DNA of 64,000 nt from an uncultured Desulfovibrionaceae bacterium (GTDB lineage: Bacteria; Desulfobacterota; Desulfovibrionia; Desulfovibrionales; Desulfovibrionaceae), in contig CATJOY010000048.1 of the NCBI GenBank assembly GCA_949741925.1, forward strand, positions 62,001 to 126,000, in the 5' to 3' direction. A model generated the notes under the pieces. The model was not told where the DNA came from, made no database searches, and saw only the letters and a list, made by a program, of their open reading frames with translations. Positions within the stretch are counted from its first letter, which is position 1; each line of letters opens with the position of its first letter. The position numbers and the translations under genes were made by a program. Positions 1 through 64,000 of this stretch are shown here, in pieces.

Positions 1-551
1 CTAAAATCGACGGTCGGGTTACGGATAGCATCGGCCGCGAATGGCAGTGCTCCACCATCCAGGTGGATTTCACCCTGCCCGAGCGCTTTGACCTTACCTA
101 TGTAGGTCAGGATGGCGAAAAGCACCGCCCGGTTATGGTCCACCGGGCCATTCTGGGCTCTCTCGAACGCTTTATCGGCGTGCTTATTGAGCACTGCGCC
201 GGCAATTTCCCAACCTGGTTGGCTCCGGAACAAGCCAGAATCATGACTGTGACCGAGGCCCAAAACGACTTTGCCCGCAAGGCCCTGGAAACCCTCAAGG
301 CAGCAGGCATTCGTTGCGGCATCGACCAGCGCAACGAAAAACTGGGTTTCAAGGTCCGTGCCGCTCAAACCGAAAAAATACCGTACATCCTCGTTGTCGG
401 GGATAAGGAAGTCGAGGCCGAGGGCGTCAATGTACGCCTCAGGGGAGACGAGAGCCTTGGGCTCAAGTCTCTTGAGGAAGTAAAAAATCTCATCCTCGAA
501 GATTGTGATCAACCCTTTACGAATGGAGGCATGCGCTATCGTTTCTCCTAA
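1..551 (+). CDS. thrS: Threonyl-tRNA synthetase, C-terminal part (5' end outside window)
   Basis: The reading frame is open from base 3 and gives about 182 C-terminal residues. They cover the end of the class II catalytic core ([19 protein letters not shown], motif 3 region) and the HGTP anticodon-binding domain, ending in GGMRYRFS. ThrS charges tRNA-Thr in the cytoplasm. The stop codon lies 14 bases inside the proposed start of infC, so the two genes are translationally linked, as in the widespread thrS-infC-rpmI-rplT order. The N-terminal TGS and editing domains must lie upstream of the window. Confidence 0.96.
525..540 (+). promoter_or_regulatory. infC ribosome binding site and unusual ATC start
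   Basis: GGAGG at 525-529 sits 8 bases before ATC at 538-540. The nearby in-frame ATG at 523 and GTG at 505 have no Shine-Dalgarno sequence in front of them. Rare AUU/AUC/AUA starts are the known basis of IF3 autoregulation, so the ribosome-binding-site position decides the start here. Confidence 0.7.
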
Positions 552-1089
552 TCCACGGCCCCGCCGTAACGAGCCCCAGGATCTGGTCCGCCGCAACGAG
601 CAGATTCGCGCCCGCGAAGTTCGGGTTATCGGCGCCGAAGGCGAACAGCTTGGCATCTTAAGCCGCATGGAGGCCATTGCCACGGCCCGCGAAGCCGGTT
701 TTGACTTGGTTGAGGTGGCAGCCGCCGCTGATCCGCCGGTTTGCCGCATCATGGATTACGGCAAGTTCAAGTACGAGGCCCAGAAAAAAAAGCAGGAAGC
801 CAAAAAGCGGCAGACCATCATCCAGATCAAGGAGATCAAGCTGCGGCCCAAGACAGATGAGCATGATTACCAAACAAAGCTCGGGCATATCCGCCGCTTC
901 ATTGAAGGCGGCGACCGCTGCAAAGTGACCATCTTTTTCCGTGGTCGGGAAATCGTGCACAAAGACCGTGGCCAGGCCATGCTGGATAGAGTGGTGGAAG
1001 ATACCAAGGAAATCGCCAAAGTGGAGCAGGAAGCCAGAGCCGAAGGCCGTACCCTGTTCATGATGTTGGTGCCTCTGCCCAAGAAGTAG
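538..1089 (+). CDS. infC: Translation initiation factor IF-3
   Basis: IF-3 binds the 30S subunit, blocks premature 50S joining and proofreads start codons. With the ATC start the product is 183 residues, a normal IF-3 length. The N-terminal domain carries [15 protein letters not shown] and the C-terminal domain contains the conserved [17 protein letters not shown] segment, joined by a lysine-rich linker ([14 protein letters not shown]). The start overlaps the end of thrS. Starting at ATC 538 rather than ATG 523 is preferred because only ATC has a well-spaced GGAGG. A non-AUG start would let IF-3 repress its own translation, as known in E. coli. Confidence 0.95.
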
Positions 1090-1303
1090 AGAGCATTTTT
1101 GACGGTCCGTCGGGGATTTTTGCGTTCCTTTTCCGGCGGAAAGGTGTGCGGATTCCATTCTTCCGGTTTTTTTCTTGCCTTTCCGCGTGCTTTGGCGCAT
1201 TATGCCCCATCTTTTGGCAGGCGCAGGGTCTTCAAGCCCCGTGATTCTGCCTCTTGCCGCCCGCCGGAGCGCTGATCCGGTCATTTGCGATAAGGAGTCA
1301 ACC

Positions 1304-1501
1304 ATGCCCAAAATGAAGACCAAGCGCGCCGCGGCCAAGCGTTTTGAAGCTACCGGCAGCGGCAAGTTCCGCCGCCGCAAGCAAAACCTGCGCCACATCC
1401 TGACCAAGAAAAATGCTAAGCGTAAAATGCGCCTCGGTCAGGGCGCCATTGTAGACGGCGCCAACGAAAAAGCCGTGCGCCGCATGCTGCCTTACGCCTA
1501 A
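1304..1501 (+). CDS. rpmI: 50S ribosomal protein L35
   Basis: A 65-residue basic protein starting MPKMKTKRAAAKRF and ending RRMLPYA, the normal size and pattern of L35. ATG 1304 is preceded by AAGGAG (1292-1297). It lies between infC and rplT in the canonical order. The 214-base spacer after infC holds a small hairpin (about 1127-1145) and could contain a promoter or the L20-type control region; no classic L20 operator pseudoknot could be recognised by eye. Confidence 0.96.
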   Translation: MPKMKTKRAAAKRFEATGSGKFRRRKQNLRHILTKKNAKRKMRLGQGAIVDGANEKAVRRMLPYA

Positions 1502-1627
1502 GCGGCCCCTTGTTCTGCCCTGGCGGCAACAATTTTTACATGGCAGCGGCCAACGGCCCTGCCCCTCAACTTTTAGCGCCCGGTTGGCTTCTCTCCGCCT
1601 CGCCGGGTCACCAGATGGAGACGTAGT

Positions 1628-1981
1628 ATGCGCGTGAAGCGAGGGATGGCGAGCCACAGACGCCACAAAAAATATCTGGATATGGCCAAAGGGTTTCGCG
1701 GTGGTAGAGGCGTTTTATACCGTACCGCCCGCGAGGCCGTTGAGAACGCCCTGGCCTATGCCTACCGGGATCGTAAGGTTCGCAAACGTGATTTTCGCGC
1801 CCTATGGATAGTGCGCATTAATGCGGCAGCGCGCGAGTACGGCCTTTCGTACAGCCGCTTCATGAACGGCCTAGCTAAAGCGCAAGTGGGCCTTGACCGC
1901 AAGGTGCTGGCTGATCTGGCTGTTCGAGCCAAGGAAGATTTCGCCAGGCTGGCTGAGGTGGCCAAAGCCCACCTGGCCTGA
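1628..1981 (+). CDS. rplT: 50S ribosomal protein L20
   Basis: A 117-residue protein beginning [23 protein letters not shown], with the conserved [25 protein letters not shown] core. L20 is an early 50S assembly protein that binds 23S rRNA and in many bacteria represses its own operon. GGAG at 1618-1621 serves ATG 1628. Length and sequence are typical. A strong GC hairpin follows the stop codon. Confidence 0.97.
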
Positions 1982-2001
1982 AGCAAGCACGTTCTCTAGC
2001 T

Positions 2002-2022
2002 GGCGCGGCAATTTGCCGCGCC
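2002..2022 (+). terminator. Hairpin after rplT without U tract
   Basis: A perfect 10-bp inverted repeat (GGCGCGGCAA / TTGCCGCGCC) with a single-base centre, 20 bases after the rplT stop. No T run follows, so it may be a pause, processing or 3'-end stabilising hairpin rather than a full intrinsic terminator. Confidence 0.5.
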
Positions 2023-2325
2023 GCTTGCGTCATACCGGCAATGCGTGCGCCTGTCTTCTTGATGATGCAGGGTATGCCGTAAGCCGAATTTCCGGTGTAA
2101 GGGCATCCCCTTTTCCGGGTAGGGCATGGGTGCTCCGAGCCTTGAGGAAGCTCCTCTCCCTGTGACTCCGGGCGGCGCCCTATGGGGAATTCATATTTTT
2201 ATCCTTCTCTTGCGCGGGATGCCGGAACTTGCGACAGGGGGCAGGCAGCGCCTTTACATGGCGCCTATGCCGGAGAAAACGTTCCTAATCCGCTCCCTCA
2301 GGAGCGAAACAACCAGGTTTCTGTC
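2023..2325 (+). other. pheS leader region
   Basis: About 300 bases with no convincing gene. An open frame (2126-2329) ends in TGA overlapping the pheS ATG as ATGA, but its start lacks a ribosome binding site and its composition is not enriched in Phe codons, so a pheL-type attenuator is not supported. No T-box consensus was seen. Confidence 0.4.
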
Positions 2326-3363
2326 ATGAACCTTATTGCAGCCTTGGAAAGCCTGGCCCCGGAACTCGAAAGAGGTCTGGACCAGGCTTTGGATTTATCG
2401 AAACTGGAAGAAATCCGTGTGGAGTTTCTGGGCCGTAAAGGACGCCTGGCCCAGATCATGGCCCGTCTGCCCGAGCTTTCCCCTGAAGAGAAACCGGCCG
2501 TCGGCAAAAAGGCCAATGAAATCAAGGCCCGCCTCAACACGCTTTTTGACGCCCATAAGCACACCCTGGAAAAATCCGGCGAGAAAGCCTACCTAACCCG
2601 GTTTGACGCTACGCTCCCCGGCGCGCTCCCCTGGCTGGGGAGCATGCATCCTATCAGCCAGGTAACCGAGGAAATCTGTTCAGTGTTCGAGGCCCTGGGC
2701 TATGACGTGGTCGATGGCTTGGAGGTGGAGACGGATTTCCATAACTTCCAAGCCCTAAATTTTCCTAAAGATCACCCGGCCAGGGATATGCAAGATACCC
2801 TGTATGTTAACGAGGGGGTGGTCCTGCGTACCCACACCTCCCCAATGCAGGTGCGCTCCATGCTGGCCCGCAAAGCCCCGCCGCTGGCTATTGTGGCCCC
2901 CGGCAAGGTCTACCGCCGCGATTCCGATATGACCCACTCGCCCATGTTTCACCAGATTGAAGGGTTGCTTGTGGATAAGGGCATCAGCCTGCGGGATCTA
3001 CGCGGCTCCCTAACTGCTTTTGTGCGCCGCCTTTTCGGCCCTGCTGTCGGCGTGCGCTTTCGCCCCAGCTTTTTCCCCTTTACCGAGCCCAGCGCGGAAG
3101 TGGATATTTCCTGCATCATGTGTTCGGGCAAGGGCGCGCTTCACGGCGAGACCTGCCGGGTATGCAAAGGGACGGGCTGGTTGGAAATACTCGGTTGCGG
3201 CATGGTGGATCCCAATGTTTACAAGGCCGTCGGCTTTGATGAGGAATGCACCGGCTTCGCCTTTGGCCTGGGCGTGGAGCGCGTGGCCATGTTGAAATAC
3301 GGCATCGGGGATTTGCGCCTGTTTTTTGAAAATAACGTCCGTTTTCTCGGGCAGTTTGCCTAG
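2326..3363 (+). CDS. pheS: Phenylalanyl-tRNA synthetase alpha subunit
   Basis: 345 residues. PheS forms the catalytic class II core of the alpha2-beta2 enzyme that charges tRNA-Phe. An N-terminal coiled coil ([17 protein letters not shown]) precedes motif 2 ([10 protein letters not shown], then [20 protein letters not shown]) and motif 3 ([18 protein letters not shown]). A Cys-rich loop (CIMC...CRVC, residues about 264-281) with the following [13 protein letters not shown] is the form found in many bacterial PheS proteins. The start is ATG 2326, giving the usual [11 protein letters not shown]-terminus; longer readings have no family support. Confidence 0.96.
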
Positions 3364-3597
3364 TTCCCGAAAGTGCTTTATTTTGAATCCCCCCGGGGGC
3401 CGGGGCAAAGCTCCGCCCCCTGCCAGAGGGAATGCGTCGCTTTACATACCCGGTCCACGGCGTCCCGGCCTTTTCCCGGGCTGCGCCTGTGCCGTCATGC
3501 AAGAACTTTTCCCGGCGGTATTTCCCTGTTTGTCAGAGGGCAAGGCCGGAGGAGACCCGGCGGAAATACCCCCCTTGTTTTTGAATCGGAGTGAGCC
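3364..3597. other. pheS-pheT spacer with terminator-like inverted repeat
   Basis: A 234-base GC-rich spacer, unusually long for pheST. A 9-bp inverted repeat (GGTATTTCC at 3517-3525, GGAAATACC at 3562-3570) followed by a short T run could form an attenuator-like stem before pheT. No gene is seen. Confidence 0.35.
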
Positions 3598-5994
3598 ATG
3601 CTGCTTTCCATGAACTGGCTGCGTGAATTTGTACCCTATGAAGGCGATGCCGAAACCCTTGGCGCGAAGCTGACCATGCTTGGCCTGGAGCTTGAGGAAA
3701 TCTGCCGCCCCTTTGACGGCATCCGTGATGTGGTCGTTGGCCATGTGGTCGCCTGCGCCAAGCACCCCGAGGCGGATAAGCTCTCAATCTGCCGGGTAGA
3801 CGTAGGGACAGAGATACTGGATATCGTTTGCGGCGCGCCCAATGTGGCTGCCGGTCAAAAGGTGGCCGTGGCTCCGGTGGGCGCTTCTCTTCCCAACGGC
3901 ATGACCATCAAAAAAGCCAAACTGCGCGGCGCGCCTTCCCACGGCATGCTCTGCTCGGAAGTGGAGCTGGGCCTTTCCGAAGACCACAGCGGCATCATGG
4001 TGCTCAGCCCGGATGCCGTGCCCGGCCGGAAGCTGACCGAGGCCCTGGCCCTTGATACGGAGGTGCTGGATATCGGCATCACGCCGAACCGGGGAGATTG
4101 CCTCTCTGTGCTCGGGCTAGCCCGTGAAGTTGCCGTGGCTTTTGGTCTTCCTCTGAGGCTGCCCCAGCCGAAGACGCCTGAAAACGGCCAAAGCGCGAAC
4201 GATTTGCTGCGCATCGACATTGCAGATGGAGAACTCTGCCCCCTCTACCAAGGGCGTATTCTGGAAAACATCCGCGTAGCCAAAAGCCCGGATTGGCTGC
4301 GCTTCCGCTTGCTCGCCGTGGGCCAGCGGTCTCTCTCCAACATCGTCGATGTAACGAACTATATTCTTTTCGGTTTGGGCCAACCTCTCCACGCCTTTGA
4401 TCTTGATACGCTTTCCGGCGGGCGGATCATCGTACAACCCGCTCTGCCCGGGGAAAAATTCCGGACTCTCGACGGCCAGGAACGCATTCTTGAAGCTACC
4501 GATCTGACCATCCGCGATGAAAAAGGCCCCATCGCCCTGGCCGGGGTCATGGGCGGGCTGGATTCGGAAGTTACGGCCGGCAGCCGGCGGATATTCCTGG
4601 AATGCGCCACCTTCAACCCCAGCGTCATCCGCAAGACCGCCCGCCGCCTGGGCCTGCATTCAGAAGCATCCTACCGCTATGAGCGCGGTGTGGATCAAGG
4701 CATTGCCGAATATGCTATGGAGAGCGCCGCAATGCTGATGGCTGAGCTCGGGCAGGGCTCCATCCTCCCCGGGGTGGTCAAAGCCGAACCTCAACCCTGG
4801 AAAAACGCCGTTCTGCCCTTCAGGCCCCAACGCTGTTCCGACCTCCTCGGCCAGGAAATGGACCCGGCCTTCTGCCGCGAAACGCTGGAACACCTCGGCT
4901 GTGAGGTTGCCGTACCCTCCCCCGATACCTGGAGCGTTACCGCCCCCAGTTATCGCCGCGATCTAGAACGCGAGGTAGATCTCATTGAGGAAGTAGCCCG
5001 GATCTACGGCATGGATCGCTTTGAACCGACCCTGCCGAAGGTCAGCCGCCCCCTTACCCGGAGCGAAGCCCGGGATTCGGAATACACCTTTTGGAAGCGC
5101 ATCCGGCACTGGGGCAAAGGCCTCGGGCTCAACGAAATCATCCACTACAGCTTTGTCGGCCAAAAGGATTTGGATCGCCTTGGTTTGCCGCAGGCAGAAC
5201 GCCTTCCCATCGGCAATCCTCTAACCAGCGATCAAGATGTCCTGCGCACCCGCCTTGCGCCGGGCCTGCTCAACATTCTGCGCAACAACCTGGCCCAAGG
5301 CGTTACCGGTTTGAGGCTTTTTGAATTGGCCCATGTCTTCCATGCCGACGCAAGCCAAGAAACCGGAGCCAACGAGCCGGCCCGTCTGGGCATTCTCCTT
5401 CACGGAGACCGGTTTGATACCCTCTGGCCCCACCAACAGGCTGACGCCGGCTATGCAGACCTACGTGGGGTGATCGAACACTTACTGGCCTCCCTGCACC
5501 TGGGCAAGGCCCGTTTTGATCGGGAGGAAGAAGAACACCCTTGGCTCAGTCCGGCTGTTCGCCTGACGCTGCGCGGGGAAAATCTCGGCAGTCTCGGCCG
5601 GGTCAAGCCGGAAATCGCGGATTACTACTATGCCCGCAAGGATGTCTGGATCGCCGAGCTGGATCTGGATCGTATCCGCTCTCTGGCCGAAGGAGCCGCT
5701 ATCCGCTTTGCTCCGCTGCCGGTTTTCCCGCCGGTCAAACGGGATATCACCCTTGCTGTCCCCTTTGATCTGCCTGCCCAGGATATTCTGGAGTGCATCC
5801 GGGGCATGAAAATATCCATCCTGGAAGATGCGGAACTTATTGATGTTTACTTGCCGGAGCAAGACAATGAGCGCCGCTTGACCTTCCGTATGACCTTCAG
5901 GCACGGAAAACGTACTCTGGAGGATGCCGAAGTGGATAAACAGCGCGACGCCGTGGCCAGGCACGTCACCGCTACGCTGCCGGTGCGGCTCTAA
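3598..5994 (+). CDS. pheT: Phenylalanyl-tRNA synthetase beta subunit
   Basis: 798 residues, the normal length. It begins MLLSMNWLREFVPY and shows, in order, the tRNA-binding EMAP-like domain (about 40-150, KHPEADKLSICRVDVG), the B3/B4 editing domain (WLRFRLLAVGQRSLSNIVDVTNYI), the B5 domain (around 400-475), the degenerate class II core and a C-terminal FDX-ACB domain (FPPVKRDITLAVPFDLPAQD). It is the structural and editing subunit of PheRS. GGAGTGAG lies just before ATG 3598. Confidence 0.97.
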   Translation: MLLSMNWLREFVPYEGDAETLGAKLTMLGLELEEICRPFDGIRDVVVGHVVACAKHPEADKLSICRVDVGTEILDIVCGAPNVAAGQKVAVAPVGASLPNGMTIKKAKLRGAPSHGMLCSEVELGLSEDHSGIMVLSPDAVPGRKLTEALALDTEVLDIGITPNRGDCLSVLGLAREVAVAFGLPLRLPQPKTPENGQSANDLLRIDIADGELCPLYQGRILENIRVAKSPDWLRFRLLAVGQRSLSNIVDVTNYILFGLGQPLHAFDLDTLSGGRIIVQPALPGEKFRTLDGQERILEATDLTIRDEKGPIALAGVMGGLDSEVTAGSRRIFLECATFNPSVIRKTARRLGLHSEASYRYERGVDQGIAEYAMESAAMLMAELGQGSILPGVVKAEPQPWKNAVLPFRPQRCSDLLGQEMDPAFCRETLEHLGCEVAVPSPDTWSVTAPSYRRDLEREVDLIEEVARIYGMDRFEPTLPKVSRPLTRSEARDSEYTFWKRIRHWGKGLGLNEIIHYSFVGQKDLDRLGLPQAERLPIGNPLTSDQDVLRTRLAPGLLNILRNNLAQGVTGLRLFELAHVFHADASQETGANEPARLGILLHGDRFDTLWPHQQADAGYADLRGVIEHLLASLHLGKARFDREEEEHPWLSPAVRLTLRGENLGSLGRVKPEIADYYYARKDVWIAELDLDRIRSLAEGAAIRFAPLPVFPPVKRDITLAVPFDLPAQDILECIRGMKISILEDAELIDVYLPEQDNERRLTFRMTFRHGKRTLEDAEVDKQRDAVARHVTATLPVRL

Positions 5995-6029
5995 CCGGCT
6001 TGCTCTTCCGGCGCCGGGTACGCTTATTT

Positions 6030-6165
6030 GTGAACCTCCGGCAACCGAGGCAAAGTCCGGGGCCGCCAGGGAACTATTTCACTCGTGAAATAAGGCGTAG
6101 AAACACCGTCTCTCCCTGTGCTCGTAAGGGTAAAGGGCAGAGACCGCACCGGAAGGAATTGTTAC
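6030..6165 (+). other. Probable structured leader of proS
   Basis: The 218-base pheT-proS spacer contains several pairing segments, including a perfect 8-bp palindrome with a 2-base centre (TATTTCACTCGTGAAATA, 6075-6092). A GAGGCAA...GGGGCCGCCAGGG string here is also found in the spacer at about 9270-9305. No known riboswitch or T-box consensus was recognised. It could be an RNA leader, a protein operator (the palindrome) or a repeated intergenic element. Confidence 0.35.
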
Positions 6166-6212
6166 GTGTACGGCATGAACAGCCATGCCGCTTCTTATAG
6201 AAAGGATACCCC

Positions 6213-7934
6213 ATGCTGCAAAGCCGCTATTTTGTCCCCACACTCAAGGAAGCCCCGGCCGATGCCGAGGTTATCAGCCACAAACTCTTGATCCGGGCGG
6301 GCATGATCCGTCGCCTGACATCGGGCGTCTATAGTTACCTACCGCTGGCCCTGCGCGCTCTAAGCAAGATCTCAAATATTACCCGTGAGGAAATGAACCG
6401 GGCCGGGGCTATTGAGTTGCTCATGCCCACAGTCCAGCCGGCGGACCTCTGGCAGGAAAGCGGCCGCTGGGACTACTACGGCAAGGAACTCTTGCGCATC
6501 AAGGACCGTCACGACCGCGATTCCTGCCTTGGCCCGACTCACGAAGAGGTTATTACCGATATCGTGCGTAAGGAACTGCGTTCGTACCGCAATTTTCCCA
6601 TCAATCTCTACCAGATCCAGACCAAATTCCGGGATGAGATCCGGCCCCGCTTCGGCCTGATGCGCGGCCGAGAATTCATTATGAAGGATGCCTATTCCTT
6701 TGACCGGGATGACGCCGGAGCAGACGCCAGTTACAAGACCATGTACGAGGCCTACCGCCGCATCTTCATCCGGCTTGGCCTGAAATTCCGTCCGGTGGAA
6801 GCCGATACCGGCTCCATCGGCGGTAACTTCTCCCATGAATTCATGGTGCTGGCGGCCACGGGCGAAGACACCATTGCCGCGTGCACAGCCTGCGACTATG
6901 CGGCCAACGTGGAGCGCGCCCGAGTGCGGTACGACGGAACACGGGATACAACGCCTCCGCCCCCTTACACTGCCGTGGCCACGCCGGGAGCCTGCACCAT
7001 TGAGGAAGTGGCTGCGTTTCTTAAGATTGCGCCGGAAGCCATAATCAAGACCATCCTCCTGGATGTAGACGGCGAGCCGGTGGCCGCCCTGGTGCGGGGC
7101 GACCGCGAAGTCAACGAACTTAAGGTGAAAACCTTCCTCGGGGCCAACCAAGTCTTTCTGGCTTCACCCGAACAGGTCACAGCCTGGAGCGGAGCGCCCG
7201 TAGGCTTTGCCGGCCCGGTAGGGCTCAAGGGGGTACGCATCCTTGCCGACGCCGAACTCCAGGCCCGCGAGGGCTGGGTTGCCGGGGCCAACGCGGCGGA
7301 TACCCATTTCATCAACGTCAGCCTGAGCCGTGATGCCGCAATCTCCGCCTATGCGGATATTCGAGCCATTTGCGAAGGCGATGTCTGCGCGGTCTGCGGC
7401 GGGGCCATGGAGTTTCCGCGCGGTATTGAAGTGGGCCATGTTTTCAAGCTCGGCACCAAGTATTCCAAGGCCATGCACGCCACATATTTGGATGAGAACG
7501 GCAAAGAACAGTTCGTCATCATGGGGTGCTACGGCCTGGGCGTCAGCCGGGTACTGGCCGCCTGCATCGAGCAAAACCACGATGAGCACGGCATCATTTT
7601 CCCTCCGGCCATCGCGCCTTTCCACCTGGCCTTGCTGAATCTTGATCCCAAAGATCCGGATATCAGCGCCAAGGCTCTGGAAATTCATGATCTCCTGGAA
7701 CAGCAGGGCCTGGAGGTTCTGCTGGATGACCGCGACGAGCGGGCCGGAGTCAAATTCAAGGATGCCGATCTGGTGGGGCTGCCCATGCAGCTCATTATGG
7801 GAGGTAAAAGCCTGGCCCGGGGCGTTATTGAAGCCAAGGACCGCCGCACCGGCGAAAAAACCGATCTGCCCGTAGATACGTTTCTTCAGGCCTTCTCCGC
7901 TTGGAAAGACCGGGTATACAAAGGCTGGGAATAA
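6213..7934 (+). CDS. proS: Prolyl-tRNA synthetase, bacterial type with editing insertion
   Basis: 573 residues. It charges tRNA-Pro. The class II motifs ([45 protein letters not shown]) are followed by a YbaK-like editing insertion between motifs 2 and 3 (about residues 225-385) that deacylates Ala-tRNA-Pro. Motif 3 ([17 protein letters not shown]) and an anticodon-binding domain complete the protein. AAAGGA at 6201-6206 precedes ATG 6213. It continues the synthetase block but has its own leader. Confidence 0.97.
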
Positions 7935-7971
7935 TCGAACCCGGCTATTCCCTAAAGGGGCAGGCTACTCT

Positions 7972-9123
7972 ATGACCATGCGTGATCCGAATCGTATTCT
8001 TGCCGCCGCAAAGGAGCGGCTGGACCGGTTTCTTGATTTGCTGCGGCAAGCTGTGGAACGGGAATCCCCCACCTATGGCGATAAGCAGGCCAGCGACGCT
8101 TGCGGCCGCTTTTTTCAAAAATTGTTTGAGGATCTCGGCTGTACGGTAAGCGTCATTCGCCAGCCGGACTGCGGCGATCAATACATTGCCGAATACGGTG
8201 ACGGCCCGGAATCGCTTTTCCTGGTCGGGCATTATGATACTGTCTTCCCCATGGGGACACTGAAAACCATGCCCTGGCGGATAGAGGATGGAAAAGCCCA
8301 CGGGCCGGGGGCCCTCGATATGAAAGGCGGTTTCATCCAGTGCTGGCAGGCCCTGGCAATTCTGCGGGATCTGGGGCTCCCCCCCAAAAGGAAACTCCGC
8401 ATCTTCTTCAACAGTGATGAAGAAGCGGGCAGCCCTTCTTCTCGCGAGCGGATCATGGCGGAAGCCCGTAGCAGCATGTATTCCCTTATTCTTGAGCCGG
8501 GATTAAAAAATCTCGGTGATGTCAAGAGTTCCCGTTCCGGCCGGGCCGTCTACAAAATTATCGCCCATGGCCGCGCAGCCCATTCCGGCATCGAACCGCA
8601 CAAGGCCGCCAGCCCCATTCTGGAGCTGGCCCGGCTTATTCCCGCGCTTGATGCACTGAATACCCCTGCGCTGAAAACGACTGTCGCCCCTACCTTCCTT
8701 AACGCGGGCGTAGATAATACCGCCACTATCCCCGGCGAGGGCAGGCTGACGGTGGATGTTCGCTGCACTGTGGCGGAGGAGTTAGAGCGAATCTGCGCGG
8801 CTATTGAGGGGCTCCGCCCAACGGTGCCCGACGTGCGCCTGGAAATTATTGGCGGTGTGGAAAAAGCGCCCTTGGAATATACCGAACAAAACCGCGCCCT
8901 GTTCCGCCGGGCTGACGCGCTGGCCCGTGAACTGGGGTTTGCGCTGACCGGGCACGCCATTGGCGGCGGCAGCGACGGCAACTTCACCGCCATGGCCGGC
9001 GCCGTAACGCTGGATGGTCTGGGACTCACCGGTGAATTTTCCCACAATGAAAAAGAATACGTTGTGCTCGAACACATCCCCTTGCGGGTCGCTCTTCTGG
9101 CTCGCCTGCTCCAGACCCTGTAG
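7972..9123 (+). CDS. M20 family metallopeptidase, glutamate carboxypeptidase-like
   Basis: 383 residues, resembling carboxypeptidase G2 (CPG2). The two-zinc site is visible: GHYDTVFP (His), GPGALDMKGG (bridging Asp), NSDEEAG (catalytic and zinc Glu) and a C-terminal EFSHNEKEYV (His). A dimerisation/lid domain interrupts the catalytic domain (around 185-295). No signal peptide is seen, so it probably acts in the cytoplasm on N-acyl or glutamyl substrates; the substrate cannot be read from sequence. It lies 37 bases after proS and may be cotranscribed. A strong terminator follows. Confidence 0.85.
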   Translation: MTMRDPNRILAAAKERLDRFLDLLRQAVERESPTYGDKQASDACGRFFQKLFEDLGCTVSVIRQPDCGDQYIAEYGDGPESLFLVGHYDTVFPMGTLKTMPWRIEDGKAHGPGALDMKGGFIQCWQALAILRDLGLPPKRKLRIFFNSDEEAGSPSSRERIMAEARSSMYSLILEPGLKNLGDVKSSRSGRAVYKIIAHGRAAHSGIEPHKAASPILELARLIPALDALNTPALKTTVAPTFLNAGVDNTATIPGEGRLTVDVRCTVAEELERICAAIEGLRPTVPDVRLEIIGGVEKAPLEYTEQNRALFRRADALARELGFALTGHAIGGGSDGNFTAMAGAVTLDGLGLTGEFSHNEKEYVVLEHIPLRVALLARLLQTL

Positions 9124-9161
9124 GGCCTGGCGACACAACAAAAACGTTTATTCTCTAAGGG

Positions 9162-9227
9162 AAAAAGCCTTTTTATAAAGGGGCAGGCGTCGTGCGAGTG
9201 CCCGCCCCTTTTAAAAAGGCTTTTTTT
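9162..9227 (+). terminator. Long bidirectional intrinsic terminator
   Basis: A nearly perfect stem of about 25 bp: AAAAAGCCTTTTTA...GGGGC pairs with GCCCCTTT..AAAAAGGC, followed by TTTTTTT. The A run before and the T run after mean it can end transcription in both directions. It closes the proS-peptidase unit. Confidence 0.88.
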
Positions 9228-9680
9228 GCTTTGCCTCAGCCTCAAAAACTCTGAATTCCCCGCGCCCTCGAGGCAACAGCCCGAAGGGAGGGCCGCCAGG
9301 GCCGTATCCGCAAACAATGCCGTTCGGATTCACCCCTTGCCCTGGATCTAAGAAGGGCATCTTCTTTCATACCATATACATTATGAGAAACTTCTCCGAA
9401 AAAAATACTTGTAAAAAAATCCCCTATCACTTGAATATGAAATGAATGCTTCCGGCATTTGATGGCTTTTCAGAGTTCGCCGGTACGTTGCGCTGTGTAT
9501 GTAGAGTTTGCAGCAAACAGCCTGCCGGCCTGAAGCGTTCCCCATGCAGCGCCACAAGCCGGTCAAGGCAAAACCATGTGTTGCCAAGAGTGCATGAGAC
9601 CGTAGTGAGCGTGTAGAGAGCGCAAGTAAACCATGTATATTCTGAAAAGCGCAAAAATATTACTGATAGAGGAAACAACA
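9228..9680. other. Gene-free spacer before the BON protein
   Basis: About 450 bases without a credible gene. 9265-9365 contains GAGGCAAC...GGGCCGCCAGGG and CCCTGG...AAGGGC segments that resemble the proS leader. 9370-9440 is AT-rich and could hold a promoter. No recognised RNA family. Confidence 0.35.
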
Positions 9681-9983
9681 ATGAAAAAACTTTCTACTCT
9701 TTTTTATCCTGTCGTCATGGCGACCTTCCTGGCTATTCCCATGGCCGCCAACGCGGCCACCGGCGATGAAGCCATCACCGATATAATCAGCAATCGGATC
9801 GCGGCCAACAAGTATCTTGAACCGGCGGATATCACTGTATACACCCAGAACGGCGTTGTTACCCTCAGAGGAACCGTGGAAGATCTGGATCAACTACATA
9901 TGGCCGAGTACATGGCTGAGCGGGTCCAGGGAGTCAAAGCAATTAAAAACGAGCTGGTCGAAAACACATACGGCAGACGCTAG
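9681..9983 (+). CDS. Small secreted BON-domain protein
   Basis: 100 residues starting MKKLSTLFYP. A signal peptide (positive n-region, hydrophobic core, AANA-A cleavage site near residue 24) precedes one BON domain (ITDIISNRIAANKYLEP...VVTLRGTVEDL..HMAEYMAERVQGVKAIKNEL). BON domains bind membranes or lipid surfaces; single- and double-BON periplasmic proteins such as OsmY take part in envelope stress responses. ATG 9681 is chosen for GAGGAAAC just upstream and for the signal peptide; an upstream in-frame start lacks both. It appears monocistronic. Confidence 0.88.
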   Translation: MKKLSTLFYPVVMATFLAIPMAANAATGDEAITDIISNRIAANKYLEPADITVYTQNGVVTLRGTVEDLDQLHMAEYMAERVQGVKAIKNELVENTYGRR

Positions 9984-10150
9984 CGCCAGGTGATGGCTCT
10001 GCTTTTCCTGCTGCAGGAGTAGCCTCCGCTCCGAGGGCGGAACTTAGTTCCCGGCTAATCCCCGGCGGCCGCAAGCTCTCCTCCGAAGGAGGTTATACAG
10101 AGCAGCTGACGCCTCTCGCGCCATCGCTGTGGATGGACGCGAGGCTCCCC

Positions 10151-10178
10151 GCGGCGGCGCGCCAGGGCGCGCCGCCGC
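10151..10178. repeat. 13-bp GC palindrome
   Basis: GCGGCGGCGCGCC and its exact complement (151-163 / 166-178) separated by two bases. There is no T tract, so it is not an intrinsic terminator for either strand; it may be a REP-like element or 3'-end structure. Confidence 0.55.
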
Positions 10179-10235
10179 TCAACTTGGAAAACCAGGCTTT
10201 ACAGAACAGGATTCCCCCTATATGATAGCCTTTCA

Positions 10236-10266
10236 AGATGCCCTTGTCTGGGGCATCTATTTTTTC
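10236..10266 (+). terminator. Intrinsic terminator upstream of hom
   Basis: AGATGCCC / GGGCATCT (8 bp, 7-base loop) followed by ATTTTTT. It could end a transcript from the BON gene or act in an unrecognised small RNA. Confidence 0.75.
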
Positions 10267-10441
10267 ATCAAAAGTTTCTTTATGGTTTGAACCTCCTTTT
10301 TCAGGGGGAAAAGAGGACAAAGAAAACGGCAAAGCCGCCGGGAGCGTTCCAGAGGCAGAATCGCCTGAGGGATAAAACACAGCCGCGTTTTTGCCTATTC
10401 TCGAAACACACGCCGCCGGCATTATCCCGGCGGCCGGATAG

Positions 10442-10481
10442 ATGCCGCGCCGCAAGGCCAAGGCCTTGCGGCCTCGGGGCA
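10442..10481 (+). promoter_or_regulatory. Strong hairpin in the hom leader
   Basis: A perfect 11-bp stem (GCCGCAAGGCC / GGCCTTGCGGC, 10449-10459 / 10462-10472) with a further ATGCC/GGGCAT pairing outside it, 110 bases before the hom start. There is no T run; it may be a leader structure or a repeat. Confidence 0.4.
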
Positions 10482-10590
10482 TAACTTCAAAAGATGATTT
10501 AGCGGCGGCAGACCTTGGGAAATCCATGCCGGGCACGTCAGCCGCGGTGTATTGTGTTGTTCGTTGTCCGCCCTTTCTGGAGGAACGCTC

Positions 10591-11889
10591 GTGGAACATA
10601 AAAAAGAACTGGTTCTCGGTCTGGCCGGGTATGGCGTTGTCGGCACAGGCCTGGCCAGGGCCCTTGAAGAGGCCCATCAGCTTATTCCGGAGCGCACCGG
10701 GCGCTCTTTGCGCATCAAGACAATACTGGTGCGGGATGTTTCCCGCCCCCGGGAATGGCCCGTGCCTGAAGGAGCCAGGCTGACTACTTCACTGGAAGAC
10801 CTGCTCGGTGATCCTGAAATCGACGTCGTGGTTGAACTCATCGGCGGCACTACCACTGCCCGCGATATACTCCGACGCGCCCTGGAGGCCGGAAAGCATG
10901 TGGTCACCGCCAACAAAGCCCTCCTTGCCGAGAACGGCGAAGATCTCTTTCGCCTGGCCGCCGCCGGGAATCTGCACCTGGGGTTCGAGGCCAGCGTGGC
11001 CGGCGGCATTCCCATTGTGCATACCCTGCGCAACGGCCTTGCAGCGAACCGCATTCTCTCCCTCTCCGGTATTCTTAACGGCACCTGCAACTATATTCTC
11101 TCGGAAATGACCCACAAGGGCATTGCCTTCAATCAGGCCTTGTCCGAAGCCCAGCAACTCGGTTTCGCTGAAGCGGACCCCACCCTCGATGTCGGCGGCT
11201 TTGACGCCGCGCACAAACTGGTGCTGCTGATCCGCCTGGCCTGGGGCGTGGAATACCCCTATACCCGGCTGCCTGTTCAGGGAATTGATACTATGGACCC
11301 CGTGGATATCGCTTTTGCCCGGGAACTCGGTTACCGCATCAAGCTTTTAGGGCATGCCCGCATGACTGATAACGGCCTCGAGGCCGGGGTATTCCCAACC
11401 CTGCTGCATGAAAGCTTCCTGCTTTCCAGTGTGGACGGGGCCTTCAATGCTATTCGGGTCAAAGGCAGCGCTTCGCGTTCGGTCTTTCTGCATGGCCGGG
11501 GAGCAGGCGCCACCCCCACCGGCAGCGCCGTGCTTTCGGATCTGCTGGATATCGCTAGAGACGCCAAACCCAATAACACAGGCTTTTTGCGGCAAACGCC
11601 TTTCCCTGCGACAATCCACAATCCGGATGAGGCTGTAGATCCCTATTATTTCAGGCTACAAGTACCGGATAACCCCGGTGTTTTGCGTGATGTGGCCGGA
11701 GCCATGGCTGAAAACGGCATCTCCATTGCCCATGCTATTCAGAAAGGCCAAGCCCCGGATATCGTGCCGCTGGTCTTTATGACCCACAAGGCCACTGCCC
11801 TAGCCGTCAAAAACGCTTTGGCCAGGCTGGAGGAACTGGGTCTGCTGCGGGCCGCGCCCGTTTGCTACCGGGTGCTCGCCCCCGAGTAG
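10591..11889 (+). CDS. hom: Homoserine dehydrogenase
   Basis: 432 residues. It reduces aspartate semialdehyde to homoserine for threonine and methionine synthesis. An N-terminal Rossmann motif (GLAGYGVVGTGLARAL) leads into the catalytic region GGIPIVHTLRNGL...GILNGTCNYIL, with the substrate segment FAEADPTLDVGGFDAAHKL. A C-terminal ACT domain (YYFRLQVPDNPGVLRDVAGAMAENGIS) suggests allosteric control by an amino acid, usually threonine. The GTG start is chosen because TGGAGGAA lies five bases before it. The gene stands alone with a long structured leader. Confidence 0.96.
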   Translation: MEHKKELVLGLAGYGVVGTGLARALEEAHQLIPERTGRSLRIKTILVRDVSRPREWPVPEGARLTTSLEDLLGDPEIDVVVELIGGTTTARDILRRALEAGKHVVTANKALLAENGEDLFRLAAAGNLHLGFEASVAGGIPIVHTLRNGLAANRILSLSGILNGTCNYILSEMTHKGIAFNQALSEAQQLGFAEADPTLDVGGFDAAHKLVLLIRLAWGVEYPYTRLPVQGIDTMDPVDIAFARELGYRIKLLGHARMTDNGLEAGVFPTLLHESFLLSSVDGAFNAIRVKGSASRSVFLHGRGAGATPTGSAVLSDLLDIARDAKPNNTGFLRQTPFPATIHNPDEAVDPYYFRLQVPDNPGVLRDVAGAMAENGISIAHAIQKGQAPDIVPLVFMTHKATALAVKNALARLEELGLLRAAPVCYRVLAPE

Positions 11890-12063
11890 CGGACCAAACG
11901 CCTCTGGTCAGGCAAAAGCCCGATGCGGCGGCAAGAGAGCCGAAACACCCGGCAACCATGGTTTTCAACAAAGCGCCCCACCCACGCCCCGGGACAATGG
12001 CAGAACCGGGGTGGAGACGCCTTTTCAGCAACCACCAATAAATACTTTTACAGGACAACGCAT

Positions 12064-12561
12064 ATGGATACCATTCCTATATCAATTCAAGGCCTGGAAC
12101 TGGTTAAGCAGGAGCTTGAACGCCTTAAGAGTGAACGGCCCGAAATCATTCAGGCCATCAAGGAAGCCCGCGAGGAAGGTGATCTCAGCGAAAACGCCGG
12201 CTACCACGCGGCCCGGGAGCGTCAGGGGTTGCTGGAGGCTCGCATTACCTTTATCGAATCGCACATGGCCCGCTTTAACGTCATCGATTTGAGCGCCATC
12301 AGTTCCGATATGGCCGTTTACGGCGCCACGGTCTGCTTGGAAGATGTGGATAGCGGCGAAAGAAAAGCCTATACGCTTTTAGGCCCCGATGAAACAGAAT
12401 ACGTGCCGGGCAGCATCTCGGTCTATTCACCGGTAGCCAAGGCGCTCCTCGGCCGCGAGGAAGGCGATGAGGTGGTTGTAGAAGCTCCCCGGGGCAAAAT
12501 CACCTACGAGATTTTATCCATCGAGTTCAAGGGAGCGGAGGCCTTATTTCCTCCGGCTTGA
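12064..12561 (+). CDS. greA: Transcription elongation factor GreA
   Basis: 165 residues. GreA enters the RNA polymerase secondary channel and stimulates cleavage of backtracked RNA. The N-terminal coiled coil carries the tip acidic residues in EAREEGDLSENAGYHAARERQ, and the C-terminal FKBP-like domain includes LGPDETEYVPGSISVYSPVAKALLG. ATG 12064 follows AGGA at 12051-12054. The spacer after hom is 174 bases, so it probably has its own promoter. Confidence 0.96.
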   Translation: MDTIPISIQGLELVKQELERLKSERPEIIQAIKEAREEGDLSENAGYHAARERQGLLEARITFIESHMARFNVIDLSAISSDMAVYGATVCLEDVDSGERKAYTLLGPDETEYVPGSISVYSPVAKALLGREEGDEVVVEAPRGKITYEILSIEFKGAEALFPPA

Positions 12562-12590
12562 ATCGCTTCGCTTTGAAAACGGAGGTTGCC

Positions 12591-13100
12591 ATGGATCTTT
12601 TTGAGGCTCTTTTTTCCCGCCGGAGCGTCCGTTCCTATACCGCCGAGCCGGTGAGCCCTGCAGACCGCGAAGTGCTGCTCCGCGCGGCCATGGCCGCGCC
12701 CAGCGCCGGCAACGCGCAGCCCTGGCGCTTTGTGCTCCTGGATGATCCTGACGTACTGGCCAAAATTCCCGGCATCAGCCCATACGCCCATATGGCTGCC
12801 AAGGCCCCCCTGGCTATTCTGGTTTGCGGCGACACGCAGGCGGAGAAATACCCCGGCTTTTGGCCGCAGGATTGCTCCGCCGCCGTACAGAACATGCTCC
12901 TGGCGGCGGTCGGCCTTGGTCTTGGCGCCGTTTGGTGCGGTATTCACCCGGACCGGGAACGAGAAAAAAAATTCATGGAACTGGCAGGCCTGCCGGGGCA
13001 CGTTATCCCCCTGGGCCTTGTTGTTGTCGGCCATCCGGAAGCTGCCCCGGGCCCGGCTGACCGGTACGATCCGGCCAAGGTGCGCCACAATTTCTGGTGA
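12591..13100 (+). CDS. Nitroreductase family flavoprotein
   Basis: 169 residues. The FMN-binding signature FSRRSVRSYTAEPVS near the N-terminus and APSAGNAQPWRFV are typical of the short nitroreductases common in anaerobes, which transfer electrons from NAD(P)H or other donors to nitro or quinone substrates. The physiological substrate is unknown. A strong ribosome binding site (ACGGAGG) lies before ATG 12591. It sits 29 bases after greA and 49 before the TerC gene. Confidence 0.9.
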   Translation: MDLFEALFSRRSVRSYTAEPVSPADREVLLRAAMAAPSAGNAQPWRFVLLDDPDVLAKIPGISPYAHMAAKAPLAILVCGDTQAEKYPGFWPQDCSAAVQNMLLAAVGLGLGAVWCGIHPDREREKKFMELAGLPGHVIPLGLVVVGHPEAAPGPADRYDPAKVRHNFW

Positions 13101-13149
13101 CCGGCCTCGCGGAAACCTCACCTTCACCTACCCCCCCATAAGGATAGAC

Positions 13150-14109
13150 ATGATCGGCGAATACTCTCTTTGGAATATCGCGGCCTTCAGTGTTCTCATT
13201 GTGGTGGCTCTTATTATCGATCTCCACGCGCACAAGGCGGATGCCCCTGTCTCAATGCGCGACGCCGCGATATGGTCGGTTTTCTGGATACTTCTTTCTC
13301 TGGGTTTCGCCTATTATGTCGGCGTGACCCACGGCAGGGACCAAAGCGCGCTGTTCCTGGCCGGCTACCTGTTGGAAAAATCTCTTTCCGTAGATAATCT
13401 CTTTGTATTCATGGCTATTTTCTCCTCATTCGCCATCAAAGACCAATACCAGCACAGAGTGCTCTATTACGGCATCATCGGCGCTCTTATTTTACGAGTT
13501 GTCTTTGTGGCCATCGGCAGTTCGCTCATGCTCCTCGGTAAATGGGCCATGATCGGCTTCGGGCTGTTCGTCCTTTGGAGCGCCTGGAAGATGTGGCAGC
13601 AAAGCCGGGAAGAACATCGGGAAATCGTGGATTATTCAGAGCACTGGAGCCTGAAATTAGCGCGCAAACTTTTTCCGGTCTATCCCCGTATCGAAGGGCA
13701 CAACTTTTTTATCCGCAAAGAAGGCGTTCTTCACTGCACGCCGCTCTTTCTCTGCCTGGTCGCGGTGGAAGTAGCCGATGTCATGTTCGCCTTTGATTCC
13801 GTGCCGGCGGTCATAGCCGTTACCAGGGAGCCCTTTTTGGTCTACACCTCCAACATCTTCGCCATCCTGGGCCTGCGCTCCCTGTATTTCCTTCTGGCGG
13901 CAGCTAAACGTTTTCTGATTCATCTGGAAAAATCGGTCATCGTTATCCTGGCCTTTATTGGCCTCAAGATGCTTCTGGATGCGGCAGGAGTTATCCACAT
14001 CGCGCCCATGATTAGCTTGGGCGTGGTTTTGGGCTTGCTCTGCCTCGGTATACTGGCCTCCCTGGTCTTCCCGGAAAAAAAGAACAAGGAGCCTAAGGCC
14101 GGGGCCTGA
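13150..14109 (+). CDS. TerC family integral membrane protein
   Basis: 319 residues with about nine membrane spans. It has the family hallmarks LLEKSLSVDNLFVF (acidic Asn-Asp site in a helix) and VEVADVMFAFDSVPAVIAVT with paired acidic residues. TerC/Alx proteins export manganese or other metal ions and are linked to metal loading of secreted proteins; some belong to tellurite-resistance clusters, but no ter genes are nearby. ATG 13150 follows AAGGA. The previous name 'tellurium resistance' should not be taken as function. Confidence 0.9.
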   Translation: MIGEYSLWNIAAFSVLIVVALIIDLHAHKADAPVSMRDAAIWSVFWILLSLGFAYYVGVTHGRDQSALFLAGYLLEKSLSVDNLFVFMAIFSSFAIKDQYQHRVLYYGIIGALILRVVFVAIGSSLMLLGKWAMIGFGLFVLWSAWKMWQQSREEHREIVDYSEHWSLKLARKLFPVYPRIEGHNFFIRKEGVLHCTPLFLCLVAVEVADVMFAFDSVPAVIAVTREPFLVYTSNIFAILGLRSLYFLLAAAKRFLIHLEKSVIVILAFIGLKMLLDAAGVIHIAPMISLGVVLGLLCLGILASLVFPEKKNKEPKAGA

Positions 14110-14277
14110 CCCCTTTCCCATTGGATGCATTCAGGCTGTCGGAAGCGCCGCTTGGCGCTCCCGGCAGCCTTGCCGTAAGCTTATATTCGCGGCGGCCCCC
14201 GGCGCCATCGTCTTCCCTCATTGCGTCTTGCGCGGACGCCGCTTTTTTTCCGCGTATCTTCCTTATCCTTCTGCAGT

Positions 14278-14293
14278 TGGCACCATCCTTGCT
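14278..14293 (+). promoter_or_regulatory. Sigma-54 (-24/-12) promoter upstream of fliJ
   Basis: TGGCACCATCCTTGCT matches TGGCAC-N5-TTGCW with exact GG-to-GC spacing. It lies 64 bases before the fliJ start. Flagellar genes are frequent RpoN targets, which supports the call; an enhancer site for an activator was not identified. Confidence 0.7.
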
Positions 14294-14357
14294 ATCGTTC
14301 TTTCGTTACGGTTTCGGCACGCGGAAAATTGACAGCCGGACCGTCAAGGATGATGGC

Positions 14358-14798
14358 ATGACGGTTTTTCGTTTCGGCCTGGAACAGGTGCTCCGTTATA
14401 GAAAGCAGCTTGAGGAAGCGGCCATGCAGGAACTGGCCCGAGCCCAAAACGCTCTCCTTGCTCATGAGGCCTATCTACACGAGCTGCGCGAAGACCTGGC
14501 CCGGGAACAGGCGAGGCTCAGCCGCGCCGGCGAAATGACATCTGGGGAACGTTGGCTTTCCGGCTCGTATGTCACTGGTCTGACGCAGGATATCAAAGCA
14601 GCCGTGGAGCGGCGAGCCGTTCTTGAGGAAGAAACGGATAAGGCCAGAAACGCTTTGGTACAGCGGGCCCAGGATTCCAAGCTCCTTGAGAAACTCAAAA
14701 GCCGCCAACAAGAACGTTTCCTCCGGATAGAACAACTTCGGGAGCAAAAAGAACATGACGAAATCGCAACCCTGCGCTTCGTTCCTTCGGCCCGCTAG
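14358..14798 (+). CDS. fliJ: Flagellar export chaperone FliJ
   Basis: 146 residues, almost entirely a charged coiled coil beginning MTVFRFGLEQVLRYRKQLEE, the usual FliJ N-terminal pattern. FliJ forms the central stalk of the FliI ATPase ring and escorts export chaperones in the flagellar type III system. FliI and FliH are not in the window, so the gene is detached from the main export cluster. ATG 14358 is chosen over further upstream in-frame codons because it gives the family start and follows AAGGATG. It overlaps the next gene by 44 bases. Confidence 0.85.
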   Translation: MTVFRFGLEQVLRYRKQLEEAAMQELARAQNALLAHEAYLHELREDLAREQARLSRAGEMTSGERWLSGSYVTGLTQDIKAAVERRAVLEEETDKARNALVQRAQDSKLLEKLKSRQQERFLRIEQLREQKEHDEIATLRFVPSAR

Positions 14799-15480
14799 GC
14801 TTTGCCGCTTTCTGCTGCTACTTGGCGCTTTCAAGCTGTGCCTGACGGGCACGCTGCTGCTTGATCCCGCTATGGATATGCTTTTCTCCTCAGGAGGCTT
14901 TTTGAGCCAGAGCAACGGGGGAGAGAGCGCGGCTGAAAAAGATCAGGCTTCGGCCTCCGCTCTTCAAACCGGGGCGGAAACCATGGCTGCCGCCTTTGGC
15001 CTTGCCTCTGCCCAGGCAGCTCCCGCTGCCCCGGCGCCTACCGACGCGCAGGCAGCCTCCGATGCGCCGACGACGGCCTCACCCGCCACGCCGGAACAAT
15101 CTCCCGGCCTGGCCCGCGAAGCCCTGGCCCGTAAGGAGCAAGAACTTGCCCGCCGCGAACAGGATTTGCAGACGCTGGAGCGGGAGCTTGACGACCGCCT
15201 GGAACGGCTCCAGGTTCTGGAAGCCCGGCTCTCCCAGATGCTTAAAGACGCGAACGAAGTAAAGGAAGAAAAATTCCGCCGCCTGGTGGACATGCTCTCC
15301 AACATGAAGGCAAAGCAAGCCGCCAGCGTTTTGGAGACTATTGACGAAGCAACCGCCGTCAAAATTTTGGCAGGCATGCGCGGCCGCCAATCCGGAGAAA
15401 TCCTGACGTACGTCAATCCGACCAAAGCTGCTCGCCTGGCGGAAGCCCTGGCCCGTATGCAGTTGCCCTTTGAGGGATGA
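14755..15480 (+). CDS. motE: MotE-like flagellar motor chaperone / MgtE N-domain protein
   Basis: 241 residues. An N-terminal hydrophobic segment (RFLLLLGAFKLCLTGTLLL, about 18-36) anchors the protein. An Ala/Pro-rich linker, a long coiled coil (LARKEQELARREQDLQTLERELDDRLERL region) and a C-terminal MgtE intracellular N-like domain (MLSNMKAKQAASVLETIDEATAVKIL...YVNPTKAARL) follow. Such proteins act with flagellar stators (MotE/FliG-like chaperones) and accompany fliJ. The 44-base overlap with fliJ and the ATGA overlap with truA indicate one transcript. Confidence 0.75.
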   Translation: MTKSQPCASFLRPARLCRFLLLLGAFKLCLTGTLLLDPAMDMLFSSGGFLSQSNGGESAAEKDQASASALQTGAETMAAAFGLASAQAAPAAPAPTDAQAASDAPTTASPATPEQSPGLAREALARKEQELARREQDLQTLERELDDRLERLQVLEARLSQMLKDANEVKEEKFRRLVDMLSNMKAKQAASVLETIDEATAVKILAGMRGRQSGEILTYVNPTKAARLAEALARMQLPFEG

Positions 15481-16286
15481 CCCGTCTCTGTTTGACTATA
15501 GCCTATCTGGGGACGCATTTTTCCGGGTGGCAGATTCAGGAATTCAAAGCCAAGGCCCGGCCCCGGACAGTCCAGGGCGAGCTGGAAGCCGTACTTAAAC
15601 GGATAACCGGCCGGAAGCTGCGAATTTTTGGGGCCGGGCGTACGGATGCGGGCGTGCATGCCGACGCCCAGGTTGCTCACGTGGATATTCCCGAGGATCT
15701 GCCCCGCCGCAGTCCCGAAGCCTGGCAAAAAAGTTTTGCGGCTCTGTTGCCTCACGATGTGGCCGTCACCGCTGTATGTGAGGTCTCGCCGGAGTTCCAT
15801 GCCAGAAAAAGCGCCTGCGGCAAGCGCTATAGCTATGGACTCTGGCTGACCCGAAATTTTGTTCCCCCGAAACTGCGCAATGTTGTCTGGGAAACCGGTC
15901 CCCTCGATCTTAGGGCCATGCACGCCGCCGCTGCCTGCCTCACCGGCAGGCATGACTTTGCCTCCCTATGTAACAGCGGCACAGAGGTTGCCACTACAGT
16001 TAGGACCATCACCGCCATTACTTGCCAGGAAAAAAGCCCGTTGCATCTGGTCTGGCACGTTGAGGCAGAGGGCTTCCTTAAGCAGATGGTCCGCAACCTC
16101 GTAGGTCTCCTGGTCTATGCGGGCCGGGGAAAAATTGATCCGGCCTCCGTTTCGGAGTATATCCGGGCGGGCCGGCGGTCTGCATTGCCCTCCCCGACCG
16201 CCCCGGCCAAAGGCCTAACCCTCAGCAAGGTCTATTATGACGCGAACGAACAGCGCGGCCTTTCCGCCTCCCGGGGCGCGCCTTGA
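15477..16286 (+). CDS. truA: tRNA pseudouridine(38-40) synthase TruA
   Basis: 269 residues. It makes pseudouridine in the anticodon arm of tRNAs. The catalytic Asp lies in GAGRTDAGVHADAQVAHVD; RYSYGLWLTRN and EAEGFLKQMVRNLVGLLVYAGRGK are conserved TruA segments. The start overlaps the motE stop (ATGA), and its own 3' end overlaps the next gene by 50 bases, so all four genes from fliJ to the rRNA methyltransferase are probably cotranscribed from the sigma-54 promoter, possibly with others. Confidence 0.95.
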   Translation: MTRLCLTIAYLGTHFSGWQIQEFKAKARPRTVQGELEAVLKRITGRKLRIFGAGRTDAGVHADAQVAHVDIPEDLPRRSPEAWQKSFAALLPHDVAVTAVCEVSPEFHARKSACGKRYSYGLWLTRNFVPPKLRNVVWETGPLDLRAMHAAAACLTGRHDFASLCNSGTEVATTVRTITAITCQEKSPLHLVWHVEAEGFLKQMVRNLVGLLVYAGRGKIDPASVSEYIRAGRRSALPSPTAPAKGLTLSKVYYDANEQRGLSASRGAP

Positions 16287-17724
16287 GTTGACCATCCGTG
16301 ATCTCAGTCTGGATGGCGGCGCAATGGCCCGCCATGAAGGCGGCGTCATTTTTCTGGATCAAGGTTTGCCCGGCGAAACCGTGCAGGCCCGGGTTACCCG
16401 GATCAAGGCCGGGTATGCTCTGGCTCAGGTCGAAGCCTCCCTCTCCCCCTCGCCCCACGAGCGGCCTTCCTTCTGCGGCAACAAACAATGCGGCGGCTGC
16501 GCTTGGACGACCCTGGACTATGCCGCCGAATGCGCCTGGAAGGATAGGCAGTTGCGGGAAACCCTGAGCCGTCTCGGCGGGTTGCCGCGTTCCTTTACCG
16601 AGGATGCTCTCCGCTTTCCGGCCTTACTCCCTTCGCCTGCCTCCCTTGGCTACCGCAACAAAATGGAGTTCGCCTTTGCTCCGGACCCGGCCGCCTCCGG
16701 CCGCGCCTTGCTTGGCCTCAGGAAACGGAACAGCCGCGAAGTGACGGCAATAGACGAGTGCGGCCTAGCCTCGCTGCCCGTAGGCGCTCTTTTGGCGGAA
16801 GTCAGGGCCTGGGCTGCGGAGCGCCGCCTCCCCGCCTGGGGGAAGCGGGAAGGATTTTTGCGCTTTCTGGTCGCCCGAGATTCCGGCTCCACCCAACTTC
16901 CGGCCGAGGGGAAGCCCGGCTGGCTGGTAGAACTCATCACCGGGCCCTGTTCCAGGCGCTCCTCACGCCAACAGGCTGTCCGCGAACTGGCCGAAAGGCT
17001 GCTGGCCCGCGGCCTTTGTTGCGGCTTCAGCCATTCGCTGCGCAGCGATGCCGCCGATGTAGCCTATGGCGAACAAACACGCTTGAGCGCAGGGCGGAGC
17101 GCCATGGCCGCCGATTACGGCTCCCTGATCCTTGAGGCCCCCCCGGGAGCCTTTCTCCAGATTAATACCCCCGCCGCCGCCTTACTCTACGCGACTATAG
17201 GAGAGTTTTCTCTGGCCGGACAAGATGTTTCCCCCAGCAAGAGGGAATTGCGGATTCTGGATTGCTACGCCGGCGTTGGAGGCGTTGCCTTGACTCTGGC
17301 AGCGCTTCCCGCATGGTCCGGAGCGACGGTCATAGGGGTGGAAAATACCGGCCCGGCTGTGCTGGCGGCCCGCGAAAACGCCCGCCAAAACGGCCTGGAC
17401 AGGGTCGTTTTCCAGCAGGGGGATGCGGCGGCATTTCTGGCCGCTGAAGAAACCACCCCGGATCTGCTGGTAGCCGATCCACCGCGAGCCGGTCTCAGTG
17501 AAGCGGTTTTGGGAGAAATACTCCGGCTTGGTCCGGCCCGGTTGATCCTGGTTTCTTGCAACCCGGCCACCCTGGCGCGGGATGTCTCGCGGCTCACACC
17601 AAAATATACGCCGCGGCTGGCCCGGGGCATTGATCTCTTCCCCCACACGCCCCATCTGGAAACGGTGCTTTTGCTGGAGCGAAAGGCAGGATACCTGCCC
17701 TGCGCAAACAGCATTGCCTCATAA
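16237..17724 (+). CDS. rlmD: 23S rRNA (uracil-5-)-methyltransferase, RlmD/TrmA family, with altered C-terminus
   Basis: 495 residues. A TRAM domain (about 15-75) precedes an iron-sulfur motif (CGNKQCGGC plus a later Cys near DECGL). The SAM site is LDCYAGVGGVALTLA and the catalytic region is LVADPPRAGLSEAV and LVSCNPATLARDV (nucleophilic Cys). It probably forms m5U in 23S rRNA. The last 12 codons after LERKA come from inserted DNA; the displaced native 3' end, reading LERKASL and stop, remains at 20152-20214. The first start consistent with the TRAM domain is inside truA. Whether RlmD or another TrmA paralogue cannot be settled by eye. Confidence 0.88.
   Translation: MTRTNSAAFPPPGARLELTIRDLSLDGGAMARHEGGVIFLDQGLPGETVQARVTRIKAGYALAQVEASLSPSPHERPSFCGNKQCGGCAWTTLDYAAECAWKDRQLRETLSRLGGLPRSFTEDALRFPALLPSPASLGYRNKMEFAFAPDPAASGRALLGLRKRNSREVTAIDECGLASLPVGALLAEVRAWAAERRLPAWGKREGFLRFLVARDSGSTQLPAEGKPGWLVELITGPCSRRSSRQQAVRELAERLLARGLCCGFSHSLRSDAADVAYGEQTRLSAGRSAMAADYGSLILEAPPGAFLQINTPAAALLYATIGEFSLAGQDVSPSKRELRILDCYAGVGGVALTLAALPAWSGATVIGVENTGPAVLAARENARQNGLDRVVFQQGDAAAFLAAEETTPDLLVADPPRAGLSEAVLGEILRLGPARLILVSCNPATLARDVSRLTPKYTPRLARGIDLFPHTPHLETVLLLERKAGYLPCANSIAS
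17635..17687 (+). repeat. 53-bp direct repeat, left copy (attL-like)
   Basis: It starts at CTCTTCCCCCACACGCCCC and ends at GGAGCGAAAGGC, inside the 3' end of the methyltransferase gene. An identical 53-base copy lies at 20152-20204. Sequences before and after the two copies differ. Confidence 0.93.
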
Positions 17725-17785
17725 GACAACATCTTGAAACCGGCTAGCAAGGGGCTTCTGAAATGCACTCCGCCGAATCCCCCCT

Positions 17786-17814
17786 TTGCCAAATCGAAAT
17801 AGGCGGCATATAGT
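17786..17814 (+). promoter_or_regulatory. Sigma-70-type promoter of the islet operon
   Basis: TTGCCA (17786-17791), a 17-base spacer and TATAGT (17809-17814), ending 75 bases before the AlbA_2 gene. It is a close consensus match and lies inside the inserted DNA. Confidence 0.7.
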
Positions 17815-17889
17815 GAGGAATCTCCGAACTGTGCCTTATCGGGCCCCCACATGGCCGGCATCCGATTGCCGCGGAGAGTAGGAGAAACT

Positions 17890-19131
17890 ATGCAACGCTA
17901 TACCGATGCGCAACTTTTGGCATTGCTTCAGGATCTTGAATCAGACAGGGTGGAGCGCAAGGAATCGTTTCGCGGCACAACCCCTAAAAAAGCCCGCCAA
18001 GCTGTATGCGCATTTGCTAATGACTTGCCGAATTACAACACGCCGGGCATACTTTTTATTGGCGCTTGCGATGATGGAACGCCATCTAACGAGCCCATTA
18101 CCGATGAACTGTTATGCGCGCTTTCGGATATGTGCCGGGATGGCACTATACTGCCCCTACCCGTTATGACCGTTGAAAAACGGCTTATATCCGGCGTTGA
18201 AATGGCGGTTGTCATCGTCTATCCCTCAGATACGCCTCCTGTACGCTATGATGGACGTATTTGGATACGCACAGGGCCAAGACGTTCGATCGCCAACGAG
18301 CAGGAGGAAAGAATCCTCGTAGAAAAACGCCGATATAAGAATATACCTTATGATATGTACCCCGTGCCTGGCGCAACAGTGCATGATCTTTCACGCAGTT
18401 ATTTTGAGCAAGAATACCTTCCTGCATCCTATGCTCGAGATATATTGGAAGAAAATAATAGAACATACGAGCAGAAACTTGCAAGCTGCCGGATGATCGC
18501 TTCGCCTGATAATCCTGTTCCCACAATTTCCGGCCTTCTTATACTTGGGAAAAACCCTCAAGATTTTATTCCGGGATCATTTATTCAATTTTTACGTCTC
18601 GATGGTGTTGAGTTATCCGATCCTGTTATTGATGCAGAAGATATCTATGGGAATATAAGTACTATGCTAAGAAGCTTTGAGCAAAAAATTACTGCTCATA
18701 ACAGAGTTTCTATTGATATCATCAGCGCGCCAAAAGAAATTCGTAGAGCATTATATCCAATGCCAGCAATGCGACAGCTTGTATATAATGCTGTTATGCA
18801 CAGGACCTATGAAGGAACAAATGCCCCGATAAGGATATATTGGTTCAACGATAGAGTAGAAATATACAGCCCCGGCGGCCCTTATGGCAATGTAACCCCT
18901 GAAAATTTTGGGCAGCCCGGGATAACGGATTATAGAAATCCTAATCTTTCCGGAGCAATGAAGGTTTTGGGCTTTGTGCAGGGCTTTGGAAGGGGCATTG
19001 CCACAGCCCGCCGTGAGCTGGAAAAAAACGGCAACCCGCCTTTAGAGCTTTCCCCCACGCCGAGCGCCGTGCTGTGTACACTGAAGGAGAGAGAGCATGA
19101 CAACGCCCATCCTTACCTTTTTCAACAATAA
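17890..19131 (+). CDS. AlbA_2 (Schlafen-like) / GHKL ATPase domain protein
   Basis: 413 residues. Residues about 8-140 form an AlbA_2 domain (LESDRVERKESF..., ILFIGACDDGTP, VRYDGRIWIRTGPRRSIAN). The C-terminal part is a GHKL-type ATPase module of the RecG-like/HATPase_c_4 kind: an N-box RQLVYNAVMHRTYEGTNAPI, then VEIYSPGGPYG and GFVQGFGRGI. AlbA_2 domains are thought to bind nucleic acid, and several such proteins occur in defence or regulatory loci. ATG 17890 follows TAGGAGAAA. Its middle is noticeably AT-rich relative to neighbours. The gene overlaps parA by 35 bases. Exact activity is unknown. Confidence 0.85.
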   Translation: MQRYTDAQLLALLQDLESDRVERKESFRGTTPKKARQAVCAFANDLPNYNTPGILFIGACDDGTPSNEPITDELLCALSDMCRDGTILPLPVMTVEKRLISGVEMAVVIVYPSDTPPVRYDGRIWIRTGPRRSIANEQEERILVEKRRYKNIPYDMYPVPGATVHDLSRSYFEQEYLPASYARDILEENNRTYEQKLASCRMIASPDNPVPTISGLLILGKNPQDFIPGSFIQFLRLDGVELSDPVIDAEDIYGNISTMLRSFEQKITAHNRVSIDIISAPKEIRRALYPMPAMRQLVYNAVMHRTYEGTNAPIRIYWFNDRVEIYSPGGPYGNVTPENFGQPGITDYRNPNLSGAMKVLGFVQGFGRGIATARRELEKNGNPPLELSPTPSAVLCTLKEREHDNAHPYLFQQ

Positions 19132-20113
19132 AGGCGGCGTCGGGAAAACATCGCTTCTCTACCATCTTGCCTGGATGTTTTCTGACCAAGGCAAGCGGGT
19201 GGTCACGGCGGATCTTGACCCGCAAAGCAACCTGACAGCGATATTCCTTGATGATGATACCATTGAGAATCTATGGGAGAACGGCGGCCCCGGCGCGACC
19301 ATATACCGGGCCGTAAAGCCTCTTGCCGGAGTGGGCGATATTGTTTCTGTAGGTGTCTTAAATATTACAGAGCGTCTTTTTCTCATCCCCGGCGATGTCG
19401 CTCTTTCAAGCTACGAGGATGTGTTAGCCGAGCAATGGCCCTTAAGTATGGGCGATGCCAACCTGTACCGCCCCATGCGCATCCTGAGTTCTTTCTGGCA
19501 AGTTATGCAGGAAGCAGCAGCAGCAAAGGAAGCGGATATCATCCTCGTGGATATCGGGCCCAATCTTGGAGCAATTAACCGCTCCGTACTGATAGCTACG
19601 GATTACGTCATCATGCCTCTCGGCGCCGATCTCTTCTCGTTACAAGGCCTGAGGAACCTGGGGCCTGCTCTGCGTGCATGGCGTAGCGCCTGGGGCAAAC
19701 GCTTAGATAATTGGAAAAATTCCGCTGAAGCGATAGAGTACCCGGAATTTAAATTGCCCGCCGGCGCCATGCAGAGCGTCGGCTACCTAACCCAACAGCA
19801 CAGCGTACGGCTTGACCGGCCGGTCAGAGCCTATGATAAATGGATAAACCGTATTCCCCAAGCATATAGAAAATGGGTGCTCGCTCAATCTCCCGGCCCG
19901 GCAATACTCCCGCAAGACGATCCTTATTGCCTTGCGACTATAAAACATTATCGCAGCCTTATTCCCATGGCCCAGGAGGTTCACAAGCCCATTTTCAAAT
20001 TAACGGCTGCCGATGGAGCCATTGGATCCCATGCGGCCTCTGTCCAGGGGGCAGAAAGGGATTTTAGTAAACTGGCCGGGGTGATCGCGAAAAAAATTCA
20101 TCTTCAATTATAA
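19097..20113 (+). CDS. ParA/Soj family ATPase
   Basis: 338 residues. It has the deviant Walker A motif NNKGGVGKTSLLYHLA at residues about 10-25, the A' motif VTADLDPQSNLT and the Walker B segment ADIILVDIGPNLGAINRS. ParA ATPases position plasmids, chromosomes or protein machines; no ParB gene or obvious parS cluster is nearby, so classical partition is unlikely. A GAGAGAG ribosome binding site lies within the 3' end of the AlbA_2 gene and the 35-base overlap implies coupled translation. The C-terminal ~130 residues (IPQAYRKWVLAQ..., HYRSLIPMAQEVHKPIF) are not typical of short plasmid ParAs. Confidence 0.88.
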   Translation: MTTPILTFFNNKGGVGKTSLLYHLAWMFSDQGKRVVTADLDPQSNLTAIFLDDDTIENLWENGGPGATIYRAVKPLAGVGDIVSVGVLNITERLFLIPGDVALSSYEDVLAEQWPLSMGDANLYRPMRILSSFWQVMQEAAAAKEADIILVDIGPNLGAINRSVLIATDYVIMPLGADLFSLQGLRNLGPALRAWRSAWGKRLDNWKNSAEAIEYPEFKLPAGAMQSVGYLTQQHSVRLDRPVRAYDKWINRIPQAYRKWVLAQSPGPAILPQDDPYCLATIKHYRSLIPMAQEVHKPIFKLTAADGAIGSHAASVQGAERDFSKLAGVIAKKIHLQL

Positions 20114-20151
20114 GAAAACTCTTACCAGGCCCTAAAGATACAGCAAGCCGG

Positions 20152-20204
20152 CTCTTCCCCCACACGCCCCATCTGGAAACGGTGCTTTTGCTGGAGCGAA
20201 AGGC
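20152..20204 (+). repeat. 53-bp direct repeat, right copy (attR-like)
   Basis: Identical over 53 bases to 17635-17687. Confidence 0.93.
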
Positions 20205-20214
20205 GAGCCTATAA
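20152..20214 (+). pseudogene. Displaced native 3' end of rlmD
   Basis: In the methyltransferase frame it reads through LERKASL and stops at TAA 20212-20214. LERK plus a few residues is the common end of this family, so this is the original tail that the insertion cut off. Confidence 0.8.
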
Positions 20215-20220
20215 AGCATA

Positions 20221-20248
20221 TAGCTATATAAATAATACTATATAGCTA
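20221..20248. repeat. 10-bp AT-rich inverted repeat
   Basis: TAGCTATATA / TATATAGCTA with an 8-base loop, six bases after the old rlmD stop. It may be the original rlmD 3' structure or a binding site near the attachment site. Confidence 0.45.
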
Positions 20249-20345
20249 GCAGCCATATCGAACCCCCGGGAGGTGATCGGGCTTACCCACAACGCGCGGC
20301 AAAAGGCGCAGCGAGTCCGCGCGTCGCTTCCACAACGTATTTTTT

Positions 20346-20376
20346 GGCCCTTCGGATTTTCGGAGGGCCTTTTTAT
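20346..20376 (+). terminator. Intrinsic terminator
   Basis: GGCCCT...AGGGCC stem with an inner mismatch and a TTTTTATTT tail. It probably once ended the rlmD transcript and now insulates the islet from the porin. Confidence 0.75.
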
Positions 20377-20642
20377 TTGTTTTGCCTCCCCACAAGGCGC
20401 ATCCTCAAGCTCCTCCTATCGCAACAGGAAGCCACAGTTTCTATATATGATAGTCTATAATATCTGAAGCCTGCTCCTGGAGAAAGCCCCTCCCCCCAAT
20501 CACCTCAAGGAGAGGGTAAAAAAAATTTTACCCTACAACTGCGATAAAAAATTTCTTTGAAAAGGATTATTTTTTATCTATTTGATATTAAAGAACAAAT
20601 TTGAATCACATTTAAATATGGCCAAAAAATCAGCCTTTCGGA

Positions 20643-20671
20643 TTGACAAATTTTTTTTACCCGCCTAGGTC
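20643..20671 (+). promoter_or_regulatory. Probable porin promoter
   Basis: TTGACA (20643-20648), a 17-base T-rich spacer and TAGGTC as a weak -10. The T-tract and the perfect -35 fit a highly expressed gene. Confidence 0.45.
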
Positions 20672-20700
20672 TGCTTCATCGAACCGTTGTGCTCTGCCGA

Positions 20701-20726
20701 ACTTTTGCTCCTGATGGAACAAAAGT
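20701..20726 (+). promoter_or_regulatory. Hairpin in the porin 5' leader
   Basis: ACTTTTG-c-TCC tgat GGA-a-CAAAAGT forms an 11-bp stem with one internal mismatch and a 4-base loop, about 30 bases downstream of the proposed promoter. Such 5' stems often stabilise porin mRNAs. Confidence 0.5.
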
Positions 20727-20812
20727 GAGACAACGGCGAGGCCCTGAACGTCCGGGCTTCGAGGTTTTATTCAATTTATCGGGGTTTACTCCCCATTTGG
20801 AAGGAAGAAACA

Positions 20813-22249
20813 ATGAAAAAACTCAGTGCACTGCTGCTGGCCGTTTGCTTCGTGCTCGGCTCCCTGAGCAGCGCCGCTGCCGTTGACGTGAAAGTCAAAG
20901 GCAACTGGCAGTTTAGCTACGGCTATTTCGGCAACTATTCTTTCTATGACGGCGGCAAGGGTCCCGACAACAAGATGGATCCCTTCCAGGCCCGGATGCG
21001 TTCGCGTACCCAAGTGGAATTCATCGCCTCCGAAACCCTGCGCAGCGTGTTGCAGTTTGAAATCGGCGTGCAAAACTTCGGTCAATCCGGCTTCACCGCT
21101 CTGGATGCTGACGGCAAGGATATCAAGGTAAAGCACGCTTTCATCGATTGGACCATCCCCGGTACCAAGACCAGCCTCCGTATGGGTGTGCAGCCCATGA
21201 AGATGCCCGGTCTTATCGCCGGTAACTTCGTGTATAACAACGATATCGCCGGTGTGATGGCCTCCACGGAGTTCAGCCCCGAAGTCGCCCTGACCGCCTT
21301 CTGGGCCCGCCCCTATGATGCCTTCCCCACGGTTGACGCAGGCAATGTATATGATGAGAGAGGGAACCGTATTCAGAAAAAGAAACGTTTTGATGAAATG
21401 GATCTCTTCGGCTTCACTCTGCCTGTAAAGACCCAGTTCGTCCGTCTCACCCCCTGGGCCATGATCGGCTCCGTGGGCGCGGATTCCGGCTATTACAACA
21501 GCAACTACAACATAGCCTATGCCCAAGGGTATGACGTTGCCAACCGTTACGGCCAATCCCTGATTTGGTGGGCCGGCCTGTCTTTTGAACTGCCCACGCT
21601 GGATCCTTTCATCGTGCAGTTTGACGGCATGTATGGCTCGCTCAGCGGTAAAGACAACCGCGGCACCAGCGGCTACTACCTGGCCCTGCTCCTCGGCTAC
21701 AAGTGGAACTGGGGTACCACCAGCCTGGTCGGTTGGTACGGCTCCGGCGACGACGGCGAGTTCGGCAAAGACGACATGGGCCGCATCCCCGTGGTTTCCG
21801 CCGACGGCGGCTTTGAAATGGGCACCCGCGGCTTTGCCGGCAACCGCGCTCTCTCCCGTGCCTACGGCATCAGCGGCCTTGGTTCCGGCACCTGGGGCCT
21901 GGGTATCCGTATCGACAACGTCTCCTTTACGGAAAACCTGACCCACGGCTTCCGCGCTTACTATGTGCGTGGCACCAACAGTGGCGAGCGTATTGGCCCC
22001 GACAGCCCGGTGTACCTCTCCACCGGCAACAAGGGCATCAGCGCCTCTCCTGACCACTATGCTTACCTGATCAGCACCGACAGCGCTTGGGATTTTGCCC
22101 TGACCAACACCTACAAGATCAGCGATAACTTCAACATTGGCCTCGACTTCTCCTACACCCAATTGAACCTCAGCAAGCAACGCAGCAGCCAGTGGGAAGA
22201 CACCACCGGCGCTTATGCCGGCGTGCTGAGCTTCCAGTACACGTTCTAA
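20813..22249 (+). CDS. Desulfovibrio-type outer-membrane porin
   Basis: 478 residues. A signal peptide (MKKLSALLLAVCFVLGSLSSAAA, cleavage near 23) is followed by alternating amphipathic beta strands rich in aromatic residues, ending in the outer-membrane C-terminal signature FQYTF. Domain and composition match the homotrimeric porins abundant in Desulfovibrio outer membranes. It should allow diffusion of small solutes. The AAGGAAG ribosome binding site is strong, codon use is biased, and a dedicated promoter and terminator flank it. Confidence 0.9.
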   Translation: MKKLSALLLAVCFVLGSLSSAAAVDVKVKGNWQFSYGYFGNYSFYDGGKGPDNKMDPFQARMRSRTQVEFIASETLRSVLQFEIGVQNFGQSGFTALDADGKDIKVKHAFIDWTIPGTKTSLRMGVQPMKMPGLIAGNFVYNNDIAGVMASTEFSPEVALTAFWARPYDAFPTVDAGNVYDERGNRIQKKKRFDEMDLFGFTLPVKTQFVRLTPWAMIGSVGADSGYYNSNYNIAYAQGYDVANRYGQSLIWWAGLSFELPTLDPFIVQFDGMYGSLSGKDNRGTSGYYLALLLGYKWNWGTTSLVGWYGSGDDGEFGKDDMGRIPVVSADGGFEMGTRGFAGNRALSRAYGISGLGSGTWGLGIRIDNVSFTENLTHGFRAYYVRGTNSGERIGPDSPVYLSTGNKGISASPDHYAYLISTDSAWDFALTNTYKISDNFNIGLDFSYTQLNLSKQRSSQWEDTTGAYAGVLSFQYTF

Positions 22250-22273
22250 GTGTGAGATCTATCCCGGACGTTC

Positions 22274-22307
22274 GGCCCGGAGGCTTCGGCCTCCGGGCCT
22301 TTTCTTT
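22274..22307 (+). terminator. Porin terminator
   Basis: A perfect 11-bp stem (GGCCCGGAGGC / GCCTCCGGGCC) with a TTCG tetraloop and a TTTTCTTT tail, a textbook intrinsic terminator. Confidence 0.93.
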
Positions 22308-22494
22308 GCCCTGAGCACAGGCCGCCTCTGTATCCTTGCCGGCCCGGCTTTCCTACGAGGCGCAGCCTGGTAAGCGGGAAAGCGGTATTGCGTAGGCCAA
22401 AGCCTTTCACAGGACAAGCGTATGGATGCATCTGCCCCGGCCGCTTCCCATATAAGCATTGCAATCTGTGGTATGCGGGTATACAAGAGCCGTT

Positions 22495-23400
22495 ATGCCC
22501 TATGCAAACTGCCCAAGCGCCGCCTGCCCTATCCCCAGGGTGGCCGCCATCCATGATCTTTCGGGCTTTGGCCGCACTTCGCTCACCGTGGCTATTCCGG
22601 TGCTCTCCAGTCTGGGCATTCAGGTCTGTCCCCTGCCCACGGCAGTTCTTTCCAGCCAGACCAGTGATGTTGATGACTTCTGCTTTGTGGATCTTTCCAC
22701 CCACATGCAGGATTTTTTAGAGCACTGGAAGCGGTTGGGGCTGACCTTTGACGCCGTATACAGCGGTTTTCTGGGCTCCGCCGGTCAGGCTGCTGTTATC
22801 CGGGAATGCATCGAATCCTGCCTTATCCCCGGCGGGCTCGCTCTTGTTGATCCCGTGCTCGGCGATAACGGCAGCCTCGATCCCACCATGACCCCGGATA
22901 TCGTCAAGGCCATGTCGGGGTTGATTCGTCACGCCCACTGCATTACCCCCAATATCACCGAGGCCGCCTTCCTGTTGAAAAAAACCTATCCCGAACGGCC
23001 TATGCCCGTCTCACAGATGAAGGAATGGCTTCACGCCCTCTCCGCTCTGGGACCGGAGAGAGTCGTCATCACCAGCGCTCCTCTGGCCGGATTCGTGGGT
23101 AAAACCGTTGTTGTCGCCTTTGATGCGCGGCAAAATCGCTACTGGAAGGTTGTAGGCGAGCGCATTCCGGTTTTCTATCCCGGTACCGGTGATACCTTCG
23201 CCTCAGTGCTCTGCGGAAGTCTCCTGCTTGGAGAAAGCCTGCCTTCGGCCATGGACCGAGCGGCCCGGTTTGTTACCCTGGGCATTCGCGCAACATTCGG
23301 GCATAATCTCCCCGGCAGAAACGGCATACTCCTGGAACGCGTGCTGCCGACGCTCCAGGCCCCTCTCACTAACAGCACGTACAGCCTTCTGGATGAATAA
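22495..23400 (+). CDS. pdxY: Pyridoxal/pyridoxamine kinase
   Basis: 301 residues of the ribokinase-like PdxK/PdxY family. It phosphorylates B6 vitamers to their 5'-phosphates. IHDLSGFGRTSLTVAIPVLS is the typical N-terminal motif; VDPVLGDNG, CITPNITEAAFL and the C-terminal anion-hole motif PGTGDTFASVLCG contain the catalytic Asp. ATG 22495 is chosen as the first ATG giving the family N-terminus, although its ribosome binding site (AAGAG) is weak. Only 2 bases separate it from the PLP-dependent aminotransferase gene. Confidence 0.9.
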   Translation: MPYANCPSAACPIPRVAAIHDLSGFGRTSLTVAIPVLSSLGIQVCPLPTAVLSSQTSDVDDFCFVDLSTHMQDFLEHWKRLGLTFDAVYSGFLGSAGQAAVIRECIESCLIPGGLALVDPVLGDNGSLDPTMTPDIVKAMSGLIRHAHCITPNITEAAFLLKKTYPERPMPVSQMKEWLHALSALGPERVVITSAPLAGFVGKTVVVAFDARQNRYWKVVGERIPVFYPGTGDTFASVLCGSLLLGESLPSAMDRAARFVTLGIRATFGHNLPGRNGILLERVLPTLQAPLTNSTYSLLDE

Positions 23401-23402
23401 CT

Positions 23403-24518
23403 ATGTCCACCTTTTCCCCCCGCCCTTACGCCCCCATCCCCATGGTTCCCGGCCCGGTCACCGTGCATCCCGCTGTAATCGCCGCCATGTGCCGCGATTA
23501 CGGCTCCGGCGATATCGAACAGGAATTTTTGCCGCTCTACGTTGCAACCGGCCGTGCCCTGGCCCGGCTCATGGGTACCCGAAACGATGTGGTCATTATG
23601 ACCGGCGAAGGCATGCTTTCTCTCTGGGCGGGATTGAAAAACGCCCTTTGCCCCGGCGACAAGGTTCTTAGCGTGGGCACGGGCCTTTTCGGCAACGGCT
23701 TTGCGGCTATGGCCCGGGCCATTGGCTGTGAAGTAGAATTGCTCTCCTTCCCTGCTGATACCACTATCGGCAACGGGGAGAGCCTAACCTGCATCGAAGA
23801 TGCCCTCCGCCGCTTCCATCCCAAAATGATCACCGCTGTGCACTGCGAAACGCCCTCGGGCACCCTTAACCCTTTGGCTGAGCTGGGGCAGATGAAAGAA
23901 CGGCTCGGTATCCCCCTGTTCTGCGTGGATGCCGTCTCCAGTATCGGCGGCGCGCCTGTGCAGGCCGACGCCTGGCACATCGACCTTGTCTTTGGCGGCA
24001 GCCAGAAATGCCTTGGGGCCCCGCCCGCCATGAGCTTCCTCTCCCTCAGCCCGGCCGCCTGGGAACACATTCTGAAGAACAACTACCAGGGCTACGATGC
24101 CCTAGCGCCCTTCCACAACCTGGAAAAAACCGGGCTCCCGCCCTATACTCCTTACTGGCACGGTCTTGCCGCCCTTCATACCGCGGTCTCACGCATCCTT
24201 GATGAAGGCCCGGAACTCTGTTTTGCCCGTCACAGGCGCGTTGCCGCCATGTGCCGCCAAGGTCTCACTGACGTGGGCATCACCTTGTTTCCCAAGCCCG
24301 AAGCCGTTCCTTCTCCCACCGTAACCGCAGCCTATATCCCGGAGGGCTTCACCTGGCCGGAATGGAATCAGCGTCTCCGCGCCCTGGGTCTCGTCGCCGG
24401 CGGAAATTATGAAGACCTTGCCGGCAAGGTCTTCCGCCTCGGCCATATGGGGCCCCAGGCCGATGAAGAACTTATGGGCAAAGCCCTCGCTGCCATAAGG
24501 CAGGCCTTGGAAGAGTGA
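23403..24518 (+). CDS. Class V PLP aminotransferase (alanine-glyoxylate / pyridoxamine-pyruvate type)
   Basis: 371 residues of fold-type I. The N-terminal MVPGPVTVHPAVIAAM motif, HCETPSGTLNP, CVDAVSSIGGAPVQADAWHIDLVFGGSQKCLGAPP (PLP Lys in SQK) and C-terminal KVFRLGHMG define the serine-pyruvate/alanine-glyoxylate family. That family also includes 2-aminoethylphosphonate and pyridoxamine-pyruvate aminotransferases. The tight linkage to pdxY makes a B6-salvage role, converting pyridoxamine to pyridoxal, a reasonable hypothesis, but alanine-glyoxylate activity is equally compatible with the sequence. Confidence 0.85.
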   Translation: MSTFSPRPYAPIPMVPGPVTVHPAVIAAMCRDYGSGDIEQEFLPLYVATGRALARLMGTRNDVVIMTGEGMLSLWAGLKNALCPGDKVLSVGTGLFGNGFAAMARAIGCEVELLSFPADTTIGNGESLTCIEDALRRFHPKMITAVHCETPSGTLNPLAELGQMKERLGIPLFCVDAVSSIGGAPVQADAWHIDLVFGGSQKCLGAPPAMSFLSLSPAAWEHILKNNYQGYDALAPFHNLEKTGLPPYTPYWHGLAALHTAVSRILDEGPELCFARHRRVAAMCRQGLTDVGITLFPKPEAVPSPTVTAAYIPEGFTWPEWNQRLRALGLVAGGNYEDLAGKVFRLGHMGPQADEELMGKALAAIRQALEE

Positions 24519-24811
24519 GCTTAGCTCAGAGAGGCAGGGGGCAAAAGGCAGAAAGGACGAAGCCAAGGCGAAGAGCGGGGCTCTGCCCCGCGCCCCGGCA
24601 GGGGGATGATCCCCCTGCACCCCGCAATAGGGGAGGACTGGAGCCGCCGGAGGAAATGCCGCTTGCCTTCGTGCCGTATGGCCCCTATCCGGCGGGAAAA
24701 ACCGCTTGGCCGATAGGACGCGCCTTTAAGGAATAGCGATGATTCTCCTTTGAAAACCGTTCCGCTCGCCCTCACGGGCTCGCCGGACTCGGCGTTATCT
24801 GCCGCCGCGCT
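24519..24811. other. Spacer between convergent genes with two hairpins
   Basis: Two GC stems lie in tandem: GCGGGGC/GCCCCGC (24575-24591) and a 10-bp near-palindrome GCAGGGGGAT/ATCCCCCTGC (24598-24618). Neither has a good U tract. They lie between the ends of the aminotransferase (+) and hemW (-) genes and may serve as a shared transcript end. No gene is seen. Confidence 0.4.
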
Positions 24812-25996
24812 TTACGCAGGCACTTTTTTTTCACGTTCTGTGTCCGAAAGGCGTTCTTCAACAGCCTCAAACAGGCGGGCTACGATGGCGTTAGAAACCA
24901 GCATGCCGGTGTGGGTTAGCTGGATAAAGCCGCCCCGAATACGGATCAAATCTTCGTTATGCAAGGCCTGAAGAAAAATATGGTTGTCTTTCAGGAAGTT
25001 ACGCCCGGTCAGTTTTCGGTACGCCTTCACTGAAAGCCCCCTTGTCGTGCGCAGACGAAGCATGATGTATTCAAGAACGCGCGCCTTGCGATCAAGTTCC
25101 TCAATATCCTCAGGTAGAGCGCGGTTGTGGACGGCCTCGCTCCAGGCGGCGAGATCCGGAATATTGCTCCAACGACGGTTTTGGATAGTGGAAACAGCCG
25201 AAGGCCCAAGCCCGAGATACTCCCGCCCCTGCCAATAGCCGAGATTATGGCGGCATCGAAAGCCTTTGCGGGCAAAGTTAGAAATCTCATATTGAAGGTA
25301 GCCTAGGGATTCCAGATAGGCGATGCCCTCCAGGTACATGGCGGCTTGGTCTTGTTCCGAGGGCAGCGCCAGTCCGCCGCGTACAGCTTCAGCAAGAGGC
25401 GTAGTCTCTTCAAGGGTCAAGCCATAACAGGAAAAATGGTCCGGTTGGAGAGAGGACAATTCTTTGAGTTCGCGTTTCCAATCATCGGGCTTTTGGCCGG
25501 GCAGTCCCCACATACAGTCAACGCTGATCGAAGAGAAGTGTGCCTGGCGGGCGCGCTGCATAGCCAAGGCAGCTTCTTTGGCGCTATGAACACGGCCCAT
25601 ACGCTGTAGAAAGGCATCATTAAGGCTTTGGACGCCCAGGGAAAGACGGGTAATCCCGGCCGCCCGCAAATCACGGGCGTAGCCGGAGGCAATAAATGAC
25701 TCCGGATTGGCTTCAAAACTGATCTCGGCGTTGCCGGCCAAGGAAAAGGCCCTATCTATCCGCGTAAGAATCAACGCAACGGCAGAGGCGGAAAGAAGGC
25801 TCGGGGTGCCGCCACCGAAAAACACGGTTTCCACGCGCTCTTTGCCGAGACGATCAGCCCAGAGGGCAATTTCAGCTATCAGGGTATCCTGGTACTTTTG
25901 GATGCGCCCTTCATCGCCCCTGCTCAAGGCAGAGGAATAAAAGGAACAATACGCGCAGCGCGAACGGCAGAAAGGAACGTGAATATACAGGAGCAT
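24812..25996 (-). CDS. hemW: Radical SAM heme chaperone HemW
   Basis: 394 residues. The radical-SAM cluster motif CRSRCAYC (CX3CX2C) lies near the N-terminus after LLYIHVPF, the HemW form that distinguishes it from coproporphyrinogen dehydrogenase HemN. FFGGGTPSLL and ISFEANPES bind SAM, and a HemN C-terminal domain follows (SVKAYRKLTGRNFL). HemW inserts heme into respiratory enzymes. The start at 25996 gives MLLYIHVPFC; longer readings add an unrelated tail. An AGAGGG site lies 12 bases upstream on the minus strand. Confidence 0.88.
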   Translation of the reverse strand: MLLYIHVPFCRSRCAYCSFYSSALSRGDEGRIQKYQDTLIAEIALWADRLGKERVETVFFGGGTPSLLSASAVALILTRIDRAFSLAGNAEISFEANPESFIASGYARDLRAAGITRLSLGVQSLNDAFLQRMGRVHSAKEAALAMQRARQAHFSSISVDCMWGLPGQKPDDWKRELKELSSLQPDHFSCYGLTLEETTPLAEAVRGGLALPSEQDQAAMYLEGIAYLESLGYLQYEISNFARKGFRCRHNLGYWQGREYLGLGPSAVSTIQNRRWSNIPDLAAWSEAVHNRALPEDIEELDRKARVLEYIMLRLRTTRGLSVKAYRKLTGRNFLKDNHIFLQALHNEDLIRIRGGFIQLTHTGMLVSNAIVARLFEAVEERLSDTEREKKVPA

Positions 25997-26358
25997 AGCT
26001 GGAAAGCCCTCTGGAACAAACGGTCGGCAGAGCCGCCCGTGCCGTAACAATGGATTAGAATACGCCGTAACCAGCGATCAAGCAAACACCCCAAGGGGGG
26101 CGTTTTGTGCGCTTGCGGTCGGGAGGAGAGTTCCTTGAGAGAATATATCTTCATGATGCAGGGGAGATTCGGGGAGCAGCGCCCGGCCTCTAGGAACTCA
26201 CTCCGGGCGCAACGTCCATAAGCACGTTGCGCCCGGAGTGGCGGCGGCCGGCCTGAGCCCTTTCAGCTCTCTATGGCGACAAACCGTGTTCCTCGAATTC
26301 CCTGAAAACACCGGCGGAAGCCTCCTGGCGGCGGCTCCCGCCGGGGAAGATCAGCTCT
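25997..26358. other. nifS-hemW spacer
   Basis: 362 bases without a gene; it holds a 17-bp perfect hairpin (separate entry). The rest shows no promoter strong enough to name. Confidence 0.4.
26199..26240. repeat. 17-bp perfect hairpin downstream of nifS
   Basis: CACTCCGGGCGCAACGT pairs perfectly with ACGTTGCGCCCGGAGTG across an 8-base loop. There is no T run on either strand. It begins about 120 bases past the nifS stop on the minus strand and may protect the nifUS mRNA 3' end, act as a repeat element, or bind a protein. Confidence 0.65.
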
Positions 26359-27576
26359 TCATCGATGCGAGAGACCCTCTGCTGTTCCGGCGGACGAGCA
26401 GAGAGCCTCCGCCCCGTCGGTCATATTACGGAAAGGGGATATTTCCCGCAACCTGGCGATGATCCGAGATAAGGCGGTAATGGTTTTATCGATTTCAGCT
26501 TCTGTGGTGTAGCGCGAAAGAGAAAGCCGAACGGAGCCGTGGGCGTAAGTAAAGGGAACGCCCATGGCGCGGAGCACATGGGAGGGTTCCAGACTGCCCG
26601 AGGTGCAGGCCGAGCCGGAGGAAGCACAAATGCCTTCCTGATCCAGGAGAAGCAAAATGGCTTCGCCTTCCACATACTTGAAGGCGATATTCAGGGTATT
26701 GGGCAGACGATTTTCGGTATCGCCGTTGACCACGGCCTCAGGAATAGCGGCAAGGAGCCCCTGCTGGAGTTTATCCCGGAGAGCGCGAACGGTCGTGTTC
26801 TCATCCTGAATATGCTTGGCGGCGAGTTCGGCGGCTTTGCCCAAAGCAACGATGGAGGGCACGTTCTCAGTGCCGGCGCGGCGGCCGTGCTCCTGGTGGC
26901 CGCCGATAAGGAAGGAGCGATAGGGCGAGCCCCGGCGTACGTAGAGCACGCCAATGCCCTTGGGCGCGTGAAGCTTATGCCCGGAGAGGGCCAGGTAATC
27001 CACGGGCAGGGTTTTGAGATCAAGGGGAATCTTCCCCACGGCCTGGACGGCGTCGGTGTGGAAAAGGATGCCCCGGGTTTTGGCCAGCTCTGCGGCTTCA
27101 CGAATGGGGAAGATAACGCCGGTTTCGTTGTTGGCATACATCATGGAAACCAGAGCGGTATTGTCATCCAGGGCGGCTTTGTAAGCTTCCAGGTCGAGGC
27201 GGCCTTTTTTATCCACATCCAGCCAGGTCACCTTATAGCCGCGTTGCTGGAGGAGCCGGCCCATAGCAATAACGGCCGAGTGCTCAACCCGGGTGGTGAT
27301 GAAATGACGCTTTTCCGGGCGGCTCTCCAGGGCAGCCAGAATAGCGGTGGAATCAGATTCGGTGCCGCAGCCGGTGAAAATGATTTCTTCGGGGGAAGCC
27401 CCGAGAAGATCGGCTATGCGGGCACGAGCGTTTTCCATAGCCCGAGCGGCAACGGCGGCAAAGGAATACATGCTGGAAGGATTGCCGTACTCGTTTTGCA
27501 GGAAAGGCAGCATGGCCTCCAGCACTTCCGGAGCGACCATAGTCGTTGCGTTGTTATCAAGATAGGTCAGGTTCAT
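26359..27576 (-). CDS. nifS: Cysteine desulfurase NifS
   Basis: 405 residues. It removes sulfur from cysteine for Fe-S cluster assembly. YLDNNATTMVAPEV opens the protein, the PLP Lys is in LSGHKLHAPKGIG and the catalytic Cys in ICASSGSACTSGS. The short loop around the Cys fits the NifS/IscS group I enzymes. It overlaps nifU by four bases (ATGA), so the pair is coexpressed. No nitrogenase genes are nearby; in epsilon- and deltaproteobacteria NifUS often serve general Fe-S assembly. The C-terminus (after FRNMTDG) is longer than usual by about 15 residues. Confidence 0.95.
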   Translation of the reverse strand: MNLTYLDNNATTMVAPEVLEAMLPFLQNEYGNPSSMYSFAAVAARAMENARARIADLLGASPEEIIFTGCGTESDSTAILAALESRPEKRHFITTRVEHSAVIAMGRLLQQRGYKVTWLDVDKKGRLDLEAYKAALDDNTALVSMMYANNETGVIFPIREAAELAKTRGILFHTDAVQAVGKIPLDLKTLPVDYLALSGHKLHAPKGIGVLYVRRGSPYRSFLIGGHQEHGRRAGTENVPSIVALGKAAELAAKHIQDENTTVRALRDKLQQGLLAAIPEAVVNGDTENRLPNTLNIAFKYVEGEAILLLLDQEGICASSGSACTSGSLEPSHVLRAMGVPFTYAHGSVRLSLSRYTTEAEIDKTITALSRIIARLREISPFRNMTDGAEALCSSAGTAEGLSHR

Positions 27577-28436
27577 GCGTTTTCTCCCGGGGCGCGTTGT
27601 TCGGGCCGGACCACAATGCCCGGGTCAACCTGGTCGCGTAAGGTTTGTTGAACAAAATTTTCCAGGGTCAGGCGGCTGGAGGGGCAATCCAGGCACATGC
27701 CGCGCAGGGCAACGGTAACCACGCTGCCATCGATATCCACCAGCTCGATATCCCCGCCATCCTGGTTGAGACGCGGTTTGATCACCTCATTGATGACCGT
27801 CATGACATTCTGCATCCGTTCAATATTGGTCATGGTTTTAGGCCGCTGCGGCTGAAGAGGCGTAAGGCTCCGGCCTGTTTCATCGGCCACGATAGCGGCA
27901 ACATCCTCAAGACAACCGCCGCAGGCCCCGCCCGCCTTAGTAAAGTTGGTCACTTGCTCCACGCTGGTTAAACCGTTCTCACGGATGGCCCGGCGAATCT
28001 GCCCTTCGGTGACGCCAAAACAGCGGCAGACAAGGCGATCATGGGCATCTTCACCGGTTTTTCCAGGCGCTTCGCCGCGATAGCTGCGGATAGCCGCTTC
28101 CAAAGCTTCTTGCCCCATGACGGAACAATGCATTTTCTGATCGGGCAGGCCGCCCAGAGCGTCGGCAATATCTTTATTGGTCACGGCCAGAGCTTCATCA
28201 ATGGTTTTCCCCTTGATAAGGTCTGTCAGCACGGAGCTGGAGGCAATGGCGCTGGCGCAACCAAAGGTTTGAAAGGTAGCGTCGATGATGCGGTCGTTTT
28301 CTATTTTAAGATAGAGCTTCAAAGCATCGCCGCAGGCAAGGCTGCCTACCTCGCCGATAGCGTTGGCATCTTTGAGTTCCCCGACATTATGCGGCGCGAG
28401 AAAATGTTCGCGTACTTTATCAGTGTAATTCCACAT
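27573..28436 (-). CDS. nifU: Fe-S scaffold protein NifU, three-domain form
   Basis: 287 residues. The N-terminal IscU-like domain (HNVGELKDANAIGEVGSLACGD, FGCASAIASSS, HCSVMGQEALEAAI) is followed by a central [2Fe-2S] ferredoxin-like domain (CRCFGVTEGQIRRAI...GGACGGC) and a C-terminal Nfu domain (INEVIKPRLNQDGGDIELVDI...GMCLDCPSS). All cluster cysteines are present. The start at 28436 follows CAGGAGG. It is first in the nifUS operon and diverges from the hdr-flx operon, a sensible neighbour because that complex carries many Fe-S clusters. Confidence 0.95.
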   Translation of the reverse strand: MWNYTDKVREHFLAPHNVGELKDANAIGEVGSLACGDALKLYLKIENDRIIDATFQTFGCASAIASSSVLTDLIKGKTIDEALAVTNKDIADALGGLPDQKMHCSVMGQEALEAAIRSYRGEAPGKTGEDAHDRLVCRCFGVTEGQIRRAIRENGLTSVEQVTNFTKAGGACGGCLEDVAAIVADETGRSLTPLQPQRPKTMTNIERMQNVMTVINEVIKPRLNQDGGDIELVDIDGSVVTVALRGMCLDCPSSRLTLENFVQQTLRDQVDPGIVVRPEQRAPGENA

Positions 28437-28968
28437 GGTCTGCCTCCTGGCAAAAAAACGATACAGCATACTATATAGCCGGATACAGGAATTGGGAAGC
28501 GGCCTGGAGATTGTTTTTTCGTATTCATACGCAGGGGATGAGCCGCGCCGTTCCGATCGCCGGGTATTCGGCTGTGCCGCCGCGCTGTGAAAAAACTATA
28601 GGTAATCCGATACGCCGCGGGGTTTGATCAGGCCGCAAGGCCGTTTCACCCCTTCTTAGAAACGCAACGATAAAAGGCAAGGGATAGGTATAGAAATGAA
28701 CTTGACAGAACTGCCGCGGCACTCCATTTTATACGACGCGACTGGAATACTCAAAGCGCGCCTTTTGTTGAAAATTTCCAAAGACCTTCGCGTTTTTTCA
28801 AACACGGCGCGCTTGCGCGTGCCGCGTCATGGCGATGCGGGGCGCTCCGTAATCTGTGCGGATGTGGCAAAACGCCACGGAGTATCGCCCGATTATCGCA
28901 AGGGGCAGTCGGGCTTTCCGGCCCGCTCCCGATATTTTGTACTACACTGTAACCCGGGTGGTTCAGGA
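28437..28968. other. Divergent control region between nifU and hdrC
   Basis: 532 bases. On the plus strand TTGACA occurs at 28702-28707, but no good -10 lies at normal distance; CATTTT at 17 bases is the best. On the minus strand a TATAGT box (28466-28471) lies about 30 bases before nifU, without a clear -35. An imperfect palindrome TTGTTGAAAATTTCCAAA near 28766 only loosely recalls Rex sites. The frame of hdrC is open upstream to 28696, but that part lacks coding character. Confidence 0.4.
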
Positions 28969-29541
28969 ATGGATCGAGTCAATCTGGCCTCCTCTGATCG
29001 GGATTTTATCCGCCAGGTCGAGGAAGAGAGCGGGCAAACCATCTCCCGCTGTTATCAATGCGGCAACTGTACCGCGGGCTGTCCCATGGGCTTTGCCTAT
29101 GATCTGCCGGTGCACCGGATCATGCGCATGATCCAAACCGGGCAAAAAGAAGCGGTGCTCTCCTCAAAATCCCTGTGGTACTGCGCAACCTGCGAAGCCT
29201 GTACAGCGCGCTGCCCCAACCAAATCGACGTGGCCACGATCATGGATGTCTGCCGCCACATGGCCCGGCGCGAAAACAGGCTTGGCGTTTGGAGCGTGCG
29301 CGTCTTTACCCGCTCGTTCCTGGAAACGGTCAAATATTTTGGCCGGACCCATGAACTGGGCACCATGGCCGGTTTCATGCTGGGCACGGGAAGGCTGCTC
29401 ACAGATACAGATCTGGTGCCGAAAATCCTGCCCAAGAAAAAACTTGCCTTGAAACCGCATACCATTAAAGCTCGGGAAGAGGTTTCCGGCATCTTCAAGC
29501 GCTTTAGGGAATCCCAAAAGGAGGGGAACCATGGCAAGTAG
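28969..29541 (+). CDS. hdrC: Heterodisulfide reductase-like subunit C
   Basis: 190 residues. Two ferredoxin-type [4Fe-4S] motifs are present: CYQCGNCTAGCP and CATCEACTARCP. HdrC passes electrons between HdrA and the catalytic HdrB. ATG 28969 is chosen because it gives the normal HdrC length; the open frame extends 91 codons further upstream without ferredoxin-like sequence. The gene opens the hdrCBA-flxDCBA operon and overlaps hdrB by 11 bases. In Desulfovibrio vulgaris the homologous complex oxidises NADH and is linked to ethanol metabolism. Confidence 0.88.
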   Translation: MDRVNLASSDRDFIRQVEEESGQTISRCYQCGNCTAGCPMGFAYDLPVHRIMRMIQTGQKEAVLSSKSLWYCATCEACTARCPNQIDVATIMDVCRHMARRENRLGVWSVRVFTRSFLETVKYFGRTHELGTMAGFMLGTGRLLTDTDLVPKILPKKKLALKPHTIKAREEVSGIFKRFRESQKEGNHGK

Positions 29542-30457
29542 CCCCCTCGCCTATTACCCCGGCTGTTCGGGCCTGGGCACTTCTATGGAATATGATCGCT
29601 CCACCAGGGCCGTATGTGAAGCCCTGGGGATACCGCTCAAAGATATTCCGGATTGGAGCTGCTGCGGTTCCACCCCGGCCCACACCGTGGATCACGCCCT
29701 TTCAACGGCACTTTCAGCCCGTAACCTTATCCAAGCCGAAACCATAGGCCTTTCGGATATCGCTACGCCCTGTCCAAGTTGTCTCAAGAATCTGAAAACG
29801 GCCATGGCCCGTTGGCAGGATCCGAAAATCGGTCCGGCCGCCGAGAAACTCTTGGGAAAATCTCTGCAGGAGCGGCACCGGGTGCGTTCGGTGCTTCAAG
29901 TTCTGTATGAGGAGCTGGGGCCCGAAGCCCTGGCCGCCAAGGTGAGCCGGCCCCTGGCCGGGCTTAAGGTGGTTCCCTACTACGGCTGCTTGATGACCAG
30001 ACCAAAGGATCTGATGGATTTTGACGACGAGGAATACCCCGTCAGCATGGATCGGCTTCTGGAAGCCGCCGGAGCCGAAGTGCTTCCTTTCCCTCTGAAG
30101 GTGGAGTGCTGCGGCGCATCCATGGGCATTCCCTTAAATAAAGCCGTGACTCGGCTTTCCGGCAAAATTCTGGAGCTGGCCGCATCGTTAGGGGCCGATG
30201 CCGTGGCCGTGGCCTGCCCTCTCTGCCAGATGAATCTCGATCTCCGGCAGGGCCAAGTGGAAAAAGCAAACCACGCCATCTATAAGCTCCCTGTATTTTA
30301 CTATACCCAGCTCCTGGGGTTGGCCCTCGGCCTTCCCGAACGGGATCTCGGGCTATCCAAACTGAATGTGAACCCTGAACCCGCCCTGGCCCTGATCCGC
30401 CAGAGCAGGCCGAAACCGGCTGCCGAAACGGCCGCTACAACGGAGGACGCGGCATGA
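29531..30457 (+). CDS. hdrB: Heterodisulfide reductase-like subunit B
   Basis: 308 residues. Two CCG domains with the Cys pattern for noncubane [4Fe-4S] clusters are visible: CSGLG...WSCCGSTP...CPSC and YYGC...VECCGAS...CPLC. HdrB holds the disulfide-reducing site; in bacteria lacking CoM/CoB the partner is thought to be a protein or low-molecular disulfide such as DsrC. GGAGGGGAACC precedes ATG 29531. It overlaps hdrA by four bases. No transmembrane helix is present, so the complex is cytoplasmic. Confidence 0.94.
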   Translation: MASSPLAYYPGCSGLGTSMEYDRSTRAVCEALGIPLKDIPDWSCCGSTPAHTVDHALSTALSARNLIQAETIGLSDIATPCPSCLKNLKTAMARWQDPKIGPAAEKLLGKSLQERHRVRSVLQVLYEELGPEALAAKVSRPLAGLKVVPYYGCLMTRPKDLMDFDDEEYPVSMDRLLEAAGAEVLPFPLKVECCGASMGIPLNKAVTRLSGKILELAASLGADAVAVACPLCQMNLDLRQGQVEKANHAIYKLPVFYYTQLLGLALGLPERDLGLSKLNVNPEPALALIRQSRPKPAAETAATTEDAA

Positions 30458-32412
30458 GAATCGGCGTCTTCGTCTGCCACTGCGGCAGCAACATCGCGGC
30501 CACCGTGGATTCCGCCGCCGTGGCCGCCGCCGCCCGCGATTTTGATGAGGTAGTGTTTTCCACGGATACCATGTACACCTGCTCCGAGCCGGGGCAGACG
30601 GGCATCATTGAGGCCATAAAAACCCATGCTCTGGATGGCGTCGTTGTGGCCGCCTGTAGCCCGCGCATGCATGAGCCGACCTTCCGCCGGGCTGTAGAGC
30701 GGGCGGGCGTGAACCGCTACATGGTTGAAATGGCCAATATCCGCGAACACGTCTCCTGGATCGGCAAGGATAAAGAGGCCAACACCAACAAAGCCACAGA
30801 GCTGGTGCGTATGGCCGTGGAAAAGCTGCGCCTGAACCGCCCGCTGTTCCCCAAAACATTCAAAGCCACTCGCCGGGTGTTGGTCATCGGCGGCGGGGTG
30901 GCCGGCATCCAAACGGCGCTGGATTGCGCCGAGGCCGGGCTGGAAGTGGTTATGGTCGAGCGCGAATCGACCATTGGCGGCAAAATGGCCAAACTGGATA
31001 AAACCTTTCCTACCGTGGATTGCTCCTCCTGTATTCTCGGCCCCAAAATGGTGGATGTGGCCCAGCACCCCAACATCACCCTGTATGCCAGCGCCGAGGT
31101 AGAGGCCGTATCCGGGTTTGTCGGCAACTTTGAGGTAACTATCCGCAAAAAGGTCACCTGCGTCGATTGGGAAAAATGCACCGGTTGCGGCCTGTGCACC
31201 GAGAAGTGCCCCAGCAAAAAGGCCTATAACCGCTTTGATGAAGGGGTGGGGCCCACCACAGCCATCAATATTCCCTTTCCCCAGGCTATCCCCAAAAAGG
31301 CGGTTATCGATAAGGAATTCTGCCGCTATTTCACCACGGGCAAATGCGGCGTCTGCGCCAAAATCTGCCCCACCGGGGCTATCAATTACGAACAGCAGGA
31401 AGAGTTGGCGCAAGAAAAGGTCGGGGCCATTGTCGCTGCCACCGGCTATGATCTTTTTGATTGGCGCGCTTACGGCGAATACGGCGCGGGCCGTTATCCG
31501 GATGTGATCTCCTCGCTCCAGTACGAACGTATGCTCTCTGCTTCGGGCCCCACAGGCGGGCATATCAAACGCCCCTCTGATGGCAAGGAGCCCAAAACCG
31601 TTGTCTTTATCCAGTGCGTGGGCTCGCGGGATGCCTCTATCGGCCGGCCCTATTGTTCGGGCTTCTGCTGCATGTATACGGCCAAGCAGGCTATCTTGAC
31701 CAAGGACCACATTCCGGATTCGCAAAGCTACGTTTTTTACATGGATATCCGCGCGCCCGGCAAGGCCTATGATGAATTCACCCGCCGGGCCATGGAAGAA
31801 TACGGCGCGCAGTATGTGCGCGGCCGGGTGGCCCTGATTTATCCCAAGGGGGATAAACTTGTTGTGCGCGGCACGGATACGCTGATGTCTTCTCAAGTGG
31901 AGGTGGAAGCGGATCTGGTGGTGTTGGCCGCCGGGGCCGAGGCCGCCCGCAATGCCTCCGGCTTGGCTGAAAAGCTGCATATTTCGTACGATACATATGG
32001 TTTCTTTGTGGAAGGGCACCCCAAATTGCGGCCTGTGGAAACCAATACCGCCGGGGTGTTCCTGGCCGGAGCCTGCCAGGGGCCCAAGGATATTCCCTCC
32101 TCTGTGGCCCAAGGAAGCGCCGCAGCGGCCAAGGTTCTGGGGTTGCTCTCCAAAGATGTGCTTGAATCCGATCCCCAGATTGCTCAAGTAACGCTGCAAC
32201 GGTGCATCGGCTGCGGCAAGTGTATTCGGGTTTGCCCGTTCCAGGCTATTCGGGAAACGGATTTCCGAGGCCAGCGCAAGGCCGAAGTCATCGAGGCGGT
32301 CTGCCAGGGGTGCGGGTTGTGTAATGCCACCTGCCCGCAGGGGGCTATCCAGCTCTCCCATTTCACGGATAACCAGGTCCTCGCCGAGGTGGAGGCTTTA
32401 TGTCGGTGCTAG
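30454..32412 (+). CDS. hdrA: Heterodisulfide reductase-like subunit A (FAD, flavin bifurcation subunit)
   Basis: 652 residues. It has an N-terminal domain (GVFVCHCGSNIA), an FAD Rossmann motif (VLVIGGGVAGIQTALDCAEAGLEV), and ferredoxin-like cluster motifs CTGCGLCTEKCP, CGVCAKICP, CIGCGKCIRVCP and CQGCGLCNATCP. HdrA is the flavin site where electrons from NADH (through FlxABCD) can be split between ferredoxin and HdrB. All positions are cysteines, with no in-frame TGA, so this is not a selenoprotein form. It is not fused to MvhD, which is encoded by the overlapping next gene. Confidence 0.96.
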   Translation: MRIGVFVCHCGSNIAATVDSAAVAAAARDFDEVVFSTDTMYTCSEPGQTGIIEAIKTHALDGVVVAACSPRMHEPTFRRAVERAGVNRYMVEMANIREHVSWIGKDKEANTNKATELVRMAVEKLRLNRPLFPKTFKATRRVLVIGGGVAGIQTALDCAEAGLEVVMVERESTIGGKMAKLDKTFPTVDCSSCILGPKMVDVAQHPNITLYASAEVEAVSGFVGNFEVTIRKKVTCVDWEKCTGCGLCTEKCPSKKAYNRFDEGVGPTTAINIPFPQAIPKKAVIDKEFCRYFTTGKCGVCAKICPTGAINYEQQEELAQEKVGAIVAATGYDLFDWRAYGEYGAGRYPDVISSLQYERMLSASGPTGGHIKRPSDGKEPKTVVFIQCVGSRDASIGRPYCSGFCCMYTAKQAILTKDHIPDSQSYVFYMDIRAPGKAYDEFTRRAMEEYGAQYVRGRVALIYPKGDKLVVRGTDTLMSSQVEVEADLVVLAAGAEAARNASGLAEKLHISYDTYGFFVEGHPKLRPVETNTAGVFLAGACQGPKDIPSSVAQGSAAAAKVLGLLSKDVLESDPQIAQVTLQRCIGCGKCIRVCPFQAIRETDFRGQRKAEVIEAVCQGCGLCNATCPQGAIQLSHFTDNQVLAEVEALCRC

Positions 32413-32855
32413 AAGGGAAAGAACGCCGCATCATCGGCTTTTTGTGCAACTGGTGCTCTTACGGGGGCGCGGATACCGCGGGGGTGGGCCGGTTCAGCCA
32501 GCCCACGGATCTGCGGATTATCCGGGTGCCCTGCTCCGGGCGCATCAACCCGCTTTTTATCATCAAAGCCTTGCTCTCCGGCGCGGATGGCGTGCTTGTT
32601 TCCGGCTGTCACCCCCGGGATTGCCACTATGCGGAGGGCAACTTTTACGCCCGCCGCAGGCTGGAAATGTGCAAACAGCTGTTGCCCGCTGTGGGCATCG
32701 ATCCTTTACGCTTTGAATATACTTGGGTTTCGGCCTCTGAAGGCCAGCGCTGGCAACAGGTCGTTACCGATTTCACCGCGCAGATCCACCAGCTCCCCCC
32801 GGCCCTTCGCTTCAGCGAATCTCCGGATTTGGAGCTGCTCCGGCAGTGCGGCTGA
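32400..32855 (+). CDS. flxD: MvhD/FlxD-type iron-sulfur adaptor
   Basis: 151 residues resembling the methyl-viologen-reducing hydrogenase delta subunit, with FLCNWCSYGGAD, VPCSGR and GCHPRDCHYAEGN supplying the [2Fe-2S] ligands. It connects HdrA to the electron-input module. GGTGGAGG in the hdrA 3' end serves ATG 32400, and the genes overlap by 13 bases. The following spacer of 269 bases is the only real break in the operon. Confidence 0.92.
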   Translation: MSVLEGKERRIIGFLCNWCSYGGADTAGVGRFSQPTDLRIIRVPCSGRINPLFIIKALLSGADGVLVSGCHPRDCHYAEGNFYARRRLEMCKQLLPAVGIDPLRFEYTWVSASEGQRWQQVVTDFTAQIHQLPPALRFSESPDLELLRQCG

Positions 32856-32870
32856 TAGATAACGATGCCT

Positions 32871-33070
32871 CCGGCCGCGCTCCTTTGGAGCAGCCTCCCG
32901 GTGAAGCTCCCGGAAGGAACGCGGCCGGAAACGGCAGGAGCCGAAGAACCCTATAACGGTCGTTGATACCCAACCATAGGTTGTCCGGCCGTGCGGGCAG
33001 ACCGTACCGGCCTTCTCTCCGGAGCCGGTTTTGACGGAACGCGTCAAGCAGGCGTTGTTCCTCGGAACAA
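32871..33070 (+). other. Highly structured intercistronic spacer between flxD and flxC
   Basis: Several stems lie within 200 bases: CCGGCCGCG/CGCGGCCGG (871-879/920-928) enclosing GCTCC-ttt-GGAGC; ACCGGC/GCCGGT followed by TTTT (about 33008-33032); TTGACG/CGTCAA (33031-33047); and a perfect 16-base palindrome TTGTTCCTCGGAACAA (33055-33070). It could set subunit ratios by mRNA processing or partial termination, or hide a promoter for flxCBA. No gene is seen. Confidence 0.5.
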
Positions 33071-33124
33071 GGGCAGGAGAGAAGGAAAAGGATAGTTTGC
33101 GGCACAGCCGGTTTGGAGAAGAGC

Positions 33125-34102
33125 ATGGCTGACGATATACATGGCGCGCTGCGGGAAGCCATCCGCACAATACTTCCGGATGTGGAATGCGTTCTGGGCT
33201 GGGGTTCCGGCCCTGATCCGTTGCGTTCCGCACCCCTATTCATGAAATCTCCCGAAGATGTGGAGAGGTTCCGGGCCGGAGAACTGGCTGTTAATAATCT
33301 GGCCGTTTTTCTGCCGGAATACGCCGGACGCAAAGTTGGCATCGTGGTCAAGGGCTGCGATTCCCGCTCGGTGGTGCAACTCATTTCCGAAACGTTGGTG
33401 AAGCGCGAGGAGGTGGTCATTATCGGCTACCCCTGTCGCGGCGTTGTCGATGTAGCTAAAATAGCCGCCGCCATCGGGCTCGGGAACGAGGATCTCGAAG
33501 CGGGCCTGGTGGAACGGGCCGAAGTGAACGGGGATACCGTCAGCGTGACGGTGCGCGGGGAAACAAAAACCTTTCCCTTCAAGGATGTCATGGCTGCCAA
33601 GTGCTCCATCTGCCGCTATCCCAACGCCGTATTGCACGATGTGTTTATCGGCGAAAAGGCCGAAGCCCGGGAAGATAGCTATGCTGATCTCGAAAAATAC
33701 GAGGCCATGAGCCTGGAAGAGCGCTTCCGGTTCTGGGAAAAGGAAATGGAGCGCTGTATACGGTGCTACGCCTGCCGCAACGCCTGCCCCTTGTGCGTCT
33801 GCCGGGATCACTGCGTGGCCTCCAGCCGGGAACCGCACTGGCTTTCCCAGGCTGACAGCACCCGGGATAAACTCTTTTTCCAACTGATTCACGCCACCCA
33901 CCTGGCCGGTCGGTGTACCGGTTGCGGCGAATGCGCCAGGGCCTGCCCTGTGGGCATTCCCGTGGGCCTTTTCAAACGTTTCATCAACCGAGCCGCGGGG
34001 CAGCTTTTCGGCTTCCAGGGCGGGCTCGATCCGGAGGCCGTTTCTCCCTTGCAGCGCTTCCTTGTTGATGAACCCACCATCAAAGAAAAGGAGTGGAAAT
34101 GA
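33125..34102 (+). CDS. flxC: FlxC-like iron-sulfur subunit
   Basis: 325 residues. The N-terminal half resembles the FrhB/coenzyme F420 hydrogenase beta-like fold (VGIVVKGCDSRSVVQLI, VVIIGYPCRGVVD, AKCSICRYPNAVLHDVFIG). The C-terminal half has two [4Fe-4S] motifs, CIRCYACRNACPLC and CTGCGECARACP. It is thought to relay electrons in the NADH-oxidising Flx module. ATG 33125 follows TTTGGAGAAGAGC. It overlaps flxB (ATGA). The assignment of the letter C or B follows gene order relative to the D. vulgaris set. Confidence 0.85.
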   Translation: MADDIHGALREAIRTILPDVECVLGWGSGPDPLRSAPLFMKSPEDVERFRAGELAVNNLAVFLPEYAGRKVGIVVKGCDSRSVVQLISETLVKREEVVIIGYPCRGVVDVAKIAAAIGLGNEDLEAGLVERAEVNGDTVSVTVRGETKTFPFKDVMAAKCSICRYPNAVLHDVFIGEKAEAREDSYADLEKYEAMSLEERFRFWEKEMERCIRCYACRNACPLCVCRDHCVASSREPHWLSQADSTRDKLFFQLIHATHLAGRCTGCGECARACPVGIPVGLFKRFINRAAGQLFGFQGGLDPEAVSPLQRFLVDEPTIKEKEWK

Positions 34103-35214
34103 ACGCCGCTCTGAAGTTTCTGCCCCACGAGCATCTCAAGGCCTGGCTCGAGGAATTGGCCGGGACCATGCGGGTGCTGGCGCCCCAAAAGGAAGGCGCT
34201 GCCGTAGTCTACCGCGCCTTTGACCCCTCGCGGGAACCTGAACTGATCCGCAAACCCACAGAATCGGCCAAGCATATTCTCTTTCCCCGGAGCGAGGCGC
34301 TTTTTGCCTTCCACAAGAAAAAAGCTCCCTTTGCCCCGGATTCTCTCAATCCGGACGGCAGCCAGGCCGAAAAGGAAGAACCGGCCACGCCCGCAATGGA
34401 GCTTACCCCGCCGGAACAACCCGGCCCTACAGTGGTCTTTGGTATGACCGGCTGCGACGCCGGCGGCGTGACCACCTTTGACCCGGTTTATGGCGGACGC
34501 TACCAAGATCCCTATTATCTGCAACGGCGCGAGGCCACTGTACTCATTGCCAGAGCGTGCAACGAAGCCCTTTCCACCTGTTTTTGCACCTGGGTTGGCG
34601 GCGATCCTGCCAACCGCCGGGATGCGGATATTTTGGCTACCCGGCTGGAAAACGGTTGGCTCTTGGAACCGTTGACAGAAAGGGCTGAACGCGTTTTGGG
34701 CTCAACGCTTCTCGGGGATGCCGGAGAGGCAGAGGCCCGGGAGGCGGAAGCGCTGCATGCTAAAGCCCGCGCCGCCATCGGCGAAGCGCCGGATCTTACG
34801 GGCATTGAGGATGCGCTTCCGGCCCTTTTTGATGACAAGGATTTTTGGTGGAGCGAAAGCGCCGCCTGTCTGGCCTGCGGGGCCTGTACCTACCTTTGCC
34901 CCACCTGCCACTGTTTCACCATTACCGATGAAAAAGCCGGGCTCTCGGGCGTGCGTCTGCGCGCCTGGGATACCTGCATGGCTGCGCTGTATACGCTTGA
35001 AGCCAGCGGGCACAATCCCCGAGGCCAAAAAGCCGCCCGCCTGCGCAACCGCGTCGGTCACAAGTTTGCCTACTTTCTCAAGAACCACCAGGGGCGCATC
35101 TCTTGTTGCGGGTGCGGTCGCTGCATCAAAAGCTGCCCGTCCAGCGTGGATATCCGCCGCATCGTGCTGAACGCGCTCAAGCGCGCCAAGGGCAAGGAGG
35201 CCGCCAATGGCTAA
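34099..35214 (+). CDS. flxB: FlxB-like iron-sulfur subunit (sulfhydrogenase/AsrA-like)
   Basis: 371 residues. The first ~220 residues (VVFGMTGCDAGGVTTFDPVYGG, VLIARACNEALSTCFCTW) match the beta subunit of cytoplasmic sulfhydrogenase and anaerobic sulfite reductase A. Two ferredoxin-type motifs follow: CLACGACTYLCPTC and CCGCGRCIKSCP. It links the flavin subunit FlxA to the other Fe-S proteins. ATG 34099 overlaps the flxC stop; the GTG two codons earlier is less likely because AAAGGAG is better spaced to ATG. It overlaps flxA by 8 bases. Confidence 0.86.
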   Translation: MNAALKFLPHEHLKAWLEELAGTMRVLAPQKEGAAVVYRAFDPSREPELIRKPTESAKHILFPRSEALFAFHKKKAPFAPDSLNPDGSQAEKEEPATPAMELTPPEQPGPTVVFGMTGCDAGGVTTFDPVYGGRYQDPYYLQRREATVLIARACNEALSTCFCTWVGGDPANRRDADILATRLENGWLLEPLTERAERVLGSTLLGDAGEAEAREAEALHAKARAAIGEAPDLTGIEDALPALFDDKDFWWSESAACLACGACTYLCPTCHCFTITDEKAGLSGVRLRAWDTCMAALYTLEASGHNPRGQKAARLRNRVGHKFAYFLKNHQGRISCCGCGRCIKSCPSSVDIRRIVLNALKRAKGKEAANG

Positions 35215-36229
35215 CGTGTCAAAAAGCTCCAGGACAGCGGGGCAAAAATCCGCTCCCAAGGCCGTTCCGGCCCGAGGAAAGAACGGCTTCAAGCCGGAAG
35301 AGAAAAAACCGGATGCGGCCCAAACGGCCGCTCCCGTTGCCGCGGCAGCAGCGGGCGCCCCTCAAGCCTCGCATAGCGGCATGCCGACCCGGAATCCCGG
35401 GGCGGTCAATCCCTATCTCCCCCATATGGCCACCGTGCAAGAAGTTATCAAGGAAACCCACAACATCATGACGTTCCGCGTTGTGCTCAACGATCAGGAA
35501 GTGATGAAAAATTTCCACTTCGAGCCGGGCCAGGTAGGGCAGCTCTCGCTTTTTGGAGCCGGGGAAGCCACCTTTGTCATCAATTCTTCTCCCACGCGCA
35601 GGGAGTATCTCCAGTTCAGCGTTATGCGGGCCGGGGAGGTCACCGCTGCTCTGCACGGCCTCCGGCCCGGGGATACGGTGGGCGTACGCGCCCCCCTGGG
35701 CAACCATTTCCCCTATCAGGCGATGAAGGGTAAGGATATCGTGCTCATTGGCGGCGGCATCGGCATGGCCCCGATCCGCACGCTGCTTTACTATATGCTG
35801 GATAACCGCGCCGATTACGGCAAGATCACCTTGCTTTACGGAGCGCGTTCCCCGCAGGATATGGCCTATAGCTACGAACTGCCCGAATGGCTCTCCAGCA
35901 AGGATATGGAATGCGTGTTAACTATCGACCGCGAGGCCGAAGGCTGGGAACACAAGGTCGGGCTGATCCCCAACGTGCTCCTGGAGATGGCGCCCCAACC
36001 CGATAATGCTGTGGCCGTAACCTGCGGCCCGCCGATCATGATCAAGTTCACCCTGGAAGCGCTGGCCAAGCTGCGTTTTGCCCCGGAACAGATTATCACC
36101 ACCCTGGAACGGCGCATGAAATGCGGTATCGGCATCTGCGGCCGCTGCAACATTGGAGAAAAATACGTCTGTGTCGATGGCCCGGTGTTTACCTACGCCG
36201 AGTTGCAAGGGCTGCCCAACGAACTCTGA
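35207..36229 (+). CDS. flxA: FlxA, FAD/NAD(P)-binding oxidoreductase subunit
   Basis: 340 residues. After an Ala/Pro/Lys-rich N-terminal extension of about 65 residues comes a ferredoxin-NADP reductase fold: FAD domain (FEPGQVGQLSLFG, INSSPTRREYLQFSV), NAD site (DIVLIGGGIGMAPIRTLLYYML), and the C-terminal iron-sulfur motif CGIGICGRCNIGEKYVCVDGPVF. The family is sulfhydrogenase gamma/AsrB-like. It is the proposed NADH entry point. The long low-complexity N-terminus is unusual for the family and may be a flexible tether. Confidence 0.92.
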   Translation: MANVSKSSRTAGQKSAPKAVPARGKNGFKPEEKKPDAAQTAAPVAAAAAGAPQASHSGMPTRNPGAVNPYLPHMATVQEVIKETHNIMTFRVVLNDQEVMKNFHFEPGQVGQLSLFGAGEATFVINSSPTRREYLQFSVMRAGEVTAALHGLRPGDTVGVRAPLGNHFPYQAMKGKDIVLIGGGIGMAPIRTLLYYMLDNRADYGKITLLYGARSPQDMAYSYELPEWLSSKDMECVLTIDREAEGWEHKVGLIPNVLLEMAPQPDNAVAVTCGPPIMIKFTLEALAKLRFAPEQIITTLERRMKCGIGICGRCNIGEKYVCVDGPVFTYAELQGLPNEL

Positions 36230-36570
36230 GCGCCCAAACGCTTGAGGGCAATGCCCTTTTGCCCAGGGGGCGGGCCGCCGCAGGAGAAAAGCGAATTGGA
36301 CCCGACAGCCCGGCTGTCGGGTTTTTTCTCTCTTTTAGGGATAGAAAAAAGCCGGTTTATCATATACTTTTCGGCAAAGCGGCGTTGCCGCCCGGAACCA
36401 TCGTTTCTTCCCGGAGCACATGCTATGCACGCAACGGGACGCCGAGCGGATCGCGTGGAGAGCGCTTTCTCGGCGCATAATGGCAAAGCAACGGTGTGCC
36501 TGTGGGGCTGACCTTGCCTGCCGACACGCTTTCCGTTTCCAACGTTCCGCTGTTTTGTTCAGGAGTTGCC
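36230..36570. other. flxA-hemC spacer
   Basis: 341 bases with the flx terminator and no credible gene. The frame of hemC is open 25 codons upstream of its chosen start but has no ribosome binding site there. Confidence 0.4.
36301..36327 (+). terminator. Terminator of the hdr-flx operon
   Basis: A perfect 10-bp stem (CCCGACAGCC / GGCTGTCGGG) with a one-base centre and a TTTTTT tail. Confidence 0.9.
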
Positions 36571-37515
36571 ATGCGCGCATTGACTATAGCCACTCGAGGC
36601 AGCAAGCTGGCCCTTTGGCAGGCGGAATATATCCGCTCCTCCTTGTTGCGGGCCTGCCCCGAAATTCCGGGTATAGAGCTGCTTGTCATAAAAACCAAGG
36701 GCGACCTCATTCTTGATGTGCCGCTGGCCAAGATTGGCGGCAAGGGGCTGTTCATCAAGGAAATCGAGGAGGCTTTGCTGGACGGCAGAGCGGATCTCGC
36801 TGTGCACTCTATGAAAGATGTGCCCATGGAACTGCCCCAAGGGCTGGCATTGGCGGCCGTGACGCAACGAGAGCTTCCCGGCGATGTGTTGCTTTCCGCT
36901 CACTTTCCTTCGCTGGAAGCCCTGCCGCAGGGAGCGCGGCTCGGCACCAGCAGCCTGCGTCGCCAGGCCCAGGCGCTGGCCCTCCGCCCGGATCTTGATA
37001 TCCGCTCTTTACGCGGCAACGTGGATACCCGCCTTGCTAAGCTCATGGCTGGAGAATTTGACGCCATCATCATGGCTGAAGCCGGGCTCTCCCGCCTGGG
37101 ACTCTCTGCGCCCTGCCACCAGATTCTCCCGATAGATTCGTTTCTTCCGGCCGGCGGCCAGGGCGCTCTCGGCATCGAAATACGTGACGACCGCCCGGAT
37201 ATCGCGGCTCTTGCAGCGATTCTGGAACACGCGCCCAGCCGTATTGCCGTGGAAGCCGAGCGCGGCTTTCTCGCCGGACTCAACGGCGGCTGCCAAGTTC
37301 CCATTGCTGCTTACGCCGTTATGCCTGATGACCACGCGGTCCGACTCCGGGGAGTGGTCATGGATGTGCGGGGGGAATATGCCCTACGCGGTGAAAAGCA
37401 AGGTCCGGCAGCCTGCGCCGGAAAGATAGGCCTTGAGCTGGCCGCGGAATTGCTGGAGCGCGGCGCGGGCCATCTTCTGGCCGGCCTGGATACTGCCGCG
37501 CCTCTGCCCCGCTGA
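36571..37515 (+). CDS. hemC: Porphobilinogen deaminase (hydroxymethylbilane synthase)
   Basis: 314 residues. It polymerises four porphobilinogens to hydroxymethylbilane in tetrapyrrole synthesis (heme, siroheme, cobalamin). [34 protein letters not shown] and [11 protein letters not shown] bind substrate, and the dipyrromethane cofactor Cys lies in [16 protein letters not shown] 36571 follows AGGAG at seven bases. It stands alone after the flx terminator. Confidence 0.96.
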
Positions 37516-37703
37516 GCGCCGTAAAGGGCTCCGCCGGAGGCATCATACCCCCGGCGGAGCCTGGACGCCATGCCCTATCCGGCACTATCCAAACCGGTAC
37601 CGCTGGTTCCTTCTCTTTCCAGCTTCACGATAATTCGCTATGATCCGGCTCCCGCAAGCGGGAAGATCACCAGGCCTGCCTCGGCGGCAGGTTGCGAGAC
37701 ATC

Positions 37704-40151
37704 ATGAAAAAAACGCCTCCTCTCTCCTCTTCGTTCCTCCGCGCCCGCCTCGACCCGGCGCGGATTCCTTATGCGGATAGCGCCGCCATCCCCAAAAACG
37801 TTCATCTACGGCCCCCGCAGCCTCGAGCCATGCAAGCCCTGGAACTGGGCATGCACATCAAAGACAGCGGCTACAACATCTATCTCTCCGGAGAGGCCAA
37901 CCTGGGCCGGACCTTTATGCTGCTTGATTTCCTCCAGCCCAAGGCGAAAAAAGCGCCGACGCCGCCGGATCTCATCTATGTGCATAACTTTGAAGATCCG
38001 GATAGCCCCTGCCTGATCGAGCTGCCCGCCGGGCAAGGGCGCAAGCTGAAAAATGCCATGGCCGACATGCTGGCCCGCATCCGCAAGGATATCCTCGCCC
38101 GTTTTGAAAACGACGCCTACACCCGCCGCCGCTCCGGCTTGCTGGATTCGTTCCAAGGCCGTAAAGATAAACTCTTTCGTCAAATGGACGCCGTAGCCGG
38201 AACCCGGGGGTTCCACTTGGATATGGATGATCAGGGAGCTATGACCCTCTACCCCCTGATCGAGGGGAAACGCCTCAGCGAACAGGAATTTGAAAGCCTG
38301 AACAGTGAGCAGCGCAAAGATTTACGCAGCAAAGGCGATTCCCTGCTCCACGCCATGACCGGCCTGATCCGGAAGCTCAGCCGCATGGAACAGGATTTTT
38401 TGGATAAAGAACGCCTTCTGGAAGAGGAAGTGGCTTCCGAGGTGCTGGATCGATTGCTCACGCCGTTGGCCGAAAAATTCTGCAAAAGTTGCAAATCCGA
38501 GGCCTTGGAAAAACATTTCAAAAACGTGCGCGAGCATATTCTGGATAATCTGGATTCCATCATATCCCGAGAGGCGCACCAACCCGGGTTGCCGCCTCTT
38601 CCAGGCGGGCAGCCGCCTTACCCTCCCTTGGCCTCGCCGCACGGCCCGGAAGCCCCCGGCCCCGATGAAGTCAGCCTGCGTTGTGAAGTGAATCTTTTTG
38701 TGGATAACGGCAAAACCCACGGCGCCCCCATTATCATGAGCGACCACCCGACCCCGGCCCATCTTCTGGGATCTATCGAACGGGAATCGGAGCTGGGGGC
38801 CCTGATCACGGATTTCACCCTCATTAAGGCCGGTTTCCTCCATAAGGCCAACGGCGGCTTTCTCATTCTCCGCATTGAGGATCTTTTGCAACACCCCGCG
38901 GCTTGGGAAGGCATGCTCCGCTCGCTTCGTTCGGGCTTGGCCCGCATTGAGGATCCCGGCGACGGCGAATCTGCCAAGACCAAAGGCATCAGCCCCATGC
39001 CCGTGCCCCTCTCCCTCAAGGTCATTCTCGTGGGCACGGAATACCTTTACGAAAGCCTGCTCATGGCCGATGAACGCTTTGGCAAGTTGTTCAAGATCAA
39101 GGCCCAACTCACCGAATACATGCCGCGCAATGCCCGAGGCATCCGTATCTACCTTGCTCATTTCCGGCGAATCATCGAAGATGCCCACCTTCTGCCCTTT
39201 GATCGGGAGGCCATGGCCGCCCTGGTCGATGCGGGCTCAAGCCTGGTGGAAGATCAGAAGTGCCTTTCCCTGAAATTCCCGCTGCTTCGGGAAATTATGA
39301 TTGAGGCCTCTTCCATGGCTGCCATGCGGGGTAAAACCATGGTTGATGGCGAAACCATGCGCGAAACCATGCAGGCCCGCACCTTCCGGGCCAATCTGGT
39401 GGAAGAATCCTTCATGGAAGAGTATGACCGTAAGGTAATTAAGGTAGAAACCAGCGGCTCGGCTGTGGGGCGGGCCAATGGGCTTTCGGTTACCTTGTAC
39501 GGCGACTTTGAATTCGGCCTGCCGCACCAAATAGCGGCCACCGTCGGCGCAGGGAGTGAAGGCATCATCGACCTTGAACGTGAATCCACCTTAGGCGGCC
39601 CCATCCATACCAAGGCTATGCTCATTCTCAAAAGCTATCTGCTCAGCCAATTTGCCAGGAACAAACCCCTGGTGCTCAGCGGCAGCCTCTGCTTTGAACA
39701 AAGCTACGCCGGTATTGAGGGCGATTCCGCCTCGGGCGCGGAACTCGCGGCCCTGCTTTCGGCCCTGGCCGGCGTGCCCCTTTCCCTCTCGCTAGCCTTT
39801 ACCGGCGCTGTCAGCCAATCCGGCCAGATTATGGCCGTGGGCGGCGTTACCCGCAAGATCGAAGGGTTCTTTGAAGTTTGCCGCCGCCATGGCTTGAACG
39901 GTTCCCAAGGCGTTCTTATTCCCAAGGATAACATCGACCACCTCATGCTCAAAGATGAAGTGCTCGAAGCCGCCGCTAACGGCGCCTTCAGCATTTACCC
40001 GGTCGGGCATATTCGCGAGGCTATGGAGTTGCTTTCGGGCATTCCTTCGGGGACGATGCGCAAAAACGGCAGCTTTACGCCGGGTTCGCTCTACGCCAAA
40101 GTTGATGCGCGTCTGGCCGAACTGGCCCGGCTGGGCAAGAAAAAACGGTAA
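37704..40151 (+). CDS. Lon-like ATP-dependent protease (AAA domain plus S16 peptidase)
   Basis: 815 residues of the LonB/LonC-like family seen in bacteria. The N-terminal region has SGEANLGRTFML as a diverged P-loop, and a long helical insertion (about 115-300) follows. KANGGFLILRIEDLLQHPAAW, VILVGTEYLYESLL and LAHFRRIIEDAHLLPF are AAA-like segments. The S16 domain carries the Ser-Lys dyad in EGDSASGAEL (Ser about 675) and VGGVTRKIEG (Lys about 718). The Walker A looks atypical (no GKT), so ATP dependence is uncertain. ATG 37704 has only a weak ribosome binding site. It is probably cytoplasmic. Confidence 0.88.
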   Translation: MKKTPPLSSSFLRARLDPARIPYADSAAIPKNVHLRPPQPRAMQALELGMHIKDSGYNIYLSGEANLGRTFMLLDFLQPKAKKAPTPPDLIYVHNFEDPDSPCLIELPAGQGRKLKNAMADMLARIRKDILARFENDAYTRRRSGLLDSFQGRKDKLFRQMDAVAGTRGFHLDMDDQGAMTLYPLIEGKRLSEQEFESLNSEQRKDLRSKGDSLLHAMTGLIRKLSRMEQDFLDKERLLEEEVASEVLDRLLTPLAEKFCKSCKSEALEKHFKNVREHILDNLDSIISREAHQPGLPPLPGGQPPYPPLASPHGPEAPGPDEVSLRCEVNLFVDNGKTHGAPIIMSDHPTPAHLLGSIERESELGALITDFTLIKAGFLHKANGGFLILRIEDLLQHPAAWEGMLRSLRSGLARIEDPGDGESAKTKGISPMPVPLSLKVILVGTEYLYESLLMADERFGKLFKIKAQLTEYMPRNARGIRIYLAHFRRIIEDAHLLPFDREAMAALVDAGSSLVEDQKCLSLKFPLLREIMIEASSMAAMRGKTMVDGETMRETMQARTFRANLVEESFMEEYDRKVIKVETSGSAVGRANGLSVTLYGDFEFGLPHQIAATVGAGSEGIIDLERESTLGGPIHTKAMLILKSYLLSQFARNKPLVLSGSLCFEQSYAGIEGDSASGAELAALLSALAGVPLSLSLAFTGAVSQSGQIMAVGGVTRKIEGFFEVCRRHGLNGSQGVLIPKDNIDHLMLKDEVLEAAANGAFSIYPVGHIREAMELLSGIPSGTMRKNGSFTPGSLYAKVDARLAELARLGKKKR

Positions 40152-40601
40152 CGGCAGGGTAAGGCTTTCTTCCGGGGGCTCGGCGGCCGGGGCGCTCTCC
40201 ACAAGAGGCGGAGCAGCTTTTTATCCGGGGGAGGGCCTGCGGCGCTCTCGGGCTTGCCTCACCCCCCTTCCCGCATAGGCGTGGGTTCTTGATACGCACA
40301 GACTGTCTTTTCACCCTGGGGATTCCAACGGCCTCATGGATTGAGACAGTGTCGGGCTTGTTTCCCCTCGCTTGGCACAATCAGCTTGGGCAGCTAAAAA
40401 TTTTTGCGAATAGTGGAGGCGGCGAAGCTCCTCTGGAGCCTCTAAGGGGAAGTCGCCCCGGCGAACTATCTCCACTACGCCTCTTTTTGCCCATGTGTAG
40501 AGTGGGCATTTTTTGTGCGCTTGTTGTACAAAGTGTATCACGAGGAATGACGGATTGTTCCTTGTAGAAGCGCTGGGGGCTCTGGCAGCAGAGAGGGAAA
40601 G
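40152..40601. other. Spacer between convergent lon-like and lpxI genes
   Basis: 450 bases without a gene. 40406-40480 can fold into a long stem (TAGTGGAG at 40411-40418 with CTCCACTA at 40470-40477, extended by GCG/CGC) enclosing GCTCC-tct-GGAGC and GGCGA/TCGCC. A terminator follows. Confidence 0.45.
40488..40514 (+). terminator. Terminator of the lon-like gene
   Basis: TGCCCA / TGGGCA stem with a 9-base loop followed by TTTTTT. Confidence 0.7.
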
Positions 40602-41423
40602 CTACGGCCCTTCGGCAGGCAAACCGATAACAGCCAAGCCCGCGGCATCGGCAATGCGCAACGCTTCCTCTCGGTCAAAGAACAACGTTTTTCCGGCCTC
40701 ATAGGCCAGGGCCCGGTAACCGTGCGCCGCCATAACCCGAAAGGTGCCCGGCCCGATAGCCGGTTGATCCACGCGCTCATCTTGGCCCGGTTTGAAAATT
40801 TTGATGGCCACGCAGCCTTCGCCGCCCAACCGACCACCACGCTCAAGCGTGGCGTCAGTGCCTTCTATGGCCTCCACGGCCACAACCATACTGCTTTTGA
40901 CCACTATGAGCTGGCCGATATCCAGGCCTCCCATAGCCCGGGCAATGGGCCAGCCGTAGCGGATACTTTCCATATCCTGCTCATCGGGGCGGCGCTTGGA
41001 GAGGAGCCCCGCCGGAGCGGCCAAATCCGGCACAAAAGCTGCCGCCTTAACAACGCAAAGGCCTTCCTCGGCCAGAGCTTCGGCGGCCGCCCTGAGCAAG
41101 GCGTCATCCCCCTTGCCCCGCAGGCGCAGCATGAATTTTACAGCTTTGAAATCCGGACGCAGCTCAAACAACCTTGGCTTGCTGACAGCCCCGGCAAGGC
41201 AAAGCTCGCGCACGCCGTGACCATGGAAAAAATCCACCAGTTTGGCAAATTGCCCCAGATGAATCATCCGGAAATCATCGGCTTCGGCGGCAAGGGCCGG
41301 GTCGGTATGCCCGGAAAGACCGATGATGTAGACTTTGCGGCCCCCGGCCCGGGCTCCCCGAGCTACCTGGAGCGGGAACTGTCCGGAACCGGCAATGATG
41401 CCGAGAGATGCTTCTGTTGCCAT
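40602..41423 (-). CDS. lpxI: UDP-2,3-diacylglucosamine pyrophosphatase LpxI
   Basis: 273 residues of the DUF1009/LpxI family. It hydrolyses UDP-2,3-diacylglucosamine to lipid X, the step done by LpxH in E. coli. LGIIAGSGQFPLQVARGAR opens the N-terminal domain. The catalytic domain contains DIGQLIVVKSSMVVAVEAIEGTDATL, with the conserved Asp of the family, and LAVIGLP at the end. The start at 41423 is chosen for the family N-terminus and GGAG ten bases upstream; a further 68 upstream codons look non-coding. It is the last gene of the lipid A cluster. Confidence 0.92.
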   Translation of the reverse strand: MATEASLGIIAGSGQFPLQVARGARAGGRKVYIIGLSGHTDPALAAEADDFRMIHLGQFAKLVDFFHGHGVRELCLAGAVSKPRLFELRPDFKAVKFMLRLRGKGDDALLRAAAEALAEEGLCVVKAAAFVPDLAAPAGLLSKRRPDEQDMESIRYGWPIARAMGGLDIGQLIVVKSSMVVAVEAIEGTDATLERGGRLGGEGCVAIKIFKPGQDERVDQPAIGPGTFRVMAAHGYRALAYEAGKTLFFDREEALRIADAAGLAVIGLPAEGP

Positions 41424-41662
41424 AAGGGGCCGCTCCGGAAACTCTGCGCCGGGGCTTGAAGGTTGAGGGCTTTTCCCCCCTCGCTCCCGGCGGCAGCGTG
41501 CCGCTTCCCGGACGGAAGCCCCGGGGAAGACACGCCTCAGGCGAAACGCTGTGCCGCCCCGGCAGAAAAACCCACCCGTGTTCAGCCCCTGGAAGAGCAC
41601 GCCTTTGCAGGTTAGTAGAACCGACAACGCAACACCACGCGCCGCCGAAAAACACCGCGTCC

Positions 41663-42472
41663 TCAGCCCTCCTGATCCTCGGTATCGTGAGAGGCCGCCA
41701 AGACGCCCCGGGAACCTTCCCGCATGAACCGCAAAAGTTCCATGATCTCGGGAAAGGAGCCATATTCTTTTTCCGCTTCGAGCAAGGCCTCTTGGCGCGG
41801 CTTGCCTGCAAGCCAGATCAGTTTATACGCGCCGCGCAAGGCTGAGATCAGCTCCCGGGAAGCGCCCATGCGCCGAAGACCAACCAAATTGGGGCCGTGC
41901 AGATCTGCCCGAGGGCCCGAGGCCAGCATAAAGGGCGGCACATCCATAGCAATACCGCTCATGCCGCCGATAAAGGCGTTGCGTCCAATGCGCGCGAACT
42001 GATGCACGGCCGAAAGACCGCCAAGAATAGCGCCGCTCTGCACCTCCACATGCCCGGCCAGGGTGGCGTTGTTGGACATGATAATGCTATCCCCCAAGGT
42101 ACAATCGTGCGCAACGTGAGTATAAGCCATCAGCAGGTTCCGGCTGCCCACCCGGGTCACCCCGCCGCCGGTTTCCGTGCCCCGGTGCAGGGTGGCAAAC
42201 TCGCGGATAGTATTGTTATCACCGATTTCAAGCCAGGAGGTTTCGCCGTGAAACTTGAGATCCTGGGGCGCGCCGCCGACCATGGCGTAGGAGTGAATGT
42301 GGTTGTTCCTGCCGAGACGGGTGTAGCGACGTACCGAGGCAAAGGCATCCACACGGGTTCCCTCGCCAATGATAACGTCTTCTTCGATAACGGCGCAATG
42401 GCCGATAACCGCGCCATCGCCGATTTCGGCGGAGGAAGCCACTTGGGCCGTGGGATGGATGGTAACGCTCAT
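41663..42472 (-). CDS. lpxA: UDP-N-acetylglucosamine acyltransferase
   Basis: 269 residues. It performs the first step of lipid A synthesis. Left-handed beta-helix hexapeptide repeats run from [20 protein letters not shown] onward; the catalytic His lies in [18 protein letters not shown], and [15 protein letters not shown] plus a C-terminal helical domain ([22 protein letters not shown]) are typical. It overlaps the fabZ stop as ATGA. A 239-base spacer separates it from lpxI. Confidence 0.96.
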
Positions 42473-42969
42473 GCGATATCCTTGCGGCGCATTATGGCGG
42501 CCGTGAGTTCAGCTTCAGCGGCGAGCTTGCCGCCAACATACGCCTTTCCGCTCATTTTCCAAAGACGCATTTTACGGCGCAAAAGACAGCATTCCATATC
42601 CAGCCTATCGCCGGGCACCACAGGCTGGCGGAAACGCACGTTCTCCATGCCGGTGAAAAGAAATATTGAATCGTTGACTTCCTCGCCTGTCCAATCGCCA
42701 ATAACCATAAGTCCCCCGGCCTGGGCCAGGGCCTCCATGATCATAACCCCGGGCATGACCGGAAGGCCCGGAAAATGCCCCTGGAAAAACGGTTCGTTGA
42801 TGCTGACGTTCTTATAGGCCTTGATGGTTTTGCCGGGCTCGCAATGGACAATCCTATCCACCATCAAAAAAGGATACCGATGGGGCAGAAGGGACATGAT
42901 CCGCTGGATATCCATGCCGTTTGTTTCCCTCTCTTTGGTAGCGGCTTCCGGGGCTTGAGTCGAAGTCAT
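42469..42969 (-). CDS. fabZ: 3-hydroxyacyl-ACP dehydratase FabZ
   Basis: 166 residues. Hot-dog fold; the catalytic His is in [14 protein letters not shown] and the Glu in [23 protein letters not shown]. It supplies unsaturated acyl chains for membrane lipids and competes with LpxA for the same hydroxyacyl-ACP pool, which explains its place in the lpx cluster. Start 42969 has an excellent AAGGAGAG and overlaps the lpxD stop; an internal ATG (42915) gives the shorter common form, so an ~18-residue extension is real only if the first start is used. Confidence 0.95.
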
Positions 42970-44003
42970 TTTCTCTCCTTGGGCAAAAGGTCTTGCAGCG
43001 CGTTCAATTCCTTTTCAAGGGCGGCCAGCCGCTTGTACATATCCGGGAGTTTGGGCATAACGGTGATGGTACGCAAAAACGTTCTGCCGTCCACGCAGGG
43101 GGTGCCCCCGCAGGTTTGACCATCAGGAATATCCTTGGCAACCCCGGATTTCGGCCCGATGGTCACATCATTGCCGATACGGAGGTGCCCAGCCACGCCC
43201 ACTTGACCGGCCATGGTCACCCGATCCCCAACGCGCGTGCTGCCGGATATGCCCACCTGGGAAACCAGAAAACATTCCTTGCCCACGCTGACATTGTGGC
43301 CCACCTGCACCAGATTGTCGATCTTAGTGCCCTCGCCAATGCGGGTTACCCCCAAAACAGCTCTATCCACGGCGCTTCCGGCGCCGATTTCAACATCATC
43401 GCCAAAGGCCACGCTGCCGATCTGGGGAATCTTCTGAATGCCGTGCTCCGTACGGGCAAAACCAAAGCCATCGGCCCCCAATACGGCGCAGGCATGCACA
43501 ATGCAGCCATCGCCAAGAACAGTATCCGCCATAAGCACCGCATTAGGGTACAGAGCACAGCGCTCCCCGATACGGCTGTTTTCCCCTACATAGACCCCGG
43601 GAAACAGCACCGTCCTCTCGCCGATGATCGCTCCCGCGCCGACATACACAAAAGGATAGACCGTACACGAAGCAGCCACAGAAGCCTCGGGATGGATGAA
43701 GGCCCGCTCGCTGATCCCTGTATAGCTGCCCTGGGGGCGGGCAAAAAGCGCCAGAGCCCGGCCGAAATCCTGATAAGGATTTTTGCTGACAAGGGCGCGC
43801 CGCACCTGATCGGCATGCTCCTCATCAACAATAACCGCGCCGGCCCGGGTATTCCCGAGATACGAGGCATACTTGACGTTGGCAAGAAAGGAGATTTCAT
43901 CGGGACCGGCGTCCTCAAGGGTATTGAGCCCGTTGATTTCGCAATCATCGCCCCGCAACTGCAAACCGAGAACTTTTGCTACGCCGGAGAGGGTCCAGGC
44001 CAT
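42966..44003 (-). CDS. lpxD: UDP-3-O-(3-hydroxyacyl)glucosamine N-acyltransferase
   Basis: 345 residues. An N-terminal uridine-binding domain ([21 protein letters not shown]) is followed by hexapeptide repeats with the catalytic His in [26 protein letters not shown]. It adds the second hydroxyacyl chain in lipid A synthesis. A C-terminal helix ([18 protein letters not shown]) probably trimerises. It overlaps fabZ. Confidence 0.96.
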
Positions 44004-44339
44004 GCCTGCTCCTTACTGACTGAAAGGGTTGAGAGCATCGCAACCTTGAAAAACGGAATACTCCGGAACGGCCAATCGTGCCCGCCCCGGAGCCGCAGGC
44101 AAAACCGCGTTGCCTCGCAAGGCTGCAAAAGCCGCGTCGCTACGCTATCTTTCCGGCGGCTTCTGCTGTGCAAAACCGGGGCGGCAAGCCTCTTCCGCGC
44201 CCCCTACCGGTAAACGGGAAGGCCCCCAAGAGCATCTCCGGAAAAAAACGGCTCCTGCCGACCACCGCGGGGGTTCCCCCCAAAAGAAAGCGCTGCCCGC
44301 GAGCGCGGGCAGGCTTTACTCCAATGCAAACGGGCGCAA
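44004..44339. other. skp-lpxD spacer
   Basis: 336 bases, no gene; it carries the skp terminator and a GC-rich stretch, so lpxD may have its own promoter, though none is clear. Confidence 0.4.
44284..44312 (-). terminator. skp terminator (minus strand)
   Basis: A 9-bp stem CTGCCCGCG / CGCGGGCAG (44293-44312) with a T-rich CTTTCTTTT on the minus strand just after it. Confidence 0.65.
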
Positions 44340-44876
44340 TCAGCGCGAACCGGCCGGTTTTTCCTTATACACCCGGGTCACTTCAGTAATCATATCGTTG
44401 GTAACATCCGCATCCTTAGTGTAAAAGACCGGACCGCCAATAGCGGAATCCAGAAGGATATTATACCCTTTGCGGTTACCATAATCCTGCGCTGCGGTCA
44501 TCAGATTGTTGACGAATTCTTCCTCTAGGCGAGCAGCAGCGTTTTCCGCCTTGCGGGCAAAGGCCTGGTAACGATCTTCAAAATCGCGCTTCTGGCGCTG
44601 GAACTTGACCAGGGCATCTTCTCGGGCGTCCGGATTCATACCCGCTTGCTGGGTTTGGATCTGATCCGCCTGGCGCTTGAGTTCCTGGCTTTGTTTTTCC
44701 AGAGCGTTTCTTTCGTTGGCGAATTGGGATTCAAGCTTCTTCTGGGCATCTTTGAGCGGGGCGCAATTGGCCGCGATGGCCCGGGAATTGAAGACGCCGA
44801 TCTTGGTCTCAGCGGCGTCGGCATTCCCTGCCAGGATGAGAGAAAGAAGCAGGGAAAGGAAGAGTACTTTACGCAT
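44340..44876 (-). CDS. skp: Periplasmic chaperone Skp/OmpH family
   Basis: 178 residues. A signal peptide (MRKVLFLSLLLSLILAGNADAA) precedes a long alpha-helical hairpin rich in Gln, Lys and Glu (residues about 45-135) and ends with a short strand region. Skp trimers hold outer-membrane proteins on their way to BamA, matching the nearby bamA. AAGGAGC lies before the ATG at 44876. Longer readings to 45026 have no support. Confidence 0.88.
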   Translation of the reverse strand: MRKVLFLSLLLSLILAGNADAAETKIGVFNSRAIAANCAPLKDAQKKLESQFANERNALEKQSQELKRQADQIQTQQAGMNPDAREDALVKFQRQKRDFEDRYQAFARKAENAAARLEEEFVNNLMTAAQDYGNRKGYNILLDSAIGGPVFYTKDADVTNDMITEVTRVYKEKPAGSR

Positions 44877-45022
44877 ATGACAGCTCCTTATGGTGCATTC
44901 TTGACCAACAACCGGAGATCCGGCACACAATTCGTCGATTGGCAACGAGTTTATGGAATATCTTTCTCTGCCTTCCGAGTCAAGCAAGTTCCCGTTGACC
45001 GGCTTCCGGCGATCCGTAGGCA

Positions 45023-47242
45023 TCACGGGGCAAAACGATCCAGCTTTTTTTTGTAGCTTACCACCCCTTCAGCAATGCCCTCGGCCAACCGCTCCAGGTA
45101 TTTGTCGTTCTTGATGCGCTTGGCGTCGTTGGGGTTGCTCAGATAGCCTATTTCCACGAGCACGGCAGGCATGCGCGCTCCCATGAGCACATAAAAGGGG
45201 GCCGAACGCACGCCGTTATCTCTGGATTCAAAGCCCGCCTTGCGGAGCCGCGTCATGGCCGCCTTGTGCACAAAGCCGGCCAGCTCACGGGATTCCTGAA
45301 GTTTGGAACTGAGCATCAGATCTGTCAAAATAAACTGTAAATCGCTGATGCTCTTGACCGAAACAGCGTTTTCCCGCGCTGCCACATGAGCCGCGCTGCT
45401 GGTTCGCGCCAAATCCAGAAAATAGGTTTCCAGGCCGTTAACGGCTGCATTATTATTGGCATTGACATGCAAAGAAATAAACAGATCGGCTTTTCGGTCA
45501 TTGCCCATCAGGGCCCTTTCCTCCAGCGGAACTTGTTTATCTGTTTCCCGGGTATACAGCACGGTAAAGCCGCGTTTGCGCAGGGCTCCACCCAACATCT
45601 TGGCCATTTTCAAGGTGACCAGGCTTTCCTTAATGCCGGCTCCCATAGCTCCGGGATCTTTGCCGCCGTGCCCCGCATCCACCATAATGGTGCGCACGGT
45701 CAAACCAAGCTGCTCCACCAGGCTTTCGGAGCCCGCCGGGCTTTTCTGAGGGCCGAACTCGCCCTGGTGGACCGTTCCGGCCTGTTTGCCGGCTTCGATG
45801 GCGATACCGCCCGGAATATCCTTAGCGGCGCTGACGCGCACGACAATGCGCGGCGGGGAATCTAACGTGCTGACCTTATACTGCCGGGCCCCGGATAGAT
45901 CGAAAAGAACCCTGCTGCTCTCGCGGCTCAGATGGCTGGTGCGGATTCGCCTGACCACGCCCTGGCCGGTTTTCAGGCTTGGCCGGATATCCGATCCCGG
46001 CAGAATGCCGCTGATATCCACCTGAAGCATGGCGGAGGAGTTCTTCGCCGTAGGGCTTACATATCGATGACGAAAGGAGGCCGGCTCCTCTAATTCAAGA
46101 ACAACGGTCGTTCCTTTGCCCTCGGTCCGCCACCGGATGGCCTTAAGACGGGGCACCTGCTCCGCGCGGCCCGCAACAAGGGGCAGTTCCGGCGCGGAGG
46201 AAACCCCGGAGCCCAGGCTTTTTAGAAGATCCCTGGCGTTGGCGATCATATCCCCTTTGGGATACAGCGCCAGAATCGTTTCGGCGTTTCTTCTGGCTGC
46301 TGGGGCTTCATTGAGGCGGCGAGCCTGGATAAAAGCGGCCCGGTACAGCGAATCATCCGCCAGATTGTTGCGGGGAAATTCCTTGGCCAGACGTTCATAA
46401 TGGCTGACCGCTCCCCGCCAATCTTTTTCCGCAAAGGAACGCAAGGCCAGCTCTTCCCGGCAGCGAGCCGCCTGAAAGCGCGCTTTGGGCGCGGTTGCTC
46501 CTTGAGGATCCTTCGCTAAAGCCTCCAGAAAACGTTCTTCCAGTTCCAACCATTTATCCCGCTGGCTGGCGGCCTTGGCATCGATCAAAAGCGCGCGCCA
46601 CGCGGCAGCCGCGCTGGCGTATCGGGCGGCCGCAGCCTTAGGATCCGGTTGAGCCGAAGGAACCGCATTCCGTTCAGCAGAGCCGCGATTGGGGCTGGAG
46701 GGGGCTGGGGCAGAAGAAGCCGCCCCGGCTTTCAGGCTCTTTTGCAAGACCTCAGCCTCCTTGCGGAGACTGCTGCGCGGGTAATACTTGAAAAAAAGCT
46801 CCAGAGTCTTTGCCGCCTCGGCCGGTTCCTTGAGCTTATCCATCTGGAGCGAAGCCTGACGCGCCAGGGCTTCGGCCCCAAGAGCCTGCCCGCGGTAAAT
46901 CCGCTCCATGGTCGCGTAAGCTTCAGCGGCTTTGCGGTAATCCCTAAGGGCATGGGAACGGCTGCTGAGTTCCTCCCAGGTTTTGGCGGATTCAAAGCGG
47001 CAGGAAGCGGCAAAATTGCCTTTAGGCGCCTTAAGGGCCATATCCTCCAGCTTTTCGGCGATCTTTTCCCAGCCTTCCCGCAAACCGCTCCTGCGGGAAT
47101 CTTTGGCCAGGGCGGCGCGTTCTTGTAAAACCGCGTCCAATCGGGCCGCCTCGGTTGCTTGGGCAGCCAAGGCCGTTCCTCCCGAAAGGAGCATTAGCGC
47201 CAGAATGAAGGGGAGTAAACGGCAAAAGTATTTTACGGGCAT
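45023..47242 (-). CDS. amiC: N-acetylmuramoyl-L-alanine amidase, AmiC type with TPR-like N-terminus
   Basis: 739 residues. A signal peptide (cleavage after ALAA near 27) is followed by a helical TPR-like region (about 60-310), an AMIN domain (LKAIRWRTEGKGTTVVLELEEP...RIVVRVSA, about 365-475) and an Amidase_3 catalytic domain (IMVDAGHGGKDPGAMG, SLHVNANNN, ETYFL, VLVEIGYLSNPNDAKRI). Zinc ligands His, Glu and His are in place. It cleaves peptide side chains from glycan strands during cell separation. The extended N-terminus is a Desulfovibrio-type feature. Its placement between bamA and skp is notable. Confidence 0.93.
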   Translation of the reverse strand: MPVKYFCRLLPFILALMLLSGGTALAAQATEAARLDAVLQERAALAKDSRRSGLREGWEKIAEKLEDMALKAPKGNFAASCRFESAKTWEELSSRSHALRDYRKAAEAYATMERIYRGQALGAEALARQASLQMDKLKEPAEAAKTLELFFKYYPRSSLRKEAEVLQKSLKAGAASSAPAPSSPNRGSAERNAVPSAQPDPKAAAARYASAAAAWRALLIDAKAASQRDKWLELEERFLEALAKDPQGATAPKARFQAARCREELALRSFAEKDWRGAVSHYERLAKEFPRNNLADDSLYRAAFIQARRLNEAPAARRNAETILALYPKGDMIANARDLLKSLGSGVSSAPELPLVAGRAEQVPRLKAIRWRTEGKGTTVVLELEEPASFRHRYVSPTAKNSSAMLQVDISGILPGSDIRPSLKTGQGVVRRIRTSHLSRESSRVLFDLSGARQYKVSTLDSPPRIVVRVSAAKDIPGGIAIEAGKQAGTVHQGEFGPQKSPAGSESLVEQLGLTVRTIMVDAGHGGKDPGAMGAGIKESLVTLKMAKMLGGALRKRGFTVLYTRETDKQVPLEERALMGNDRKADLFISLHVNANNNAAVNGLETYFLDLARTSSAAHVAARENAVSVKSISDLQFILTDLMLSSKLQESRELAGFVHKAAMTRLRKAGFESRDNGVRSAPFYVLMGARMPAVLVEIGYLSNPNDAKRIKNDKYLERLAEGIAEGVVSYKKKLDRFAP

Positions 47243-47274
47243 AACGGAATCCGGATCATCCGGGAGGGCCGGGG

Positions 47275-47309
47275 AAAAAAACGCGCGCCGGAGACCGCCC
47301 CGGCGCGCG
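47275..47309 (-). terminator. bamA terminator (minus strand)
   Basis: A 10-bp stem CGCGCGCCGG / CCGGCGCGCG (47282-47309) followed on the minus strand by seven T residues. It lies 8 bases beyond the bamA stop and before amiC, so amiC needs a separate promoter or read-through. Confidence 0.85.
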
Positions 47310-47316
47310 CTGTGTG

Positions 47317-50040
47317 CTAGAAGAACTGGCCCATGGCGAACTCAAACCGTCCACCGGTTTTATCGCCCTTGCGGTCCTTATCCAGGGGGATGCCGTAGCC
47401 GAAGCGCAGGTCTCCCATGGGCGAACGCCAGCGAAGCTCAAGACCGAAGGATCTCTTGATCTCATCGCTCCAGGTATACTTTTGCTGGTGGTCCAGGTTA
47501 AAACCAATATCAAAGAAGGGCACGAGGTGCAGCCCCATTTCAGGGGCAAAGCCCCAGATATATTCCAGGTTGAGGTACCCCATGCGGGTACCGCCGAGAC
47601 GATCCCCGGTTCTGGGGTCACGAGGAACAATATCCTTGGCGCTGTAGCCGCGAATAGAATCCATGCCGCCGACCCAGAAGCGTTCAAAAACCGGCACGTC
47701 TTTATCGCCGTTTTCAAAAATCGCTCCGAGCTTGCCGCGCAGGTGCAGCACGTTGTTAGGCCGCAGGCTGTAATAACTGTTGTGTTCAAACGTGGTCAGG
47801 ATAAATTTATCATCCCCGCCAAGGATGCCGCCGCCGTACTCAACTTCGATTTCGTTGGCCGTGCCCCGAGTGGGCATAATGGCATTCGTGGTATCACGGG
47901 AAATCCTTCCCATCAGCACACTGGATACGCGGTTACCGCCGTAATCGCGGATAAGCGGAGAAGCATCCTCATCAAAGTCGTACAATTTGTAAAAATCAAG
48001 CCGGTAGCCCCAGCCCACGGCCGAATATTCGCCTATGGGATAGGAGAAACGCACCGTTCCACCCACGGTTTTCTTTATATAATCATAGTAATCGTCCCGC
48101 CAGTGGTAGAGATCGATGCCGGCGGAAAGCTCGCTATCGTAAACCCTGGGGTTGGTGAAAGAATAGGTGTAGGCCGTTCTGCGGCCGGAGAAACCGGCGG
48201 TCAGGGATTGCGCATACCCCTTACCGAAAAGGTTTTTCTCGGCAATGGTTCCGGATACGCCGAAGGAAGAGTAGGTGGAGTAGCCCACACCGGCCATGAT
48301 AGACCCGGTGCTCTTCTCCCGCACGGTTACCTTCAGATCAACTTCTTCCTCATTGGACGTAGGCACAAGCTCTGCCTCGGCCACTTCAAAATAATTCAGC
48401 CGGTTCAGGCGCTCCGTGCTGCGTTGCAGCCGGGAGCCCACAAAAAGATCTCCATCCGTCAGGCGAAGTTCCCGCAGAATGACGTTATCCCGAGTACGGG
48501 TGTTCCCCTCGATAAAGGCCCGGCGGATATAGACTTTTTGTTTTTTATCGATGTAGTAAATGATATCCACAACGGCTTCGCCATCCGGCCGCTTTTCCGG
48601 CACGGGGTTGACTTCGGCAAAGGCATAACCGTATTCCGCGTAAAAAGCGGTCAGGGTCTGGTTATCATCTTGCATGGCCTGGAGGGAGAAATACCCATCT
48701 TCAGCGGCGATGTCGTCCATTTTGACGGAACGCCGCAACACCTCATCGGTATCAATGAGATCTCCTGAAAAATGAATGTCGCCCACCTTGTAACGCTGCC
48801 CTTCCTTCACCTGGAAGGTCACGACTATGCCGTCTTCCTCATAGCGAACCTTGGGCGCGCCTACCTCCACATCCATAAAGCCGTTATTGAGGTAGTAAGC
48901 GGTAATCGCTCCGGAATCGCGCTCCAACAGCTCTTCCTGGAGCACGCCGGAACCGGTAAGCCAGGAGAGCCAGCCGCGCGTTTTGAGCATCAACTGATCG
49001 GCCACATCATCCGCCGGCAGTTGCTCTGCCCCCTCGATAACCACTTCTTTGATGTAAAGTTTGTTGCCTTCGTTCACCGTGAGCACCAGGGAGGCGGCCG
49101 TGCCATCCTGGCGGGTATCCACGCGCGGGGTTACTGTGGCGAGATAGTACCCGTCTTTCCGAAAGACCTCGATAATCTTCTGCAGATCCTCGGACAGCAG
49201 TTTTTCATTGAGTACAGAGCCTTGTTTGGTGGTCATGACCGCCAAAATATCATCTTCATCAATGTCGTCATTGCCCTCGACAACAATATTTTCGATACGG
49301 GGCTTTTCTACCACCGTGTACACCAGGTGCAGGCCGTCGTTCTGCGGTTCCACAGTCACCTTGATATCGCTGAAGTAGCCGAGATCCCAAATCCGTTTGA
49401 CTTCACGATCCAGAGCATCCAGATCAAGCACATCCCCCTTGCGGGTATTGATGCGCATCAGCACCACATCCGAGTCAAGCACCCGGGTGCCTCGCACCTC
49501 AACCTCGGCCACGGTCTCCCGGCGCCGGGCCTCGTTGCTCACCCGGGCAGCCAGTTCATCCACGGCCGGAAGCAGTTCGATAACCTGAGGCCGCTCAACA
49601 AAAAACGGCCGCACGGCCTCGCCTTCGCCCACCTCCACATAACGGGCGTCTATGGTAAACGCGTCGCCCACCTGGCTATAGCTGCCGTAAACAGCGGCCG
49701 TTGCTCCCAGCCGCCGGGCCAGGCCCCGCACAATCTGGATATTGACAGTAGCAATTTTCTCCCGGCGCAACAGGTTCAGCACCTCCCGTTCCGGAACCAC
49801 AGCCACGCCCTTAGCCAGCAAACGTTGGGTCAGAAGGGCGGGCAATTCGTCATGAAGACGATCCATGGAGGCATCCGCATTGATCTGGAAAGGCAGTACC
49901 AGGATCTTTACATCCGCAGCGCCGGGGCCGCCCGACGCGGCAGGTACTTGTTGCGGCGCCGCGGCAAAGAGGACGGACGGACAAAAAGAAAAAATCAGCG
50001 CCACAAGGAAAAAGCTCACTAGGTTAGCCCGTATGCTCAT
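47317..50040 (-). CDS. bamA: Outer membrane assembly factor BamA with extra N-terminal domain
   Basis: 907 residues, about 100 longer than typical BamA. After the signal peptide (cleavage around 26) comes a domain (about 41-150: VKILVLPFQINAD..., GVAVVPEREV, LGATAAVYGSYSQVGDAFTIDARYV) that resembles FlgO/TolB-N/CsgG-like folds. Five POTRA domains (from about 155; TVAEVEVRGTRVLDSDV is the first) and a 16-strand barrel with IRGYS in loop 6 (VGGMDSIRGYSAKD) follow, ending in GQFF. BamA inserts outer-membrane proteins. It overlaps lolD by 17 bases. Confidence 0.95.
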   Translation of the reverse strand: MSIRANLVSFFLVALIFSFCPSVLFAAAPQQVPAASGGPGAADVKILVLPFQINADASMDRLHDELPALLTQRLLAKGVAVVPEREVLNLLRREKIATVNIQIVRGLARRLGATAAVYGSYSQVGDAFTIDARYVEVGEGEAVRPFFVERPQVIELLPAVDELAARVSNEARRRETVAEVEVRGTRVLDSDVVLMRINTRKGDVLDLDALDREVKRIWDLGYFSDIKVTVEPQNDGLHLVYTVVEKPRIENIVVEGNDDIDEDDILAVMTTKQGSVLNEKLLSEDLQKIIEVFRKDGYYLATVTPRVDTRQDGTAASLVLTVNEGNKLYIKEVVIEGAEQLPADDVADQLMLKTRGWLSWLTGSGVLQEELLERDSGAITAYYLNNGFMDVEVGAPKVRYEEDGIVVTFQVKEGQRYKVGDIHFSGDLIDTDEVLRRSVKMDDIAAEDGYFSLQAMQDDNQTLTAFYAEYGYAFAEVNPVPEKRPDGEAVVDIIYYIDKKQKVYIRRAFIEGNTRTRDNVILRELRLTDGDLFVGSRLQRSTERLNRLNYFEVAEAELVPTSNEEEVDLKVTVREKSTGSIMAGVGYSTYSSFGVSGTIAEKNLFGKGYAQSLTAGFSGRRTAYTYSFTNPRVYDSELSAGIDLYHWRDDYYDYIKKTVGGTVRFSYPIGEYSAVGWGYRLDFYKLYDFDEDASPLIRDYGGNRVSSVLMGRISRDTTNAIMPTRGTANEIEVEYGGGILGGDDKFILTTFEHNSYYSLRPNNVLHLRGKLGAIFENGDKDVPVFERFWVGGMDSIRGYSAKDIVPRDPRTGDRLGGTRMGYLNLEYIWGFAPEMGLHLVPFFDIGFNLDHQQKYTWSDEIKRSFGLELRWRSPMGDLRFGYGIPLDKDRKGDKTGGRFEFAMGQFF

Positions 50041-50713
50041 AGAGATCTCCGGCTCTGAGTTCCAAATGACGGCCCATCAAGGCCGCGATTTCCAGGTTAT
50101 GGGTCACCAGCACCAGGGTCATACGCAGGTTCCGGTTTAGTTCAAGCAGCAGCTCCGTCACCGCGGCGCCGCTTTTTTCATCCAGATTGCCCGTAGGTTC
50201 ATCGGCCAGCAGCACCTTGGGCCGCATCAAAATGGCCCGGGCAATGGCCGCCCGTTGGCGCTCGCCGCCGGAAAGGGTGGTTACCATTTGCTTTTCCCTT
50301 CCCGAAAGCCCGACAGCGGCCAAGGCCTCCCGGGCCAGCTCGCAGGCTTTGCACCGGGGCATGCCGCCGATAACAGCCTGCATAGCCACGTTTTCCAGCG
50401 TAGTAAATTCCGGCAGCAAATGATGGAACTGGAAAACAAACCCCAGTTCCCGATTTCTGAAGGCTGCTTTTTCTTCCTGACTGCGTTCCCCCAGAGCGCG
50501 ACCCTCAAAATAGAGTTCACCCTGACTCGGCATATCAAGAGTGCCCATGAGATGCAAGAAGGTGGATTTTCCCGCGCCTGAAGCCCCGGTCAGGGCGATG
50601 GACTCGCCCCGGGCAATACACAGGGAGATGTTCCTGAGAACCACCAGCTTTTCGGCCGGGCCATCGTATTCTTTGCTTACAGCATCAAACCGGAAAAGAG
50701 GCGCTTCCATCAT
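50024..50713 (-). CDS. lolD: Lipoprotein-releasing ABC transporter ATPase
   Basis: 229 residues. Walker A GASGAGKSTFLHLMG, the LSGGERQRAAIARAI signature and Walker B VLLADEPTGNLD are intact, and VTHNLEIAALMGRHLEL holds the switch His. LolD powers release of lipoproteins from the inner membrane for the LolA pathway. Two consecutive ATG codons stand at the start; the first overlaps the lolC stop. The pair fits the LolCD form. Confidence 0.94.
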   Translation of the reverse strand: MMEAPLFRFDAVSKEYDGPAEKLVVLRNISLCIARGESIALTGASGAGKSTFLHLMGTLDMPSQGELYFEGRALGERSQEEKAAFRNRELGFVFQFHHLLPEFTTLENVAMQAVIGGMPRCKACELAREALAAVGLSGREKQMVTTLSGGERQRAAIARAILMRPKVLLADEPTGNLDEKSGAAVTELLLELNRNLRMTLVLVTHNLEIAALMGRHLELRAGDLYEHTG

Positions 50714-51939
50714 TCGTACCTCAGGGCCTCGACCGGTTCGAGCCCGGCAGCCTGCCGGGAGGGGTAGAGTGTAGCCAAAAAACAAATCAGCATGGCCCCA
50801 CAGCCGATGGCCGCAAGATCGCCCCACTGCAAGAGCACCGGCAGGTAATCCAAGGAATAGACCCCCGGGGGCAGCTTGATAAACTGATAGCGCTTTAAAA
50901 GCATGCAGATGCCCAGACCAAGGATATACCCGAGGCTCGTGCCCACCAGGCCGATGATAACGCCCTGATACATGAAAATACGGCGGATGGAAGCCCTGGT
51001 TGCCCCCATAGACATGAGAATGGCGATATCGCGGGTCTTTTCCATGACCAGCATGACCAGGGTCGTGACAATGGAAAACGAGGCCACCAGCACCACCAAG
51101 GTAAGCATAATGGCCATAGCTACCTTTTCCAGTTCCAGGGCGGCGAACAGGCTGGCGTTCATCTCCATCCAGGTGCGCACGTAGTAGGCCGGTCCAAGGG
51201 CCCGGGCCACCTGCTTTCCGATGCGGTCGGCCTGCCAGATATCATTCACGGTGATTTCCAATCCGGAAATCCAATCCTCGTCGGCTATGCCCAAAACGCT
51301 CCTGGCTGTATCGAGGGAAACCAGCCCGAGGGAAGAATCGTATTCATACATGCCGGTGGAAAAAATGCCGACAACCCGGGCCGGACGAATACGCGGGGTA
51401 AACCCGGCCGCGCTCTTATCGCCCGTGGGCGCCAGCAGGTTCACACGGGAACCAAGGCCCGCGCCCAAGCGCGAGGCAAGTTCCCGACCCACAATGATGC
51501 CGGGAAGGCCTTCTTTTTTGGCCAGTTCCGCAAAGCTCCCCTTGGTCATCCGGCCGGCGATGCCCAGAACCTTTGCGGCATTTTCCGGGTCCACGCCCCG
51601 AATGACCAAGCCTTTTACCCCGCCGGCGCCGGAGATGATCAGTTCCGAATAAATAAAAGGCATGGCTCCGGTAACACCGGGAACTGAAAGGGTTTTTTCG
51701 AGGAGTTCAGGGCTTTCCCGCATGCCTGCGCCGCTGGAAAGAACCATAGCATGGGCGTTGACCCCCATGATCTTATCACGCAGGTCGGTGGTAAAGCCGT
51801 TCATTACCCCCATGACAATAATCAGAGCAGCAACGCCAAGAGCGACGCCCAGCACGGATATGATGGAAATGGCCGAGATGAACGCCTGTTTACGCCGGGC
51901 CAAGAGGTAGCGCAAGGCAATGAAAAGTTCAAAACGCAT
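50710..51939 (-). CDS. lolC: Lipoprotein-releasing permease LolC/LolE
   Basis: 409 residues. Four membrane spans: one after FIALRYLLARRKQAFISAISIISVLGVALGVAALIIVMGV, a large periplasmic domain (about 70-275) and three C-terminal helices with the FtsX signature (VASFSIVTTLVMLVMEKTRDIAILMSMGAT). A single permease gene suggests a LolF-like homodimer instead of LolC plus LolE, though a second paralogue outside the window is possible. The start at 51939 gives MRFELFIALRYL; its ribosome binding site is weak, so a start nine codons upstream remains possible. Confidence 0.93.
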   Translation of the reverse strand: MRFELFIALRYLLARRKQAFISAISIISVLGVALGVAALIIVMGVMNGFTTDLRDKIMGVNAHAMVLSSGAGMRESPELLEKTLSVPGVTGAMPFIYSELIISGAGGVKGLVIRGVDPENAAKVLGIAGRMTKGSFAELAKKEGLPGIIVGRELASRLGAGLGSRVNLLAPTGDKSAAGFTPRIRPARVVGIFSTGMYEYDSSLGLVSLDTARSVLGIADEDWISGLEITVNDIWQADRIGKQVARALGPAYYVRTWMEMNASLFAALELEKVAMAIMLTLVVLVASFSIVTTLVMLVMEKTRDIAILMSMGATRASIRRIFMYQGVIIGLVGTSLGYILGLGICMLLKRYQFIKLPPGVYSLDYLPVLLQWGDLAAIGCGAMLICFLATLYPSRQAAGLEPVEALRYE

Positions 51940-52088
51940 GCAGGGCGGTAGTATCCTTATGGGCATTGTACGCTGATTTTCGCTTGGCAGCGGATTTTCC
52001 CGCCTGCAAAAATCTCGCGGATCGGGTGAAACAACATCCCGCGCAGCCGGGCGCCATACCGGCAAAAAAACAACACTATACTCCGGCG

Positions 52089-53732
<1,644 letters not shown>

Positions 53733-54115
53733 GGGAAAACTCCGTTAAGAGGCCGGATATGCCAAAGGGAGGGCAGGCGGATACACCGGAACCCGCGTTA
53801 CTCCGACCGAAAATGATTGACGTACTAAAGAGCTAGGCCTATGCCAATTAGGCCCTGGCGTCAAGAAACTGTTTGCCCGGATCTCACCCGGCCAAGGGGA
53901 TGATGCACAAGCCGGTTCTTTGGCAAAAAACGATATACTGTTCCCGGCCCGGGAGACGAAAAAAGCGGGCAACGGCCTCTCGCGCATACGGCGCGCTCGT
54001 TTTTTCCGGCTGATGGCCCGAGGCGATAGAGCGGCTTGGCCACGGCAATGCCCTGTGCCCATCCCTTCGGCTCCCGGCTGATTATTTTTTCAAAACCTCC
54101 GGGTACGGAAAAACC
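53733..54115. other. Divergent spacer between lysS and the ttcA-like gene
   Basis: 383 bases; no gene, no recognised RNA and no clear promoter boxes on either strand. Both flanking genes start outward from it, so it must hold their promoters. Confidence 0.35.
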
Positions 54116-54880
54116 ATGTCGCGAATTTCCAGAAAAAAATATAGCTTTGCGCAACAACTCTGTCTGCGCGCCGCCGGACGCCTTTCTCAGCGGCTGGAGA
54201 TGCTCTCTCCCGGGGCCCGGGTCGGCGTTGCGGTTTCCGGCGGTATGGATAGCCTGGCCCTGCTCGCCGTAATGCACCTGCGCCGGGGCATTGTGCCCTT
54301 TCCTTATGAACTGATGGCCCTGCACGTTAATCCTGGTTTTGACGCCCGCGGCCATGAGCCCATGGCCCGCTGGCTGGAGCGTGAAGGCATTCCGGCCCAT
54401 CTGGATCTCACCGACCATGGCCCCCGGGCCCACTCCCCGGAAAACCGCAAGGCCTCACCCTGCTTCTACTGTGCCATGCTGCGGCGCAAACGCCTGTTTG
54501 AACTCTGCGGCCGCTACAATCTGACCCATCTCGCCCTCGGGCACAACGCCGATGATCTGGCGGCCACCTTTTTTATGAACATGTTCCAGAACGGCCGGGT
54601 AGACGGCATGAGCATGAAGGAACCGTTTTTCGGCGGTAAACTGATGGTTATCAGGCCGTTGATGCTGGTAGAGAAAAAAACCATCGCCAAGGCGGCGCGG
54701 GATTGGGAGCTGCCGGTTCAGGCCAATCCCTGCCCCTCAGCCGGGGCCACCAAGCGCAGCGCAATTCTGGAAGATATTGAGGGCATCTGGCGCAACAATA
54801 AACGCAGTCGGACAAAAACCATCAACGCCTTGCTCCGCTGGCAATTCGCCAAACATGACGGGGGGCGGACCTCCCTCTGA
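54116..54880 (+). CDS. TtcA/TilS-type PP-loop ATPase (tRNA 2-thiocytidine synthase-like)
   Basis: 254 residues. The PP-loop SGGMDSLALL activates a tRNA base with ATP. CFYCAMLRRKRLFELCGRYNLTHLALGHNADDLAATFFMNMFQNG contains one CxxC and the HNADD motif of TtcA. A second CxxC expected for a [4Fe-4S]-dependent TtcA is not clear (NPCPS has one Cys), so it may be a TtcA-like paralogue with a different target. The ribosome binding site before ATG 54116 is weak. Confidence 0.8.
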   Translation: MSRISRKKYSFAQQLCLRAAGRLSQRLEMLSPGARVGVAVSGGMDSLALLAVMHLRRGIVPFPYELMALHVNPGFDARGHEPMARWLEREGIPAHLDLTDHGPRAHSPENRKASPCFYCAMLRRKRLFELCGRYNLTHLALGHNADDLAATFFMNMFQNGRVDGMSMKEPFFGGKLMVIRPLMLVEKKTIAKAARDWELPVQANPCPSAGATKRSAILEDIEGIWRNNKRSRTKTINALLRWQFAKHDGGRTSL

Positions 54881-55142
54881 CAACGAGCCCCCTTAATCGT
54901 TGAGGCTCCCGGTTTTTGCCCCCGTTGTTACATTTTTCCTCCTTGGCAGGAACCGAAAATCTCCTTAGGGTAGCTTGGGGGTCGCGTCTTTGCTCTCGGC
55001 TTCTTTCCGGGGCGCGTTCCGGCAAACCGGCCGGCCTCGCGCCTGCCGTTTGCCCCCCGCCCTCGTCCGATCGGATACACCGGCTCCCCTGCGAGCAGGG
55101 CGCCACACACGATATACCGCCTCACGGCGCATGGAGATGACA

Positions 55143-58043
55143 ATGCCCAGCGGATTTACTCTGGTTTCTGAACACCATGTCGAAGAATGCAAAAGCCGCG
55201 TCAGGCTCTGGCGGCACGAGGCCACCGGGGCGCGGCTGGCATCCTTCTGCAACAGCGATGAAAACAAGGTCTTTGGGGTTTCCTTCCGGACGCCGCCGGA
55301 AAACTCTACAGGGCTGCCCCATATCCTGGAGCACTCCGTGCTCTGCGGCTCGGAACGCTACCCGGTCAAGGAGCCCTTTGTGGAATTGCTCAAAGGATCA
55401 CTCCAAACCTTTCTGAACGCCTTCACCTTTCCGGATAAGACCTGCTACCCCGTGGCCAGCGCCAACACGGCAGATTTTCGCAATCTGACGGAAGTATATC
55501 TCGATGCCGTCTTTTTTCCCCTGCTGGGTCAGGATGTGCTGGATCAGGAAGGCTGGCACCTGGAGCCGGACGGTCAGGGAGGATTTTTGTTTAAAGGCGT
55601 AGTCTATAACGAAATGAAAGGCGTTTTCTCTTCGCCGGAGGCCGTGCTTTCGCGGCACAGCCTGCATCTGCTCTTTCCGGATACGGTCTACGGCCTGGAA
55701 TCCGGGGGAGATCCGGAAGCCATTCCTTCGTTGCGCTATGACGAATTTTTCCGTTTTCACCAGCGTCACTACCACCCTTCCAACGCCTATTTCTTTTTTT
55801 GGGGCGATGATGACGAGAACGAGCGTCTGGAGCAGGTCGGCGCCGCGCTGCAGCGCTTTGAAAAAGGCGAGCCCGCTGCTGCCGTAGCCCTGCAAAAACC
55901 CTTTACCGCGCCCGTCTGCCGGGAACTGCCCTATGCCGCTTCCGAGGAGGAGAAAAAAGAACTCTTTGCCGTCAACTGGCTGCTGGCGGATACTGCCGAT
56001 GGGGAACTTTTTCTCTCCTTGCGCATGCTGGAGCACATTCTCCTGGGCCTGCCCGCCTCTCCCCTGCGGCGGGCCCTGCTGGAATCCGGCCTGGGCGAAG
56101 ATCTGACCGGCGGCGGCCTGGAAGAGGATCTGCGCCAGAGCATGTTTTCGGTAGGGCTACGCGGTCTGGAGCCGGGCAAGGCCGGCGAGGCCGGGGATTT
56201 GATCCTCACAACGCTCAAGGATCTGGTTGCAAACGGCATACCCAAAGAATGCGTGGATGCAGCCGTCAACAGTGTGGAGTTTGCCTTGCGCGAGAAGAAT
56301 ACCGGACGCTTTCCGGTAGGCCTTGCCGTCATGCTCCAAGCGCTGACAACCTGGCTGCACGACGGCGACCCCCTGGCTCCCCTGCGCTACGAGGAACCAC
56401 TGGCAAACATCAAACGGCGTCTGGCCGCCGGAGAACGGTATTTTGAAGATCTGATCCGCAGCTATTTCCTGGAAAATCCCCATCGGGTCACGGTGGTGCT
56501 AAGACCGGATCCGGCCCTGGCCGAACGGGAAGCCGCAGCGGAAAAAGCCCGTGTTGACGAAAAAATCAAAGGATTCGGCGAAGCCGATAAGCAGGCGGCG
56601 GCACAGCAAGCGGAACGGCTGCAAGAGCGGCAGGAAACGCCTGACGACCCGGCGCTGCTGGCCCGTATTCCCCGGCTGGCTGTCTCCGATCTGCCCCGGA
56701 AGGAGAAGGATATTCCCCTGGAACGCCTGGGGGATGACAGGCTGTGGTTCCACGATCTGCCCACCGGCGGCATTGGGTATGTAGAAGCCGTTTTCGAGCT
56801 CAGCGCGGTTCCGGTGGAGCTTTTCCCGCTGCTGCCTCTGTTTTCTCGGGCGCTCCTGGAAATGGGCACCAAAAACCGAGATTTTGCCGATCTGAACATG
56901 AGCATTGCCCGGATCACCGGCGGCATGGATGCAGGGACTCTGTTGCTTTCCCGCAACGCGGGGAGCGGCCAAGCAGGCCCGGCCCTGCCGCTGTTCACAG
57001 TTTCCGGCAAAGCCACGCCGGATAATTTGGAAGGGTTATTCACGCTCTTGGCCGAAGTTGTCTTGGAAGCGCGCTTTGACAACAAGGATCTGTTCGGCCG
57101 TATGGTTCTGGAAGAAAAAGCCCGTCTTGAGCACAACTTGATTCCGGCCGGGCACAGCTTTGTCATGTCCCGCCTGCGGGCCGCCTGCTCTGTTGCCGGG
57201 CATCTTGGCGAACTGACCGGCGGCATCAGCCAGCTTGCCTTCCTGCGCGAACTGGCCCTCCGGGTCGAAGCCGATTGGCCCGGAATCCTGGCAGATCTAG
57301 AACGGCTGCGCGCGCTTCTTCTCAACCGAGAGGGATTCCGCTGCAACATCACCGCCGAAGCCGCCTTCAAAGAAAAGCTGGTGGATCTGGCTACGGGCCT
57401 GGCCGCAAAGCTCCCCCGCCGGGAACGAGGGGCCGCGGAAGACTGGGGCCTCATGGATCTGCCCGTTCGGGAAGCATTGATTCTGCCCGCCCAAGTTAAC
57501 TACGTGGGGGCAGGCGCGAATCTCTTCACGGCAGGGTATACGCACCACGGCTCGGCCCACGTCATCCTCAAGTATCTGCGCACCGGCTGGCTGTGGGAAA
57601 AGGTGCGGGTACAAGGCGGGGCTTACGGAGCCTTCTGCTTCCTGGACCGCATAACCGGTTCTTTCGGCTTGGTTTCCTACCGCGATCCCAATATTGAGCG
57701 GACCATCAACACCTTTATGGGGACAGCGGAGCATCTTTCTTCGCTCAAGCCGAACAGACGAGAACTGGATGCGGCGATTATCGGCGCCATCGGTGAGATG
57801 GATGCCTATATGCTGCCCGATTCCAAGGGCATGGCCTCGTTCACGCGCGAGGTTTCCGGCGATACCAAGGAACTCCGTTCCCGGATGCGCGAAGAAATTT
57901 TCAGCACCACAGCCGAAGATTTCCGGAATTTTGGCGTGGCGTTAGGCCGGGCCTTGCAACAGGCCTCGTTCTGTGCCCTGGGTGGCGCGGATCTGGAAAA
58001 GCTCGCTCAAAAAGACGGCTGGGAAACGCTGCCCCTCCTCTAG
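55143..58043 (+). CDS. M16C metalloprotease, PreP/pitrilysin-like
   Basis: 966 residues, the length of presequence-protease (PreP) family members. The inverted zinc motif HILEH (His60, Glu63, His64) and distal Glu in the N-terminal domain are intact. Four M16 homology domains can be traced: FVELLKGSLQTFLNAFTFPDKTCYPVAS, then the helical hairpin linker (about 460-535), and the C-terminal VNYVGAGANLFTAGYTHHGSAHVILKYLRTGWLWEKVRVQGGAYGAF. It degrades unfolded peptides; no signal peptide, so it is cytoplasmic. ATG 55143 is preferred to ATGs at 55131 and 55137 because GGAG then stands six bases away. Confidence 0.92.
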   Translation: MPSGFTLVSEHHVEECKSRVRLWRHEATGARLASFCNSDENKVFGVSFRTPPENSTGLPHILEHSVLCGSERYPVKEPFVELLKGSLQTFLNAFTFPDKTCYPVASANTADFRNLTEVYLDAVFFPLLGQDVLDQEGWHLEPDGQGGFLFKGVVYNEMKGVFSSPEAVLSRHSLHLLFPDTVYGLESGGDPEAIPSLRYDEFFRFHQRHYHPSNAYFFFWGDDDENERLEQVGAALQRFEKGEPAAAVALQKPFTAPVCRELPYAASEEEKKELFAVNWLLADTADGELFLSLRMLEHILLGLPASPLRRALLESGLGEDLTGGGLEEDLRQSMFSVGLRGLEPGKAGEAGDLILTTLKDLVANGIPKECVDAAVNSVEFALREKNTGRFPVGLAVMLQALTTWLHDGDPLAPLRYEEPLANIKRRLAAGERYFEDLIRSYFLENPHRVTVVLRPDPALAEREAAAEKARVDEKIKGFGEADKQAAAQQAERLQERQETPDDPALLARIPRLAVSDLPRKEKDIPLERLGDDRLWFHDLPTGGIGYVEAVFELSAVPVELFPLLPLFSRALLEMGTKNRDFADLNMSIARITGGMDAGTLLLSRNAGSGQAGPALPLFTVSGKATPDNLEGLFTLLAEVVLEARFDNKDLFGRMVLEEKARLEHNLIPAGHSFVMSRLRAACSVAGHLGELTGGISQLAFLRELALRVEADWPGILADLERLRALLLNREGFRCNITAEAAFKEKLVDLATGLAAKLPRRERGAAEDWGLMDLPVREALILPAQVNYVGAGANLFTAGYTHHGSAHVILKYLRTGWLWEKVRVQGGAYGAFCFLDRITGSFGLVSYRDPNIERTINTFMGTAEHLSSLKPNRRELDAAIIGAIGEMDAYMLPDSKGMASFTREVSGDTKELRSRMREEIFSTTAEDFRNFGVALGRALQQASFCALGGADLEKLAQKDGWETLPLL

Positions 58044-58130
58044 CGCTTTTCTTCCGCATCAGGCCGTGCGCTCCTGAACTCGCAGTCCTTAGGGGATGCC
58101 TTTTACCAGGTTTCTCGCTTTGTAACACGA

Positions 58131-58163
58131 AAAAAGCGCCGCTCGCCGGTCTGTGGGCGGCGC
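58131..58163 (-). terminator. Possible minus-strand terminator
   Basis: GCGCCGC / GCGGCGC (58136-58163) with six A residues on the plus strand before it, i.e. a T run on the minus strand. No minus-strand gene uses it now; it may insulate the M16 gene from antisense transcription. Confidence 0.4.
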
Positions 58164-58236
58164 GGCCCGGCATCGCGCCGGAACACAAAACCGGCGGATG
58201 CCGCCGCAAGAAAGGCAAAAGCCTTTCAGGAAAAAC

Positions 58237-58266
58237 TTGACAAATTTCCCGGCTCCCGGCTAGATA
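58237..58266 (+). promoter_or_regulatory. tRNA-Ser promoter
   Basis: TTGACA (58237-58242), an 18-base spacer and TAGATA (58261-58266), 43 bases before the tRNA. Confidence 0.75.
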
Positions 58267-58308
58267 ACGGTTCCCACCGATGGTGGCGGCGCCGCTATGA
58301 CGGCGCGC

Positions 58309-58405
<97 letters not shown>

Positions 58406-58424
58406 TATTTGTTTTTATTTGTCC

Positions 58425-58476
58425 AAGAAAGACAGGAAGTCGTCTTATATCAACGACTTCCTGTCTTTCTTTTGTC
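58425..58476 (+). terminator. Terminator after tRNA-Ser
   Basis: A perfect 19-bp stem (AAGAAAGACAGGAAGTCGT and complement, 425-443/453-471) with a 9-base loop and TTCTTTTG tail. Confidence 0.93.
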
Positions 58477-58541
58477 TTGCGTTGTCGGGTAAGAAACAGA
58501 AAAACCGCCTTTTGTCTGGGTAACTTTTTTGACCAAGGGGA

Positions 58542-59521
58542 ATGGTATGTATATCGTGGATGGTCGCTGACCAAGGAAACATCAATAGATCTATTCGCAA
58601 TGGCATTTCGCTTTCTCAAGTAAAAGCATTATGCCCACCCAGTATTTTTCAAGATTTGGAGCACCTGTATCCCCAAGGCTATTTGTATTGTTGGGCTCTT
58701 TCTAAGACAGGTATGCTAAGTCGTTTCCGCTTATTCAGCCTGGCGATCCGCTTTTGCTAAAGCCAAATGGCCAAAAGGGAAACGCTTTTTTTACGTGGCG
58801 TGGAAGAATAATATACAAGACGGATGGCTGCCCGGGGCTAGGAAATGCATTATGGAAGTATGGCGAGGGTTGGGATAGGCTGCTTTTTCTTGATAATATC
58901 GAAGAAATTAGTATCCCCGCCAGTACCATTTCATCATGGCTGGGCCTCAAAGAAAATTTTCGTTATTCTTATACTGTGATTAAGCCTTTTGAGGCACTAA
59001 GGCAGTTACAAACAGCAAGAATCCCCATTCACCCGGTGGAAACAATAACTCGCAAGTCGCGTCCCTCAGTTGACGAAGCTCTGCGGCGGGTTTGCGAAAA
59101 TGTACACGCTTTAAAATCTCTTCATGATCACTCAGAGAGAGATAATGAGGCATTGGTAAAAGATTTTTTAGAATATTGTGGGTATGTGTTCGCAGAGGAC
59201 TTTACGTATCGACTTGGGTTCATAGATATAGGAATAGTCAAGGATGATAAATGCGTTGCGGTCGTGGAAGTAAAAAAAGAATGGTCATCTAAAAAATTGC
59301 TCGTTGCTGCCCAGAAACAGGCATTTTCCTATGCGCTAGAACATGGAGCACGATTTGTCATAATTACCAATAGTGACCACTATTTTATTTACGATAGGTC
59401 ACTTCCTGGACTTAGCTTTGATGATTATCTGCTTGGCAAATTTCAATTGACCGACATCAGCAGTGAAGATGAAATACGCATCATCCAAAAGCTATTCAAA
59501 AGCAAGCTCCTTTCTGCGTAG
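58542..59521 (+). pseudogene. PD-(D/E)XK nuclease-like (HsdR-N type) gene, frameshifted
   Basis: The C-terminal part, open from a TTG at 58754 and in fact readable from 58706, contains a likely nuclease core: FIDIGIVKDDKCVAVVEVKKEW (Asp then Glu-x-Lys) followed by AAQKQAFSYALEHGARFVIITN, as in HsdR-N domains. The preceding frame (from 58542) reads ...YPQGYLYCWALSKTG and appears to continue as RYAKSFPLIQPGDPLLLKPNGQ in the other frame, so a one-base slip around 58700-58715 probably splits a single gene. If not, 58754-59521 could be a 255-residue protein of its own. Function is inferred only from the motif. Confidence 0.6.
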
Positions 59522-59823
59522 CTCAAATGTAACACTTTCGCCCACAAGCAACGCGATTTATAAAATCTTATAAAACCTATTGACGGATTGCCCACAGCCG
59601 CCACATTCAGGCTCATTATAACGCTAATGGGCGGCACACGTCATTTTTTCATATTCGTGCATGATCGGACGGTGTAATTGAGAGGCAAGACAGAGGAGAT
59701 AACGCTACCTCCTGTCCTGCCCTTCGAGTGAAGAGGCTTATTCGCTTGCCTTCGGCAGCTCAACGCCGACAACTTCTCCCACACCCATCTTGACTTTTTT
59801 CGCCTAAAAGCTACTGTTGCCAC
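59522..59823. other. Spacer before the toxin-antitoxin pair
   Basis: 302 bases. A hairpin (GGCAAGACAG / CTGTCCTGCC, 59684-59721) and a minus-strand frame ending VGVELPKASE (stop at 59738-59740) look like debris of an older gene. TTGACT (59790-59795), 16 bases and TACTGT (59812-59817) could be the toxin promoter; transcription would then begin about at the start codon. Confidence 0.4.
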
Positions 59824-60162
59824 ATGGAAATCATTCACTACACAGCCGAAAACGGTTCGGACTTGTATCAGGAATGGGTGGATGCCCTGCGGGATAATCG
59901 CGCCAAGATTTCCATATTACGCCGCGTTGACCGGGCGGCAATGGGCAACTTCGGTGACCACAAGGTTTTCCGGGACGGTGTTTCGGAAATGCGCCTCGAT
60001 GTCGGGCCGGGGTATCGGGTATACTATTTCCAGCATGGGCAAGCGCTGGTCGTGCTTCTCTGCGGAGGCGACAAGCGCACCCAGGACGCGGATATTAGCA
60101 GAGCTGTTGCCTATAAAGCCGATTTCCTACGCCGCATAAAGAGCAAGGAGGAACTCCAATGA
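59824..60162 (+). CDS. higB: HigB/RelE-family toxin (phage Gp49-like)
   Basis: 112 residues. The ParE/RelE fold is suggested by EWVDALRDNRAKISILRRVDRAAMGNFGDHKVFRDGVSEMRLDVGPGYRVYYFQHGQALVVLLCGGDKRTQDADI, a pattern of Gp49-like (DUF891) toxins, which cut mRNA on the ribosome. The toxin precedes and overlaps its antitoxin by four bases, the reversed order characteristic of higBA. The candidate promoter would give an almost leaderless mRNA. It lies inside the tRNA-linked element and probably stabilises it. Confidence 0.88.
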   Translation: MEIIHYTAENGSDLYQEWVDALRDNRAKISILRRVDRAAMGNFGDHKVFRDGVSEMRLDVGPGYRVYYFQHGQALVVLLCGGDKRTQDADISRAVAYKADFLRRIKSKEELQ

Positions 60163-60470
60163 ATAAGCCGTATATTTCGCACGAGGAAGCCACTGTAGAG
60201 AGCTTCAAGAAAGACCCGGACTATGCCGCCGAATATCTGAATGCCGTGCTTGAAGACGGCGACCAGGAAGAACTCATGCTCGCCCTGCGCCGTGTCGCTT
60301 CGGCTTTCGGCATGAAAGACGTGGCGGAAACCGCGCAGCTTAACCCCAAGACGCTTTATCGCACTCTCTCGGCCGCAGGAAACCCTGAATTGCGCAGCTT
60401 TCAGGCGATTCTCGGCGCGATGGGTATGCGCCTTGCAGTAACGCCTCTGGCGCGTGAGCAGCATCAGTAA
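60159..60470 (+). CDS. higA: HigA-like antitoxin
   Basis: 103 residues. It has an HTH/Xre-like DNA-binding region (ALRRVASAFGMKDVAETAQLNPKTLYRTLSAAGNPELRSFQAILGAMGMRL), as in addiction-module antidote proteins paired with Gp49-like toxins. It should bind HigB and repress the pair. AAGGAGG is in the higB 3' end; ATG 60159 overlaps the toxin stop. Confidence 0.88.
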   Translation: MNKPYISHEEATVESFKKDPDYAAEYLNAVLEDGDQEELMLALRRVASAFGMKDVAETAQLNPKTLYRTLSAAGNPELRSFQAILGAMGMRLAVTPLAREQHQ

Positions 60471-60649
60471 AGTGACGAATAAAAATCCATGTTCAGGATT
60501 GTAATGTAGTCCACAATTTTCTGACAAAATCTCACCTCGTCCACTATGAATGACAAAAAGTTTGAGAAAATTCTGCACGGGTAACTTTATATGTAACAAT
60601 ATTTTCAAAACATAAAATAGTAACATATAGTAAATAATTATAATATATT
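60471..60649. other. AT-rich junction arm
   Basis: About 180 bases, very AT-rich towards the right (GTAAC and TATAGTAA words repeated), ending directly at the 21-base repeat. This is what an attachment-site arm often looks like; no gene is present. Confidence 0.4.
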
Positions 60650-60670
60650 TTCAAATTCCTCCCTCTCCGC
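60650..60670 (+). repeat. Attachment-site repeat, right copy (attR-like)
   Basis: TTCAAATTCCTCCCTCTCCGC, 20 of 21 bases identical to the tRNA-Ser 3' end. Confidence 0.85.
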
Positions 60671-60683
60671 AAGTTAGATCAAT

Positions 60684-60722
60684 AAAAACGGCGAGTTACC
60701 ATAAAAAGTAACTCGCCGTTTT
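60684..60722 (+). terminator. Terminator after the right attachment repeat
   Basis: A perfect 15-bp stem (685-699/708-722, core ACGGCGAGTTAC / GTAACTCGCCGT) ending in TTTT. It stands 14 bases after the acceptor-end copy, the same relation as between the real tRNA and its terminator. Confidence 0.88.
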
Positions 60723-60734
60723 GCTGTTAGGTGA

Positions 60735-60902
60735 AACGTTGATCAGGGGTATGCCCGGTTTGCGCATACTTCCGTGCATACTTTTGCTTCCAACGCGGGA
60801 ACGCCCATTGTTGTGCGGTTCAAGGTCGTTATGGAGTACGCGGAAGAAGCTGAACAGGAAGCGCCGGTTGTGTTCCCCTTGAGTATCCGCCCGCGTACTT
60901 GA
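60735..60902 (+). pseudogene. Possible C-terminal gene fragment
   Basis: An open stretch of 55 codons with coding-like composition (...GTPIVVRFKVVMEYAEE... and stop at 60900-60902) but no start codon near its beginning. The parent gene is not recognised. Confidence 0.25.
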
Positions 60903-61231
60903 CGCTTTGGCGCTTTAGAAACCTGTGTTGCGATGCATCATGCTCAACGTTGCTGACTGGAATACTTTTTACGAACTTTGCCGCTCTTCACGCGAGCGCG
61001 GAGGAAGAGTCCGCGCAGGCATACAACCACGCCGAAGGGCTCAGCTTGCTCCAATAGCCCGAAAGGTTCCTTCTTGAGAGGGGACTTGGCCTAGCCAGGT
61101 ATACTGGTGACGAGGTGACGGAGATGCAGCGTACACAACCACAATTTGAATGCATCTCTCGCTCTCAACCTTCCTGTGCTCCCTGTTCTATGCCACCTTG
61201 ATATAATATCAAAAATTAATATCATTACCCT
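60903..61231. other. Spacer before hicA
   Basis: About 330 bases. Short frames here look like debris; nothing definable. Confidence 0.3.
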
Positions 61232-61486
61232 ATAAAAGCCAAGCACCAGAAAACGCTGCAACTGATTTTTCAACGTCCGTTCAGCGGGAGTGTTCGCTGG
61301 ACGGATATCGAAGCTCTCTTTAAAGCGCTTGGCGCGGAAATATCCGAAGCAGAAGGCTCACGCGTCTGCGTTCGGTTGTTTGATGACAGGCGGGTGTTTC
61401 ACCGCCCGCATCCTTCACCGGAAACGAATAAAGGCGCGGTCGCAAGTATCCGTAAATGGTTGGAAACCAAGGGGGTGAAGCCATGA
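61232..61486 (+). pseudogene. hicA: hicA toxin with ATA in place of the start codon
   Basis: The frame reads IKAKHQKTLQLIF...RWTDIEALFKALGAEI...EGSRVCVRLFDDRRVFHRPHPSPE...SIRKWLETKGVKP, the full HicA mRNA-interferase fold with its catalytic His in FHRPHP. Family members normally start M-x-x-K-H-x-K-T-L, so ATA at 61232 sits exactly where ATG is expected. There is no ATG, GTG or TTG in the first 20 codons and no ribosome binding site upstream. The toxin is probably silent or very weakly made. It overlaps hicB by four bases. Confidence 0.75.
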
Positions 61487-61818
61487 AAAACGTGATGGAA
61501 TTTGAAAACGGCTACAAGGCTGTAATTACCTACGACCCGGAAATAGAAATGTTCCGTGGTGAATTCCTCGGCCTGAACGGTGACGCGGATTTCTACGCTG
61601 CCGACACAGAAGGATTGAAACGGGAAGGAAAAATCTCGCTGGATGTGTTTTTACGCATGTGCGAGGAAGACGGCGTACCCGCTAAAAAGCCTCAAGGCAA
61701 GTTCGCCCTTCGACTTGACCCGGAAACCTACTATGATGCCAGCGTTGCCGCCGCTGCAAACGGTATCAGCCTGAACCAGTGGATTGCCCAGACTATACGA
61801 GAAGCAGCACGAGGATAG
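61483..61818 (+). CDS. hicB: HicB-like antitoxin
   Basis: 111 residues. The N-terminal RNase-H-like HicB fold (FENGYKAVITYDPEIEMFRGEFLGLNGDADFYAADTEGLKREGKISLDVFLRMCEEDG) and a C-terminal RHH-type DNA-binding segment (KFALRLDPETYYDASVAAAANGISLNQWIAQTI) are both present. It neutralises HicA and represses the operon. AAGGGGGTGAAG provides a ribosome binding site. An intact antitoxin with a damaged toxin is a common end stage. Confidence 0.9.
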   Translation: MKNVMEFENGYKAVITYDPEIEMFRGEFLGLNGDADFYAADTEGLKREGKISLDVFLRMCEEDGVPAKKPQGKFALRLDPETYYDASVAAAANGISLNQWIAQTIREAARG

Positions 61819-61938
61819 TGTTGCCGGATTGCCCGTGCATACTCTTCCGCTCACGAAAGATTTTCCCCGGTTCCGCCTGATGCCCCCGGATGCAGCAAGA
61901 GCAACGTCTTTTTGAAGCACCAACCATGCAAAAATGCG
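61819..61938. other. hicB - tRNA remnant spacer
   Basis: 120 bases without recognisable features. Confidence 0.3.
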
Positions 61939-62007
61939 TCCGAACCGCCTGCTAAGCGAGTAGACGGGGTAACCCTGTATCGAGGGTTCACATCCCACCC
62001 TCCCTAG
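61939..62007 (+). pseudogene. Decayed tRNA-Ser copy
   Basis: GCCTGCTAAGCGAGTAGAC, then CCCTGTATCGAGGGTTCA and CATCCCACCCTCCC follow the anticodon, variable and T arms of the tRNA-Ser at 58309 with scattered changes; about 20 bases of the D-arm region are missing and the acceptor end is degenerate. It cannot fold as a working tRNA and is best read as an old attachment-site relic. Confidence 0.8.
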
Positions 62008-62010
62008 GAT

Positions 62011-62523
62011 ATGTATCCATCTTGGTTCGGTACAGTCCCAAAAGTCATTCCCGGTATAGAAAGTGTAATGAAAATACTCTCTATTTCAAGCAAGGTAATT
62101 CTATTTTTGTTTGTAATAACTGCTGCATACAATTTATTATTTTCAATAATCAAAATATATAATATTGAATGGTATTCTTTATATTTTGAAAATGATGTCA
62201 TAGGATTGTTCATGGGAAGTTTTTTTTGGCTACAGATTATGTTTTTACTGCGTTTTACGGGGGTTCGGTACATACTGTTTATATCGGGAGGATGTGGCTT
62301 GGTGGTCATGGCAATAAAGTTACACACACCGCCTGACGCAACAGTCGTGTCCACATTGGGCAGAATTGGAAATTTGCCGTCCGTAGAGGATATCAGAACA
62401 CTTTGCTTTTTTTGCGCTATTCTGTTTGTTGAAGGTCTCTTGTTTACATATGTAGTAAAATTTCTCAATTTTATTGTAGTAAGACCAATGAAATGTCTTT
62501 TGTCACTACAGCAGAAAGTATAG
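62011..62523 (+). CDS. Small AT-rich membrane protein of unknown function
   Basis: 170 residues with about four hydrophobic helices (VILFLFVITAAYNLLFSII, DVIGLFMGSFFWLQIMFLL, VRYILFISGGCGLVVMAI, LCFFCAILFVEGLLFTYVV). No family was recognised. It begins just after the tRNA relic and is much more AT-rich than the core. The internal ATG at 62068 may be the true start, as neither has a good ribosome binding site. Confidence 0.6.
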   Translation: MYPSWFGTVPKVIPGIESVMKILSISSKVILFLFVITAAYNLLFSIIKIYNIEWYSLYFENDVIGLFMGSFFWLQIMFLLRFTGVRYILFISGGCGLVVMAIKLHTPPDATVVSTLGRIGNLPSVEDIRTLCFFCAILFVEGLLFTYVVKFLNFIVVRPMKCLLSLQQKV

Positions 62524-62525
62524 GA

Positions 62526-62633
62526 ATGGATTCATGGTACTTCACCTGTATTTGTGATGATGCAAATGCTCAATACTTTGCAAAGGTAAGGGTGCTTCTG
62601 GAGCGTGGAGAGACGATTGGGCTGCTGCCGTAA
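62526..62633 (+). CDS. Short hypothetical protein
   Basis: 35 codons (MDSWYFTCICDDANAQYF...) starting three bases after the membrane protein stop; TAGGA precedes the ATG. It may be an independent small gene or debris of a larger one. Confidence 0.3.
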   Translation: MDSWYFTCICDDANAQYFAKVRVLLERGETIGLLP

Positions 62634-62918
62634 TTTGAGAAATACGCCCTGTCATTTCGTACAAGCATAGTCCTTCATGACGGCACGGACGGAGCCGCCC
62701 CAGCCTTTTCAAACATCTTCAGTTCGTTCATTGGTCTTCCTTGATGGGGGCTTCGGCTTGCGGCAACGGCTGGGGAGCTGCCTTGCCCTGCTGCCTCCTT
62801 GTCCTTGCTCGAAAAGGGTAAACAGCTCGCGGACTCGCGCCACACCGTTCACGGTGGGCGCTCCTGGTTCTCATTGGTTATGATAGAGATTGAGATACTG
62901 GTTAGGATACTGGTTCCG
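62634..62918. other. Gene remnants before the iterons
   Basis: Two short minus-strand frames have usable ribosome binding sites: 62709-62852 (GTG start, MNGVARVRELFTLFEQGQ..., 47 residues) and 62675-62731 (MNELKMFEKAGAAPSVPS). They may be truncated plasmid or phage genes. The motif GATACTGGTT occurs twice 12 bases apart (62894, 62906). Confidence 0.3.
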
Positions 62919-63006
62919 GTACAGAACCCGCCGCATTAACGTACAGGCTCCGCCGCATAAAAGTACACAATCCGCCGCATAAAGGTACGCTCCGTGCCGC
63001 ATAATA
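62919..63006. repeat. Four tandem 22-bp iterons
   Basis: Copies begin at 62919, 62941, 62963 and 62985, each exactly 22 bases, of the form GTACA-N4-CCGCCGCATAA (variable in the middle, last copy GTACG...GTGCCGCATAA). A fifth degenerate copy (63039-63054) lies out of phase inside the neighbouring gene. This spacing (two helical turns) is typical of replication-initiator binding sites. Confidence 0.85.
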
Positions 63007-63018
63007 CATAACATATTG

Positions 63019-64000: not shown

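Follow-up and report, generated by a model that had tools for sequence, protein, structure and literature searches.

The window analysed here, a stretch of 64,000 nucleotides from an uncultured Desulfovibrionaceae bacterium, contains a small two-gene islet that seems, from its sequence, to lie at the 3′ end of a gene whose end is duplicated around it. We take this target gene to be rlmD, the name given in the first-pass annotation, and refer to the two inserted genes as A and B. The features of the locus are as follows:

16237..17724, + strand: rlmD, the target gene, for which homologues were found; it now ends in insert-derived codons past the repeat
17635..17687, + strand: upstream copy of a 53-bp direct repeat, within rlmD
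17786..17814, + strand: sigma-70-like promoter match (10/12), not clearly above chance for the region
17890..19131, + strand: gene A, 413 aa, Schlafen AlbA_2 plus HATPase_c_4 (GHKL)
19097..20113, + strand: gene B, 338 aa, orphan ParA-type ATPase with the Walker A motif KGGVGKT and an extended C-terminal region
20152..20204, + strand: downstream copy of the 53-bp direct repeat
20205..20214, + strand: displaced last codons and stop of rlmD, probably ancestral (ASL-stop; the codon for A straddles the repeat end)

In good agreement with the first-pass annotation, a perfect 53-bp repeat brackets exactly two overlapping genes: the repeat copies are 100% identical, A and B lie between them on the same strand, and the remaining inter-repeat open reading frames listed (at least 60 aa) are short frames overlapping one or the other. 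The 35-nt overlap between A and B that it had singled out is real in the window copy, where A continues past its usual stop in another frame, but it is not typical: the overlap is exactly 4 nt in 62 of the 72 loci with a full-length A match (83 loci, i.e. the 80 relatives described below, G025 and two viral contigs, minus 11 without such a match). The 'one good promoter' did not hold up, the 10/12 match being one of six promoter-type matches in the region compared with 3.9 ± 2.1 expected by chance. The GC content of the pair is 49% compared with 57% in the remainder of the window, and in 61 of 66 loci the module has a lower GC content than its flanks.

After the alanine shared with the upstream repeat, rlmD continues for 11 codons, while the downstream repeat runs into two codons and a stop, near where RlmD homologues end as judged by eye. 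By the same criterion, the ending supplied by the downstream copy is short (ASL-stop) and resembles those of relatives, and the ending at the upstream copy is longer; since the RlmD homologues of relatives are only 34–47% identical, only the gene ends can be compared (rows in the wrong frame were left out). The ASL-stop ending therefore lends indirect support to the earlier claim that the ancestral rlmD locus lacked the pair, but no direct empty site was found. Among 59 genomes searched, the window's own included, the A–B pair is present only in G000 and G025, and in G025 it lies approximately 280 kb away from rlmD; no rlmD match was obtained in the single same-genus genome covered, which is 54% complete. 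The suggestion that rlmD might be a common insertion site failed: among the locus open reading frames RlmD is found in the window locus and otherwise only in locus L053, as a match of 58 residues lying some 3 kb downstream from B, and the targets differ from locus to locus. The link of the pair to rlmD is incidental.

The domain composition assigned to gene A earlier, AlbA_2 plus GHKL, was borne out: Pfam detects SLFN_AlbA_2 (PF04326) at 1.3e-9 and HATPase_c_4 at 9.6e-16. We augmented the family searches with AlphaFold models built from alignments (mean pLDDT of 93 for A and 94 for B). The predicted structure of A matches 3lmm over its full length (Z 23.4, 360 residues aligned) with an rmsd of 12.4, which indicates that the domains are placed differently. 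The predicted N-terminal domain matches the SAMD9 tRNase (best Z 9.3) and Schlafen chains (8.7); by these matches and that to PF04326, A has an AlbA_2 (Schlafen) fold. The modelled C-terminal domain matches GHKL ATPases at a middling level (Z up to 8.0), in agreement with Pfam. All 73 aligned sequences share residues E17, E22, N300, H304, G329, G330, G333 and G369. The third acidic position is variable (D61 in 63/73, D62 in 49/73), and the E17-E22-D61 spacing presumably resembles the E-E-D site of SLFN13, with the limitation that D61 is present in those 63 sequences only.

Gene B matches AAA_31 (7e-25) and, by profile, 3pg5 over its full length (E 4.9e-43), as well as ParA/Soj chains. In its Walker A motif, K12 is invariant (72/72 relatives) and K17 nearly so (71/72); the truncated B of L061 was excluded from the alignment. 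B is a deviant Walker A ATPase of the ParA type, with a ParA fold. Its earlier description as a ParA ATPase without ParB also stands for the cases looked at: in the islet there is no second gene beside B except A, and none of the families recurring in at least two of 145 neighbours of the pair is ParB (families with a single member were seen in part).

How widely is this pairing conserved? A genome scan with the ParA alignment yielded at least 573 relatives, and the best 80 of these, 50–70% identical to B, were analysed as loci. A or its remains lies directly upstream of B in 77 of these 80 (76 by profile), so the two families do co-occur, as the first-pass annotation had proposed to check. 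In seven of the 80 loci A is split or truncated and B is whole, in L101 the contig carries only the end of A, and B stands without A in three (L071, L090 and L103), which is compatible with either an immune or an antitoxin view of B. The distances among A and among B proteins correlate with r = 0.84, the permutation maximum being 0.17. In a phylum sample B was found at E <1e-118 in 8 of 297 genomes and in an actinobacterial order sample in 6 of 249, with A adjoining in 8/8 and 6/6, respectively; these 14 genomes, in two of which A is split, include the window's own and two of the 80 (G179 = L104 and G359 = L105). A was absent beside the five weaker B matches examined (3e-82 to 3e-28). In the reverse search, A was found at E <1e-57 in 10 of 297 genomes, with B in eight and not in two, within the stretches compared; G135, which has a 121-residue piece of A (1.7e-45), and weaker A relatives are not part of this count. 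According to record titles, the ParA relatives come from Planctomycetota, Spirochaetes, Chlorobaculum, Desulfobacterales, Synergistota, Myxococcota, Bacteroidetes, cyanobacteria, Pseudonocardia, one Methanospirillum and several classes of Pseudomonadota, among others; they are mostly metagenome bins, and some of these placements may be contamination. That A and B constitute a conserved module is strongly supported. Judged by gene layout only, the pair would qualify as a tight ParA-effector operon, i.e. an orphan ParA ATPase together with an effector-type gene.

More distant ParAs pair with other genes, which are placed downstream of the ParA: SIR2_2 in 20 loci (confirmed by Pfam in 7/7 tested), RiboL-PSP HEPN in 12 (8/8 tested match, two of them below the Pfam cut-off) and RelA_SpoT in six (2/2 tested). 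One of ten proteins tested together, that of L123, matched no Pfam family, and 44 of 80 viral-contig relatives lack a SIR2_2, HEPN or RelA_SpoT partner. In a midpoint-rooted tree of 115 ParAs, in which long branches were flagged, the 22 sampled Schlafen-partnered ParAs form one clade (100/100) with phyla mixed, while the SIR2 label needs three changes and the RelA label two.

The first-pass annotation had also asked whether homologues sit in defence islands, and for some copies they do. Among the 78 loci with callable neighbours, 11 were picked by eye as promising, and in ten of these a known defence gene lies beside the pair. The pair is found in BREX loci as pglX-A-B-pglZ-brxL (L116), A-B-brxC (L105) and partial brxC-A-B (L035); in Hma loci as hmaA-A-B-hmaB-hmaC (L058), hmaB-A-B-hmaC (L089) and A-B-hmaB (L102 and L104); and in a DISARM-type locus as A-B-drmA, with drmA partial at the contig end (L063). 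A type III methylase is a neighbour in L065 and an HKD-SNF2 helicase in L078; the eleventh locus, L069, gave generic matches only. In L116, L035, L102 and L104 the pair overlaps a neighbour by 4 nt. Overall, 138 PADLOC models were matched by the 145 nearest neighbours compared with five by 132 control genes, a rough contrast given that the controls were drawn from a single bacterial order (the window together with the rlmD loci), that one protein can match several models and that neighbours were called by ORF length, so that many may be spurious. A and B themselves have no good PADLOC-2023 model match over their length: the best match of A (4.9e-11) is partial and generic, and that of B (3.7e-8) partial and weak. 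The libraries searched thus gave no dedicated match, consistent with the earlier statement that no named system has this composition.

Restriction-modification modules were reportedly found, in work by Nobusato from 2000, to be inserted with long, variable target duplications. Direct repeats of at least 40 bits across the flanks of the pair were detected in 11 of 73 loci compared with 2 of 5,256 mismatched cross-pairs. With 600-bp flanks, repeats were present at 8 of 72 loci and 3 of 721 shifted pseudo-elements (Fisher p 4e-7, treating overlapping windows as independent); 1000-bp flanks gave a weaker contrast (10/72 and 4/294). Loci with a flank shorter than 200 bp (73-locus set) or 300 bp (pseudo-element test) were excluded from these counts. 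The duplications range from 23 to 307 bp, and the duplicated target differs at each readable locus (L069, L049 and L099 are left out of this list, and names were mostly assigned by eye): a cyclodeaminase-type gene in L042 (FTCD_C is a family among the neighbours), an EamA-like transporter in opposite orientation in L114, a LacI-type regulator in L043, an AlbA_2-type gene in L063 and the 5′ end of a methylase in L065. In nine further loci no duplication was detected at 40 bits (0/9), and three of the nine had been counted among the 73 loci above (L248 = L104, L256 = L100, and L255 = L002 with longer flanks). Among other ParA-effector dyads a duplication was seen at one of 33 loci (L139, with a HEPN gene). 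In the portions available to us, PMC3031569 and PMC1643837 describe restriction systems inserting with long, variable target duplication. The A–B unit resembles such modules in being compact and bracketed by target duplications of variable length, and differs from them in having no methylase or restriction enzyme.

Several described systems come close to the pair. The ParA/Soj-HEPN dyad (MAE_18760) was predicted in 2013 to be a toxin-antitoxin system with the ATPase as the antitoxin, and, in the available portion of that source, a table gives Schlafen fusions for its HEPN family (PMC3710099). Both are two-gene operons of an orphan ParA-type ATPase and an RNase-type partner. However, the partner in A–B is Schlafen AlbA_2 plus GHKL and is encoded upstream of the ParA, and the sampled ParA partners of A form a clade of their own; that dyad is, moreover, itself a prediction. 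A second precedent is provided by Schlafen RNases with a histidine-kinase-like domain and a wHTH, which are described as accessory effectors at BREX and BREX-related loci, abortive infection being possible for several Schlafen-linked systems (PMC12839542, as far as its text was available). A shares with these the AlbA_2 plus histidine-kinase-like composition and the BREX and Hma-like loci, but has no winged helix by Pfam and has a ParA partner; the word ParA has no occurrence in the available text. PARIS, as presented in the same text (PMC12839542), also consists of two genes, an ATPase (AriA) and a tRNA-cutting TOPRIM nuclease (AriB), beside BREX, but the protein families differ from those of A–B. 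The best fold matches of A and B, Corynebacterium diphtheriae DIP2311 (3lmm) and DIP2308 (3pg5), respectively, are solved structures with no named function and about 20% identity to them; their locus numbers suggest that the two lie in one neighbourhood, and by eye DIP2308 is closer to SIR2-partnered ParAs. IbfA was considered as a possible relative and rejected, being, according to the part of PMC12111858 available, an ATPase-TOPRIM protein and not a ParA. Full-text searches of the open-licence literature, with few preprints, brought up no description of a ParA-Schlafen dyad as judged from titles and the opening of abstracts; the closest precedent was PMC3710099. The ATPase-effector dyad is a known kind, and the Schlafen-ParA composition is, to the extent of the searches made, undescribed.

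On balance, we favour the reading that A–B is an anti-phage module of the abortive-infection type that moves as a two-gene unit and in which B licenses the Schlafen-type RNase A. Schlafen fold, switch ATPase, residence of some copies in defence operons, patchy spread and restriction-like insertion all point in this direction. In this scheme A would join a GHKL nucleotide-binding domain to a Schlafen-type RNase that stays dormant, and B, a ParA-type ATPase without ParB, would act as the partner that senses and licenses. The nucleotide state of B may change upon an infection cue, or when a nearby BREX, Hma or DISARM system is inhibited; A would then be released or activated and would cut RNA, most likely tRNA, stopping the infected cell. 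The sequences themselves show the conserved pairing, the folds of the domains, the invariant residues, the mixing of phyla and, for some copies, the defence loci and target duplications; the RNase nature of A, its control by B, the trigger and the immune outcome are inferred. Speaking against this reading are the variable third acidic position in A, the annotation of some relatives of A as transcriptional regulator or RecG helicase, the partial and generic PADLOC matches of A, the small share of loci (ten of 78) for which a known defence gene was shown beside the pair, and the occurrence of A without B in two genomes of one genus and of B without A in three of 80 loci.

The strongest rival, although an unlikely one, is addiction: A would be a constitutively toxic RNase and B its antitoxin, so that cells losing the module are killed. 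This is how the ParA/Soj-HEPN dyad was predicted to act, with the ATPase as antitoxin (PMC3710099, in the part available), and the flanking duplications are like those of restriction systems, which the accessible portion of PMC3031569 regards as selfish units; the seven loci with a damaged A and a whole B also fit. Against it, an A without B exists in two genomes of one genus (G063 and G099) as a 414-aa open frame with no B within 5–8 kb on the B side, nor anywhere else at E 1e-20 in the two genomes, both incomplete, which argues against a plain antitoxin role for B, and the pair resides inside BREX and Hma operons at some loci. The first-pass proposal of a cargo defence or addiction module is thus upheld as regards a conserved module found partly in defence loci, and weakened as regards simple addiction.

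For the islet at rlmD itself, it could be argued that it is what is left of a larger integrative element that has lost its integrase by deletion, in which case the 53-bp repeats would be attL and attR. The 3′-end target and a perfect repeat restoring the gene end would suit such an origin, as would L043, L049 and L070, where the upstream repeat lies 658–1362 bp from A and more than the pair may therefore be enclosed. However, in eight copies, the window's included, the pair stands alone or nearly so between unrelated repeats, and many independent trims down to the same two genes would be needed; we consider this origin distinctly improbable.

We give very little credence to a third alternative, a regulatory or DNA-positioning pair composed of an AlbA_2/HATPase transcriptional regulator and a partition-type ATPase. 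B does have the fold and motifs of ParA, and plasmid relatives of A carry labels such as 'transcriptional regulator' and 'RNA-binding domain-containing protein'. Yet Pfam finds no winged-helix domain in A, ParB is missing from the recurrent neighbour families described above, and the neighbours are rich in PADLOC matches; furthermore, eight ParAs of related genomes, taken as canonical partition proteins, form a clade separate from B and its relatives (100/100, with long branches). Finally, that A and B are mobile-element machinery and themselves perform the insertion with long target duplication is extremely improbable: duplications do occur at different genes in the 11 loci, with the upstream repeat ending within 320 bp of A in eight of them, but there is one full-length copy per genome in the eight genomes searched, no end sequences are common to the loci (only four locus pairs have similar flanks, and these probably share a site), and the same kind of variable-length duplication is shown by restriction systems, not transposases (PMC3031569 and PMC1643837, in the portions available).

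Extending the immune reading of A–B to its kin, we tentatively propose, with doubt slightly outweighing confidence, that orphan ParA ATPases serve generally as an immune switch with interchangeable effectors, namely a Schlafen-GHKL RNase, SIR2, a HEPN RNase or a RelA/SpoT synthetase. The Schlafen type would then exist both as a free islet and as a plug-in guard in BREX, Hma and DISARM operons, spreading with its two genes together through long target duplication, and the duplications would allow the movement of a minimal defence unit to be followed. If this is true, the pair would be a very compact module, recorded from many bacterial phyla and one archaeon, that has no good match in the defence catalogue searched. 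It would connect a ParA switch with the antiviral Schlafen fold known from animals and place these ParA ATPases in immunity rather than in partition, and the swapping of SIR2, HEPN, RelA and Schlafen effectors on one ATPase family would offer a test bench for how toxic effectors are gated.

Immediately 3' of the displaced rlmD end, inspection by eye found AT-rich repeats of the TATATAG/CTATATA type (window 20205-20260).

Each of the two genes, the AlbA_2/GHKL gene (A) and the orphan ParA-type ATPase gene (B), also occurs without the other. B stands without A at locus L071, where it is flanked by lipB-like and lipA-like genes (names assigned by eye), and A stands without B in two genomes of a single genus (L287 in G063 and L289 in G099). 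At L287, A encodes 414 aa and adjoins a protein-kinase-like gene on the opposite strand. Fragments of the B C-terminus, placed near or away from an intact B copy, were found at L256 (10558-10821, minus strand) and at G359:C578, and are perhaps relics of earlier copies.

Other ParA relatives have different neighbours. At L139, a ParA-HEPN dyad has a 48-bp direct repeat (98%) on both sides. In six viral loci (L167, L171, L172, L178, L183 and L187; Pfam check on two), ParA is followed by a RelA_SpoT-type gene, whose product is possibly a toxic small alarmone synthetase. A SIR2_2 gene lies close behind ParA at 20 loci: L022-L025, plus 16 on the viral side that fall in the range L127 to L159. These ParA-SIR2_2 pairs, from viral contigs and plasmids, are a second class of putative ParA-effector pair.
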